From: Mortierella sp. BCC40632
Taxonomy: Eukaryota; Mortierellomycota; Mortierellomycetes; Mortierellales; Mortierellaceae
Assembly (NCBI GenBank): GCA_011634665.1
Contig: WAEK01000018.1
Location: 367,501-431,500, forward strand
DNA length: 64,000 nt
Direction: 5' to 3'
Shown in pieces: positions 1 to 64,000 of this stretch (position 1 is the first letter of the stretch; each line of letters begins with the position of its first letter). The notes below the pieces were generated by a model. That model searched no databases. It worked only from the letters and a program-made list of their open reading frames with translations, and had not been told where the DNA came from. A program made the translations under genes and the position numbers.

Positions 1-64
1 ACGTCGTTGACGTAGACCTGCTTGATTGGGAGCCGCTCTCGCAGCTCCTGGACCCCTCGGACCC

Positions 65-322
65 TTTGCCCTAGTTGTAGATCCTGCCTTTTGACTTGCC
101 CCTCGCGGGTGCTCCTTGTACCTGGTCTTTTCCCTTTCTCTGCATTTGTATTTTTAGTAGCTATATCGTTTCTGGGTCACTCTCCACCTTTTCCTTCTTC
201 TCTCCACTCTTCTGTTATAAGATAGTGTAGTTTCGGTGAACTAGCTGGCCACGTCCGCAGACCGTGGTATGAGTGCGCGCCGACGAATAAAACCCCTAAC
301 GGGGCCTGTAAAAAAAAAAAAA
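65..322 (+). repeat. Poly-A-tailed repeat, left inverted copy
   Basis: This stretch is nearly the reverse complement of 2358-2625. It ends in a short palindrome (CCCCTAACGGGG), preceded by AATAAA at about 286-291 and followed by a 13-A run at 310-322. That end looks like the 3' end of a retroposed transcript. Equally, the two copies could be long terminal inverted repeats of a 2.5-kb element, because they face each other across about 2 kb. No transposase or reverse transcriptase is visible inside. The repeat itself is certain from the sequence; its class is inference. Confidence 0.75.
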
Positions 323-541
323 TAGTATCTGTACCGCAGAGAGAACGAGAGTCTGGGACAAAGTCAGTGACTCTGCCTCAACTAGCCCAAAGCGAAAGTG
401 CGCGGAGAGAGAGAGAAATAAGGTTCAAAACGTCAAAAAACGACTTCGCCTCCTTTTTCACCTCCATAGAGGAGAAATGCTGCGCCTTCTGCAGTCTGGC
501 GATTACAAAAAAAAAACTATGTATCAATTCAACAAGGATTC

Positions 542-645
542 GAAGGGGTGGCCGAGTCTGGTCCAAGGCGCTGCAACCAATTCAACGAGAAGCTACCCAT
601 GCAGTCTACCAAAAGTAGTCGTAGGTTCAAATCCTACCCCCTTCC
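542..645 (+). tRNA. Class II tRNA-like unit (Leu/Ser-type), possibly pseudogene or SINE head
   Basis: The ends form a perfect 7-bp acceptor stem (542-548 with 638-644). There is a D-arm with box-A sequence (TGGCCGAGTCTGG), an anticodon stem CTGCA/TGCAG, a long variable arm (CTAC/GTAG) and a T-arm with box B (GGTTCAAATCC). A T-rich stretch follows. The long variable arm is typical of tRNA-Leu and tRNA-Ser. About 24 nt sit between the anticodon-stem halves, which would need an intron. The nucleotide after the 5' stem does not give the normal U33, so the anticodon cannot be read with confidence. A second copy lies at 2166-2270. Confidence 0.5.
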
Positions 646-2165
646 CTCTACCTTTATTTTTTTCTTTTTCTTAAACCCTCTCTTCCTCTTTTATTCTGAT
701 CAAAGAACCAAGGAAACCCTTTAGGCTCTTGCTTTCTCGAGTGCTCTTACAAAGGAGGAAAGGGGAGGGTTTCGTCAGTGCTTGTCTGCCCGTGGTCTGC
801 AGAAATGGTCTCCGCTGTCTCATCCATTGAAGCTAATGAACCCTTGCTAGCTTATGGTCCTATTCTTCAGATTCCTACAGAAAGAGTAATGAATAGGACA
901 TTTATTAAGTTGCCGCCTGTCGGTATTCACGCATGAACAGAACCATCTAGCAAATTCATATGGAATAAGACTCCAGGCTGGAGCAATTAGGGTCCAAAAA
1001 TCGAATACAAGGCATCGAAGCAATCCCCTGTAGTGCCGACACGTAAACTCCAAGGAAAACTCGATGGGTCGCTGTTTGTTGAATTATGGAACGGATCAAC
1101 TTGGAAAAGACACAACAAGGCACAAGGTAGACGAGGAGAACAAAAAGAAGGGATATTCTGAGATAAATCACCTGGGCGGATGGGCAATTCTACTGTCGTG
1201 ACAAAGAAACTAGACAATCCAAAGGCGGTGAAAGCGGCTATCAGAACAGAGACTCTTGCCGACAACATCTGTCTTCTGGCTCTTCTTTTTCGTCCTCTAG
1301 AGGATCACGGACCCGCCTATAATCCAGGGTTTCAGAATGGGCATACAGACAGGTGGACGTAAATGAGACTTTTGGCTAGAAACTAGAGAGAAGGACATGA
1401 GCCGTTTGATCGAATGAACAAAAAGTTCGTTAAGTAAGGCTTCCTAGGGTGTAATAATCTGTCACAAGCTGCTACGTAAATAATAGTATGTTTTGCTTCG
1501 ACCGTTTGTCATACTATGATAACCATGTGGAAAGAATATTGTGGCATTTGCTTTAAATAACTTGTTTCTCCACTGGAAGTAGCTTTGTAGACAGCGTGCA
1601 ATAGTTCCTGGATTCCATTTTTTTTTTGTTAACGAGGGCCCCACGTGGGCATGCAGAGTTTATGGAATACCGGGGCTACTGCCCCGTTGTCACTTGGGCC
1701 ATAACAGGATCTAGCCCTGCAAATAAACACTAAATAGTTCTACCTAATGTCCAGATACTCTGTTCGCCATCACCCACGTCGCATGAGTGGTCGTAATGCC
1801 AGCTCCCTACGCGGCCTGTTGCGCTCATTCGTCGTCTTTTAGCCCTCTTGGTCCATCGCTAACACTTTTTTCCAACTCCCTAGCCGCTCCATCACCTCCA
1901 GCTTCCTCTTTCCAAGGTAGTACTCATGCACAGTACGGTCTGCTTCATCGTATGCCTCCTTGAGGTTTGGCTTCTGCCTCAGCGGATTGTTCAAGTCAGA
2001 GAAATCTCCACAGCTACCTTGGTGTCCGTCAGCACCGTTAATGGTTCCTGGATTCCAAGATCACGAGATCAAACTTTATTCCAGTTCCGTCTAAAGAGAA
2101 ATGCTGCGCCTTTGCAAATCTGGCAACAACAAAAAGTAAGAATATGTACTAGCTCAACGAGAATC
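646..2165. other. Intergenic/repeat interior, no gene seen
   Basis: The interval between the two tRNA-like units holds no open reading frame longer than about 100 codons that resembles a protein family. About 70 bp at its right edge are the conserved upstream flank of the second tRNA-like unit. It may be the interior of a non-autonomous element bounded by the inverted repeats, but nothing shows this directly. Confidence 0.4.
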
Positions 2166-2270
2166 GAAGGGGTGGCCGAGTCTGGTCCAAGGCGCTGCAA
2201 CCTTTGCCAAGAACACATTCTTTATGCAGTCTACAAACAGTAGTCGTAGGTTCAAATCCTACCCCCTTCC
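2166..2270 (+). tRNA. Class II tRNA-like unit, second copy
   Basis: The same architecture as 542-645: identical acceptor stem, box A, anticodon stem, variable arm and box B, followed by a 15-T run that would terminate RNA polymerase III. The sequence between the anticodon-stem halves differs completely from the first copy (about 26 nt). Conservation extends about 70 bp upstream of both units, so the repeated unit is larger than the tRNA itself. Either these are intron-bearing tRNA genes with duplicated flanks or members of a tRNA-derived SINE-like family. Confidence 0.5.
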
Positions 2271-2357
2271 TTTACTACTCTTTTTTTTTTTTTTTCTGTT
2301 TTATCCTGCTCAAGGAGTGGAAAAAATTTAGGATGTGTCTAACTACAGTACTGTCCT

Positions 2358-2625
2358 GTCGCATTTTTTTTTTTACAGGCCCCGTTAGGGGTTTTATTCG
2401 TCGGCGCGCACTCGTCCCACGATCTGCGGACGTGGCCAGCTAGTTCTCAAAAACTACACTACCCTACCACAGAAGAGTAGAGAGAAGGAGGAAAAGGTGG
2501 AGGGAGACCCAGAAACGATATTGCTACTAAAAATACAAATGCAGAGAAGGGAAAAAAGACCAGGTACAGAGAGCACCCGCAGAGGAGGCAAGTCAAAAGG
2601 CGGGATCTACAACTAGAGCCTTGGG
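2358..2625 (-). repeat. Poly-A-tailed repeat, right inverted copy
   Basis: On the minus strand this copy matches 65-322 almost throughout, including the AATAAA, the palindrome and a homopolymer tail (T run at 2364-2374 on the plus strand). Matching blocks include the regions around 2376-2440 and 2450-2620. Differences are scattered substitutions and small indels, so the two copies are not very recent. Together with 65-322 it brackets an interval with no recognisable protein gene. Confidence 0.75.
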
Positions 2626-2820
2626 TTTATGTGTAGGGAGCCCAAAGACCAAATTTCAAAATGGTCGTACTAACTCCATGTAATTTTCCAGCTACAGTTT
2701 GACTTCTAGACCCCTTTGAGTTTTCTGCGTTCAGCTCCATGCAAAATTTCCGTGCTATTTCCGTGCAAAAGTGGATGTGTGTGAAATTAAGACGCTGACA
2801 CATGTGTGAAAATAAGTTCA

Positions 2821-2885
2821 TTTTTTTTTTTTTGCTTGCCCACTAGGGGTTGTATTCGTCGGCACGCACTTATCCCCCGTCTACC
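2821..2885 (-). repeat. Third, partial copy of the poly-A-tailed repeat
   Basis: A T run at 2821-2834 is followed by a diverged version of the last roughly 45 bases of the repeat seen at 65-322 and 2358-2625. It keeps the conserved segment ending in the CGTCGG-CACGCACT core. Orientation is the same as the 2358-2625 copy. A 3'-anchored partial copy beside a homopolymer tail is what 5'-truncated retroposons look like, which favours a retroposon reading over terminal inverted repeats. Confidence 0.55.
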
Positions 2886-4560
2886 TTGGAGGGCCTTCGG
2901 ACTCTCTCCCCTTGTCAGCTCAGGACTTTGTTCTGACTAGATAAATGGATGAGTATGAGCTCACTCAGAGCCAATACTTCGAGTTGTTGCTTTTCTTCTT
3001 TTGGGCACTAGTTGAGAAAGAGACCGCCCTGGCTGCACAGTATACATCTTGGCCACGAGTTCACGCCTGAGATTTCAAAGACTTAAAAAGCATAGGCAAA
3101 TTTGTAGTGCTCCAACCATTCCGCATGCAAAGACCCCCTGCCGATTTGATACACTCATAAGATCATGGTGAACAGAAGCTAAACCATTGGATGCGCCCAA
3201 AATAAACAGGATTCCCTGTGTGTGTGTGCAAATGAATGGAGCAAAAATCCCACCAGTAGGTTTTGCTCCGCAATCACCAAATCTAGCACAGTCGGCGTAA
3301 CGAAAAGAATATTTTTTGCCACTGCGAATACTGGAGATGTGTAGTATGGTTTCGACCAAATTGCTTTAGTCTATCGGTCCATAGATTTGCCCATATTTAG
3401 ATAAAGACTCTCCTGCTGAAGTCCTCATATGGTAGAGCATTTAAAAAGACGTTAAACACTCGACTGCCAGTTGTGGATTCCACCCTGGAAAAAATTTTCT
3501 TTCCAAAATGCAAAGTAGTTCCTTGTAACATAGATGGATTGATCTCTGCTAAAAATAAACAAGCGTGTTGCCGGTAGACATTGACAAGCCATAGTACAAA
3601 GCCTAGCCGACTAAAGAGTCTTACTCTTCCAGTCACCAGTCAGTAGCTGATACTTATATGTTCCGTTATCAAGGCTACTGCCTAACAGAGCTCAATATCG
3701 GCCTTGATGCTCTGTTGGATCAAGGAGGTCATAACTAGACGTCAAGGCATGAGAGCATTTAATGAGCAAAGTTCAGAAAGGCTTTGAGTTGATTTGGCCA
3801 GGATAGGTAAATGTCCGAACCGCAAGTCAACATGGGCGTTCAATGGTTGAAAAGCATACAAGTTAAGGTAATAGGACGTTGTTCTGAGGCGTCTAGGCAT
3901 CGTAGTTTGGCGGTTCATGTCTGTTGCAACACATTTGTTCTTGTGGAGTTATACTATCATTTTGCAGGCTCGACCATTAATAGTAGCATGCCAAAACCAG
4001 TAAAGTACTTGGTTGGGACGGCTTTAGCCATCGGCGATGCTTACATCAACATCCTGATATCAACCTCGACTACTGAGCATGTGTGCCATAATGTCCGGCT
4101 TTACGATAAAATACTGATAACTTGGTTGTGGGGGGAGAGTCAGGTAAGGTACCGTCTTGGCCGCATAGTGACCCGCGATCTGGTGGCGTAAGCTCACGCA
4201 GAGTCGCCAAGTGTACCGCCTAGTCCCGTCTTGGCATCCGCAGACCCAGCACTGTTGCTGATGATAATATTTGCATAAGGTCGATATTCCGTCACTCCTG
4301 GAAGGCGCATATTCCTTATCCTGTAGAGCCCTCGGTACAGCACAGCTGCTGGCAGGCAGTCATGCTGATCCGCAGGCAGGTAGGCAGACTGGTGGAGATG
4401 GAGATGGGAAGCAGATGCAGTGGAATGGGTTGAAAACCCCCGCAGGAGTGACTTTTGATTTTTTTTTCTTTTCCGCACTTTCCAAGGACCCAACTGCAGC
4501 GACTTTGCACGCACGTATCACCCACGCACTCTCTCTCTCTCTTTCACTTTAGTCCCTTTT

Positions 4561-4614
<54 letters not shown>

Positions 4615-4690
4615 TTTCTTTCTCCTTCTTCTCCACCACCTCCTTGTCACATCCGACTCTTTACTTCATTCACAGCGCATCCATCGCAGC
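2886..4690. other. Gene-poor stretch with coding-like fragments
   Basis: No gene could be modelled. Minus-strand open stretches at 3075-3359 and 3397-3636 and a plus-strand one at 3811-4191 (126 codons) have protein-like composition, but I recognise no domain and no exon chain links them. From 4440 on, the sequence becomes the pyrimidine-rich promoter of the VAMP7-like gene, including a (TC)n microsatellite at about 4561-4612. Confidence 0.4.
4561..4612. repeat. (TC)n microsatellite in promoter of the VAMP7-like gene
   Basis: An almost pure TC dinucleotide run lies about 80-130 bp upstream of the start codon at 4694. Pyrimidine-rich stretches on the coding strand directly upstream of genes recur in this window and probably reflect promoter composition; no defined factor site is claimed. 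Confidence 0.85.
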
Positions 4691-4693
4691 ACC

Positions 4694-5205
4694 ATGTCGA
4701 TTATTTACGCCCTCGTCGCTAGAGGAACTGTCATCCTTGCCGAGTACACCAACTCGTCTGGCAACTTTACCACCAGTAAGCAGACGCCCTCCGCCCTCCC
4801 CTCCCCTCCCTTCCCAAGCTCACGGTCCATGCCAAGAAACCCATTCCACCCTTCCCCTTCCGAAATATATATCATTCGCCCTCTTCTCTCTCTCTGTTCT
4901 GGTCGACATCCTCACGAGGGCCCTGTGGGCTGTGAGAGGAGACAACAGTGCGGCGAAACCATTGAGCCAGTGTTCACTAATCGCTGACCCCATCATCTCC
5001 ATTCTCCATTGCAAACTTTTCTCCATTCTTCATCTCCATCTCTACACTGTCCCGTGCACGACTCCGACTCTTATTTCCTAGTCACGGAAGCGATTCTGGA
5101 AAAGATTCCTCCCAACAACTCCAAGCTGACCTATGTCTATGACAGGTAGGAAGATGACCGACCTTTTCACTTTTTTTTTTGCAAACAGGTGACTTTTTTT
5201 TTTTA

Positions 5206-5236
<31 letters not shown>

Positions 5237-6581
5237 TTCTCCTTTCACCTTTTCTGGATGGATCCCAACAACAGCCAACCCTGAGTACAAAGGGCGCCAC
5301 ACCCTCAGACTCTCTCTCCTCTTGTTCATTTTTGTCCCCAAGCACCGAACCATGCATATCTACCGTCTACCCTTTCGATCCTTTTATCCACCTTTGTGGT
5401 CCAATTCCCTTGCTCTCACGCGCGCACGTACCCGACGAGCATACACACACATACGCACACACACCGTAACCTCACGCGCCTACCACACTCGAAAAAAAAA
5501 AGGAGATGCTGACGGCTTGTCGTCTGTATCCTGATCACCCTACCGACCCAACTCAATATCCCATCTCCGATGACCCACTCTAACATGGTCCTTTGGACTG
5601 CCTCTCCGATGGTTGGTTTCTTTGAAAATATAGATATCTCTTCCACTACATTTGCGAGGATGGCCTAACCTATATGTGCATGGCAGACGACTCGTTTGGC
5701 CGCAGGATCCCGTTTGCATTCTTGCAGGATATCAAGGAGCGATTCCTGGCCCAATATGGTCGCGAACGGGCCCTCAATTCGCTTGTCCCTTATGCCATGA
5801 ACGAGTTCTCGAAAACGATTGCCAAACAGATGGTTCGTGCATTTCTCCCTTTCTCACTTTCTTTCTCCCTCTTTTCCTTTTCCCTTTTTTTCTTTCTTTC
5901 TTTCCTTCCTTCCCTCCTGTGCTTTCATGGCATGGACATGGAGCACATGGTTGCATGGATGCAGGTTTTTTCTCCTCGCCTTTTTCCCTTCAGGAGAGCT
6001 ATCCATTCCATGCTATGCATTGGCCACCTTTTTTCTTTCTTTCTTCAGGACCATGCCCCCTCTCGTCTGTCTGTTGACCGACCATTCCTTCTCTTTCTTA
6101 CTCTCTCTTTCTCTCTCTCTCTCTCTTTGTCATACCCGGTATTATAGGAGTATTTCTCTACGAACCCTAATGCAGACAGGATCAAACAAGTTCAAGGCGA
6201 GATTGAGCAAGTCAAGGATGTCATGGTTCACAACATTGGTAAAGGAATTGTCATCTGTGGGTCTGTCTTTCTTATCATGATTGATCCTAAGGAGAAAAGA
6301 AAGGGTCTTTTTTGTTTCTAACGGTCCAAGCTCCTTTCTGGTTCCCTCTCTCCCTCTCTTTCACTTTCTTTCATTTCCAGAACGAGTGCTCGAACGAGGA
6401 GAACGTATCGAGCTTCTTGTGGACAAGACCGACAACTTGAACCAACAGGCGTTTGCCTTCAAGAGGAGGAGCACTGCACTGAAGGTAAAAAAAAAATGCT
6501 GGAGCACTGCTTGAAATGATCTGCATCACATGCACTTGTGCCTCCCTCCTCATATGCTTACGCCTCTCTCTCTCTCTCTCT

Positions 6582-6618
<37 letters not shown>

Positions 6619-6970
6619 TTGTTGTTGTTGTTGTTGTTGTTATGCGACAACCTTGCATTCTGTAGCGTACAATGTGGTGGAAGAACACCAAGCTCATGAT
6701 CATCTTGGCTCTTGTTGTGGTTGTAAGTCTTGACTCTCTTTTCTCTCTTTCTCTCTCTTTCCTCCTTAAAGGAGTGAAACAGCAGTCTACCCCCCATTTG
6801 GGCAAGAGTGAACTGGTTTCAAAAAAAAAAAAAAGGTTAACACTTACGAATCTCTAATCATATGACGTTCCTTTTTCTTTTCTTTTTTTCTTCTTTTCCT
6901 CTAGTTCCTCATTTACCTCATTATCTGCGCTGCTTGTGGCTTCCCACTCTGGTCTTCTTGCCGCGCATAA
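4694..6970 (+). CDS. Longin R-SNARE, VAMP7 family
   Basis: This gene encodes a 220-residue R-SNARE that would drive fusion at the vacuole or late endosome (VAMP7/Nyv1 group). Seven exons fit: 4694-4775, 5082-5145, 5634-5832, 6148-6238, 6381-6484, 6666-6722, 6905-6970. They sum to a multiple of three with canonical GT-AG introns. The start reads MSIIYALVARGT, the usual beginning of a VAMP7 longin domain (residues 1 to about 115). The SNARE helix contains the zero-layer arginine in ERVLERGERIELLVDKT. A single hydrophobic tail anchor (about 20 residues) follows, with a short luminal end. Length matches the family. Introns are unusually T- and CT-rich, for example a T run plus (GTT)n at 6583-6640. 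Confidence 0.93.
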
Positions 6971-7244
6971 AGAACTGACAGGACAAAGGAACAAAGCAAA
7001 AAGAAAAAAAAATCAATAACAATAACAATAACAATAACAAAAAAAAATTGGCGACAATGTATACGTGACCATTACAATGAATAGTACTTCGGTGGAACAT
7101 TTTGAAAAAGAAAAAAGAAAAAAGAAAAAAGAAAAATATGTGGCTACTCTCGACTATTTCTCATTTGCAATTGATCCCCCCCCCCCTCCCCACCCACCCT
7201 CTCCTTATTGATCAAATGGAAAGGCACACGGCATATTGATCGCC

Positions 7245-7276
<32 letters not shown>

Positions 7277-7761
7277 TTTTTCATTCATTCCATTCGTCGA
7301 CTTGGGGTCCTATCCAGCATCCGCCATGAATTCAAAAAAAAAAAAAAAAAAAAAACAAAAACAAAACAAAACCCACTCTTCTTTTGTCCCCAATAACCAC
7401 TCTCGTAGCTCCTTTTTACATAGGCATATTTTTTTTTTTTATATTTATATATCTCATTCTTTCAGTAATGGTGATCCTGGGTGAGTTTCAGCTCTTGAGT
7501 GTCTCCCCTAGCTCACATTACTTTTTCTCTTTTTCTCTTTTTCTCCATACAGATAATAAAAAGTATTTTCTTTCTCACTCACTCTCTCACTTTCTCTCTT
7601 TCCAAATGTTGTCTTTACAATTCTGGGGGGACCAGATTTTTTTCTTCTTCTTCTCAAACAAGAGGGGACCGATGTACATGACTTCATTAGATTTTTAGGA
7701 AAAAAGAAAGAACGAAAGAAGAAGAATAAGAAAAGATGTCCAAGTCATTTCAAAAGTCTGG
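6971..7761. other. Convergent intergenic region, simple repeats
   Basis: This lies between two genes that converge on it. It holds A-rich and T-rich microsatellites, including (AATAAC)n near 7014-7040, AAAAAAG repeats near 7105-7135, (TTTC)n near 7245-7275 and an A run at about 7334-7354. Short open stretches here are low-complexity readings of these repeats. Nothing else is recognisable. Confidence 0.6.
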
Positions 7762-10700
7762 TTATTGTGAATGAGGGTGTCTATTGCGTTCAAGGACCGA
7801 GAGGACGTCGTTATTGACCTTGATGGCATGAATCATAAAGCGGAGAAATCGCTCCGCATACTCTTTGGGATTGACTGCCGATATCGCATGCTAAAAAGTA
7901 AAATAAAAAAGCAGACAAGGTTGTGTGAGAAAGAAAGAGAGAAAAAAAAAATAAAAAAATTGATCAACTGCCAACTATTACTCTCTATCCCATCATTGTC
8001 CCGTAGTTTTTACCTTGTCTTGACTGAGACTCTTCCAGAGATGCTCAACCTTTTTCACATAGTTATAAGGTGTCAGGATATCGATAATTCCAAGATAATA
8101 CAAGTCTTGTCCTCGTTCATTTTGTTCGTTGGTCGAAAGCAACCCTCCATCATCTGCGTAAAAAATACAATATCGTCGTTCCGAAAATGAATCCGATGGA
8201 AGTGAAGATGGCTCGAGTGCTTGTGGATCCGAGAGCTTCACTGCTGTCCGTAATGCATTTGCTTTGCTAAGTCGTTTGTCCCGACGCGAAGGAACACGGA
8301 CTAGTTTTTTACTCGTATCAGGCTAAACGCCACCACCCCAAATTTCAAAAAAGGGAGACGCAAAGTCGTATTAGCAATATGAAAAAAAGGAGCTCTTGGT
8401 CAAACTCAAGGAGACAAAGAAATAAAAAAGGACATGTACCTGGAAAACCTTTAGAATGTTATCTCGGATATTGTCCTTGTTTCCTCGCTCAATATCATGG
8501 ATACCAACCAACAAACTGTAATCCATAATGTTTAACCGCGCAAGAAGCTCCACATCCCGTTTGATCTGCTCCACAAAGAGATGTCTCTTCTCAGGTCCTA
8601 GCTCCAACTTTCGGTTTCGCATGATCCAATTAAGATCTTTCTGAGTCGCTCGCGGATTGGTCGTCAATTCGTCATCGCTGATGGCGCGTCCGAGTGTGGA
8701 CCCCTTGAGATCATAGGTCTCATGGATATCCCGGTTGGGTGGAAAGACGTTGCCCATGACTACAAAATGGATCTTGCGCCCGTGCGGTAGTTTGACACGA
8801 TGGAGGCCAAAAAATCTGCAGAGTAATGTATGCGGATTTTGTTTGACATGCTATAGATAACAAAAGAGAATGACAAAAATGAGAAAAGGAGAGAAAAAGA
8901 AACCTCGCATTCTTGAGAGGAGGAGGAGTGATATGACAAAGAAAAAAAATGCAAGTATCAAATAGAGAGCTGCATTCTTACATTAAAGTAGTCCTTGAGT
9001 ATCTTGCGCATAAATTTGTGTTCTGTATGGTGGATTGTCTTGATGATGAACCGATAATCTTGTGAAAAGTAAAAAAAGCAACCACTCTTGCCTGGTGAAC
9101 CAAGCTCTGAGAGGATGTACTTGCTCGTTAAGGAGACCTATCGTTGACAAAAAAGGAAAAATAAGAAAAGGAAAAAAAAAAAAAAAAAAAAAGGACCAAT
9201 ACAAGTTAGTCAACAAGTCTTTGAAAAGTACCCTCGAGCATTTGGTTCTCCTTGCATTTCCATACTCATTCTCACACACGCCTTTTCGCAACTCTTCTCT
9301 CCTTTTTTCTTTTTGCCACTTCATGATCTGGGCTCGTGCACGATCCCCCCCCCCCCTCATCCTCCCTTCTCTTCCTCCCCTTATTTTGCACACCCTTACC
9401 AAATAATCCGATGTATCGATGTGAAAGTCCTCTCTTAAATGGCGGAACACCCAGGGTGCATAGTCCTTAAACTTGAAATCGTACTTGGACGAAGGTGTCA
9501 GCTCGTTTCCTATACTGTTGACAAGTGGGCATGATCATCATTTTTTTTATCCTGGTAAGTTTCATCTCGCTCTCTCTCTATGATTATTCAAAGTAGAAAC
9601 GACCCAGGACTGTGGTTCCTGGATCGACAATGTTTGGACTAATTTCTCCCCTCCCCCCCTTTTTTTTCTTTCTTTTTTCTTTCTTTTTTCTTTCTTTCTT
9701 TCTTACATATCAAACGCCAACTTGTGAGCTGCCCTGAAATCCTCTTCCACTAGAGCCCTCTGTGGTTTAGCATTACAACGCGAAACCTATCGTTTTTTTT
9801 TAGTACAAGAAAATAGAAATATTAGCACATCAATCAAGTCAAAGGCAAGCTCGTCCTCATCCTCAGTGCACTCCACAGACAAAAGCAATCCTCCACTTTC
9901 TCCTCAAAGATACCCTCTACTTACGCTAACACGAATTCCTGTCAACATATTGTACATCAAAACATAATTAACATGACCCTCTCCTATCCGCGTCCCGATC
10001 ACAACTCGGTCAGATTCATCTTTCCTCCGGGTCGATATCCGTCGACTGCTGGTCTTTTTCAATGCATCCATCCTCCGACGCGCTTCATCAGCTTTGTCTA
10101 TCTCCAGCTCATCATCTGATTTTTGTTGTTGCTGTTGTTGTGGCTGTGGTTGCTGAGACAATGGCTGCTGATGTGCCTGAAAAGATGACGTTGCCCCCAT
10201 GTCCATCGAATACGTGTCTCGTCGGTAAATCATTCGGCGTCGGACACGACCCGTACTCGATCCTTCGCCTGAATCATGTATAAAGACACTTGGTTGCGAG
10301 ACTTCGATAGTGGACGCACGTACGGGTATCGTTTTCAACGGATCTATAGTCAAGACGGAAGACTCGATGGAAAGAGCTGTTTGACCGTCGTCATCGGTCC
10401 CAATGAGTGGAGATACTATTTGCTGAGCAGATATGGATGATGGCTGTTGCTCATCGGATGGCAATATGCAAGAGACAATATCTTCTGCCCCTTCGAGTAC
10501 CGCCAAGGCAGATGGCGATTGTACAAGGGGAGGAGGCGTAGCAGCAATAATGGCTATTGAAGGAGACGGGGTGATGGGAGCGATCGTTTCGGCAGCGAGA
10601 CTAATGGTTGCAGAATGGACACCAATGGCTGTCGTAGGCTGGGCGTCGGCAGAGGCCGCAGTCATGACAGGCACAGGGTTGGTAACATGGTCAATGGGCG

Positions 10701-11559
10701 GATGTGGTTGATCCGAGGAGAAAAAGGGGACAGACGCGAGTGAAGGGGCCGCTGAGGAGGCATTCATCTCTTCCCCTGCGGTGGGATTGCCCAGCCTTGT
10801 TGGGATGGGCGTAGGCGTAGAAGGTACAGGAGGAAAGGCTGGGCCTGAGGTGTACAGTTCTTGGCAGGCCTCTCCCTCTTGCGAAAGGTATGGATTCAGG
10901 TATTTTTCAAAGTCGATGCCAGAGCCAGATCGAGGTAGGCCAGATAGATCTGGAGGGTATGTTTGGTTTGGGAGATCGATTTTGGGCGGCGGTGTTTCCC
11001 GACTCTCGATCGGGTGAGCAGGCAAGATGGGAAATGACAAGGTTTTTGGAGATGGTAACCTTGCAGAGAGAGGAGCGTCTTTGAGTGCCTCGCCAATGTC
11101 CGCTTCTTCTTCCTCTTCATCTGCAGCCTCCTGGTCCGTTTGTGACTTGAGCGGAGGTAGTGGCAAAGACGACGATGTGGATTGGCGCTGTGAATGGGAC
11201 TGTGAAGGCAGTGGTGGGGATGGGGGCTGTGGCTGTGGCTGTAGTGGTGGCGGTGGTCTGTGCGGTTGGTCGGGGGACCGCCGCGGCGACTGCTGTTCAA
11301 GATCAGAGGATTGCAGAGGCCACGAAGGAAAAGTCGTTGTCGTGTCACGTTCGTTGGACTGTGTGCTCTCAGCGACCTTTTCGATCCCAGATCGGAACGA
11401 GTGTGGGGTTCGTCGCGTGGCCAGTGGAGACACACCTTCGCCCTGGCCTGCCAGTGATCCTGTAGGGCTGCCGTTCAAGTTGGGTTCCAACTGGGAGAGT
11501 GAATGGGGTGGGGTGTTGGCACGGGGCGCATCCGCCGTGAAGATCATCGAGGGTGTCAT
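7762..11559 (-). CDS. Phosphatidylinositol-4-phosphate 5-kinase
   Basis: This enzyme phosphorylates PI4P to PI(4,5)P2 at the plasma membrane, controlling actin, endocytosis and signalling (yeast Mss4 family). Seven exons: 9925-11559, 9707-9786, 9400-9514, 8982-9137, 8440-8850, 8014-8322, 7762-7890, giving about 944 residues. The first 500 or so residues are Pro/Ser/Gln-rich and disordered. The kinase domain begins near residue 515 with the glycine loop [16 protein letters not shown]. It continues with [12 protein letters not shown], the catalytic [11 protein letters not shown], and an activation loop reading [15 protein letters not shown]. The start at 11559 is the first ATG before the in-frame open region; an earlier 5' exon cannot be excluded. 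Product call is firm; splice sites all keep frame. Confidence 0.93.
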
Positions 11560-13223
11560 TGCCGTATCGTTGTCGTATCGCTGTCACTGTTACTATTGCT
11601 GCTGCTGTTGCTGCTGCAGTACCGTTGTTGACTGGTAGTGATGGTGTAACAGAAGGAGGAAGGGGGACCAGGACAAGAACAGAAAGACAATCGAGATGAG
11701 GAATGCGATTGGCTTTTTTTTTTTTTCTTCTTTTGCAGCAATGATGGTGGACAATGGGTCTGTAACGGGGTAGATCTGATTTTGTTTGACCGGTGACTGG
11801 AATGGAGAATAGAGCAATGTTACGAATGCATTGGATCGAAGATTCACATTAGCGGGGAAGGAGTATAGAAAAAGAGAGAGTTTGTGCGAAAGAGTAGAGA
11901 GAGTGAGAAGGTGTATGTGTATGTGTGTATGTAAGAGAGAGCGTGCGTGAGTGGGAGAGAGAGAGAAAGTGAGAGAGTAGGAGAGAGGGGAAGAGAGAAA
12001 GAGACAGACAGAGAGCAAGAGTGCGAGTGTAATGAGAGAGAGTGAGAGAGAAGCAGAGTGGCGCGCGGGGGACGGGGAGGGCGAATGGGACCCAAAGGCA
12101 ACGAAAGAAAAGAAAGGAATGAAGGAGAGCGACGGGGTCAGAGAAGAGAGAGAAAGAGAGAATAGAGAAAGAATAGAGAAAGAATAGAGAAGAATAGAGA
12201 AGAATAGAGAGAATAGAGAGAATAGAGAGAGAGAGAGAAGGCGAGAGCGCACTCATCCAAGCAGACGACAGGCAACTTGGGCGGGAAAAATAAAGAGATG
12301 AGAGTGTCTGGAAGTCGGGGTGAAGAGGCTCGTCTCAGGATGATGAGCTCCAGCAAGCACGCTGGTCTGTCATTAGATCATGCGCTTCGCGCGTGAGCAG
12401 GCGATTGCATCCCCTCCGAGCAATGAGCAGGCTAGTTACAGTTACCAAATGTGCAGGAAAAAAAAAAAAAAAAATGAACACATTGTCAAGAGACCATGTT
12501 CGAGTGAGATGCAGTCCAGAACAGCAGTGCACCAATGTGATACGACGAGATCACTCCTGTACCCTAGCCGTGCACGGTCCTCCTTCTCGCGCGCGTTTTC
12601 CACAGGGGATGCCATGGAGCGCGTCAACGGCCGACGAGGCATCACACGCCCATTGATGGAAAGAACGCTGGAGAAGTGCGGTGCGGTGCGGCGGGGAATG
12701 CGGGGCTGCAACGGACAGTCAGCGACAGGAGGAGAACAGGAAGGAGATAAAAAAAAAAAAAAAAAGGAGGCACTCGTCTCTCGCGTATGCTCACACACTC
12801 TCCAACCTCCCTCGCTCTCACCGGCGACATGCAGGATGTGCGAGGACGAGGAGGTCAGGCCAGTCATCCCAGCACAGTCAGCCACCGCACACTGCTGAGT
12901 AACCTCTTTACGAGGACACAAGGAGAAGATGGAACGTCTAGCTCCTCCTCTTCTCTCCTTGGGCGACATGACAAAGAAGGCGGCCAGATGGTCCTTGACC
13001 GTTTGAGCGAGCGGACATTTGAAGGCCCTGCCAGCCAGGAGCCTCCTTTTTTTTGACTCTCAGTCCAGGGCATCGAGATCATTATACCCCTTAATGCTGC
13101 TACCGAGCAACGCTTGCCTCTGTCTGTCTGTTCGGGTTTGCGTTTGGGCACCTCCGCCGACGGAAGCAAGCAGATTGATCCATTCCCTCCACACACTCTC
13201 TCAGTCCCCAAGGAACCAGCATC
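11560..13223. other. Divergent promoter region between PIP5K and MIC10
   Basis: About 1.66 kb without a supported gene. Next to the PIP5K start is a (CAG/CTG)n stretch at 11595-11620. A long GA-rich tract runs from about 11860 to 12240, with AATAGAGA repeats near 12150-12235. A runs lie at 12458-12473 and 12750-12765. Long open readings here are low-complexity shadows of these tracts. The region probably holds both promoters and 5' untranslated sequence. Confidence 0.6.
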
Positions 13224-13421
13224 ATGTCATCCAACAACACAGCCAAGAACTTGCCCAGCGAGGACATCCTGAACCGCAAGGTACACCCTAAATGCTCTTC
13301 GACGCGTGAGATCGCAGGATGCCCTGGGTTACAACAGAGGCCAATCGCGGTTTAATCTTCCTCTGCTCCGATTGTCCAGCTACACTCCTATCCCATACTA
13401 ATCAGGAACGTGGAATGAACA

Positions 13422-13464
<43 letters not shown>

Positions 13465-13825
13465 CTACTGGAATAGTGGGATGAGTGCATCTCGAACGTG
13501 ATCGTCAAGTCTGGCATCGGTCTCAGCGTTGGTATCGTTGCCTCGGCACTTGTTTTCAAGAGTAAGCTAGAGTTCCGCATTGGGTCTACACTTTGGAAGA
13601 GGAGGAGGGGGGTCTATTTTTGGTTCTTTCACCTGAGCATCTCCATGCCGTCCAAGCAAATTTCACTTTACTGACCTTTTTTTTTACTATAATGATCATA
13701 TTTACCTAGAGCGCTCGTGGCCTATTGCTGTGTCGACTGGTCTTGGACTTGGATATGCTACTTCGCAGTGCCAGGCTAGCTTCAACCCTAGACTAGTCCC
13801 TGTGGTGAAGAAGGAGAACAAATAA
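13224..13825 (+). CDS. MIC10: MICOS complex subunit MIC10
   Basis: MIC10 bends the mitochondrial inner membrane at crista junctions as a core MICOS subunit. Three exons (13224-13280, 13477-13561, 13710-13825) encode 85 residues, the normal family size. The protein starts MSSNNTAKNLPSEDILNRK and continues into the conserved WDECISNVIVKSG. It has two short membrane segments rich in spaced glycines (GIGLSVGIVAS and GLGLGYATSQC) and a basic linker KKRSWP between them, the arrangement that allows MIC10 to form hairpins and oligomers. The first intron ends after a T run of about 39 at 13424-13462. No presequence is expected. Confidence 0.93.
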
Positions 13826-14786
13826 GTTTTATATTTTTTTTTCTTCAACTGGATCTCTACCCTCAAGACAACCGTCATTCCACCCGATCATTCTCTCTCT
13901 CCTCTACTCCATTTTCAATTCAACAGACTATCCTTTTCTAGATCTGGATCTCACGCAATAAACAAATGCGTGCCAGGAGGGGCGGCCGGTTAAAAAAAAA
14001 AATGGCGCGGATAGGTTTAATGTTTGCCAATTGAGCTTCTATGCTGGCTATAGATCAATTGGGAACGGTAGCCTTGGCAGTTACACGGTGCCAGCCTGTC
14101 ACGATTGGTTGATAACCATAAAAAAAGAGAGAAGGAAAGAAGGAAAGAAGGAAAGAGAGAAAGAAAGGACTCGATGAGGCAAAAGTAGAGTTTGCAAACG
14201 AATTTGTTGACCAGTCGTAGAGTCGCGCAGTACTATGAGGCCGGAGGGCAAGCCAGTCTCAGCCATCTGGCGCTGACAACAGCCCGTATCCAGCTCAGGC
14301 GGGGTAAATTTAGCCGCTCGACTCTTGGCGAACGGAAAAAAAAAAAAAAGGGGCGAAGCAAGGCAGAGCAAAGCGACCCCCAATCGCCCAGAAGACAAAG
14401 CACGGCCCTCATGCCATGCTACAGCCACAGGATTAGACAGAGAGAGAGAAAGTTTTCTCTCCCTTGAGCTGGCTGGTCAGAGGCCACCCACATAAAAGGT
14501 GCGGACAGTCCATGCGCCGTCTCAGACAAATTCTCTCACTGTCACGACAGAGAACAAAAGCGGAAAACACGCCGCACTCGTCCCCTAACTTTTTTTTTAT
14601 TCAGCTCATTCGTTCATTCCTTGTCTTTCCTCTCCTTTCTTTCTTCCTTGTTTGTTCGTTCGTTCATTCGTTCATTCGTTCATTCATTCATTCATTCACT
14701 TGTTCATTCCACATTTTCTCAGCAACCCCCATCTTTCTTCTCCGACCTCACTCTAATCGCATCCAAGCCAAGTACGTATCTCGACC
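13826..14786. other. Intergenic region with tetranucleotide repeat
   Basis: This holds the 3' flank of MIC10 and the promoter of the next gene. GAAAGAAG-type repeats lie near 14125-14165. A (TTCA/TTCG)n tetranucleotide tract at about 14650-14700 lies in the pyrimidine-rich leader just before the start at 14787. No gene or RNA is recognisable. Confidence 0.55.
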
Positions 14787-16352
14787 ATGGACAAGAAGCA
14801 CGAGCCAGTCTCAGAAAAACAACTCCCACGGATGCCAGGGTATCTTGCGACGCCTCAAATTCCCTCTGCGCCCTCGATCCCTTCCGTACCATCTGTACCA
14901 GTCATCCCGCCCATACCCTCCTCAGTCTCTTCAAAGCTGGCACCGCCTTCCGTGCCGAGTGCCCCATTCCGTTCACACTCGGACGATCCCCATATCTATC
15001 CACCCACATCTTCATCCTCCTCTACCATTCCCTCTGCCTATCCATATCCGGGGCCCTCCACACCGTCCTCAACACACACTGCCCCAAAACCCTCGAGCCG
15101 GTCTTTGTCGTCTCCATCGTCTTCGTCGTCTCCATCGTCTTCATCATCAAGTTTCATTCGCCCTATCACTATGAGCAGGAGTGAACATAAGGCGTACAAA
15201 CACGATCTTAAAGAACAGTACAAGGATGTTAAAAGAGAGTCCAAGCAAGCGGTTCAAGAAGCCAAACAGCAAGCCAAAGGCCTCAAACGCGAGATCATTC
15301 ATCAAACGAACACAGCGATCCGCAATTTCAAAAACGAACTAGGAATCGATGACAATAAAAATGGGGCCTCCAGTTCTAGCGGCTCTCGCTCGTCTATCGG
15401 GTCTACACAAGGATACACTGTCAATAGCCCGAGCAGCAACAGACCTGCGATGGCCGTAACCCCAGTCCCAATGACAGTTAATTCACCGGCCGTTTATCCG
15501 CCCCAACAAGTCCAACAGCCCTATGGCTCTACGGTTTCAACCAGTAGCAATGGTAGAGTGCCTGTGCCTCAGATGAATCAGCTCGTGCAACAACAATCAG
15601 ATGCGAGACAGCGTGAAATGATTGCAAGGAAACAAAAATATGAGGCCAAGAAGCAATACAAGCAACAGAAGCGTCAGCTCAAGGAAGCGCGTCGGAATGG
15701 AGGAACAGTACCTCGTGTGATCGGTGGTGTCTTGAGTACCACACCACGTCTAGTCCATGGCGTCATTAGTTTGGCGCCACGTTTGGTTCATGATGTTATT
15801 GGTGGTATCTCTCGATCAATCTCGGACTCCTCGACAAACTATTATAGTAGTCAAGAACAGCAACGACCCGTCATCTTGGTCACTCCACAACCACTTCCTC
15901 AACCAGTTGAATACCAACAGCTCCCGTTGCCAGCACAGCCTATCCAACCGTTTTCGCAATCTCCATCCGTAACAAGGGTATCGGCCGTGCAGCCAAACCA
16001 ACCATACTATCAAGGCCCGTCAACACCACCTAACAGAGGCAATCCTATGCCAAAAACTGATAGTCTAAAGAATATCGAACCTCAGGATCTCCAAGTCATG
16101 TATGCCATGTCAGGTTTGAACCTGAACTCCTCAGCAGGACCATCATCTTCGTCATCCTCTTCAGCTACTCCTTCCGCTCCACCGATGGTATCAACTGCTC
16201 CTTTGTCGTCAAGCACAGTCCATCCTACTTCCTCTAGTCCTCAAAGCAGCCATTCAATGCCGAATCACACAGTCGTAGGCGAATATGATGATTTAGATAA
16301 TTCGATTCCTCCACCACCCTATGAAGCAGTTGCATCCAGTAACTCTCGCTAG
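14787..16352 (+). CDS. Proline/serine-rich protein with PPPY motif, unknown function
   Basis: A single-exon frame of 521 codons that I do not recognise. Residues 1-130 are Pro/Ser-rich and disordered. About 132-195 is a highly charged, probably helical segment (SEHKAYKHDLKEQYKD onward, with repeated KQ/AK patterns). Another basic Gln/Lys helix lies around 270-305. About 308-345 has repeated PR-V-GV units (PRVIGGVLS, PRLVHGVIS, PRLVHDVIG), possibly a small amphipathic or membrane-associating repeat. The C-terminus is Ser-rich and ends with PPPPYEA, a PPxY ligand for WW domains such as those of Nedd4/Rsp5 ligases. An arrestin-adaptor or membrane-linked role is possible but only inferred. Confidence 0.75.
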   Translation: MDKKHEPVSEKQLPRMPGYLATPQIPSAPSIPSVPSVPVIPPIPSSVSSKLAPPSVPSAPFRSHSDDPHIYPPTSSSSSTIPSAYPYPGPSTPSSTHTAPKPSSRSLSSPSSSSSPSSSSSSFIRPITMSRSEHKAYKHDLKEQYKDVKRESKQAVQEAKQQAKGLKREIIHQTNTAIRNFKNELGIDDNKNGASSSSGSRSSIGSTQGYTVNSPSSNRPAMAVTPVPMTVNSPAVYPPQQVQQPYGSTVSTSSNGRVPVPQMNQLVQQQSDARQREMIARKQKYEAKKQYKQQKRQLKEARRNGGTVPRVIGGVLSTTPRLVHGVISLAPRLVHDVIGGISRSISDSSTNYYSSQEQQRPVILVTPQPLPQPVEYQQLPLPAQPIQPFSQSPSVTRVSAVQPNQPYYQGPSTPPNRGNPMPKTDSLKNIEPQDLQVMYAMSGLNLNSSAGPSSSSSSSATPSAPPMVSTAPLSSSTVHPTSSSPQSSHSMPNHTVVGEYDDLDNSIPPPPYEAVASSNSR

Positions 16353-16609
16353 AAGAGCAATGTCAAGATTTGCGGACTATAGAATAAACTTGCGAGTTTT
16401 TTTTTTTTTTAATGCCAACCAACCTATATATGTCCAATTCTACACTAGTTTATGTAAAAAGAAAGAAAAAAAAAAAAAAAACGCAGAGGCGGAGTGCGAA
16501 AGGTTGTAAGCATGCTAGAATTTTTTTTGGGTTGGATACCAAGATGGTTGTTCTGAAAACAAACAGACAAGAGCCTCGAGGAAGAAGCAGAAGAAGTAGA
16601 AGAAATAGA
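16353..16609. other. Short convergent gap with A/T runs
   Basis: This contains a T run at about 16398-16410 and an A run near 16465-16480. It holds the 3' flanks of the PPPY protein gene and of TAF10. Nothing else is seen. Confidence 0.5.
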
Positions 16610-16720
16610 CTACATAAAGTAGTCAGGCTTCTTGACATTGATGCCATATTCTCCGAGAGCATCTGAAAGATCCTCCATTGTGAGAACTGTCTTCTTTTCC
16701 TATCATATTGCATTCCCCCC

Positions 16721-16765
<45 letters not shown>

Positions 16766-17059
16766 AGGGAGAGAGGGTCTTTGTTAGTCAACGAACCCAG
16801 TAACCACTATCCTAGAGACAAACGCAATGCATAAAAAAAAATAAACCTACTTTGCCGGGGACTCCACGCTTCTGACTTTGTTGCCTGACTTTACAGTACT
16901 GGAACGCGTCCGTGGCAATATCCGAGATAAACTTTTGAGCCGCAAGAGCAAGTAGACGCTTACTGAAAAGAAAAGAAAAAAGAAAAAAAGATTGATAGAT
17001 TGATAGAAAGTAGAAAGGCAAGAGTTCAGGTCAGTGTTGCCAGACTGCTAACCATGTCC

Positions 17060-17098
<39 letters not shown>

Positions 17099-17174
17099 CA
17101 ATCCACATACATTCTGACATCCTCACAATCAAATCCTGTCTTGCTCAAGTAGTAATCTGTCACAGCATCTGGGA

Positions 17175-17209
<35 letters not shown>

Positions 17210-18309
17210 AGAAGGGTGTCAACAACGGCAACGGGACCCAAAACTCTCTGGAATTATCAATAATCCTGTAGACCGAGAAATGAACATACAATAGGGTTAT
17301 AGTTCTCCATCATTGGCAAGAATTCCGCTAACGTCCGGTCTTTGCGATTCAATTCTTCTTCCTTTCGAGACTGGAGTGCAGCACCGACTGCAAGATTACG
17401 TTGCGCGACCGATGCGGCAGCACTTAGGGCGGCCAGTGGTGAAGTCGTTGGTGTTCCTGATCCTGTGGCTGCTGATGATGATGACGAGGCGGTGGGCGGG
17501 ATTGCAGGCCTAGTAGCCTGCGCCTGCGCCTGCGCTTGTGTCTGTGTCTGTGTCTGAGTCGGTGTCTGTGCCTGTGCTTGTGCTTGTGCCTGCACCTGTG
17601 CTTGTGCCTGCGCCTGTGCTTGTGCTTGTGCCTGTGCTTGTGCCTGTGCCTGTGCTTGCTGCTGGAGCTGCATAAGTCTCTGCTGCTGGACCTGCTGCTG
17701 GTCGAGTTGAGATGGTGCTGGGGTGGCTACGTTGGTAGGGGCAGGGCTTACAGCAGCTGGCTGTGAAGATGACGGCGCTGTAACTGGCAATGGGTTCGAT
17801 GGAGGGTTATTGATCACAGTAGTCGTGGTTGAGGATACTACTGCAGGAGTTGATGTAGAGACTACGCCCGTCATAGGACTAGTTGTCGGATTGGATAATG
17901 ATGTTGTAGTTGCATCTGGATTTGACGATGCCAAAGCAGGAGTAGTTTGTGGTTGCGGTTGCGAAGGTTGAGGTACAGGCTGAGGAGGAGATTGCATTTG
18001 CGACCCTGGTGCCTCTGCAGAAACAGTGAGCGGGGTGTTATTCTGAGCAGTTGAATTAGACTCTGCAGGCTTGTCTTGCGTTACTACAATGGCACTAGCT
18101 GTAGCCGAGGATTGATCAATTGGTTCAGCAAGTGTCATGGGCGTGTCGGTGTCGGTTTGGGAAAGTCCTGAGGGTACGATAGATGTTGTTGCGAGAGCTG
18201 GGGTACTGCTACCGCTTGCATTTGATCCCATAGGACTGGACATTGTTGTGTCTTCCATGGTAATGTTGGCGTCGCCGCCAGTGTTTCCAGCATTAGGGTC
18301 AGTGGACAT
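16610..18309 (-). CDS. TAF10: Transcription initiation factor TFIID subunit 10 (also SAGA)
   Basis: TAF10 is a histone-fold subunit shared by TFIID and SAGA in RNA polymerase II initiation. Four exons: 17290-18309, 17111-17175, 16851-16962, 16610-16699; 428 residues. The first 300 or so residues are low complexity (Thr/Ser/Pro/Gln), with a run of alternating Ala-Gln encoded at about 17520-17650. The conserved part begins RKDRTLAEFLPMMENYNP, then VTDYYLSKTGFDCEDVR and KRLLALAAQKFISDIATDA. It ends with LTMEDLSDALGEYGINVKK. I chose the ATG at 18309 because it starts just before the acidic Ser/Thr-rich region. An in-frame extension to 18660 exists but would run close to the divergent elongin A start. 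Confidence 0.93.
17520..17660 (-). repeat. Ala-Gln coding repeat inside TAF10
   Basis: Imperfect hexanucleotide repeat coding alternating alanine and glutamine (about 20 pairs, with some Thr-Gln variants). Codon choice varies from unit to unit, so the repeat is not a freshly expanded microsatellite and is probably kept at protein level. Confidence 0.85.
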
Positions 18310-18710
18310 GTCTCTAGAATGGCGGAATGACCGATGGGAATGTCGATGAGCGAATGGATGGGATGATGGATGGATGTGCTCCTGTAAATACGAGTGCTTC
18401 GTCCCTGTCTTGCTGTTCCCTTGTCCTGTGCGGATCCTTTTGATGGTAAAGAAAAAACGATGTACCTTACACCAAGGCTGTCTCGAAAGCGCAGTGGCTT
18501 TGCCCAAGAGGAAGGTTGTGCCTCGGCCTGGTGCCTCTTCACTCTCCTGTATACCCGCCGCGACTCCACTCTGCGCCCTGCCACCCATCGTCAAGTTCCC
18601 ATTGAAGCATCTCCATCTGCACGAGACCTTACTCACAAGCCTCTCAGCCTTGCTCTGCATCTCCCTGTCCTATTATCTATCGCCTCAGTGCATGTCTCTC
18701 ACCCTGCGCC
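18310..18710. other. Bidirectional promoter between TAF10 and elongin A
   Basis: About 400 bp separate the divergent starts at 18309 (minus) and 18711 (plus). The minus-strand frame stays open across most of it, so part may be 5' coding sequence of TAF10 if an upstream ATG is used. No defined factor site could be assigned. Confidence 0.5.
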
Positions 18711-19289
18711 ATGGCATTCCAAGGTCAAGGATATCGTCTAGGGTCCGCTAAGGACACAGTTGTCGAGGAGTTCGAACAAGTCTTTTTCGCTACTGAAGAG
18801 CCAGTAGATATCCCCTCTTTCGAAGAAAGCACTGTCGATCCTGTCAGGATTAGGAAGCCTGCGGTGCCAACTCTCAAAGATATCTGCATCAACACCTTGG
18901 ATCGTCATATCGACTGTAGGTCCAATTCCTCCCGCACCCTCCCGTTGAAGTTTGTCCCTTTTTGGGTGCCTATGCACGCATTTTCCTGGCACAAACTTCA
19001 GGGTCTATAACGGCAATCTTACTGCAACCGTATACACATACTAACCATGAGCATCATCTCTCCAACTATCGTATAACTCTATCTCATCTCCACTCTATGT
19101 TCAATATAGTACTTGAAGACATTGGATCGACACCCTACTATCTGATTGAAAGCGTCCTTAGGAAGTGCAATGGTAATTCACCAAAAGGAGAGCTCAACTC
19201 TATAATAGGACTGAGTCAACATATCCTTTGTTGCCGTGATACATTACCGAGCAGCGTTTTATCGTTTACTGATCTGTGTTATCTCCGAT

Positions 19290-19329
<40 letters not shown>

Positions 19330-20643
19330 CTTACTAGTCGCTCAGCTCTCTAGAATCGAGCATCACTCTGAGGTAAGCACACATAATTACCCAGTATAAA
19401 CTAAATTTGCCGCCGTTAATCGACTTATGTTAGTGGTGTTAACTAAGACATGCGACTTACATTCCGTGCGCCAATATCATCATATATTTGATAGGGATTA
19501 AGCGATAATACAGATGGTATGCAGAAAGCAGCATGTTCTCCAGTACTCTACTGAATCTTCTTGTTGCTCATAGGTTTTGCTGTATGTATTAAACGAATCA
19601 CTTGGTAATGTTGTGTAATCTTCTAGAGCTATGGTATATCCATGCCACAAACGAATACAAGACCCTGCGTGACAACTTTGCCACCTACAATGAAAGCGGT
19701 GAATGGCGTTCAATATACCAGGTTGGTATTAGGAACATACTCCTTCATCTCGACAATGCCAACACATTCGAGCGGATGAAAAGTTACTGAAACTATAAAT
19801 TACTTGGTTTTTTTTTTTTTTTTTTTTTTTGTTCCTGCCCTCTAAATTTTCTAGGACAAGAAGAGGGAAGAGCAGGAAAAGATTGAGCGTATGGGTGCCA
19901 AGCTACGACAAATGTATTCACAGCACGACAGGAGCCGCCAGGGCAGGAGTGTGATTGTAGATCCCAATCTCAAGCATCCAGGAAGAAGATCAGCCGCAGG
20001 TTCAATGGCTTTCGGCTATTCATCTTCACAACCAGCAAAAAAGAAGTCTTTATTTGAGAAGGCTCGTCTTGAGGCCCGGAAGATGTAAGATAGATCACAC
20101 TGACTACCAATGGTAACTTCTCTAAACCCAGTATAGCTAACACCGCACTTCATTCCTGCTCTTCTGAAATCTAGAACACAAATGTATAACACTGGTCCTT
20201 ATCCGCCACGCAGTCGACCGACTAGCTCCTCTAGTACGAGCAATTTTCCCAAGAGAACAGTGTTGCCAAACAACCCAGCCCCAATCTCTTCACACTCATC
20301 AACTTCATCATCAGCCACTCGACCTAATTCAGGACGACATCTATTAGCGCCGACATCAGTCTTTGCTAGTCAGGACACAGTAAAGCTAGGTAAAGCCCCG
20401 TCTACTTCCTCAACAGCACTGCCAGTCAGAGGAATCAATAAGCAAGCAATATCGCCAAGACTCGTCAAAGAAGTGGCAGAGGAATCATTTCCAAGTTTAC
20501 GCCGCCCGAAAGCCCGATACTCTTACAATGTCCACCCAGTGGTTTATGCATCACCATCCAAGTCTGTCATTATTCAGCGCAAAGACTCATCCTTGTCACC
20601 TGTGGACACGGGGCCTCATCCTCCAGCGCCGAACCTCAGATAG
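18711..20643 (+). CDS. Elongin A (RNA polymerase II elongation factor subunit)
   Basis: Elongin A stimulates RNA polymerase II elongation and acts with elongin B/C, in some contexts as part of a ubiquitin ligase. Seven exons: 18711-18915, 19110-19172, 19338-19372, 19495-19516, 19627-19721, 19855-20084, 20175-20643; 372 residues. The elongin A domain reads TLKDICINTLDRHID, then LEDIGSTPYYLIESVLRKC, QLSRIEHHSE and TDELWYIHATNEYKTLRD. The next block, DKKREEQEKIERMGAKLRQM, is also typical. The fourth exon is only 22 nt and supplies the acidic residues before ELW; without it the domain would be broken. The C-terminal 150 residues are Ser/Pro-rich and poorly conserved. Confidence 0.88.
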
Positions 20644-21150
20644 GAAGTCAACTCCTTTTTGCATAGTCTTGGACTTGATCTACAAACACACAATAATTTA
20701 GATCCTCCTTGCTTTTTTTGCAACAGAAGTTATCTCCCGAGGCTTCCGCATCCGACTTACAGTCAGGGCTAGGCAACGAGACTTGCATTGGTATCTCTTG
20801 CACACTTTTAATACTTTTTTTTTTTTTTTTTTTTTTTTGCTTGTTTGTTTAATGGGAAAGAATGCTATATTGCTGGTAGGGAGGCAGAGTTGTGGAGCTC
20901 CCCCCCCCCTTGATCTGGACTAGAAAGTTGGACGAACAAATGCTAAATGTACACAGGAAAAAAAAATGGAGTAGGAGTAGTGGATTCATTGTTCAAGGCA
21001 GATACTGTCTCAAGGCACCTGTTTTGAATGCATCTTGCTGGAGTGATCCTGAAAACCAAAACCGTGCCTGCCAAGCGAGAATCCATAAAAAAAAAAAAAA
21101 AAAAAAAAAGGAAACTGCAAGGACTTGCACAAAAAACAAAGCACAGACAT
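20644..21150. other. Convergent gap between elongin A and POP4
   Basis: This holds a T run at about 20816-20838, a C run near 20900-20908 and an A run at about 21088-21109. These look like 3' flanking simple sequence of the two converging genes. No gene is seen. Confidence 0.5.
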
Positions 21151-22383
21151 TTAGAGATCAACAGAGGGTTTCGGTTTGAATTTTTTGGAGCTCCTTTGTG
21201 CAGATCTATAGCGGAACTGGTTTCCATGAAGCGTGACAATAGCCTCTTTGACAGCGATTGTAAATACGCTGTTAATCTTGGGAATCACTAGAATGAGAGA
21301 AGTTGGAGGGATGTCGAGTGTAAATCATTCTGTTGGCTTTCAGACTAGTTTGATCCGCAGCCTAAAAAGAGGTCAATTAAAGATGGCAATATCGTAAAAG
21401 CGTTTGCTACCTTTCAGTTCATCCGATGGTGTAATGATCTTGAAAACGTTCTCTGTCTCCTGCACTACAATCCCACTGCTCCCGACATATGTTGGACATT
21501 TCGAGCGAACAACTACAAATTTGTCGCCCAAAAAAAGGGGGGGGGGAGTGGGAAGTGTTAGCCAACATCCTTCCTGGCCAATTGTCATATGAACTCGCGG
21601 TGATTTGATAGTCAAAGTACCAGTAATAATGGCTCCATGGAAGTCGGCCTTTAGTAACTTCTGGCACATTACGGCTGGGAGGGTGCCCCTTCCTATGAGC
21701 TCACCCATGTAATCCTTCCACAGCGCATTCAAAGGCTCAAAGCTTGCATATCTATAGTTGGTGTGGGCAGCTGCGTCAGTTTTCTTGTTGGTATTTGCTT
21801 GGCGAGGAAAGAGGCAGCAAGTTGTACAAGAAATGGTGATGCCTACTTTCGACTGTGAGAAGGGATATCATATACATGCATCGAGCGCTTCTCCTTAGAA
21901 CTCAGTGTCTTGGCCTTCCTAGCGCGCCTTCTTCTCTTTTTCTTCTCATTGAGTTGTCCTCTGTCCTTCTTTACTGGGTTCTGGAGTGGCAGCGCCTTGT
22001 TCTGAACTTTGGTCGAGAAAGTTTGAAAGTCTGATGGACTATCGAGCGCCTTTTTGACATATTCTGCCGTAAATTTGCCAACAAATGGGGGCAGATCCTA
22101 GAGACGTTTCATGGAGTGGATGGTGACCGTAGCTTGTTAGGATAGAGCAAGACTGCTGCTTTGCGCTGAGTAACTTTATCAGACCTGGCCAACTCAAAGG
22201 TAAAAGTAGCTATGAGAATGACGAAGCAGGTCATCGAGGTTGGTCCCGATGGAATCGCAAATCTGTCATTATTCCAAGTATCTCATTCCAGGAGGTGGCA
22301 TCCCATATTACCTGGGGTGGGTGACCCGATCTCTCTCGAATGCCTTGGGGCAGGCCACTGTAGAGCTCGTCCCTGTTCTCCAT
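21151..22383 (-). CDS. POP4: RNase P/MRP protein subunit POP4 (RPP29 family)
   Basis: POP4 binds the RNA of RNase P and RNase MRP, for 5' processing of pre-tRNA and rRNA maturation. Five exons: 22312-22383, 21847-22097, 21621-21751, 21411-21512, 21151-21287; 230 residues. The N-terminal half has a strongly basic stretch (KKKRRRRARKAK). The conserved part runs SFEPLNALWKDYMGEL, QKLLKADFHGAIIT, VVRSKCPTYVGSSGIVV and ETENVFKIITPSDELK. It ends IPKINSVFTIAV with a basic tail near RSSKKFKPKPSVDL, the Sm-like RPP29 fold. The start was chosen as MENRDELYSGL at 22383, which joins in phase to the second exon. Confidence 0.9.
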
Positions 22384-22597
22384 TGTTCAAGTGATCAGAG
22401 TTGATCTTGGTACTCTTTCAGTCTCCCATCCTCATGGTCGAGCTGAAAGACCCCTTAAACAGTGAATCGCAGGCCAGAGCAGGCGCCGAGGGCGGAGGGG
22501 GCGTTGCGGATGGCTAAAAAGCAAAATTCTGTCTTTCTTCTTGCTCTTCGCTCCCTTTTCATTCTCTCGGCCAGATCTTTCATTGCAACCAGCTCAA

Positions 22598-24546
22598 ATG
22601 ACCATGTCTACTACTACGGCCAATACCCCTGCAGGCTCGCCTGCGCATAACATTGCCTATTGCATCTTTGACATGGACGGTCTACTCATCAACACCGAGA
22701 CCCTTTACACTCAAATTACCTGTAAGCCATGAACCGGTCCTCTCCAAGCAGTAACCAGCTGCAGTAGAGGAGAACAACAAGACCTACAACGGCCGCATCG
22801 GCTAAGGCAGTGCAAAAATGGGAAAGACCCATTGAATTGCTTGGCTCTCACTCCATTGCTATTCCAACAGCAGATCTGACTGCGAATGAATGTCTGCTTC
22901 CTCTCCAAACTACGTATCCGTGGAACACCCTTTACGGAGCCTTTTTAGCTGCAGAAGCACTGAGGATCAGTGCTTCAGGTGGATGCATTTCCTTTTCAGA
23001 GTAACAGCTGATTGCAGTACGCTTCCTCACCGTCCTACTCTCTTTTTCACCAAACACGTTGGTTGCTGTGCCCAAGAGTCCGTTGTAAACAACGGTCAGT
23101 GGTAGCGAAAGTTTCCACTCCACTTTCCTCTCCTCCTCTGGACCTGATCCGGATGATACAGAATCAAATCCACTTGTGGAGTGCCAGGGAAAAGATATTC
23201 TGTGAAAAGATCCTTCCTTGGGTGCTTGACACAGAAAAAGTCTTTCGGCAGTAGACGCCCATGTATCTCCCCGCATTCCTCTGGATCAATTATTCCGAAT
23301 GAAAAACAAGGTTCAAACCGGGGTCATTGCCTGTAATGGCCAAGCCCAACGCCTTCCTCTCACTATGCGCTTCACTCTGGGGGTTCATCATTCTCCTGCC
23401 TTCCTTCTCGCTCACTTCCCACTTTCAAGATCCAGAGATCGGCGTTCTTGTCTTCTTAAGTGTCCTTTGATCATCCTCCAGTCTAATTCTCGTATGTCAT
23501 TCTTCTTCTTTCTCCGCTCTGCAATGTCTAGCGGAGATTCTCGCCCGCTACGGCAAGGTTTACACCTTCGAGCTCAAGTCAAAGCTCATGGGACTTCGTG
23601 AGAGAGAGGTAACACTAGTCCGTGGCTCGTGTTGCCCCATGCCGATCTAAAACTAGGAATTCTTTCAAGGTCTTAACACTGTTGACACACACAACATATC
23701 CACTCTGCTTTTGTTGTTCCGATTCGCTTTAGTCTGCAGAAATCCTTGTGCGTGAGTCTGGTGCAGACATGACCCCAGAGGAGTATCTACATGAGCGTCA
23801 CCTTCTACAGCTTGAGCGATTCCCTCACTGTGTCCCCCTGCCAGGTGTCATGGTAAGTCGACAATTGCAATGTTAGCTGTGCCCTAGTAGTCTTCCTTAG
23901 CGTTATGACTAGGTATCCACCATAAACCCTTTCTCACCAATGCTTTGAACCTCTCAAATAGCGTCTCATTAAGCACCTCAAGGAGAAAAATGTCCCCATT
24001 GCTGTATGTCCTGGCTAGAGCAGCTGCACGCAGCGAATTGCTTTTTTTTTTTTTTTTTTTTTTGGGGGGGTATATTGTTCAATCAGTGTAGATTTCGACC
24101 TTGATACTCACACACTGCGCCCTTTTTTTTTTTTTTTTTTTTTTTATGTTTGGAATGTTTAGGTGGCAACATCATCGTACCGCAAGAACTTCAACTTGAA
24201 ATCGATGAATAACCAGCACTTGTTCACCTTATTCGACGTCATTGTGTGCGGCGACGACCCAGCCATCAAAAATGGAAAACCTAACCCAGACATCTTTTAT
24301 GTTGCCAGGGATCGACTTTCGGAACACTTTGGGCGCAATGATGTCCAGAACGAAGACTGCTTAGTCTTTGAGGACTCCCCGATTGGAGTACAGGCAGGCG
24401 TTAATGCCTCTATGAAGGTGTGCTGGGTCCCAGATGAGAACATTGAGCGATTGTACCCAAATCTTGAAGGACCAACTCTCAGCCTCAGCTCGCTCGAGCA
24501 CTTTGATCCTGCCTACTTTGGCCTTCCAGCATTCGATGACAACTGA
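22598..24546 (+). CDS. HAD-family phosphatase, pseudouridine-5'-phosphatase (PUDP/HDHD1) type
   Basis: Five exons (22598-22721, 23532-23608, 23733-23852, 23962-24003, 24163-24546) give 248 residues. The HAD nucleophile motif is FDMDGLLINTETLY. The cap follows (EILARYGKVYTFELKSKLMG), then VPLPGVMRLIKHLKEK, motif II VATSSY, GKPNPDIF with the conserved lysine, and motif III VFEDSPIGVQAG. The C-terminus FDPAYFGLPAF matches the PUDP branch. That branch dephosphorylates pseudouridine 5'-phosphate in man; related fungal enzymes act on small sugar or polyol phosphates, so the substrate is not certain. Two ATGs, at 22598 and 22604, are both possible starts. Intron 1 is about 810 nt, far longer than others here. 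Confidence 0.88.
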
Positions 24547-25013
24547 AAAAGAAAAAAAAAAATAGACGGCGCCTCGTCGTATTATGGACACCGATGCCAA
24601 CAATAAACTACGTGTGCGCTAAGCAATTTGTGGACCCTTATCGCTCTGGCGACAACACCGCACATAGACTGGAAACAACGCTCTAACGGTGTGGCTCGCA
24701 TAGACTTGTGGCGATGGAGAGGAAGGAACAATGGTCCAAAGAGTACAAGCATCGGTCAAGTCTTTTTTTTTTTTTGTAGCCTTTGTATCGATACCCCACC
24801 CCTTGGACCTGTTCAATATATTGGGTCTTCTAAAGCCCAAGCGCTCAATAAACGTTTACACCAGACCACTTACTCCGTGAAAATGCCATTGGTCATTGCT
24901 GCATCTACCCTTAAGTGGAGCCAAATCGATGTACATGGGGACGGAGGAGAAGCCAGAATCCTCTTCATTCTTTACCACACAACCTCACTCTGTGCAAAGG
25001 CTATTATCTCAGA
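24547..25013. other. Promoter region of the RFWD3-like gene
   Basis: About 470 bp with short T and A runs. The frame of the next gene remains open for about 33 codons upstream of the chosen ATG at 25014, so the start could be slightly earlier. Nothing else is recognisable. Confidence 0.45.
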
Positions 25014-28000
25014 ATGGACGATCCTAGTGAAGAACGTGGAAGAGGAGAATCTGCACAAGATGTCATCACCAACCCCGCCAATTCTCAAACCAGAGGGAAT
25101 TCAACTCGGCCGACTGGCTCACAGGGTACGTTTTCCATGACACGAAGGTCACAGAACACTACTCGTTCTCACAGTGACCAAGGCGCATCTCAAGAGCCCA
25201 ACAATGTTGCCAGTATGAGTGAGAACCACAACAACGACCATAGTGGCAGAAGCAACAACCATAGTGATGGTGGAGACGAGCATGCTGAAGGGACTCAGGA
25301 CCAAGATTTCCAAAGTCAAAACGGAGTTGTAATACGACCCAGGCTAGGGCCAAGCGTTGATATTGTACCGGACCCTCAGCCTCAGAACACGGCTATAGAA
25401 GAGTCAACGTGTTCAATTTGCTTTGATCCTTGGACCAACGGTGGTTCTCATCGGCTTGTCTCCATCAAGTGTGGTCATCTTTTTGGAGAGAGGTATCTTT
25501 CTTTGTGAAAATTCATTCATCGCTGTGTCTCGACCTGACATGATGGTAAGAAACAAAGTCCTCACCTACTCATGACCACTTGCTCAATCACTCCGATAGC
25601 TGTATTGTGAAATGGATCGCTAGCCAAGGCAATGGTCCTGTAAAGTGTCCAGAGTGCAAGTAAGGCGTTTGAGATATTGAGACCAACTCCTTAGTCAAAT
25701 TAACGAGGCCGATATGACCTGACTATATCGCTCTATCTCTCTTTTCCCTTCTGCTTTGCTTTTTTTCTTTTTCTCTTTCTTTTTTCAGTCAACCTGCGAA
25801 ACGAAAAGATGTTCGTCGGATATGGAGCAAGTCAGTGATTGTTGTTGACACAGTTGAAAAAGATCGTGCAGTCACGAAAGCAAGAGAAGAAGAGGAATCT
25901 AGGATAAGATGCGAACGTGAGCTTGCCAATTCAAGAATGGCCTATGAAGTGTTGAAGACAGAAATGTGGAAGCTTCAAAAGAAGCATGACCGACAAAAGG
26001 AACTAAAAAAAAAGTAAGTCCCCCACCCACCTATCCAAGAGATACCTTACAAAAATTAATTCAAGATTGTCCTCAACCTTTTTTTTTTTTTTTTCCAGAG
26101 CAAAAGAGAACTGAACCTTCTCCAATGGGCTGACATCGGCAATTTTTTTTTTTTTTATTCTTTTATTTTTCCCCTTCAGATACCGAAAGGAGTCAAAGCG
26201 CCTACGACTTTCAAATCCTCAAGAGGAAATCAACTACCGCTACCATTACAGGTTTTTCGAATCGGGCCCTGTTTGTTCCCAGGTACATATCCCTCATACC
26301 CACGGGGTTTAGGATATGAATTTTTTTTTTTTTTTGCTATTGTTGCATTGGCTACAACTTCAATGATTACACCTTTACGATTTCTTGCAATGATAGTTGC
26401 CCACCGCACAAAGTTACATATCATTCCGCCAAAGTGAAGAAATGATTGTTCTGAGTCAGCTCATGAAGCACCAATACGGCCTCTCAAGGATTTCAATGCG
26501 AGATCTATCTTTTCCTATAAGAGATTTTATACCCATCCATTCAAACCGCATTCGGGATGTACAGTGCTACGGATACGAGCCCTCTGCGAACAGATCGCTT
26601 GTCCTAACAGCCAGTCTTGACAAGACCTTGAAAATCACCTCTGTCTCGACCAAGCAAACAGTTGTCACGTAAGGTCTCATCTTTGGGGCGGGATCTATTC
26701 CACAATACTGGATAAACTAAGGAGGGAAGAAGAAGAGAGAGAGAGGATGAAGGGCGTTGAAGGCGTGGAAGGTATTTTTCTGTATCTCATTTCATCGACT
26801 TTGCTTTCGTGTTATTCCTAGATATGATCTTGGATCTCAGGTGTGGTCATGTTGTTGGTCGTCCACCAATCCATTCATCATCTATGCAGCCTGCAAGGGA
26901 AAACAAAGTTCAATCGTCAGCTTGGATATGCGACAAACAAAGTCGCACATCAGCGAGTTCAGTAATTCAGAACGCATGGGTCTTTCCCCTATTCATTCAC
27001 TGGCACATATTGGACCAAATGGTCAAAATGGTCGTGAAGGAATCCTGTGTGGCAACCTTTCCGGAGCATTTGTCTTCAACTGGGGCACCGACGCGTTAGA
27101 CCCTTTTTCGAATGGGATAATTTCAGGTGCATGCAACCAGATCTCTGCCTCTCAGGAAAACCATGGCCCTAATACCGATGGTATTGGATCAACTGCCCAT
27201 GGTACGATTGTTGGCTTCCAAGGCGCTAGCTGTTCCTCCGTGTCATATGATCCTGTGTCACGGCAATGGATGGCAAGCTACAAATCCCATAGCCAGGGTT
27301 CTACAACACAGCATGTTCGAGGATCAGTGGATATGGACCCGATGACGGGCACTTATCTGCTGAGGAGTCATCACAAAGTGACTGGTGGCCCACCCGTCCC
27401 ATACATGTCAAAGAGCTCCTTGTTCTCACGCGCGGACGGGTCTGTCCACATGGTTGCAGGATATGAGAACCACGTAAGTCACTCTTCCACTTTGGTTAAT
27501 TCTAGTCCTCTATGCCTGCATATAGATCATTACTAAGTATCTGATTATCTTATTCTAGGTCAACCTATGGCAAGACCGTGCAAAGAAACCATTGACAAGA
27601 ACTCTGTCCGCGCTCGAAACAATACTAAACATATCTTCGCAGCCAGCGGCCGAGCAAGAAGAGACTCTGAAACGCACCATTATTCCGCTAGCAGCACCAA
27701 GCGCTATGACAGTTAGCCTATCGGGCGATCAGGCAAAGACCTTTGCTCGAGATGTTAAACCTGTCGTGGTTGATGCAGAAGAATATATTGCTGTGCTGAC
27801 AGGAATTGATCTACAACTCTTCCGTTGGGACAAATCAGAGGACACTTTCAATGACAGTGAAGACTCTGCGGATAGTGAAGACGAAAGGAATAGGGACAAT
27901 ACCAAAGGCAAAACTGCAAATACTCCAGGCTTCAGGCCCTCTCAGATTATGAGGCAAGGGAATGGGATACCTATAGGAAGAGGCAACTTACCAACGCTAC

Positions 28001-28260
28001 ATAATTTCCGTCGTGGAGGCGATAGGGATCCACAAAGGAATACGATTGTGATAGTAGATATTGACACTCTTTCCCAGGAGAACGCCCGTGTGCGGGCTCT
28101 TCTCCAAGAGGCCCCAATTGCCCCTGCGGCAAGAGCAGAAAGTCCAGTAGTGACGGACGGCGATTATGAATCGGATGACTATTCTAGTAGTCAAGAGGAC
28201 ATTTACTACTATGACTACGATGACTATGATTTTGGCTATGATGATTACGGCCACTTGTGA
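25014..28260 (+). CDS. RING-WD40 E3 ubiquitin ligase, RFWD3 family
   Basis: In animals RFWD3 ubiquitinates RPA and RAD51 at stalled replication forks. Seven exons: 25014-25492, 25600-25659, 25789-26013, 26180-26282, 26397-26668, 26822-27473, 27559-28260; about 830 residues. Residues 1-130 are disordered. The RING reads [12 protein letters not shown], then [14 protein letters not shown] and KCPECN, followed by [10 protein letters not shown] and a coiled coil (about residues 195-260). The WD40 part includes [17 protein letters not shown] and [19 protein letters not shown], both close to RFWD3 family signatures. The tail is odd: a Ser/Asp-rich linker, then a Tyr/Asp-rich end at about 28160-28257. 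The DNA-repair role is inferred from the family only. Confidence 0.88.
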
Positions 28261-29846
28261 AGAATAGTCATTCTCCACTTATTAAAAAAAAAAAAAAAAA
28301 AGACCGAGTCTGAGGGGTTTAGACACCCTGGTGACTAGTCAATATAATGGACTGACTCTTCTGATAGAGGAGTCTTTTTTCCTTTCTTTTCCTTTCCTTT
28401 TTATTTTTTTAAAAAAAAAAAAAAAAAAAAACGATATCGTATCATGTCTGTTGGAACAATGGTTCATTGGAGAAGAAGCAAGGGAAACTCAAGATAAAAA
28501 AGAAAAGGGAAAAAAGGGCGCCAGAGAGGAAGAAGGTTTGTCTGATAACCAGTAGAGATAACAATTTTAGGTTCGGAGGCAACTACGAAACGAGACAGGC
28601 TTTGAAAGGGCCAAAGGAGAGGAGGAAAGACTTGTTCAAACAAACATGGTGTGAAAATGACCGGACATTCAATAGCACAGGACAAGAACAGCAATGATGG
28701 GCAACCAACGGGATGATGGGGTGAGAGGGAGAGAAGGACAAAGAGAAATAGAAAGAGCCAAGAGGCTGCTTCTCTTCCGGGGCAGTGCATTGCGCGCGGG
28801 CAATCAGGTCGCTTCATTTGAACGTCCCGTTCTTTGGTTGGAATCCGAGGACGAGAGTCGAGACCAATGTCAATGCTCATTCTCTTCTTTACTCTCTCTC
28901 TCTTGTCCCCTCATACTCGTGGGGGTAAATGAGGAATGCACTCTCGGACATGTGTGGGGTAGGACGAGCAAATGAAGGCCTATCCTCCAAGGCTTTTTTC
29001 TTCTTCTTTGAACTCCCCTTTCCCCCAACAGTGCCCGATTAGAAGAGGACAAGGAACTGAGAGAGCCCTCCTCAAGTTGTCCGATCCTATCGCACTCGAA
29101 AGTGCTGGCCCATGCTTCTCCAGTGGTGCTCCCAACGAATTTAGAGTTGGAAAGAAGAGCGGGATGCGAAGACAGCACCATCGCAGAGGTGAGGAATCAG
29201 CCGCTTGCAATGATACCATTACTGTCAACAAGCCGTACATTGGGAGTCTGGGACAAGGATGGAAAGTAAAGGATGGAGGCATGAACGAAGAAAATGGATG
29301 GGGAATGGAGTCTCAGTCAAGACAAGGCGGGGCCTTGGTCAAGCTCCAGGAGCTGTGGCGAGTTGGAGATGAGTCTTGTTTCTGATTCTTTGTTCCTGGT
29401 TTCCTTTGTTCCTGGTTTCCTTGGTATCCGACGTCGACTGCAGGTGCTTCTTCTAGTGGGAAGGAGAGAATTAGCAAATGGATGGAAGGCTTAAAGAGAT
29501 GTGGGGCAGAGTCATTCATACGTACTTGGAGGCCCGAACCAAGAAGGCTTGATGCAGCCCAAATAGGCTCAAATTGTGGTCAATGCAGAACAGCCGCAGG
29601 GGAGGGATGGCCGCCGAAAACCAGAAGGGTCGAGATAAGCGGTGAAATGACTACAGCATGACATTATGACATTATCGAAGCCGCCGAACTAACAGGCGAT
29701 CCTCTCCGATTTGAAAGCCGCCTATTTAAGCGGCCTTTCTTTTCCTCTTTTTCCCCTTTGCCATATTCACCATTCTCCCACGCATCTTACTCGCTGTCCT
29801 TGCCACCCAATCACCCATCTAAACACCCACACCCACACCCAGCACA
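28261..29846. other. Long intergenic region upstream of UGP1
   Basis: About 1.6 kb. A/T runs at 28283-28301 and 28411-28431 follow the RFWD3-like gene. The open frame at 28972-29385 (137 codons) has no recognisable family. Near the right end lies a palindrome containing a TATA-like box (29714-29738), then a CT-rich leader before the UGP1 start at 29847. The rest looks like promoter of a strongly expressed gene, but no other site could be named. Confidence 0.5.
29714..29738 (+). promoter_or_regulatory. Palindrome with TATA-like core upstream of UGP1
   Basis: AAAGCCGC and its near-complement GCGG(C)CTTT flank TATTTAA at 29723-29729, about 120 bp before the UGP1 ATG. The spacing suits a core promoter with a 5' leader of about 80-90 nt. 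The surrounding GC palindrome could be a binding site for a dimeric factor. Function is inferred. Confidence 0.45.
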
Positions 29847-31782
29847 ATGACCGTCTCCATCGCCCAACAGGGACATCTCGGACAGCCTCAGGAGCCTCAT
29901 CACCCTCATACACTGTCCACTCTGGTAAGATACTCGAGAGGGGAAAACACGCGAAGGAATGCAAACTGCTACAAGGAGATCCTTCCTCCCTTCGGAACCA
30001 TTCTTGTTGATTCGTGCGAGCCACAATCTTGACTGTTTTTGTATAATAGGACTTTCAAGGAGCGAGCAGTGCAGCTGCTGCAAATGCCATGCGCACTGAA
30101 CTGAACCGACTCATCTCCCAAGTCCAGGAGGAGGAGGAGCGCAAGGTACAACATCGTTTTCAGACACAATACCAAAAAAAAAAAGTTGATCACTAGAATT
30201 CCCGATCCATAACTAACCAGGATCGTCTTTACCCCCTCTCCCTAAAAAACCGAATGGCAATGACTCTAGTTTTTCCAAAACGAGATGGGCAGCTTCTTTT
30301 TGTTGTTCAACCGTTGGCTGTCTGACAGGAGCAAGGGCACAAAGATTAACTGGGACAAGGTCAAGTCACCCCCAGCAGATCAAGTTGTTCCTTACGATAG
30401 CATCCCCAAGATCAACCCCGAAGTCAGCAGCGCACATCTTAACAAGCTGGCTGTCCTCAAGTTGAACGGAGGTCTTGGAACAACCATGGGTTGCGTCGGA
30501 CCCAAGAGTGCGATCGAGGTTCGCGACGGTATGACGTTTTTGGACCTCAGCGTCCGTCAAATTGAGGCAAGTTTAGAAAGGAAAAACGCCAGTCGCAAGT
30601 GTAACCTTGCCTTGTCTCAAATCGCCCTTCGAATGGCCAACCCTTCTGGTCTCTTTTCCATGGTTATCTAATCTGTGTCCCCTCCCCCTTTTTTTTATTT
30701 TCGAAATGTGTTTACAGTACCTCAACAAGGCCAAGAACGTGAACGTGCCTTTTATCTTGATGAACTCGTTCAACACGAACGAAGAGACAAAGCGTATTGT
30801 TCAAAAGTATGCTACCCACAACATCGAGATCTTGACCTTCAACCAGTCCAGATACCCACGTGTTAACAAGGACTCGCTCTTGCCTACGCCCCGCAACCCC
30901 AATGGCAAGATTGCTGACTGGTACCCACCCGGTCACGGTGATCTGTTCGACTCGCTCTACAACTCCGGTCTCTTGGATCAGCTAATCGCAGATGGCAAGG
31001 AATATGTCTTTGTCTCGAACGTCGATAACCTTGGCGCAACCGTCGACGAGGGCATTCTGAACCATATGGTCGAGTCTGGAGCCGAGTTTATCATGGAAGT
31101 GACCGACAAGACGAGAGCAGACATCAAGGGAGGCACGTTGATTGACTATGAAGGATCGATCCGTCTTCTCGAGATTGCACAAGTCCCATCGGAGCACGTT
31201 GAGGATTTTAAGAGTATCAAGAAATTCAAGATCTTCAACACAAACAACCTCTGGGTCAACCTAAAGGCAATCAAGCGTGTCGTCGAGGATCGCGAACTGA
31301 ACCTTGAGGTGATTGTAAACCACAAGACGACTGATTCTGGCGAGAAGGTGATTCAACTCGAGACAGCTGTTGGTGCTGGTATCAAGCACTTCCACAATGC
31401 CCATGGTGTGAACGTTCCTCGAAGCCGATTCTTACCAGTCAAATCGACCTCGGATTTGTTCCTTGTGCAATCGGATCTGTATTCATTGGAGCATGGTGAA
31501 TTGTCGATCAACCCCAAGCGCATGTTCAACACCGTACCTCTGATCAAACTTGGAGACCACTTTAAAAAGGTGAACAACTTCTTGGCTCGCTTCAATACCC
31601 CACCACACATCTTGGAGCTGGACCATTTGACAGTGACGGGAGACGTGTCGTTTGGATCCGATGTGGTTCTGAAGGGTACAGTGATCATTGTTGCGAATGC
31701 TGGTTCCCACATCGATATTCCTTCGGGCAGTATCCTGGAAAACAAGGTTGTCTCGGGCAATCTCCACATTCTCGATCACTAG
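29847..31782 (+). CDS. UGP1: UTP-glucose-1-phosphate uridylyltransferase
   Basis: UGP1 makes UDP-glucose from UTP and glucose 1-phosphate, feeding cell-wall glucan, glycogen and trehalose synthesis in the cytosol. Four exons: 29847-29924, 30050-30145, 30270-30566, 30718-31782; 511 residues, the normal length. The nucleotide-binding signature is [16 protein letters not shown]. Other family blocks are [44 protein letters not shown] and [13 protein letters not shown]. The end ([18 protein letters not shown]) is the beta-helix that mediates oligomerisation. The third intron starts with GC (GCAAGT at 30567), a GC-AG intron; all others are GT-AG. Codon use is strongly biased, as expected for a highly expressed gene. 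Confidence 0.96.
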
Positions 31783-32666
31783 TCGTTTTTTCCCCTTGAT
31801 CTCGTCCAAAGTCTTGATTCTGCCGTCTTTACATTGTAGCATAGTTCCATAGTCGTCCTTTTCTTTTTTTTTTCTCTCTCTCTCTCCCTTTCTCTTTTTC
31901 TCTCTCTCGGCCTTTTCTCTCACTTCTTCTAATGTTTCTCTGGTCCTCTACAAACTAAGAGGTACGACCGATATAAAACTCTACTCGAATTTAGCATTTG
32001 AGCTCCCGTCGGGACCACTCAGAAGGGAGCTGATGGGGACAGTCCTTTTTTTTTTTTTGAGAGCTCTCAATAGGCCGGGGCAGGATGAGCGGGGGTCTAT
32101 TGGGGAGGACAAGAGTCTGGATACAAAAAAAAAAGATAGAGAGATCAGAGTACAAGGTCTGATGATGTGGCCTGGACAGATGATGTGTTCCGCTCCTCCT
32201 ATTTTTTCTCAGATGGAGAGGATGGGATGATCCAGATGCGCGTGAAAATGACGGTGGGGTGAATGATGAGTGATGATCTCCTCCTCCTCCCCCCCCTAGT
32301 ATCTATCTCCCTTGTCTCTATCTTTCAATCTTTTCTCCTTTTCTTCCCCCCTCGCCCACTTGACAATCCCAAGTGTGTCCTGTCGCGACTGGGCCGGTGG
32401 TGATTGGCTCGCCTGCGTGTCTGAGCCACTCGACCAGCACACTGACTCTGATCTCTCTCTCCTATCCTCCACACACGCCCCTGGAGCGGGTTTTTTTTTT
32501 TTTTTTTCTCTCTCTCTCTCTTGTTCTCTTCTGGAGCCAAGCGAGAGAGACCGAGAGAACCCTTTTTAAACGAACACGTACTCGTCCGCCCCTCTTTCAT
32601 CCTCTTTTTTTTTTTTTTCTTCTCTCTTCTTCATCTGTCGTCTGTCCGTCCCAGTCAAGTTTCGCC
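31783..32666. other. Intergenic region, CT-rich promoter
   Basis: About 880 bp between UGP1 and the next plus-strand gene. It contains pyrimidine-rich tracts (T runs at about 32491-32506 and 32606-32619, CT stretches). The open readings across it are low complexity. No RNA or protein gene is seen. Confidence 0.5.
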
Positions 32667-33203
32667 ATGCCTCGCTCCCTCTTCCTCCAGCACGAGTTCT
32701 TCATGGGCGTCGTCGCCATCTTTGGCGCGACCATCGCATTCAGCCGCTGGGTCCCAGATACCGATCTCATCGCCGTCGATGCTCATCCCACGACCTACAT
32801 GGACACCCTCAAGGCCTCCTCCGAGTCGGCACGTCAACTTTACGCGGTCTCGCTCGTTGTTGATATCCTCCGCGTCTCGATGCTCGCCATCCTCGAGTCG
32901 ACGGCCTTCTCGTTCGCGTTCAGCGAGGACATTTTTGAGCTCTTCTCTTTTGCTCCACTCTTCTTCACGTTGATCACCGGTTTCACCAAGGATGTTCTCC
33001 TCCTCGGCTTGCTCTACTCCTTCCCTGAGCCCAACGAGATTGCTATTTCCAAGATTGCCGAGTTGATGCCTCTTTCCGTTCTCATGGAGCAGGGTCTCCT
33101 CGCCGTCGGTGCCATCTGCCTTGCCAAGGGTCTCTACCAGTGGACTTATGCCATTGGCCGTGACAAGCGCCAGGTTATCGACCAGGCTCAGAAGGAGAAG
33201 TAA
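32667..33203 (+). CDS. Small multi-span membrane protein, unknown family
   Basis: A single-exon frame of 178 codons beginning MPRSLFLQHEFFMGVVAIFG. I do not recognise the family. Hydrophobic segments lie at about residues 8-26, 55-80, 85-118 and 135-158, consistent with three or four membrane helices. The C-terminus is short and basic (GRDKRQVIDQAQKEK). Codons are dominated by C-ending choices (CTC, ATC, GTC, TCG), much like UGP1 and SAHH in this window, which suggests high expression. The frame is open further upstream, but that part is low-complexity leader, so the ATG at 32667 is preferred. Neighbours give no hint of function. Confidence 0.75.
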   Translation: MPRSLFLQHEFFMGVVAIFGATIAFSRWVPDTDLIAVDAHPTTYMDTLKASSESARQLYAVSLVVDILRVSMLAILESTAFSFAFSEDIFELFSFAPLFFTLITGFTKDVLLLGLLYSFPEPNEIAISKIAELMPLSVLMEQGLLAVGAICLAKGLYQWTYAIGRDKRQVIDQAQKEK

Positions 33204-33949
33204 ATAGAGCGAGCCGAAAAAAAAAGGGAGAGATTAGACGCTGCCAGCACAGGAGCAGGAATGTCAGATGGATCCCCTGATTGTGAGGAGGTACAAGAAT
33301 TAACCGAACTATCACCGCATCTGCCAAGGCGGACGAATAACTTTTGAAGACAGGAATGTCGATGTGAAAAGAAGAATCCATTTATATAATTGTGAGAAAG
33401 AGAGAGAGAGAGATAGGAGAGAGAAGGTTGACTGATGACACTTGGAATCCTCCAGGAACATTGGGACAAACACCAATCTCCGCTCCGTCCTTCTTCTTTT
33501 TTCCTCTCCCTTCTCTTTTTCTTTCTTCCTTTTGTCTTCTTTCACTCAATACCTGGCCTCCCTTGTGCCCCCCTCTCTCCTCCTCTCCTCCTCTCCTTTC
33601 TTCTTCCCCCCTGCCCGCCCAATCATCGCTGTGCCTTCTCATCTCCTACTTTGCTCATTGTAGACACTGTACCATAAGATAATAAACATTTCTTTCTCGC
33701 TCTTCTCTTTTCTTCTCCTTGGCTTCTCCACGAAAATAAGCATTTGATTGTTGCCAGATCTTGCAGCAATAACATGGATAAACCAAGAAAGGAAAATAAA
33801 GAAGTATTCTTCGATAGGCTCACCAAAGAGCACACGCGCGAATGATTCCACAGTACACAACAGGAAAAAGTGGGGGTAGTAGGTTGTCCATTCAAGATGA
33901 ATGGAAACGTTGATCTGCTGGACACTGTCGCCTTCACGCAATGCATATC
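33204..33949. other. Intergenic region
   Basis: About 750 bp. GA/CT-rich tracts occur near 33390-33425 and 33490-33610. A minus-strand open stretch at 33639-33941 has protein-like composition but no identifiable domain or exon partner. Confidence 0.4.
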
Positions 33950-34811
33950 TAGTGTGCTATTGGAACGATCTTCCTCTGCGTGAAAGGATTGGCAAGCTGT
34001 ATATAACTGATGTTGCCGATATCAAGTCTGCAAGGCCAAAGTTTAAGGCTCCAAAACGACTAAACCTTTTCCGTCGTTCTTTGCCTCTTTACCAGCTAGA
34101 GGCATTTTCATTCAATTGGCAATTGTAGTCTTGCTGCATCAATGGTACTCCTCGAGGCAACTTTCTAGAAACATCTGGGCATGAGATTTATTCAAATAAA
34201 TGAAATAATCCTCATATACTCACTCTTTCGCTCGCTTTTCTTCGGCTCTACACCTCTTAGGACAATGATGAGATTTGCAGTTCCGTGGGCCTGGTAAACT
34301 TTCTCTTGAACCAGCCGCCCCAAGACCAAGGCTCTGTTCTTCAGTCATCGTTTCAAAACATCACCATATCAAGTAGTTTAAACATAGGTTTTGGACTTAT
34401 TGTGTTGTCGCTCCACTTTTTTCCCTTCCCATCTCTCTTGCCATAGTATCTGAGCACCAGCATGCTATTCTATTTCTTTTTTTATTTATTTATTATTATT
34501 AGAGAACCCTTCAGTACGATGAAATGGGTGACAGAACAGTTCACGCGTTGCATCATACCATTCTGGCCTACCCAGACAATGCCTTGGATGAGGATGAGGA
34601 GAGTGTATTGCTTTTCGATGAAGAATCCCCATATTCCAGCAGTAGTGGGAACCACATGATTACCATTCTGAACCATGACGGATGTGTCTGGGAGATTGAT
34701 AGTCTGGAAGAGCAGGGTCTATATTTTCTGGGCAAAGCTGATCAAGACTGGACCTCCATTGCCAGTCGTTGTTTGCAATTGAAAAAAGGCATGCAGTATT
34801 TGCGACTATAG
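33950..34811 (+). pseudogene. UCH37/BAP1-type ubiquitin C-terminal hydrolase, fragmentary
   Basis: Two stretches carry the parts of a peptidase C12 active site. At about 34261-34380 the reading DEICSSVGLVNFLLN aligns with the catalytic-cysteine helix (Cys codon 34276-34278). At 34502-34811 the reading GNHMITILNHDGCVWEIDSL supplies the catalytic His and, 15 residues on, Asp, the same spacing as in UCH37. A stretch near 34090-34125 ending LYQLEAFSFNWQL resembles the strand before the cysteine. I could not join these in one frame with convincing splice sites, and the C-terminal part ends early after QLKKGMQYLRL. It may be a decaying gene or a divergent gene whose introns I misplace. Exact ends are uncertain. 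Confidence 0.5.
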
Positions 34812-35878
34812 TTTTCATCCTCTCTTCACCCAGTGGGTTCGATTCCCAGGATAACCACAAAACTCATTTGGCTCAACCACGTTCTGCGTATCCAAAAGGG
34901 AAACGAGTAGAGATAAAGCCTTCCTCTGAGGGCCATCATGGCTGCTGCACATTAACTGGTCAATAGTTTCATTCCATCGCGTCTTACATTGGCCTTTGAT
35001 AGTCGTTCATTTTCCAAGAATCCAGGTCAATGTAGTTGATCTCGGTCATGGTCTACAGCTTTCCAAGTAAGGGCGCGCTGTTAAGTTTTCAAGAAAGGAT
35101 TTCCACGATCCTGCCGCCAATTGCTTCATCTTTCCTCCTTTTGCCTTGTTTGAGGTTGCCATAGTGAGCTGGAGTGTCAATATGCCGAACGCTGCTACGA
35201 ATAAAGACATTAAGAAAGATGATGAGAGAGAGTAGAACATTATCATTAATTCATGATTATCCAGGAATGAGCATGTTCTACTCAAGATCTCAAAGCATGC
35301 TGCCACTCATTGCCTCTAGCATAGCAAGGCTTTGACTGGTGTTAGATGTGCTCGAGGCACGCCAATGAGACCCAACTAACGTGCAAGGAATGGAACCATA
35401 TCTGTCCAATCAGTGGACATCAGGAATAGTACTCGACCCCGTATATCACTAATGTTGAAAACATGGACTTTGTTTGGAAGAGTACATGGAATGCATTACC
35501 TGTCGATAAAAGGCACTAGAAGAGAGAGAGAGAGAGAGGATCCACCCCTTTGGAAGGACAGACGGAAAAAAAAAAAAGAGCATATTATTTTTTGGTGGCG
35601 CATGGTGGCTTTCTTTCCCACTCCCTTCCAAAACGGGTAGTTCTGAGCCGCTTCTTTTCTTTTCTTGTGTTCTCCACCTTTTCCTTTTTACCTTTCTTTC
35701 CAACAGTTGAGCAAGACCAAAGGGACTATCGAGTACAAAAGAGAGAGAAGCAAGAGCCCAATCTTCTTCTTCCCCTCCCTTCCTCTTCCTTCTAGCACAA
35801 GACAGGGACTTCAAAGACAGAGCAAGCCAAGCAAGTACTACAAGGAAAGAATAACCTAATAAAGGTTCACAGGACACC
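34812..35878. other. Intergenic region upstream of HemW
   Basis: About 1.07 kb. A GA repeat at about 35521-35540 and an A run at about 35565-35577 are the only clear features. A minus-strand open stretch at 35046-35306 is unrecognised. The last 200 bp are the pyrimidine-rich leader of the HemW gene. Confidence 0.4.
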
Positions 35879-37682
35879 ATGAGAGCTGGACTACGATTTC
35901 TCTCCACAGCACGGACCTCGAAGAGTCGGCTACCATTCTCCATCTACATCCACTGGCCATATTGTTCAAGGTAAGACTCATGGATTGAGTGGCATAAACA
36001 ATTCACTACCACTGCCACAGTATGGAATGTGCACTACTGACTCTATATCTACCACTTGCTAGCAAATGTACCTACTGCAACTTCAACAAGTATCTCAACA
36101 TAAATGTGGATCACGATCGCATGGAATCAGCATTGACCAAGGAACTCGAAACAGAATTGCATCGTTGGGGGCTATCGGGATCAGACCGGCCTATCCGATC
36201 CATTTACTTTGGAGGTAAAACAAAAAAGGGGGTTTTCATTAGCGAATCCATTGAGAGGATGTCTTGTCATGCCAATCCGATGTATTCTGACAAAAACTAC
36301 AATTACCACTCTTTGAAAATAATAACTATACTGTTGAAAGGAGGAACTCCAAGTCTTGCTAGAGTAAGACCCGAACCCCCCTTCCTTCCAAAGTTCATTC
36401 TTTGACCAGACCTGCGATGAGGAAAAAGAAAAAAAAGAGCTGGACTCTGATCAACCTTCTCCTCCCCCTCCCCTTCTTTCTTTCTCTCTTTTTAAAGCCA
36501 AGTATGTTCAAGAGAGTGCTTCAAATTCTGGATCAACATTGTCATCTAACTAAAGATACAGAAGTTACGATGGAGGTAACGCTGAATATTTTTTTTGTAT
36601 CCTGGACTAGAGCTTTCCGAGGCTAAAAAAAAAAAAAAAAAAAAAATTTAATTTTTTTTTTCATGTTTGTTTCTTCCTGGCAATCTTTTCTCCAATAGGG
36701 AAACCCATCTGTAAGTGTTCCTCTCCACTTTTGACCCTCTCTTTTGGGTTCTGATCACGGACTAATACTCGTCTAATCTATTACTGCAGTCAACAACCTC
36801 AGTCTCTGGTCTCAAAGAGCTTCGTGCTATTGGAATCAACCGATACTCTTTAGGGATTCAATCTTTCCAGAGTCAAATCCTTCGTGAACTTGGACGTGAT
36901 CACTCTCCATCGGAGGGTTTGCGATCCCTATTGGACGCCAAATCCGTATGGCCTGGAAGAGTCAACATGGATCTAATCATGGCCCATTCGGGCCAAACTC
37001 TTGAACAATGGAAGTCTGAACTCGCTTTTACATTGGATATTGTGGATGATCATTTGAGTCTCTACCACTTGACAGTCGAACGCGGAACACAGTAAGGTGA
37101 CAAGCACGATAGGACATTTTATTGACCAGCCTCTAATTTGATGTTAGTGTTGGATTCTAATCAAGTGTAAATTCGGATGACCAATAGATTGCACAAGGAC
37201 TTTTCCAAAGGACTAGTCTCTCTACCAGATATCGACCTTGCGACAGATATGTACGAGGCCATGATCGAGGTAGATGTAACCACCTCAATGCCAATTGTCT
37301 CTCCGCCTCCCATCTTTTTCTTCTTTACTGAGATTAATTTTTATTTTTATTTTAGATGACTAGTACCGCTGGATTTGAACACTACGAGGTCTCAAACTTT
37401 GCTAGAAACAAGGCATACAGCATGCACAACAGCGGCCATTGGCAGGGAATCGATTACCTTGGTAGGTTTGAACTGCTCAACAAGACAGTCAAATTTGTGT
37501 CACGGAACCCTCCTGGCCTGCACATGAAAAAACTCTTTTCTCTCTCTCTCTTTTTCACACGCTTTCCACCACGCCTTCTCTTCTATGCACTAGGCATTGG
37601 TCCAGGAGCACATGGACGAATGCGCGACCCTAATACGGGTGACAAGAGTCGCACCTTTTAACGTAAGTGGCTATCCACTCAT

Positions 37683-37728
<46 letters not shown>

Positions 37729-38275
37729 GTGGCCAAGATAGTAATTTTCTCTTGAATTTGGACAAACGCTTAGATTCGTGATCCAAAAGGCTGGATGAGT
37801 CAATGCGAGCAAGACGGAACAGGGTGAGTTGATTGACCACTCAATCACTCTTTTCTCTTTCTCTTCTCCCTTTTTTTTTTTCAAGCAGTATATCGTTCTT
37901 GTTATGCTTATAATTATGATCTCTTTCTTTGTGTCTAGCCTTCGACGCACTACTCTCATTACGGATGAAGAAGCCAAGCAAGAGTTTGTCGTGTTGGGGA
38001 TGCGGACAAAATTGGGCATCAACCTTGCTCAGTTCCGTGAATTGTGTGGTCAAGACTTGATGGAGGTAAAATATCTAAACCCGATGTTTTTTTTTTTTTT
38101 TGCTCTGGGACAATGGCAAGCATATTGAAATAACGGTCTTTCACAGTTTGTCGATAAGGAAGCAGTAGAGACATGTCTGGAAACAGGACTTTTGACCAAA
38201 ACTGAAGACGCCTTGGCACCTACAGAACATGGAATGGCTGTTGCAGACGAACTTGTGACGAGGCTAGTTCCTTGA
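35879..38275 (+). CDS. HemW/RSAD1 radical SAM protein, mitochondrial, with apparent frame break
   Basis: HemW-type proteins are radical SAM relatives of coproporphyrinogen dehydrogenase thought to handle heme in mitochondria. Twelve exons fit: 35879-35970, 36063-36214, 36341-36363, 36498-36575, 36699-36710, 36790-37091, 37188-37269, 37356-37461, 37594-37662, 37774-37823, 37939-38065, 38147-38275. The iron-sulfur motif is CSSKCTYC (CX3CX2C), split by intron 1. Other family blocks are GGGTPSL, NRYSLGIQSFQ, VNMDLIMAHSGQT, GFEHYEVSNFA and GIGPGAHGR. The N-terminus (MRAGLRFLSTARTSKSR) resembles a mitochondrial presequence. In exon 9 the frame that gives GIGPGAHGR hits TAA, while the family-like VTRVAPFN before the next exon needs a +1 shift. 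Two exons are only 12 and 23 nt. Confidence 0.85.
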
Positions 38276-38597
38276 GAAGAAAGAAGTCAGCAGGACTATT
38301 AAACATTCTTGAACAGAGTCATCACTTGTATCTTTTTCTTTTCTTTTCTTTTCTTTCTTTTCTTTTCTTTTCTTTTCTTTTCTTTTCTTTTCTTTATATT
38401 GCAGGCTACGGAAGCCACTGCCCTGAACAGATGCTGTTTATATATTTTTTTTCTGCAAGTTCTTTGTATAAAACACTCAGAATCCCATGCTTTCCTGCTT
38501 CCCTCCTTCCCCTCTTGCCCCTCATTCTTTCATATAATACCCCTACTACGTCTATCGACCAGCTTGATATCAACAGGAGGTTCTACAAACTATTTCA
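38276..38597. repeat. Convergent gap with (TTTTC)n repeat
   Basis: The gap between HemW and the NUP98-96 stop holds a pentanucleotide TTTTC tract at about 38331-38395. No gene is seen. Confidence 0.7.
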
Positions 38598-41500
38598 CTA
38601 GTAAGCCGAAGTCTCTGCCATCGAGAGAATCTCGTCAAAGTAATCCGTGCTGTTCTTCTGGACTGTGCACATTCGCTGGTCTTCTGTTAGCGGCAGATCC
38701 GTGAACGAGGCGCTCTCCTGGATGGACTGTGAGTTTGGGGGTTATTAAATTTTAAATTGGTAAATTAGTATCCTTTGCAAAAAAAAAAAAAAAAAACAAC
38801 CACCACCACCACCGAATGCTTACCAGATCCTTCAGATCACGCAACAAGTTTGTGCACTTGGAGGCCATTTCCGTCACAGAGATCTCATGGTACTGTGAAT
38901 CACCCTTCTTGTAACCCAACAGTGACGGCAACTCATGCAGCAACTCTTGGAGTTGTCCTTGCCATTGCTGGATCACCTCTAGCGAAACCAGATCCTCCGA
39001 ATACGAAACACGATTGCCATGACCACCTGTCTGGCTATTGGCCCAACGCAATCGTTCGATTTGACCCTCAGTCTCGGGTGAACAAAAGTCAAGGTACTTT
39101 TGATAGATCTGCCCTCCTTGTTCCCATTGGCTCACCTTGGTCGGGTTCACCATCGCCAACAAACTACCAAGGGTCTTCAGATCTCGACGAAGGATGCAGA
39201 TGGGTGCCAATGAAGAAAGAATCAAAGCATGTCCACTCTGGTGCTCTCCTCCCTTCAAGAGACTGAACACCTCCATGACCAAATCTCCATTGTACTTGGC
39301 CTTTGTCGCCCGAGCCTTCCAAACCCATTCTTCTGGCACTCGGAGATACTTGAGCACAAACAAACATTTTTGTTTGTTGTCCAATGCCCTTGTGCTGGCT
39401 CCATCCGCCTTCGCACTCGTCTCTGCAGCAGGTTCGGCAGCAGACTCAAAAGTTGGCAGATCGACATGCTGTTCCAACAGTCGACGAATGACCAGCTCTC
39501 GAGATTCAGGGCCTTCCAAATGCAAGGCCACAAAGATGGCCCATTCCCATAGACCTTGGCTCTCAAGTTGAAAGATCACATCCTGACAAATCTTGGCATG
39601 TGTCGAGTCCTCGCGACATTCCAAGGCTTGGAGAGATTCCACAAGGATCATATAAAACTGCCAGCTTTGACGGTAGTCAAGACGCGAGGGCGAGATGCCC
39701 AAGGGATGCAATGCAACTTCAAGGCATGCAGAGGGGTTGGTGGCCAGGGAAAGCAATTGAAACATAAAGTCATGATGATCGGATTGCTTCCAAGAGTCAT
39801 TCTTGCCCTTGAGTTTACCTTGATCCTGATCCATGTTCTGGTATTCATCCTGAACTTTGTACCAAGGCAAAGGTCTCGCCACAGCAGGATTTGTGGTCAT
39901 GGCCTCAACATAGGCATTCACGGCCTCCGATAGATTCGTACCTGTCGAATTGTTGTACCACAAGAATAACCCAAACGTCCTCCGCCAATCCAAACCATCG
40001 GTGACATATTGGGGCGCTTGACCTCTTGGAGAAAGGTTATCGTACAGTGCTCCGCAGAGCAATGCATACACTTTGATGTAAAACTCTGGCAACTGATCCA
40101 ATGCATGAGCCTCTCGATAAAGAGCCAACTGATCCTCAATGTCCGACATTGTCCTGGGGCCTCTGCTGGTCTGAGAGATCAAGGTGGCCAATCGAAGGTT
40201 CCTTGATTGGACGGCACAGACACTAGCCTTTTGCTTCTTGTTACTCACCAAGAGTGCAAAGATCGTCTCTCCCAATGCCGTTGGCCCACCTCGATTGACA
40301 ATATCGGTCATGGCCTTATCTAACGATGGCTTGGTCACATGGCTGAGCCAGGTACCACATCGGACCTTACGCCCAATGGCCTCGAACGCCTCTTGGGACG
40401 ACTCGGACATGGTCATCACCTCTGCTGTCTTGGGTTGCTCATCAAAGAGTGATTGGGCCAGGATCCAGGCATAGACCTCTTCCATGGACAGATTATGTTG
40501 AAGACTCTTGAGGCTGTTCATCATCGATGTGAAGGATGTTCCAATAGCGATGGTGGCCCTTGGTTGATTGAATTGATCCAGTCTAATATCGGTATTCTGA
40601 AGTTGTGCCTGAAGTGCAACAATGTGTCGATCCAGTTCTCCCTGGTCATTATCGGCATCAGCCTTAATCTTTACCAATTTGACTTGGGTTGAGGATAGAC
40701 CTGCACCAGAGTCCTGGTCTGTCACTGCCTTGCCTGACTTATCAGCATTTTTTCTACAAATCCATTGAGTTGTAGGAGGACAAAGCACACATTGTCAGTG
40801 GAAAAATTCTCATACTCGGTATTCTTGCATCGCTTGATCTTGTATATATATACAATCTTTTTCTTTCTTTCTTACCTCTCTTTGACATTGTTAAAGTCAC
40901 AGATCCTGCCACACACAGCGAGCACTCCATTAGGTCCCCAGCCAACGCGGCAAGAACGACCCATCATCAACCCAGCATCGGCCAGCAATGTTCCCTTGCG
41001 TGACAACAACGACTGTTCGTATCCAGTTCGAGTAAACTTGCGAGGAGGCCGAGTCAAGTGATTCCATTCCTGTGATTCGTACTCTTCTTGGAACGAGGGC
41101 CGAACCTGTGCAAATGTAGATTGCGTTTTTTTTTTGTTTTTTGTTTCGCGCGTCGAATCCATTTCAAAGAGAGGTTATATGGGACATTGCATATGTATAG
41201 GCGGTAAAAATAAATAAAAATTGGTATCAAGAATGAGGAAAGAAGAGAGAGAAAAAAATGGTTCGTCAGTTGAATATCCTTACTTTATTCGCAACAACAG
41301 ACTGTAATGGTAATCAAGATGAGGAGAAAAGAGGAGAAAGAGAGAGAAAGAGAGAGAAAGAAAAAAAAAAGAAAAAAGAAAAAAAATAGTGTCCGATATG
41401 CTGGTTGAGAAATAGGGAGAGAGGTGTATTTAATAGTTTTCCCCCTCTCCTCCTCATCCTCCTAATCCTCCTCCCTTCATCCTGAAAGTATCCCTTCCGT

Positions 41501-44500
41501 CATCATAATAGATTGCTGATCCTCCATGCCAAGTAACCCACGCCTGTACTTTTTTTTTTTTTTTTCGTTCTTCTCCTCCTTTAGTAAAAGTCCAGGCTTA
41601 CCTCGGCTCCTTGGACATTCGTAGGTCCAGTGGCCACATCCGATTGAGCGGAAGCATCCGAGGAAACAGACCAGACACTAGATCTCTTTGCGTGGCGGTC
41701 CTGGGCCGAGGCTGTGTCTCCAAACAACGATTGTCTCATCATATTTTGGCGTTGAGGATCCCGTTCCCTCGAAACCTTGGTCATTGATCGTGAAAATGGG
41801 GAATTGCTGAGGCTCTTGTTCTGAGTGGTATCCTTAGGATGGTTGACTTCAGTGCCTTCACTCTCACGAGGGTTCTGGATCGTACGACGACCAGCCTCTT
41901 GGGTCCCCTTCTCGGCTTCGTCATCGTCATCGTTCAATCCGTACTCGGAAAAGTGCTCCACCTTAAATGTCCATGTGCCGTTCTCGAGGTTAAAATCGAT
42001 AAATTCAGTCTCGCGCTGTCGCCTGAGTCGCTTCAAGTGCTGGTTATACTGAGGAGAGGATCTGTCAAATTTGATGGGCTCGAGAGTACTCTTGTCCAGA
42101 GGCCAGCATCGTTCCAGAGAGATCATAGCAGGCACGTTAAGACCCTGGCCTCTTGGAGGCTTGTTGTGCTCATCGGGATAGACCTGACAGATTCTGGGCT
42201 TGAAAATAACAATCTCTCCGCAGATCGAAGAGAGCGAAGGCACAGTCGTCAAGTCAACAGGCTCCAAAAAGTCAACGCTTCCGTAATCGGGGAGTCCAAC
42301 CTTGAACTTTTCAACGCGCTGAAGCTGAGCACGCGACATTTTTCGAAGCTCCTCCAACGAGGGAGACATCCAGTACTCTCCTGATGGTCTCTTTCCTGAT
42401 CCAGGGGTAGAACCCGACGATGAGGTATTCTGACGGCCGAAAGTAGAGCCAGAAGGCTGAGTGATATGGCTATCAAAGCTATCGCCATTCTGCTGTGGGG
42501 CCAAGTTAGAACGATCCTTCGAGACATCCGTGGTGCTCGCTTCAAGCGAAGGGTTGAAGGTAACGCTGGTCTTTTGAGCACCTAACAAGGTATCCCGCTG
42601 AGAGCTGTCCTGGCCTCTTGGCTTGAGCTCAAGCTTCTTGACACTGCGACTAGGTGCATAGTCGTTGGACGAATAGTTTGGACCATCGCTGGCGCCATCC
42701 AGAAGAAGCAAACTCTTGCGTCCAGCAGCCAAATCGCTTCCTGCATTAACACTAGACGAGAATGTCGCCGAGGACGCTGTTCTGAGGCGAACGTGAGAAT
42801 GTCGAGGGTTGAATCGAACAGGTGGGATCAATGCTGGGAGTTTCTGCGCTGGTTCAGATCGAGAAAGAATAGCAGGTTGAGGCTTGGCAGCCGCGGCAGC
42901 CGCATCTCTCTGGAAGAGAGGATTGTCGCCATAAATGTTACCATTGACAGAAGCGACCATAGAAGGCTGAGCAGCTGCTGCAGCCGTGGCAGTCGAACTT
43001 CCAAGGAGGCCAGTTCCGAATGCACTCGAGCTAAAGGCTGAGCCGGTGGGGCCTGGCTGTCCAAACAAGGGGGCAGCTGTTGCTCCGGTTCCAAAGGGAG
43101 TCGTGCCGAATCCTGTCGATGGTGTCTGGGAAAAGAGACCGCCCGTTGCTGCGGGTTTGCTCGCTCCAAAGAGGCTGGTAGAAGCTGCGGGTGTTCCAAA
43201 GGCTGGAGCGGCCGATGCTGCTCCACCGAAAAGGCCTGTGGATGGTGTAGAAGTGGCAGGGAAGAGAGAAGAGCCTGCTGGAGTAGAACCGAAGAGAGAC
43301 GATGTCCCAGCAGCAGGCGTAGTACCAAATCCACCAAAAGCAGGTGCAGCAGCTGATGTAGCAGGCGCAGCTCCAAACAGCGATGTAGTCGCAGGCTTGG
43401 CAGCTCCAAAGGCGCCAGCGCCAGCGGCTCCTCCAAAGAGACTAGTGGCCGCAGGTGCAGATGTCGCTGGGGTGGTGCCAAATCCACCAAAAGGCGTTGC
43501 TGTACTAGCAGGAGTCGCTCCGAATCCTGGAGTGGTGCCAGTGGCGCCTCCTCCAAACAAGCTGCTCGTGGCTGGTGCAGCGCCGAAAGGAGTTGTGGTT
43601 GCACCAAATCCTGCGGCAGGCTGGCTAGTGGCAGGAGCGCCAAATGCGCCAAATCCTGTTGCTGGCTTGGCAGCTGCTCCAGCACCGAATGCGCTACTTG
43701 CTCCAAACCCAGTTGATCCTGGTGTTGCTCCAAATCCAGTTGAACCGGCTGCTCCAAAGGCTGGTTGCTGTTGCTGTGCACCAAAAAGAGGTGCTGGGGC
43801 CGCTGGCTGGCTACCGAATGGGGCTAATGTACAGAGAAAGAGAATTGAAAGAAATAAATTAGTGAGATATGTTGATGAAATAGATCACTAACGCTACCAC
43901 CTGTACCAGCATTTGACTTACTTGATGTAGCAGCAGCGCCACCAAAGCCAGCTCCAGTTCCGAAACCACCAGTGGCAGCGGGAGCTCCAAAGCCAGTGGA
44001 GCCAGATCCGAAGCCTCCAATGCCGGATGAGGCGGCGCCAGCTCCAAAGCCTGTTGCTGGTTGGGCTCCAAAGCCTGTAGCTGGCTGTTGCGGCTGTTGG
44101 CCAAAGCCTGTAGTTGCAGCTCCAAAGCCAGTCGCCTGTCCTGCACTCTTTCGTCCTTGCTGATAGTCTTGAAGACGAAGTTCCTAAAATACGATGCACA
44201 CAAACAGATGTTATCGAGAAAATGTTAGACTCGGCGTATTTTCCATTGGGGCCGTCAGTTCGAGTGAGAATCCTGAGCTTCGAACTAGATTATTACCTCA
44301 AAGGAAAAGGTGCGGTACGCAGGCATGGCCGTGATACTCTGGTAATGACTGTTCTGGCCAGTGGTCTGCTCCTTCTCGACATAGGGAGTGAATGGAGGGT
44401 TCAAGGTTCCATTTCCTGCAGCTGTGTTCATACCGGCGCCAAGCATTCCGGCGCTGCTACCAAATCCACCTATGAATAGTTAAAAGAAAGAGAGAATTCT

Positions 44501-45641
44501 CAATGGATTAGTTTCCTGAGCTGAAGTTTGCAAAATATATTCGCACTTGCAATGGGCGCCTACGGTCATCCGATAATGGCAATTTATTGCTAAAGTCCAC
44601 TGGCAATTACCTCCTGCTGCTGCCCCTCCAAATCCAGTGCTAGCTGCTGCACCAAAGCCAGTAGAAGGCTGAGCACCAAATCCAGTTGCTGGCTTGGCGC
44701 CAAATCCAGAGCTGGCACCAAATCCTCCTGTGGTTGCTGGGGTCGATGCTTTTGTGAATAAACGAAAAGAAAGGTAAGGTAAAAAGGTTTAAATAATCAT
44801 TAGCACAGGTCCGAAAAAGATATTGAGACTGAAGTGAGAAAGCGAGGAGTATTTATGTGGTTTGACGGGCTATGCATGCTACACCTACATCCAAAACTTC
44901 CAAAGCCTGCGCTGGTAGAGGGGCCGGCGCCTAATGGAAATGATATGGTGTATGGTTCCCAATGGGTTAGTAATCTCCTAGATAAACTGCTGGACTATGT
45001 TGACATAAGCTGGAGATAGCAATGCTCCTTGTAGACTCACCTCCAAACGAAGTGCTGCCGAATCCTGACTGGGGCTGCTGCTGCTGCTGCTGCTGGGCAC
45101 CAAAGCCTGAGGATGCGCCAAAGCCGCCTAAGTAGGGAAAATGTGAAGAATTGGACAATTGCTCTTGAGTTGACTATCATTGGTGATATAAAAAAAAAAA
45201 AAAAAAAAAACTCTGATAGTCGAGAAAGGTAGGCAAGGGGACAAAAAAAACGCACTAGAGATACTTACCACTTGCTCCAAAGCCAGTGCTCGCACCACTA
45301 CCGAAGCCTCCAGTTGATGGAGCTGCTCCAAATGGTGTTTGCTGTGCGGTTTGACCAAATCCAGCACCGCCAGCCGGTGCACCAAATCCACTCGAGGCTC
45401 CTCCGAATGAGCCTAATGATTTGAAATAGAAACAGGATTTCGAGTTAGCATTGCAATCGGTCATTCCATCTTTTGAGAGTATAATCTATCCAGTCCAATG
45501 CATCATACATCAATGTCCGTGTTGAACGAGATGAAAAGAATTGGATCACTTACTTGAGCCAAAGGTATTCTGAGTGGTACCAAATCCTGTGTTGGGCTGC
45601 TGTCCGCCAAAGCCTCCGCCGCTAAAGCCAGATCCGTACAT
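38598..45641 (-). CDS. Nucleoporin NUP98-NUP96 precursor (autoproteolytic)
   Basis: One gene encodes both the FG nucleoporin Nup98 and the scaffold nucleoporin Nup96 (Nup145C of the Y complex). Eleven exons: 45554-45641, 45269-45412, 45041-45127, 44889-44930, 44611-44748, 44297-44469, 43922-44183, 41602-43823, 40876-41105, 38824-40753, 38598-38726; 1814 residues, all in phase. FG/GFG repeats fill the N-terminal third, interrupted by a GLEBS segment that binds Gle2/Rae1 (TPYVEKEQTTGQNSHYQS to EELRLQDYQQGRK). The autoproteolytic domain starts YWMSPSLEELRKMS. It ends KVEHFSEYG, with cleavage expected between Phe (41950-41952) and Ser (41947-41949). Nup96 follows with MGRSCRVGWGPNG and LDWRRTFGLFLWY. 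Confidence 0.95.
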
Positions 45642-46224
45642 GGCGAATGATCAAGGACCTGTTGGTGGTATGAGGGTGTATTCTAGATGTGCTGCTGGAA
45701 AAAAAAAAGGCCCACCCTTTTTTGCCGAGTATTACAAAGTCGGTCTTTGCGCGTCTTGTGTGGTCCTGGTCAGGAAGGCGAACAGACTTTTTTTTTGCGC
45801 GTGCTGTTGTTCCTGAGAGAAAGTGTTGATTGAGCTGCTATTCCTGTGGCAGCTGATGTAGAGAAAAGGGATGAACGAGTAAGATGAAAGGTGAGGTGAT
45901 GTCGCGTCGGATCACAATGGACAGCGGATCAATCGCATGAGATGGACTCGTCACTGGGATTTTGCCTTTTTATTTTTTTCGTCTTGGGAAGATAATACTT
46001 AAGGGTCTAGAGGCAGTGCTCGTTCATTTCGCCCTCCGTGCAAATCTGTTAACCAGCCAGCCACCTTTGACTACCGCGCACAATGCCTGCGGCTCACGCA
46101 TACCAAAGGCACCGCTTTCTTTGTAAGCTGGTTGCGAAATGAACTGCTTCGCCAAGGTATGTGATTATGCTTTCATGTGGCAGTGTACAAACCATCAAGG
46201 ATCACACCGTCTAGACAGTCTATC
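45642..46224. other. Promoter of NUP98-96 and 3' flank of MON1
   Basis: About 580 bp between two minus-strand genes. No gene, RNA or defined regulatory motif was recognised. Short T/A runs are present, for example near 45790. Confidence 0.45.
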
Positions 46225-49052
46225 TTACTTGAATTTTTCAAAGCTGGGCGAGTTGAGGATGAGGAGGTTTTCTTCTTGCTTGCGGATCCATCTCAGTAGT
46301 TTGTTCGACATTAATACCACAGCACTCTTTGATACAAGCGGTCCAAACGCCGCATAGAGTTCAAAGCTCGTCGTAATCTAACAAAAGAATAGCAATTGAA
46401 GATGTCAATATCCAGTACTTTGGTCCAAATGAAGCAGTTTGAGGTAGCGGATATTTCGCCAGTCCTTACCCATCCAAGCATTGTCTCTTGATCTCCCGCA
46501 TGGAATAGAAGCTTTAGAGGTCGTGTCTTTTTGTGCATTCTCTCGTGCATGTGCTGATATTGCCGCATCAGTCTCTTTCGTGAGTGCGAATTCGCATATG
46601 GGTCTGCAAGCTCCGGCATGGTGTACTGCACATTTGTCCTTGACTTGTATAAGAAGTGCCTCAGTCCTGGGATCCCTGTATCGCCTAACGTTGCAACAAG
46701 GTAATAGTTTTTTTTTTTTTTAACAAAACATCTTTCTTTTTTATCCCATGGCTCGAGCGCGGCTTGTTGATAATACAGAACACCTACCCACTGTGAATCC
46801 ACCTCTAGTTCCTGCGGCAGCATATCCTTCCAAGGAAGCGAGCATACCCGAAGATTCCAGCTCATCAACCACCTTTTGCTTCACGCTCGACATTTCAAAG
46901 AAGCTGTCCTTATCAGGCGAAATCAGGAGCATGCATACTCTCTTAGCAATATAGCAAATATATGCATGTAGGAAACTCTTGTTGTTGAACTTTGGTAGAC
47001 ACAAGGGAGTCCACGATTCAGAGCTTTCAAATGTGGTTGATCCCGAAAGCATATTAAATATGAGATGAAGATCAGAAGGATGCATAGAATGCGTCCTGGG
47101 TCGCAACAGTGTAATTAGTTGGGTTGGCGTGAGCAGTATCGCATAGAGTAGCGGCTATTGGTGAGGATAATAAACGTAGAAAGGCATGGCTTGCGATTAG
47201 CTCGACCTTCCGATGACCATTATCAAGGCACTCAATCCTTTAATCCTCCAATGAACATACTTTGCTTTTAGCACGCCCGAGTACCATGCCAATCTTATCA
47301 CGCAAATCCTTGGGCATGGTCAGACACTGGACGGCGCCCAGCATGAACCCGGCGTAGTTGTTCATTAATTTTCCCAGGCTGTCTAAAAAGATTTCCGTGC
47401 CTCCAATTAGCCCTCGAAGATCAAAATTGTTGCGTTGCTCAAAGATCTTGGTCATCTGTGAGTGTGTCAGGACACTAAGGATTTGTGCATAGAGGTATCC
47501 TAGCTGGTCCCGTAACTGCGGATCAAATTAATAGAGAAATTAGTATTGTGGATATTTTTCTTCTGCGATAAAAAAAAAAAAAAAAAAAAAGGCCCATCTT
47601 CATGCTGACACACTCTACCTGTGTTTCTGATTCGCCAGTTCGGGATACGCAGACTAGATACAGGGGAGCCCTCAGTAAGAATACAATTCGGCGATCGCCA
47701 GCATTGATACACCGTAATGAATCGTCATTATCGGCAAAGAAACTGATCAGGGCCTGGATGACGCCCATGTAGCTTGATATCCTTGACTCATCACCATAGC
47801 GAGCATAGATGGGTTTTCCTGCGCTACTGAGGATGAAAAAATGCTTTCGATGGGCGGTCCAGGAACTGATGACTTGGTCATCATTTTCGTAGTGCTTTTT
47901 ATATCCACCGTGGTTGTTGGAAATGTCGTCCGAATCATACGATTGTGTAGAGGCTGTCCGCTTGAGACGCATGGATGGCTTGCGGATCACCTTTAGTTTG
48001 TCTGTAGAATCCAGTCATGGAATAACACATACCAAGTTAGTTTCTTCAACTGTCCTCGAAAAGTGATCATGCATTGGGACATGTCGCATCATAATATTAC
48101 CTCGGATCTGTGTCTGATCCAAAGTGCTCTCAATCCGTTCACCGCCTCCTGATACAGACTCGACTTCACTCCCTTGGTCTTGGTCAACAACGAGTGTCCG
48201 CCGGAATCGTGCCTCTAGACCATGCGTTTGTAAATCATCTCGGTCATGTTCTTCGATCTCTTTCAGGGCTTCCATTGCTGTGGTCGCTGTCATAGTAGGT
48301 GGTGCTGTTGAGGAAACTCCATGCTCAGTAGCCTCCGCATGATGATGAACTGACCGCCCGGCAATCACAGGAGTACTAACACTACCGCTACGACTTTCTC
48401 GCGTCCGATCACGACCTGCTTCGCTCTCAGTATCTGTAAGACGTCCGTCACCTTCGTCTCCACTCTCAGAAGGGCTGCTGTTGTCACTTGTATTTTGATC
48501 CAGACCTAAGCCAATACTCTTGCCATGACGCTGCTCCTGTGAGGATACTGACATCGGCGCTAATCCTTTGAGTGGCCGTGTCGCGTTGCTGTGGCCTGCC
48601 CAACCACTGCTTGCCATAGCCGTATGCGAGCCCTGCTTTTGTGGTCCTCCATCCCTAGATGAGGCGGAGGATGAGGACAAGGCAAATTCATCACTTGAGA
48701 GAGATTCTGTATCATTCTGAAGAGTCTGCTGATGAAGCGGAGGCAACTGGTCGAACACAAGAGCAGTCGTCGGGCGCGACTTTGCTGGCATTAGCCTTGG
48801 AGAAGTGGCTGTCTGGATCGGCGATGGAAATGCGGGGGTGCCGACAGGCATAGGTGGAGAAAGCATGGATGTAGCTCCTGCGGCTGCCAGTGCAGTAACT
48901 GTCGATGTAGAGGCTGTTGAGGCCGAGGCTACCGAGTCGTTGTCCGGCGCGTGGTCGTCGGCGCGACTGCTAGAGCCGCCATTGCTGTTGTGGATACCAC
49001 TGCTGTTACTACCACTGCCGCTGGCACTGGCTGAGGCGGTGGAGGAGCTCAT
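46225..49052 (-). CDS. MON1: Vacuolar fusion protein MON1
   Basis: MON1 pairs with CCZ1 as the exchange factor that activates Rab7/Ypt7 on late endosomes and vacuoles. Six exons: 48101-49052, 47619-48001, 47261-47515, 46788-47154, 46470-46684, 46225-46377; 774 residues, in phase. The first 330 or so residues are Ser/Thr-rich and disordered. The longin-type domains begin RKHFFILSSAGKPIYARYGD, then YMGVIQALISFFADNDD, LRAPLYLVCVSRTGESETQ and LRDQLGYLYAQILSVLT. Next come FDLRGLIGGTEIFLDSL and PLLYAILLTPTQLITLLRP. The end is FELYAAFGPLVSKS plus a basic helix. It acts in the same fusion step as the VAMP7-type SNARE at 4694-6970. The decayed nuclease locus starts about 300 bp upstream in divergent orientation. 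Confidence 0.94.
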
Positions 49053-49357
49053 CGGTTTGTGTGGGATGGATGCGACAAAGGGATGGGCGATTCTCCGATG
49101 AGATGGAGAGCCTAAGTCAGAGGAACGTACAACCAGAGGGGTGTCAGGGGAAAGAGGGGCGAAGAGGGCGGACAGAGAACGATGGACAAGAGGGCATCAA
49201 GTGCTCAAGCTTCAGTCGATGGGGGGAAAGACCTCTTGCTCGCAACACACACTCTCTCCCTTGTCTACTGCACGATTCATGTGACCAACAAGAACAGAGC
49301 GACTTTTGGGTCCAGCTCACTACCATGTGTTCATCAGTCCTCCATCAGCACCTCGTC
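49053..49357. other. Gap between MON1 start and decayed nuclease locus
   Basis: About 300 bp that must contain the MON1 promoter and possibly the left edge of the inserted element. I saw no terminal repeat or target-site duplication by eye. Confidence 0.4.
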
Positions 49358-50581
49358 ATGGGTTGCCGTTCTCTATGGCTATTCCTTAAAAAATGGCACA
49401 AAGCTGTCCTTCGCCTAGCACAACAGAGGACTCTACAAGGCTCAAGCAAGCTTCGTATCGACGTTCAGAGCAGCATTTACCCTACTATTAGGTACGCCTA
49501 CACACATTACACCACCATCGAAGCTGTTCACTCCTTGGTTGTACGTTGAATCGAGCAGCTTGGAAGCCCCACAGACTCTATTCTTTATCTTAATGGTGCA
49601 CCAGCAGTTGAGAAAAACAGATACACCAACGCCGACAAGAGGTGCGCATAAAAGCTTTAGCGGCTGCGAAAAAACACCGCCATTTTTTCACAGCGACTTG
49701 ACAAACGCCAACGCACCAGAAGGCAGCACTTCATCAACGTCAAGAAGGGACTCAACAAGTCATTCGTCTGGGACCCTGAAGTCCGCGAATCGCTGACTGC
49801 ATACCTTTAAAAGCAAGGTTGGATGGTCGTTGAGTGCGAAATAGAGGCCGATGTTCAAATTGATAGGGACTTCGCTGCTAATGTACGCAAGCATCACGAA
49901 GATTTGGCAGCCGTTACAAAGAAACAAAATCCTAGAATATGATATTAGTGAGGTCTTAGCAGACTTAACAATCAGTAGAAGCCAGCTCATGGCTCTTGGA
50001 ATCGTCTCCTACAACGACTATGACAAGAACATCCCCCGACTGGGACTGGCGACAAATTACAAGATAATGGTTGGCCTATCTAGTGAAGGTATGTAAAGTG
50101 GGCACGACATTTTTTAACGAGACCGCAGTATAGTTCTTTTACTGACCTTGTAATTCCAGGTGTGGATACTCGATCCATGGTGATAGCATACTTGCACCGC
50201 AGTAAAGATATTACCAAGAATAAAGACCATCGATTTCGATTTCCGCACATCTTTGAGTCTTTGTTGATCTCTGTCAGACTCGAGCACCGACCGACACCAC
50301 ATCTCACTCATCAGTACAAGAGCTCCACCTGCAATGGAAACATCTTTGTGAAAGACACGAGAGTGAGAGAGCAGGGTAACACCGGGATCGAACTTGTCCG
50401 ATTGCGCTCGTCGAAAACACTAAACTGGTACAAGATTGTGGAATCCCCAGCTCCAAGTAACACCATCCACGATGGCGCTTGTACGGCTTCTCCCAGCGAC
50501 ACTCAAGACCCATCCTTGAACCAAGAGCCAGCTGACCATCCACCTCTGCCGAGGACGCGTATTCCACGTTATTGCCCCTGA
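49358..50581 (+). pseudogene. XPG/FEN1-like (PIN-like) nuclease domain, decayed
   Basis: The reading starts MGCRSLWLFLKK at 49358, the XPG-family N-terminal pattern (MG..GLW..L). It continues IRYAYTHYTTIEAVHSL, DSILYLNGAP, the acidic XPG-I-like stretch VVECEIEADV, and ALGIVSYNDYDKNIPRLG, like the helix-three-turn-helix region of FEN1. It is interrupted by in-frame stops at 49547-49549, 49649-49651, 49658-49660 and 49808-49810. A frame change near 49850-49870 goes with loss of the expected G-D-S-D motif. A normal intron remains at 50089-50159. A further stop at 50579-50581 lies just before what looks like continuation into the Fanzor part. Such flap-nuclease relatives cut branched DNA; this copy cannot be functional as it stands. 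Confidence 0.72.
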
Positions 50582-53502
50582 TACTCATTTAAATCGAGGA
50601 AAGGTGAAAAAAAAAAAAAAACGCCCACCTCCGGCAAAGATGGCACAATATGTCCTAAATCCTTACCAAGAGCCAGCAACCAAGCCTAACGGGTCTAATG
50701 ACAGACACGACAACACCTATGACAGCGAGTTAGCACCTGTGCCCAGGACCAACTCTAGAGCAAAGTCTAAATCCAAGACTACGGATAGCGCCCTTAAATT
50801 GGAAAGTATGCCGCCTTTGTCCTCTCACCACCCGATAGTATCATTGAACATTGACACTTTGTCGGCGAATGTCGGGCGCGCTCTACCCAACCAGCCAACC
50901 ATTCAGAAAGTGGTCATTAACTGTACAAAAGAAGCAGCGAGTGAGGCAACACGCGTCAAGCGTGAGGGCCAGCGTTTGATCGGTCGATACATCGAATGCT
51001 TAGACTGCATAGGGTTTGAAAATCTCAGCCAGAAAGACCGGGATATTCTTGATTCTATTTGTCCGCGTCTCAAGACAAGGACCATCATAAGCAAGAGTGT
51101 GAGCAAAGAGAGAAAGGAGGAAATGAAAGAGAAGGCAGGCGATATAGAAGTGGATGGTCATGAAAAGAAAGGAGAAGACGAAAAGAAGAAGGCGGTAGAG
51201 GGAGTGGAAGTAAGTTTGGATAATGAGGAGGAGGAGGAGAAGGATATGAACGATCTTGACTTGGGAGCTGCAAGTAAAAGAGAAAAAGAAACTTAGCAGA
51301 TAAGTTTGCTTTCCAGCCTTTGAGATTCCTGTATTCTGGTAACTATCCAAGAGCTATTGGAGCCAGAAAAATAGTCGGCACCGGAAATAAGACCGACTCC
51401 AAAAAAAGGTCAGCACAGGACAAAAGGTCGATGACTTCATTTCTCGTCTTGAGGAACTTGATTTATACGCTCCTCCACGGTATCGAATTGCGATTGAAGT
51501 AGGGATGCCCTACACTCCCGGTGATCTGGTGCGATCTGTAACAATACAACTTGCGGTCGAGCTCAAAAAAATCTACCGAAATGGAACCAAGGATTTACAA
51601 CTTGAGGTAATACATGGAAGGTTGGATTAGTACACGGTACGACATCAAAAAGTTAATTCTAACTTTTTTTTCTTTTTTTTGTTCGTAGCTCAAGCATAGA
51701 CAAGCGAAGGGGCAGCTTGGATCCGATGTTGACATCCTGGTTCGGGAGGACGTGTCATTTGTGGAGAACTTCATGAAACCCAATGAGCAAAGCCGGAACC
51801 CTCGCTGGATCATTCCAATCGCTGGATCAGAACAGCCTATCGTCGTCTTTTCCGAAAGAGAGCTTGCTGTGTTTTTCTTCAAGCGTGGCGGAGGGCTAAG
51901 GAAGAAGCTTATTGAGCTAGCGTCTATGGAAGGGACCTGTACTACGAGCGGTAATGTTACGAAATGGCTCAGTGGGGACCTCTTGGATACCTGTTCAAGC
52001 ATTTTATCGCTGACATCGATCCCGTCGCCTTGACGATTCGCCAACGAGGAAAAGTTGACTATGGAGGTGCCATCAAGCTGTTATCCCTCGATGAACTCAA
52101 CAGTCACTTGGAAGTAATCAACCATCCTGAATTCAAACCAGCGAAATACACTAGCAAAGGATACGTGTCAATTGGATCATTGCGAACGGACGGATTTCAA
52201 GTGCGATTGCTCTGCTTCAATCTGAAGATATTGCAATGTGCGTGATTACAGATACTACCTGAGGATCGCCTGCCTCCAGAAATCAAGTCCACACCTGGTG
52301 AAGTAGATTACTACCTACGAGAGATCAGAAACGTCATCAAGACCGGACCGGATGTATCTCAGCTATCGCCTGGCTGTGATCCTAAAGATATCAAGATTCT
52401 CGCTCTCGATACAGGACATGCCTATGTGGTGGGTGCGTATGCACATCTACCGCAGGCAAAAAGCAAAGCTGTTGTGCGAGACCAACCTTCAGTCACGAGT
52501 ACTTCGACGAATGTGGACATCGATGAAACTACTCACCTCAATCTCGCCATGAACCAGAAGGCTGCGCTTCAGCCGTACTTCCGCTACCGACGATGGCTAC
52601 AAGGCGAGAAGAATACGAGCCCTAAAAATCCGACAAAATCAGCTACTGACATTGAGTCACATCTTCCGCCACTCCGGGGCCCAAGATCTAGTGTTACTGA
52701 CTATTTCAAGGATCTTGATGAAGTTGATTGTCAACTTTCCGAGTTCTACAGTGGAAAAAACAATCGACTCAAGAAATACACGTTCGACATGAAAAGGGCA
52801 AAGCACGCCGAATACCAGGCAATCACGACTAGGCTGCTCAGAGTCGTTGGAGGAAGCATTGGTCGGCTCCGCAACAATGCAAACCCAGTGTTAATTGTGG
52901 TTGGTCTCGGAAAGTTTCAAAGTACCATTCGGATGTCGTCCTTAGGCTCAACTTTCTTGTTGTACTTTATCGCATCGGTAGGCTTGCCTTTTGCTTCCGT
53001 TAGAGACTACGCTGGTACTTGGTGCTAACACCAATCCTTTTGTGTAGGCTCGATCATTGTTATTGGGGTCAATGAATTCTACACTTCTAAGAAGTACCCC
53101 GATTGCCATGATTTTGTGGCCCAAGTGACAATCCGTCAGCTTTACTGTCCTCAGTGTAAAAGATATTACCATCGGGACGTAATGGCTGCAGAGAATATGT
53201 GTAGGATCGCTGAGGGTTATTTGGTTAAGCAAAAGAGATCACTTTGCTTGCAACCAATCACGGAAGATAGCAGACATCTCTGGAAGAAGGCTTCAAGAGA
53301 AGGAATGGACTCTGTTGCAACCGTTACCATCTCCGCAATCGACACTAACATAATCAGTGGCACCGCTACGACCAGCGCCATAGCAATCTCCAGTACCAGC
53401 GGCGCCATAACAGAATCCAGTGCCACTGGCACATCACGTCGAAGCAAGAGGATCTCCTCCGGCCAGGCGAGCGAGTACCCCGACAAGATTGCCGAGCAGT
53501 AG
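50582..53502 (+). pseudogene. Fanzor (eukaryotic TnpB-like RuvC nuclease), degenerate copy
   Basis: Fanzors are RNA-guided DNA nucleases related to transposon TnpB. Stretches used: 50640-51209, 51317-51606, 51689-52200, 52252-52980 and 53048-53502, with GT-AG introns between them. The N-terminal part includes SEATRVKREGQRLIGRYIE. RuvC-I is ILALDTGHAYVVG (Asp codon 52408-52410). The canonical RuvC-II Glu position reads VVGLGKF. A Glu occurs instead in VNEFYTSKK (53074-53076). The zinc finger is PDCHDF with LYCPQCK, and RuvC-III is HRDVMAAENM (Asp 53176-53178). Damage: a frame break at the A7 run 51402-51408, another near 51960, a third just after 53048, and TAC (Tyr, 53095-53097) where the first zinc-finger Cys is expected. 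The family call is strong; the loss of function is inferred from these lesions. Confidence 0.82.
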
Positions 53503-53728
53503 AATAGTTTCCGTAGCTATGTGTGTTCGAACCCACACACCCCAGTGCTGATCGCAATCAGCTAGTGCGACCAATATCTCATCCGTGAGGTAGTTACGAG
53601 CGACATTACACTTTGGCACGACCACCAATAACCTGCTTTATTGGAGTACAACCATGTTGCCAATACCTTCAGTTCCGCTAGCTGAAGCGAGCATATATCA
53701 AGAATGAAAGAAAGAAAAAAAGAAAAAG

Positions 53729-53825
<97 letters not shown>

Positions 53826-54044
53826 GATGCAAACTCAAATGTACAACTCGTTTACCGAGTCTTATAGACCCACAACACTACACGTGCGAGGCCGAGAGGA
53901 AGGACTACTGGCGGATATCAACCATACTCTCACACTCCAACAGAAACGATCTATCAAGGACTTCATACAAGTACACCATATGGGATTGTTCGGCTTCGGA
54001 GCCGGTGGGTGGGTGAGTGGGTTCCAAGTGCCTTAGGCTGGCAC
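53503..54044. other. 3' flank of the Fanzor locus: hairpins, then long poly-A
   Basis: Two perfect short hairpins lie just after the stop: 53520-53539 (TGTGTG...CACACA) and 53547-53562 (GCTGAT, loop CGCA, ATCAGC). From 53704 the sequence becomes GA/A-rich and then almost pure A up to 53821. An open stretch at 53825-54036 is unrecognised. In TnpB and Fanzor loci the guide RNA lies at the 3' end of the gene, so the hairpin region is a candidate remnant of it. Confidence 0.45.
53728..53821 (+). repeat. Poly-A tract of about 94 nt
   Basis: Two A runs (about 29 and 62) separated by a single G. It is the longest homopolymer tract in the window and lies 3' of the Fanzor remnant. It could be a retroposon tail, a slippage-expanded tract, or an intergenic A run like others here. 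Confidence 0.9.
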
Positions 54045-54935
54045 TTAATCTTGCTTTTTGGAAACAGCAAGAATAACGCTGTGCTGACCACCACCGGCAA
54101 CCTTGATCACACGGCTGTCCTGAATCTGCTGGCCGCTAACCTTCTGTGGTGTCTCTACATCCTCTTCTTCGCCATTGCCGCAAGCGTACATCTCGCCGAA
54201 ACCCCATGCGTAGACATCGCCATCTTCGGACAAGGCCAAAGTATGATTGCCGCCGATAGAGATCGACTTGATCTTGGGCAAGCCCTTGATCTCTGTGGGA
54301 TGGCGAATTGCCTTCTTGTGGCTGGTCTTGTCATCCTCAACGCCAGGCTCGACAGTGTATCCAAGTCCGAGCTGGTGGCTGTCAGAACGGCCAAAGCCAA
54401 AAACACGACCATCCTTGGTCAATGCAATCGAGTGATGCTCGCCTCCCTGGATATCAACAATATTCTCCTCTGCAAGTGACTTGATAGGCAATGCTGTGGG
54501 GACCAACTCCACCTTTGCGCTATCATCGCCCGATTGGCCATAGGTATTGAGACCCCAAGCAAGAGCCTTGCCATCCTTGTCAATGGCAAAGGAGTGATAA
54601 GAGCCAGCACCGACTTTGACGATGTTTTTGATACCAACAGACTCTGGGGTGACGCCATTGAGCATACGACGAGAAACGATCCTCCGTCCAAGCTGCATCT
54701 GCTGGCCATTTCCCCAACTGTAGACACGACCCGAAGATGTGAGAGCAAGAACGTGATCGGTGCCTGTGGCAATATCGACCACCTTGTCAAGTCCGCTGAC
54801 GAGCGAGGGCGCCTCCTGAACCTCTGCACCCTTGGAGTGTCCAAGAATACCTTCAGCGCTCTGCAATCCCCAATCCAGCCAATGTGTCAATGCGAGATAG
54901 AACGAGATAAGGAGCGGAACTGTCAATTAATTGCG

Positions 54936-54966
<31 letters not shown>

Positions 54967-55932
54967 AGCCTTGACGCGCTTTCAAATATGAAAAAAAAAA
55001 TTTTTTCTCCTTACTCTGAAAGTACCCCAAGTATAAACTTGGCCCTCCTCAGTCAAAGCAACGGTCATCGAGTCAGAGCAGGCAACCCTGACGACCTTGA
55101 CACCGTCAAGACCCTCAACAGGCAAAGGAACATACTCGTCACCTGAGCGAGCCAAAGTCTTTTGGTCATTGACTCCCCAGGACCAAAGCTATTCCACGAG
55201 AAAAGAGAGATGGAGGAAGACGTCAGCCTCAGAATTCAAGGAGGCACAAAAAAAAAAAAAAAAAAAACTCCCGTCCTTCAACAACATGAAAGGGGGCAAG
55301 TCAAGATGGTCAAGTCTTCCTTGTTTTTGTCGTTGTTGTTGCTGCTGTTGTTGTTGTTGTTTGCTCACCTTGCCCTCGCTTGTCAATGCCATATTGTGGA
55401 GACCGCCAGCGCTAATGTCAACGATATTTTGATCATTGAGAACAGCAACATTGGCAGGCTTCTTCCTCAATGTAATATCCTCGCCCAGACCAAGCTGAGC
55501 ACAATCGCCCGTGCCAAAGACATAAACCTTTCCAACCTCGGTCGCGCGTGTGGCCAAGGGGAGTTCCAAGGACGAACCTCCTGCAGACTTGGTCTTTTTA
55601 AGATTGGGTGCAACAAACCCGGAGCTGTTACGAGTACGCTTTTTGCTCTTAACGGCTCCAGTGGCAACCGGCTTGGGTTCGGTCGAAGGTGTCAACTCGG
55701 TGGCTTTCCGATGTAAAGAGACGATGAGGAGGATGGAGACAACAGAGAGAAAGAGAGAACAGAGCAGAGGGAGGCGAGTCAGCAAAGTTTCGTTACTGAG
55801 GAGAAAAAATAAAAAAATAAAAAAAAGTCCGAAGAATCCGGACAATCAGATCTCCATGACAGTCGATCCAGCGAGATTATCAGTTGCTTGTCCATGAAAT
55901 CGGCTTGCGTGGTCCGCGCTCTTACCAGCCAT
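54045..55932 (-). CDS. RCC1: Regulator of chromosome condensation RCC1 (Ran exchange factor)
   Basis: RCC1 is the chromatin-bound nucleotide exchange factor for Ran/Gsp1, creating the RanGTP gradient for nuclear transport and spindle assembly. Four exons: 55926-55932, 55369-55703, 55015-55188, 54045-54860; 443 residues, in phase. The first coding exon is only 7 nt (ATG GCT G). A basic tail (KSKKRTRNSS...LKKTKS) suitable for nuclear import and nucleosome contact precedes the seven-bladed propeller. Repeat cores are GKVYVFGTGDCAQLGLGED, LWSWGVNDQKTLARSGDE, QVYTWGTF, RVYSWGNGQQMQLGRR, ALAWGLNTYGQSGDD, RVFGFGRSDSHQLGLG and DVYAWGFGEMYACGNG. It works in the same transport system as NUP98-96. Confidence 0.95.
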
Positions 55933-56436
55933 CAGTGTATTTAATGTCGGTGATAAGCAAAAGATGATCCAAGGAATCGAGAGACCTTGTACAGAAAAAG
56001 GCGATCCGTTTCGCTTGTTGAATCACGTGCCCTAGGCCATTGGTCAGGGCGGCTTTTCTACAGACTGCATAAAATGTCTTACCACTCCTAACATTTACAA
56101 AATCAAAAAAATCTCTGGTGTTTGCTGTCAAGCTGCTATTTTTTTATTATTTTTTTGTCTTTTGGTTGAACAAAAAGTTTTTCTGTTTTTTGTAGTGTAT
56201 CCGAGGTTGGAACGGATTGATTAGGACGACAAAAGAGCGGCACGGACAGACAATGTGCAGGTTTTTGGTTTGGATGAAGCAAAGATAACATGGTAGATGG
56301 AAGACTATGGTACAAGTTGAATTGATCATGGTGCGTATTCACAAAGGTAGAGCGGAGGAGTTAGGAGGAACCGACGCATGGAGGTTCAGGAATCATGCGA
56401 AGCACATGGACGTCCGGCAGGAAAGAGCTCCAATCT
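55933..56436. other. RCC1 promoter and 3' flank of SAHH
   Basis: About 500 bp between two minus-strand genes. T-rich around 56135-56160. No gene or motif recognised. Confidence 0.45.
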
Positions 56437-58041
56437 TTAGTAGCGGTAGTGCTCGGCCTTGTAGGGACCATCGACGCTGAGTCCGAGGTACTCGGCCTGG
56501 ACGGGGGTGAGCTTGGTGAGCTTGACGCCAATCTTCTCCAAGTGAGAAGCAGCGACCTCCTCATCGAGCTTCTTGGGAAGCATGTGAACACCCAAGGGGT
56601 AAGAAGCAGCATCAGTCCAGAGAGCAATCTGGGCAAGAACCTGGTTCGAGAACGAGTTCGACATGACGAACGAGGGGTGGCCAGTGGCGCATCCCAAGTT
56701 GACCAAGCGACCCTCAGCAAGGAGGATGATGTGGTGGCCGTTGGCGAGCTCGAAGCGGTCAACCTGGGGCTTGATGTTGACAGCCTTGACAGCGTTCTTC
56801 TTCAACCAAGCGACATCGAGCTCAATATCGAAGTGACCAATGTTGCAGACAATGGAGTCATCCTTCATCTGACTGAAGTGCTCACCACGGATAATGTCAC
56901 GGCAGCCAGTGGTGGTGACGAAGATGTTGCCCTCCTTGACGGCATCCTCCATGGTGGTAACCTCATAACCCTCCATAGCGGCCTGGAGAGCGTTGATGGG
57001 ATCGATCTCGGTAACAATGACACGAGCACCCATGCCACGGAGAGCGGCAGCAGAGCCCTTGCCGACATCACCGTAACCAGCGACGATGGCGACCTTTCCG
57101 GCAATCATGACATCGGTGGCACGCTTGATACCGTCGATCAAGGACTCACGGCAGCCGTAAAGGTTGTCGAACTTGGACTTGGTGACCGAGTCGTTGACGT
57201 TGATGGCGGGAACCTTGAGCTTGTTCTCCTTGAGCATCTTGTACAAGTGGTGGACACCGGTGGTGGTCTCCTCAGAGATACCGCGGATCTCCTTCAAGAG
57301 TTCGGGGTGCTTCTCGTGGATGAGGGTGGTCAAGTCACCGCCATCATCCAAGATCATGTTGGGGCCCTTGCCATCCTTGAAGGCCAAGAGCTGCTGCTCA
57401 AGGCACCAGATGTACTCCTCATCAGTCTCTCCCTTCCAGGCGAAGACCTACAGATAGTGATGGTTACACGTACGAATGAAACGAACACGTATACAGATCG
57501 AGTTAATGACCGGGGTTACAAAAAACGAGCCTGGGCACACACATGTTCTGCCCCACTAAAAACAGGAGAAAAAAAAATAGAGCGTGTTGACATACAGGGA
57601 CACCAGACTCAGCAATGGCAGCGGCGGCGTGGTCCTGGGTCGAGAAGATGTTGCAGGAGGTCCAGGTAACCTCGGCACCGAGAGCAGTCAAGGTCTCGAT
57701 CAAGACGGCAGTCTGGATGGTCATGTGGAGCGAACCAACAATGCGGGCACCCTTGAGGGTCTGCTTGGGGCCGTACTTCTCACGAAGAGCCATAAGACCG
57801 GGCATCTCGTTCTCAGCGAGCTCAATCTCCTTGCGGCCATAGGCAGCGAGGTTAATGTCAGCTGTTGAGCGTGGAAGAAGCGAGAAAAGTTAGATGAAGA
57901 ACATCAAGATCGGCCATCGCAACACGTAGATCAACCCAGATCAAAGAGCAGATGAAAAGTGGTATGGAAGGTAATGGAAGGAAAAGTGGAAGTGATGACT
58001 TGTATGAGGATGAGAATGTACATACCAACTTTGTAGACCAT
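56437..58041 (-). CDS. SAH1: S-adenosyl-L-homocysteine hydrolase
   Basis: This cytosolic enzyme reversibly splits S-adenosylhomocysteine to adenosine and homocysteine, relieving product inhibition of methyltransferases. Three exons: 58026-58041, 57596-57861, 56437-57447; 430 residues, the normal length. After MVYKV the first exon joins [17 protein letters not shown]. Family blocks are [61 protein letters not shown] with the catalytic lysine, and the NAD-binding [17 protein letters not shown]. Then comes [12 protein letters not shown]. The C-terminus ends [12 protein letters not shown], carrying the NAD-contacting Lys and Tyr. Codon use is strongly C-biased, typical of high expression. Confidence 0.97.
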
Positions 58042-59280
58042 GGTGGAAAAGTGTAAGATGAGGTGGTGGTGGAAGTGTGAGGAGGAACGTAGAAAGGTGG
58101 GGGGTGGGAGAAAAGAGAAGGGGGAAAAACGAGAAATGTCGCGGTTTATATCCTCATGCCAGGGGCACTCGAAGGTGACTGGAAATAAGCGCTTGGAAAA
58201 GGGGCACCGCTTGAGAATGAAAAAGAGACCAGTCTGGGACAGGGGTGCAGCCAGGAAGACACTATTCTTTGTTAGGCATAGGACCAGGCTTTGGTTTTTG
58301 GACTGCAAGCCATTGTCCCCCAACCAACAGCAATCCACCAACAAACCTTGGCAGTGGGCCAGAGCTCAACTCAAAGAACACGGTCGAACGTCTGTTCCTG
58401 CTCTTCTCTCCACGCTGCAGCAGATAGCCTACTACACGGTATTGGTCCCTATCCAGCGTGTTGACAGCATCGAAACTCTATCGCGCAGCATTGTCGCCGT
58501 CATATGAAACCCACCACTCTGGAGGATAGTGTTGACTGGGCGGAGCAGAGCCCCTCTACCACAATATCATCATCCCCGATTTTGACAATCCTCCAGGATC
58601 ACCTCCTGAGAACCCTTTCTGAAAAGGGCTTGTACTGCGCTGCTCTTTCCTTGCGCCTCTGGGCGCGCAATATAGGAGGTTCCTCCTCACATAGTGACTC
58701 ATGGGCACCGCCAATAACATACTGACGCCCAAGCTCTTTGTTCATCTTTCCACTCCCACAGCCTGCTCCTTCCTCTTTTTCTTCCCTCAAGTCCATCTAA
58801 TTTTGTGCACGAACGTTGAAATTCTCTGCACGGACTCTCGGCCCGAGAAAAAATCACTTGCATGGCATCATGCTCCGTCATCGCGATCGGCTGCGCGCTA
58901 TCCTTTTATTCCTAGCAAGCATAGAAAAGTAGGATACCGTTCTGGGAACCCTCACTCCAAATATGATGTGTGATCGCACTTCCTCAAACACTCAGCTACT
59001 CTAACCCCACCATTTTTTCCCCGGCTCACTTCCATTCAAAAAAAAAGCTGCCTGCCCTCCACGTTGGCTTGTGAAGCAATACGAGTAAGGTTTCTGTCTA
59101 TGTACGTGTTGTACGAAGCTAGCAGGATACCAGGTCCTCCGAGTTACCAAGAAACTACTTTGAAACGGGGTTATGGGACGAGATGGTTATGATATTTTAC
59201 TGTATCACAAGTAGATCCTCCTACTAAAAGGTACTGTTGTATGTCTTAGGAGTATCCTAAGGGAAATAATATTATACTAA
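58042..59280. other. Promoter of SAHH and 3' flank of the CSC1 gene
   Basis: About 1.24 kb. A GA-rich stretch at about 58055-58135 lies just upstream of the SAHH start. The rest is mixed sequence without long open frames of recognisable family, RNA genes or repeats. Confidence 0.5.
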
Positions 59281-61868
59281 TTACACTCCACGCTCCAGTC
59301 GATATTGCGACCCTTCACCGGGCGCAAAGAGAATACCCGTCACTTGAGTCTTGGCAGTCTCGGGGTTGATCACTGCTCCGTTCGTGGCAACCACGATTCC
59401 GAGGTTTGACAGCCTTGTGATTTCTTCATTCACGAGACCACGTTGGTCTTGTGGCAACCAGATTGGCTTCTGCTCCTTATACACGGCTGGGTGACAATAC
59501 GCCTGGTCTTGTAGTCTCTTCAGCTCCTCATCCATCACACTTCCCATGTCTGCATGACCTTGTCTTTGCTGATCTGGCCGGGTCAGGGGTGATGATACGG
59601 CAGAGAATGATGCCGAGTCTACTTCGGATGGGTTAGGTGTAGGGAATCCAGGCAACTGCGACGAGACGGTGGCGACCTCATCCAACTCCTGCTTTCCTCC
59701 TGCACCCATCGCCAAGGGCTTCTCCTGGAGATGCTCACGGTGACGTGGCAACTGATCGAGTGCCACAACCGAGCCCCGTTCACCTTCCACTGATTCTTCG
59801 TCATGGAGAGCAGACCCAGTCTTTTCAGCGTCGCCATTCGTGACATTTCCATGGCGGTCGACATGGAGATCCTTTGAAAACAACGCGACAGGCAGGTACG
59901 TCACTAGTGGGTTGAATGCCTCGTTCATGTTGACAAGTGCAAGGACAGTGCTTGCAATTAAGAGGCCGAGGAGGACCAACTGTGGGACCACAGGCAAAGA
60001 CGCCAACTTTGCAAGGAAGATTCCGAAAATGGTGATCTCAAAGATGAAGATGCCTGTGAAGACCTGCTTGATCGCAACTGGGAATGCTAGTCCGCCAGTT
60101 TCAACAGGCGTGTTGTATACGTAAAGGAACTGGTGACGATAGACAAAGTAGAACATGGTAAAGTAAAATGCGACGCATGGCAATACTAGAGGAGCGATTG
60201 TCGAGTACAGGATTCCAATCGAAAACATGAGGGTCTGCTTGGGGAACAATGTGCCGTAGTTGACTGAGCCGAGTCGTCCCTGAATGTTCCAGATTTGGCG
60301 GGGACTTTTGGCAAGCAGCTTGGTGAATAGAAAGTTCAAAACCAGGGGGGCAATTTGAAGCAACTCCATGAAAGGTCCAGTTAAGCCTTGAAGAAGGGCA
60401 TATGTGATGAAGAAGGTCGAGCATCCAGGTAGTCGTTCCGAAAGGAGTGTAATGACTTGAAGAGGATTGAATTGGTCTTTCCCTTTTTCGATGCCACCAA
60501 GCGTATTAAAGATACCTCCCGAGATTGTAGAAACCAAGAGGACGTTTACAACCAAGAAGAAGAAGTATTTCTTCATCACACCGAGAGTGATTGTGCTTAG
60601 TCGAACATGTCCTTCAAACGTCGACATTATAGTCAAGATGATTGGCAGCAGAGCCATCAGGACTGCGAGGAACAGGGGTGGAAGAATACCCTGGATAATA
60701 CCAACGATCGAAGGCGGTAAGTCTTCAAGGAATGCCAAGAACCCAAAGATCTGAACAAGACTTGAAATGTTGGCAATCGAAGACACAAACACGACGGGGA
60801 TGGTCCAGAAGATGACGAGCGCAGTAGCAGCAGAAAGTGAGATCAAGCTGCGACCCTTCTTGACCACTGTATCCAGACCCATGTTGTCCCACACAATGTC
60901 TAGCGGTGAGATCTCGGCAAAGATTGGGGACATCTTGAATGGTGTTGGGTGGACGACTGTCTGAACTGCGCTGTGGGCCGCAAACTGGGTGTGGAATTGG
61001 ATAAATGCTGATTTTTGAGAGGGCATTGATTTCGAGCTTTGGGCTTCGCCGATCTCCTTGTTCAACTCGGAGAGTCGGTTCGAATAAAAGTCAATAAGGT
61101 CGACCTTGGGTCCCATGAACGGAATGGCTGATGTCCTTCCCATGGGTCGCTCTGGCTGGCTTTCTCCGTCGCCACCTTTTGCCTTCTTGCCATATGCCGA
61201 TCGAATGTAATTGTACTCTGCGTTCTCAAGCTTAAGCGTAATCTCGTCCCGCTCCTTACACATTTCCTCGAGCTTCTTTGGATGGCTATCAATAGAGATT
61301 AAAACTCAACATTAGTACCAAGTGAAAATCATACATCACACCTGTGCCTGCTTTACCCAAAGACACAAAGCGAAGAATTTACCGATTCACCCAGACCTTC
61401 TTGACGCCACCGGGAAAGCGATTAAAAATATCGAGCAATGATTTTTCGTTATCAAGACCCTGAGGAATAGCCGTGACGAGAATGGTAGTCGACTGAGGGG
61501 TCTTTGAGTGCTTTTCGCTCAAGAGGTACGCATGGCGCCGGCGAGTATACTCCAACATCTCACGCCACAACATAAAAACAGTCGCGCCTGAGATATTTAG
61601 AAATGGATAGGAAACAATAGTATGTTAGGAAAGACGCGTTTCGTGGAAGCAAATCCATCAAGTGAGAACTCGTTTCGGATCGTCTTGCACTTACCGCAGA
61701 AAAAGATTGTCAAAAGAAGATGAAACCAAAGCCTCCAGCTCTGCGCGACATTTCCGATCGTGAAGTCTGTGAGACCTCCACCGCCAACGCCATTTACATA
61801 ATTTACAGGGAGTAAGATTGGGATACCCAGGGCAGTGAAACCTAGGAACAAGAACCTAGAGATGTGGG

Positions 61869-61899
<31 letters not shown>

Positions 61900-62509
61900 G
61901 GGGGAAAGAGTTAGTGAGTGATCTAATTGTGACGATACCCAACCGTCATTTCATTTTCTCGTTTCTCATTAAAGAGCTTGACTACTTACGCAGACATGCG
62001 CAAGAAACGCAAATACATGTAGGCATCTAGACCAATTCTTTCGAGAAGGATAGTGTCACTGACAGTAAAGGACGCGGTGACCCAACTGAAGAGTCCCTTT
62101 GGAAGCTCTGGAGACTGGACACTTGAATCAGCGATCGGAAAAATGAGAAAAAAAAATAGGAGTAAAGGTTAGTGAGCATTACGATACAAGTGTACATGCG
62201 TGCGAGTAAGCACACAGACTATTTGTATGGTATGCCAAACTGAATGTCGGGCGTTTTTTCTGGACCCATAGCAATCAATGCAAACAGGCTGAGAGCCTGC
62301 GAGGCACACAAGTCCCCTATGTTCGGAGCTTACTTTTCAGGGACTAAGTAGGTTCGAGGCTGGTAAATTTTCTTGCTCCAGCTACGGACAATACCGAAAG
62401 CGAGGAAGATACCAGCACCAACAAGGCCGTTGAAGACCAAAGCCGAGGTGAAGGCGCTGATAGAGGCATCAGCTGAAAGCTGTTTCTCGCCATCGGTAGG
62501 AGTACTCAT
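59281..62509 (-). CDS. CSC1/OSCA-family calcium-permeable stress-gated channel
   Basis: CSC1/OSCA/TMEM63 proteins are mechanically or osmotically gated cation channels of the plasma membrane or vacuole. Five exons: 62334-62509, 61990-62121, 61695-61855, 61383-61587, 59281-61285; 892 residues. N-terminal membrane segments precede LGFTALGIPILLPVNYVNG. The cytosolic loop contains TTILVTAIPQGLDNEKSLL, an RRM-like fold, and AFIQFHTQFAAHSAVQ. The conserved pore region begins PLDIVWDNMGLD, then RSLISLSAATALVIFWTIPV, FMELLQIAPLVLNFL and the gating-helix stretch FYFVYRHQFLYVYNTPVE. The C-terminal 220 residues are hydrophilic and fungal-specific, with IWLPQDQRGLVNEEI. The start MSTPTDGEKQL at 62509 precedes the first membrane helix. 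Confidence 0.94.
61865..61897. repeat. (GA)n microsatellite in CSC1 intron
   Basis: A run of about 14 GA units inside intron 2 of the channel gene; on the transcript it is the CT tract near the 3' splice site. Confidence 0.85.
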
Positions 62510-63792
62510 TGTCGGACGATCCGATAGAGAAAGTGGTTGCTATGCTTTTTCCTTTTGGCGGTTGGGTAAAGAAAAGGTTCGCCTGGTCGCAAAGGCGTTG
62601 GTAGGTCAAATTCCAACGATTTGGTTGACTGCTGCTTTAAGTCGGCTTCTTGTCGCGGACAATGATCTCTGGCCAAGTCAATGGAAGATGTTTGATGATG
62701 CAATGAGAGAATATGATGGTCTACAGATGCAGAACACAAGCAATTCAATCAAAGGAAGGTAAAAAAGAGAGAAAGAGCCTTTCGGAAGAGTGGACAGTAT
62801 GATGTGTGAGCGGTTGGACAGTCAGGACAGGACAAGAGGTGACAAAAGAAAAGGCAGGACAAAGAGGCGAAAGGAAAGAAAGAAGGAGAGTAAGGAGGCG
62901 AGGGAGGTGAGGAGGGATATGAGAATATCAGAGAATGAGAGCCAACAGAAGTGAAAAAGATGGCTGCTGTTGCAGAGACACGCGCAAGTAGGGGTGCAAC
63001 TCCTGAGTGCGAAAGAGGGTATGTCTGTGACGAAGAGGAGGAGAGGAGGAGGAGGAGGAGGAGGAAGGAGAAGAAGAAGAAGAAAAGGCAGCGGTGAAGA
63101 AAGAGATGATGAAGAAAAGGAGAAGCCCACAACCACCCTTGAGATGATGCAAAGGCTCCTCTGCTCTGGAGCTTCCTGCTTTCCTGCGGGTCCTGCGGTT
63201 GCTCCAAATGAGAGCCTGGCTCACTCCAGATGTCCTCAGGCACCTCCGCGCTCAAATCCATACCCCTGCCAGTCCCTCATCCATATCCAACGCCGAGGCA
63301 TCACTATCGAATACTGTCCTCACACATGTCATGAATCATGGGTCCGTGAGTATGGGCACGGGTCAGTCCAGAACGTCCCATTTTTTAAACTTTTGAAGAA
63401 GTCGCGCCAAAGCACTCATCCATGCATGGCATGTGCAGCTAAATCTGGCAGGCGTGCAGTTTTTTGTGTCAGTTTCGCTCCATTGCCAGGGTACTCTTTT
63501 GGTTTTTCTCGCCTTTCTTTACAGCTTCTCTTTCCTTGGAGTTACACCTTCTGCCGCTTAAGATTTTCATCCATTCCCATTTCCCAAAAAAGAAGAAATG
63601 AGAAAAGTCCATGATAAAACAATTGATCAGCCTTTGGGGCAATATACCAAGACCTATGCCAGGTGCCTTCAATATATCCTAGATTGGTAATCATTGCTTT
63701 AATCGAGACGGTGTGTGTCTATGTGTTGTCTGCACTGCTAGCTACGCTATGAAGGAGTGGAGTTGGGCTGCATAAAGTAAAGAGCAGATCAC
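62510..63792. other. Intergenic region, CSC1 promoter with AGG/AGA repeats
   Basis: About 1.28 kb. A purine-rich tract at about 62820-63130 includes (AGG)n near 63035-63070 and GAAGAA repeats. Open readings here are low complexity. No gene is supported. Confidence 0.5.
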
Positions 63793-64000
63793 CTAGCGCA
63801 TGGAGTTGCCCTTCCCTTGGAATGGAGTCGTATCGGACTTGCTTTGCTGTGAAGGCTGCTGTGCTGGTGTCGACGCTCGGGAGGGAATGGAAGGCGTGAC
63901 TGAAGGACTAGGAGAGTTAGCCCCGCTTCTTCGCATAGCAGCATTCTTCCTTGGTGGCCTCAGCGTTTGACCCACGCCTTCGAAAACCGGACCCTGCCGA
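63793..64000 (-). CDS. UFD1-like protein, C-terminal fragment
   Basis: The window cuts this gene; only the last 68 or so codons are present. They include two SHP-type Cdc48/p97-binding motifs (F-x-G-x-G-x-x-h): FEGVGQTLRPPRK near the window edge and FQGKGNSMR at the very C-terminus, joined by a Ser/Pro/Gln-rich linker. The first motif followed by basic residues resembles the end of UFD1, the Cdc48 cofactor in ER-associated degradation. A UBX/SEP-domain protein such as Shp1/p47 is the main alternative, since it carries the same motif. Confidence 0.5.
   Translation of the reverse strand, partial: RQGPVFEGVGQTLRPPRKNAAMRRSGANSPSPSVTPSIPSRASTPAQQPSQQSKSDTTPFQGKGNSMR

Follow-up and report, generated by a model that had tools for sequence, protein, structure and literature searches.

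A decayed gene with XPG/FEN1-like and Fanzor parts

The stretch of DNA that we analyzed (the window) is 64,000 nucleotides of contig WAEK01000018.1 from Mortierella sp. BCC40632, and its forward strand carries a decayed gene in which the remnant of an XPG/FEN1-like nuclease is followed by a linker region and the exons of a Fanzor (Table 1). Three-frame reading located the MGCRSLW start at ATG 49358, VVECEIEADV and SYNDYDKNIPRLG in the first part, and both PRY..YSFK and RPPPAKMAQY at the join, as the initial annotation had described them. The linker frame is broken by TGA 50579-50581, the single stop whose coordinates had been given exactly, and by an A run at 50607-50621, which does comprise the 15 bases claimed and starts one base away from the 50606 first reported. 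The two halves had also been placed ~60 bp apart, which is not so; relatives have a linker of roughly 350-480 residues between the XPG and Fanzor parts.

Identity of the second half as a Fanzor was borne out by a profile match to Cas12f1-like_TNB (Pfam PF07282, E 2.3e-10) and by the located RuvC-I, zinc-finger and RuvC-III positions. The proposed XPG identity of the first half had a mixed outcome: in the window, XPG_N matches the short first piece only, at E 0.036 and below the Pfam cut-off, whereas the relatives P0014, P0017 and P0019 carry Pfam XPG_I (PF00867) together with Cas12f1-like TNB in the same protein, according to precomputed annotation. Despite the sub-cut-off XPG_N match, the XPG-to-Fanzor order lies beyond chance, since a protein of Entomortierella parvispora (P0015, 1,320 aa, labelled "putative transposase" at source) aligns colinearly by tblastn in seven pieces over 49454-53472. 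The window copy has further lesions: stops in the XPG part (TGA 49547 and TAA 49808), a missing DSD motif, Asn at the D86-equivalent (LYLNG) and, in the Fanzor, Tyr in place of the first zinc Cys (KKYPDC). From its sequence, we infer that this copy is dead, with neither nuclease active. A long A-rich tract (53706-53824) adjoins the right side of the decayed element, and it precedes a minus-strand reading from 54045 onward that resembles RCC1 repeats, as named by eye.

Table 1. Features of the decayed gene and of its right flank (positions in the window)
Feature	Position	Strand	Basis
Decayed XPG/FEN1-Fanzor fusion gene	49358..53502	+	tblastn chain to P0015; three-frame reading
XPG/FEN1-like N-terminal nuclease remnant	49358..50088	+	MGCRSLW start (XPG_N), EAD motif, NDY motif, family alignment
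GT..AG intron-like stretch, place of open-copy intron 2	50089..50159	+	Sequence vs open copy
Linker region	50160..51606	+	Family PRYSFK motif; TGA 50579-50581 and A15 run break frame
GT..AG intron-like stretch, place of open-copy intron 4	51607..51688	+	Sequence vs open copy
Fanzor large exon	51689..52977	+	RuvC-I Asp in LALDTGHAY ~52408-52410; tblastn, three-frame reading
GT..AG intron-like stretch, place of open-copy intron 5	52978..53047	+	Sequence vs open copy
Fanzor last exon	53048..53502	+	Pfam PF07282 on 53029-53499; stop 53500-53502
Fanzor last-exon motifs	Ealt glutamate NEFYTS ~53074; zinc finger ~53095; RuvC-III HRD ~53176	+	
3' hairpin GTGTGTTCGAACCCACACAC, candidate omega-RNA stem	53521..53540	+	Counterpart of family's covarying hairpin; five pairs form
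CCGTGAGGTAGT, probable decayed right end (tentative)	53583..53594	+	9/12 letters of CGGTGACGTAAT

The fused gene in the same genome and in relatives

Searches of the 49.9-Mb assembly of the same genome, in which match counts are lower bounds, returned at least 67 matches to the Fanzor exon (second part of 51689..52977), at least 15 to the XPG start and at least 28 to the XPG middle. When merged, the XPG matches define 32 places (window included). At 22 of these, a same-strand Fanzor match follows 1.2-3.0 kb downstream, where 0.09 would be expected by chance. Two unrelated adjacent pseudogenes were rejected on this pairing, and an accidental join at the A run on the linker motif that different species share. 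The other 10 XPG places may be solo XPG fragments or have partners that are too diverged to match. Twenty regions (L-numbered loci) were extracted for detailed reading, among which tblastn with P0015 found no XPG match at four (L047-L050) and a partial one at L035 and L045.

The initial annotation had predicted that the two-nuclease protein exists intact in related genomes, and such readings were found both as single ~1,300-aa Mortierellaceae proteins and in the same assembly, where six exons of L046 (C9), separated by five GT-AG introns of 84-97 bp each, join into an open reading of 1,346 codons that begins with MGIQGLW and runs to the C-terminus of the Fanzor. Its protein matches PF07282 (E 1.9e-11), and its XPG part scores below the Pfam cut-offs (XPG_I, 15 vs 24.9 bits; XPG_N, 14.1 vs 22). 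As a query in a protein search that required shared five-letter words, it retrieved 53 database proteins, all under names of Mortierellaceae genera; for 13 of these a single record covers 92-100% of the query, both motif signatures are present in 21, and one signature is missing in 32, many of them labelled partial. Precomputed annotation places PF00867 on further relatives beyond the three named above, and the annotations that span both halves come from several genera. The XPG half alone retrieved seven proteins, six of them named and all of these from Mortierella or Dissophora. The Fanzor half alone retrieved 204; among the best 120 of these, the organism-named ones are Mortierellaceae, those without an organism name are probably metagenomic, and, at the sensitivity set by shared five-letter words, the fusion family was not seen outside these two sets.

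The two halves also share a history. For the 23 sequences with sufficient length in both halves (L046 and 22 of 51 proteins), the distances between pairs in XPG and in Fanzor correlate with r 0.75, the highest value among 2000 permutations being 0.27, and the trees of the two halves have 10 of 20 splits in common, which fits an old fusion that would have diversified as a unit, with some swaps possible. Between L038 and L041, which differ by few changes, dN/dS is 0.13 for the XPG half (5 synonymous and 2 nonsynonymous changes only), 0.30 for the linker and 0.34 for the Fanzor; the Fanzor exons alone give 0.42 for the pair L052/L035 and 0.12 for L047/L048. We therefore weighed whether gene callers might have merged two separately expressed neighbors, XPG and Fanzor, as could be argued from the several database models that end within one half, from the 4 of 20 extracted loci that have a Fanzor without an XPG match and from the reading of the fusion in genomic sequence, not transcripts. 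This is highly improbable, however, given that the exons of L046 are separated only by its short introns, that different species have the linker in common, that annotations of several genera cover both halves and that the halves co-diverge. The sequence shows the window copy to be the dead form of a gene whose counterparts at related loci and in related species almost certainly encode one protein, composed of an N-terminal 5' nuclease of the FEN1/EXO1/XPG superfamily, a linker of roughly 350-480 residues and a C-terminal Fanzor RuvC nuclease. The decayed two-nuclease fusion proposed in the initial annotation is thereby supported.

Active-site motifs and folds of the two halves

Residues 2-312 of the model adopt the FEN1/EXO1/XPG superfamily fold, and the VIA-align rows cover almost only these residues. 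Under the FEN1 residue numbers that we take to apply to the acidic active-site positions, the D34-equivalent (residue 42) is Asp in 10 of the 11 rows having a letter, the D86-equivalent is kept in 15/15, the E158-equivalent in 16/16, the D179-equivalent in 15/16, and the D181- and D233-equivalents in 16/16 (register from the Rad2 profile alignment). The E160-equivalent is Asp in all 16 rows (EAD..IA), which we count against our best explanation. A variable E158, as would follow from aligning ETEAD on its second Glu, was rejected: the Rad2 profile alignment sets EAD on EAE, so that E158 is kept and E160 is replaced by Asp. The seven acidic positions persist among relatives that are mostly 35-40% identical. 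The family thus resembles FEN1, EXO1, XPG(Rad2) and GEN1 in its fold and acidic active site, and differs from them in the E160 substitution, in being joined to a Fanzor and in being transposon-borne and multi-copy.

In the Fanzor half, RuvC-I D847 and RuvC-III D1097 (RD) are present in 16/16 rows, as are the first three Cys of the C4 finger, the fourth being kept in 15/16. An alternative RuvC-II Glu, described in excerpts of PMC10711439 as a defining feature of Fanzors when located before the zinc finger, lies six residues ahead of the first CxxC (NEYYTSKKCPxC) and is Glu in 15/16 rows. The middle residue of the RuvC-I DxG motif is Leu in 8 of 16 rows, Gly in 4, Ala in 2, Met in 1 and Pro in 1, whereas described Fanzors nearly always have DPG according to the same excerpts. 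Since DPG occurs in only 1 of 16 rows, we name this a divergent Fanzor-type protein; DPG is a frequent and not an absolute Fanzor feature, and its rarity here also counts against our best explanation. The SpuFz structures 9cey, 9ceu and 8gkh match the model with Foldseek E values of 1.8e-8 to 3.6e-7 and TM (by target) of 0.49-0.51; the superposition is coarse, with rmsd 18-19 over ~790 columns.

The family therefore shares with Fanzor1 (SpuFz1 and relatives) the RuvC D-E-D, the Glu six residues before the C4 finger and HRD, but adds an N-terminal FEN1/EXO1-type nuclease and a long linker, has mostly DLG or DGG at RuvC-I instead of DPG, and reaches ~1,300 aa compared with ~600 resolved in SpuFz. 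Another Fanzor1 of an early-diverging fungus, PpFz1, likewise has an extra domain, termed FRI; in the accessible part of PMC11423790, this domain is named alongside a cyclophilin structure, and no nuclease domain is mentioned.

Mutator-like elements, the 3' end and a possible role in recopying

Five copies of the fusion gene (L033, L034, L036, L042 and L043) lie in elements that are 98.3-99.1% alike and end in the same way on the right; the left end is complete in two of them, which are ~6.9 kb long. To the left of the gene, on the opposite strand, are transposase readings with matches to FAR1 (E 0.002), MULE (E 4e-4) and SWIM (E 7e-7) in fragments from L033 and L052, SWIM being above its cut-off and the other two below theirs. 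Transposase pieces adjoin the gene at 12 of the 20 loci (L033, L034, L036, L037, L039, L040, L042, L043, L046, L048, L051 and L052), including L048, which has no XPG match; those at L035 are part of a neighboring element, and no match to the pieces was found in the other seven, including L038, L041 and L044, where both halves are present, or at 45001-58000 in the window. The readings at L033 and L042 appear frame-broken in places. MULE target-site duplications (TSDs) are ~8-11 bp long; here, perfect 8-bp TSDs were found at L042 on C3 (CCACTACC) and on C15 (TAGTCCGA), a poly-A one at L036 (AAAAAAAG) is weak and one at L046 (GTCAGTAT) tentative. By eye, none was seen at L043, and the left end of L033 looks cut. 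The element ends have short shared patches and no clean terminal inverted repeat. Taken together, it is very likely that many copies of the fusion gene sit in Mutator-like transposons and are oriented divergently from a reading for a FAR1-MULE-SWIM transposase, in line with the earlier suggestion that the protein could belong to the machinery of a mobile element.

Two arrangements at these loci are recorded separately. In two contigs, at L037/L036 (C2) and L035/L034 (C15), a group B element is followed immediately on its right by a group A element, and at L040 (G000:C6:2617000-2626500) the 3' part of 28S rRNA follows straight after the Fanzor stop at 6870-7510, joining an rDNA fragment to the element (Rfam RF02543, E 3.1e-138, model 2784-3401).

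Excerpts of PMC3627910 describe Fanzor1 in the MuDr-type elements ROr-4, PBl-3 and MCi-4 of Rhizopus, Phycomyces and Mucor, so that Fanzors inside Mutator-type DNA transposons of early-diverging fungi are already known. Those elements are described there as having no MuDR transposase and 9-bp TSDs, in contrast to the transposase readings and 8-bp TSDs seen here, and the same excerpts name no XPG domain; what we regard as new is a Fanzor-type protein carrying a second nuclease.

A hairpin downstream of the Fanzor stop is common to family copies, though inspection by eye found none in the L040, L041, L049 and L050 tails. In eight distinct sequences, chosen and trimmed by eye, 3 of 7 pairs have two-sided changes (reached by 6 of 500 shuffles), and none of the 500 shuffles attains the observed covariation score of 0.372, the best slid control giving 0.149; the pair-type count, one of five measures, does not stand out from the shuffles (225/500). 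The genome contains 49 copies of the right-end 12-mer CGGTGACGTAAT and 7 of its reversed control, and 19 of the 49 are found no more than 1.5 kb past a Fanzor match (expected, 0.03), a count that is partly circular because the 12-mer was picked from copies among those 19. The remaining 30, which have no Fanzor match nearby, might represent ends of non-autonomous MULEs, ghost guide-RNA loci or chance occurrences. The hairpin and right end may represent omega-RNA, transposase-binding ends or both.

Fanzors are RNA-guided nucleases (PMC10432273, in part), and a role proposed for TnpB is to cleave the donor site once the element has left, so that the ensuing repair copies it back in (excerpts of PMC12477157). 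The best overall explanation, in which we place middling confidence, is that the fused gene resides in a MULE, where the Fanzor cut and the attached 5' nuclease would favor recopying. The 3' end of the element would be transcribed as omega-RNA, with the DNA adjoining the right end as guide; the Fanzor half would then cut the empty site after transposase excision, or an element-free allele, while the attached nuclease would trim flaps or resect 5' ends in place. Such end processing would block simple rejoining and favor repair from an element-bearing sister or homologue, with recopying of the element as the outcome. This cut-and-resect homing mechanism itself is put forward tentatively, and we are somewhat more doubtful that the protein is a natural mobile one-polypeptide machine in which guide-RNA targeting is combined with its own EXO1/FEN1-type end processing, forcing element-recopying repair.

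Alternatively, the fused nuclease could serve the MULE transposase by trimming flaps or gaps at the staggered 8-bp target or in the footprints left by excision, with the Fanzor as a recruiter to the ends. FEN1-type enzymes cut flaps, the fold matches here, and gene and transposase reading adjoin in divergent copies; yet the nuclease is fused to the Fanzor instead of the transposase, and we know of no XPG partner for MULEs that are mobile elsewhere, making this role unlikely. A role for the XPG half in maturing the guide RNA or its DNA:RNA hybrid, or in shielding the R-loop, without cutting target DNA is less probable still. In its favor, FEN1-family enzymes do process branched and RNA-containing substrates, and a candidate structured RNA lies at the 3' end. 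On the other hand, SpuFz1 with its RNA cuts target DNA in vitro, with no such partner mentioned in the accessible part of PMC10432273. That the XPG half is an inert passenger, captured by chance and merely tolerated, would accord with the tendency of MULEs to acquire host gene fragments (PMC6446971, in part) but is very improbable in view of the seven acidic positions kept across relatives mostly 35-40% identical and the low dN/dS of this half, few as the underlying changes are.

Within the chiefly open-access literature covered, none of the titles listed pointed to a fusion, in nature, of an RNA-guided nuclease and a 5' flap nuclease or exonuclease, and no papers joined Fanzor with XPG or with Mortierella. 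A possible XPG nuclease in Academ transposons was not borne out by the papers listed. In the accessible part of PMC12719977, Fanzor and FEN1 are both named, in unrelated places. The closest parallel in design is man-made: a Cas9 "exonuclease editor" based on human EXO1, which raises HDR and lowers NHEJ (excerpts of PMC11107001), also pairs an EXO1-fold 5' nuclease with a programmable RNA-guided nuclease, whereas the fusion here is natural, Fanzor-based and mobile, and no design homology is implied.

If the preferred explanation of Fanzor cutting with built-in end processing is true, evolution would have coupled RNA-guided cutting to end processing where engineers place EXO1 with Cas9, and the purpose of Fanzors for their transposons would become testable; should resection be built into the protein, donor-site recopying would be the likely purpose. 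The family, as seen confined to Mortierellaceae and unnamed, probably metagenomic entries, would then be a source of natural two-nuclease enzymes, and a Mortierellaceae protein labelled, for instance, "XPG-I domain-containing" or "Cas12f1-like TNB" can be part of one mobile gene that the label conceals.
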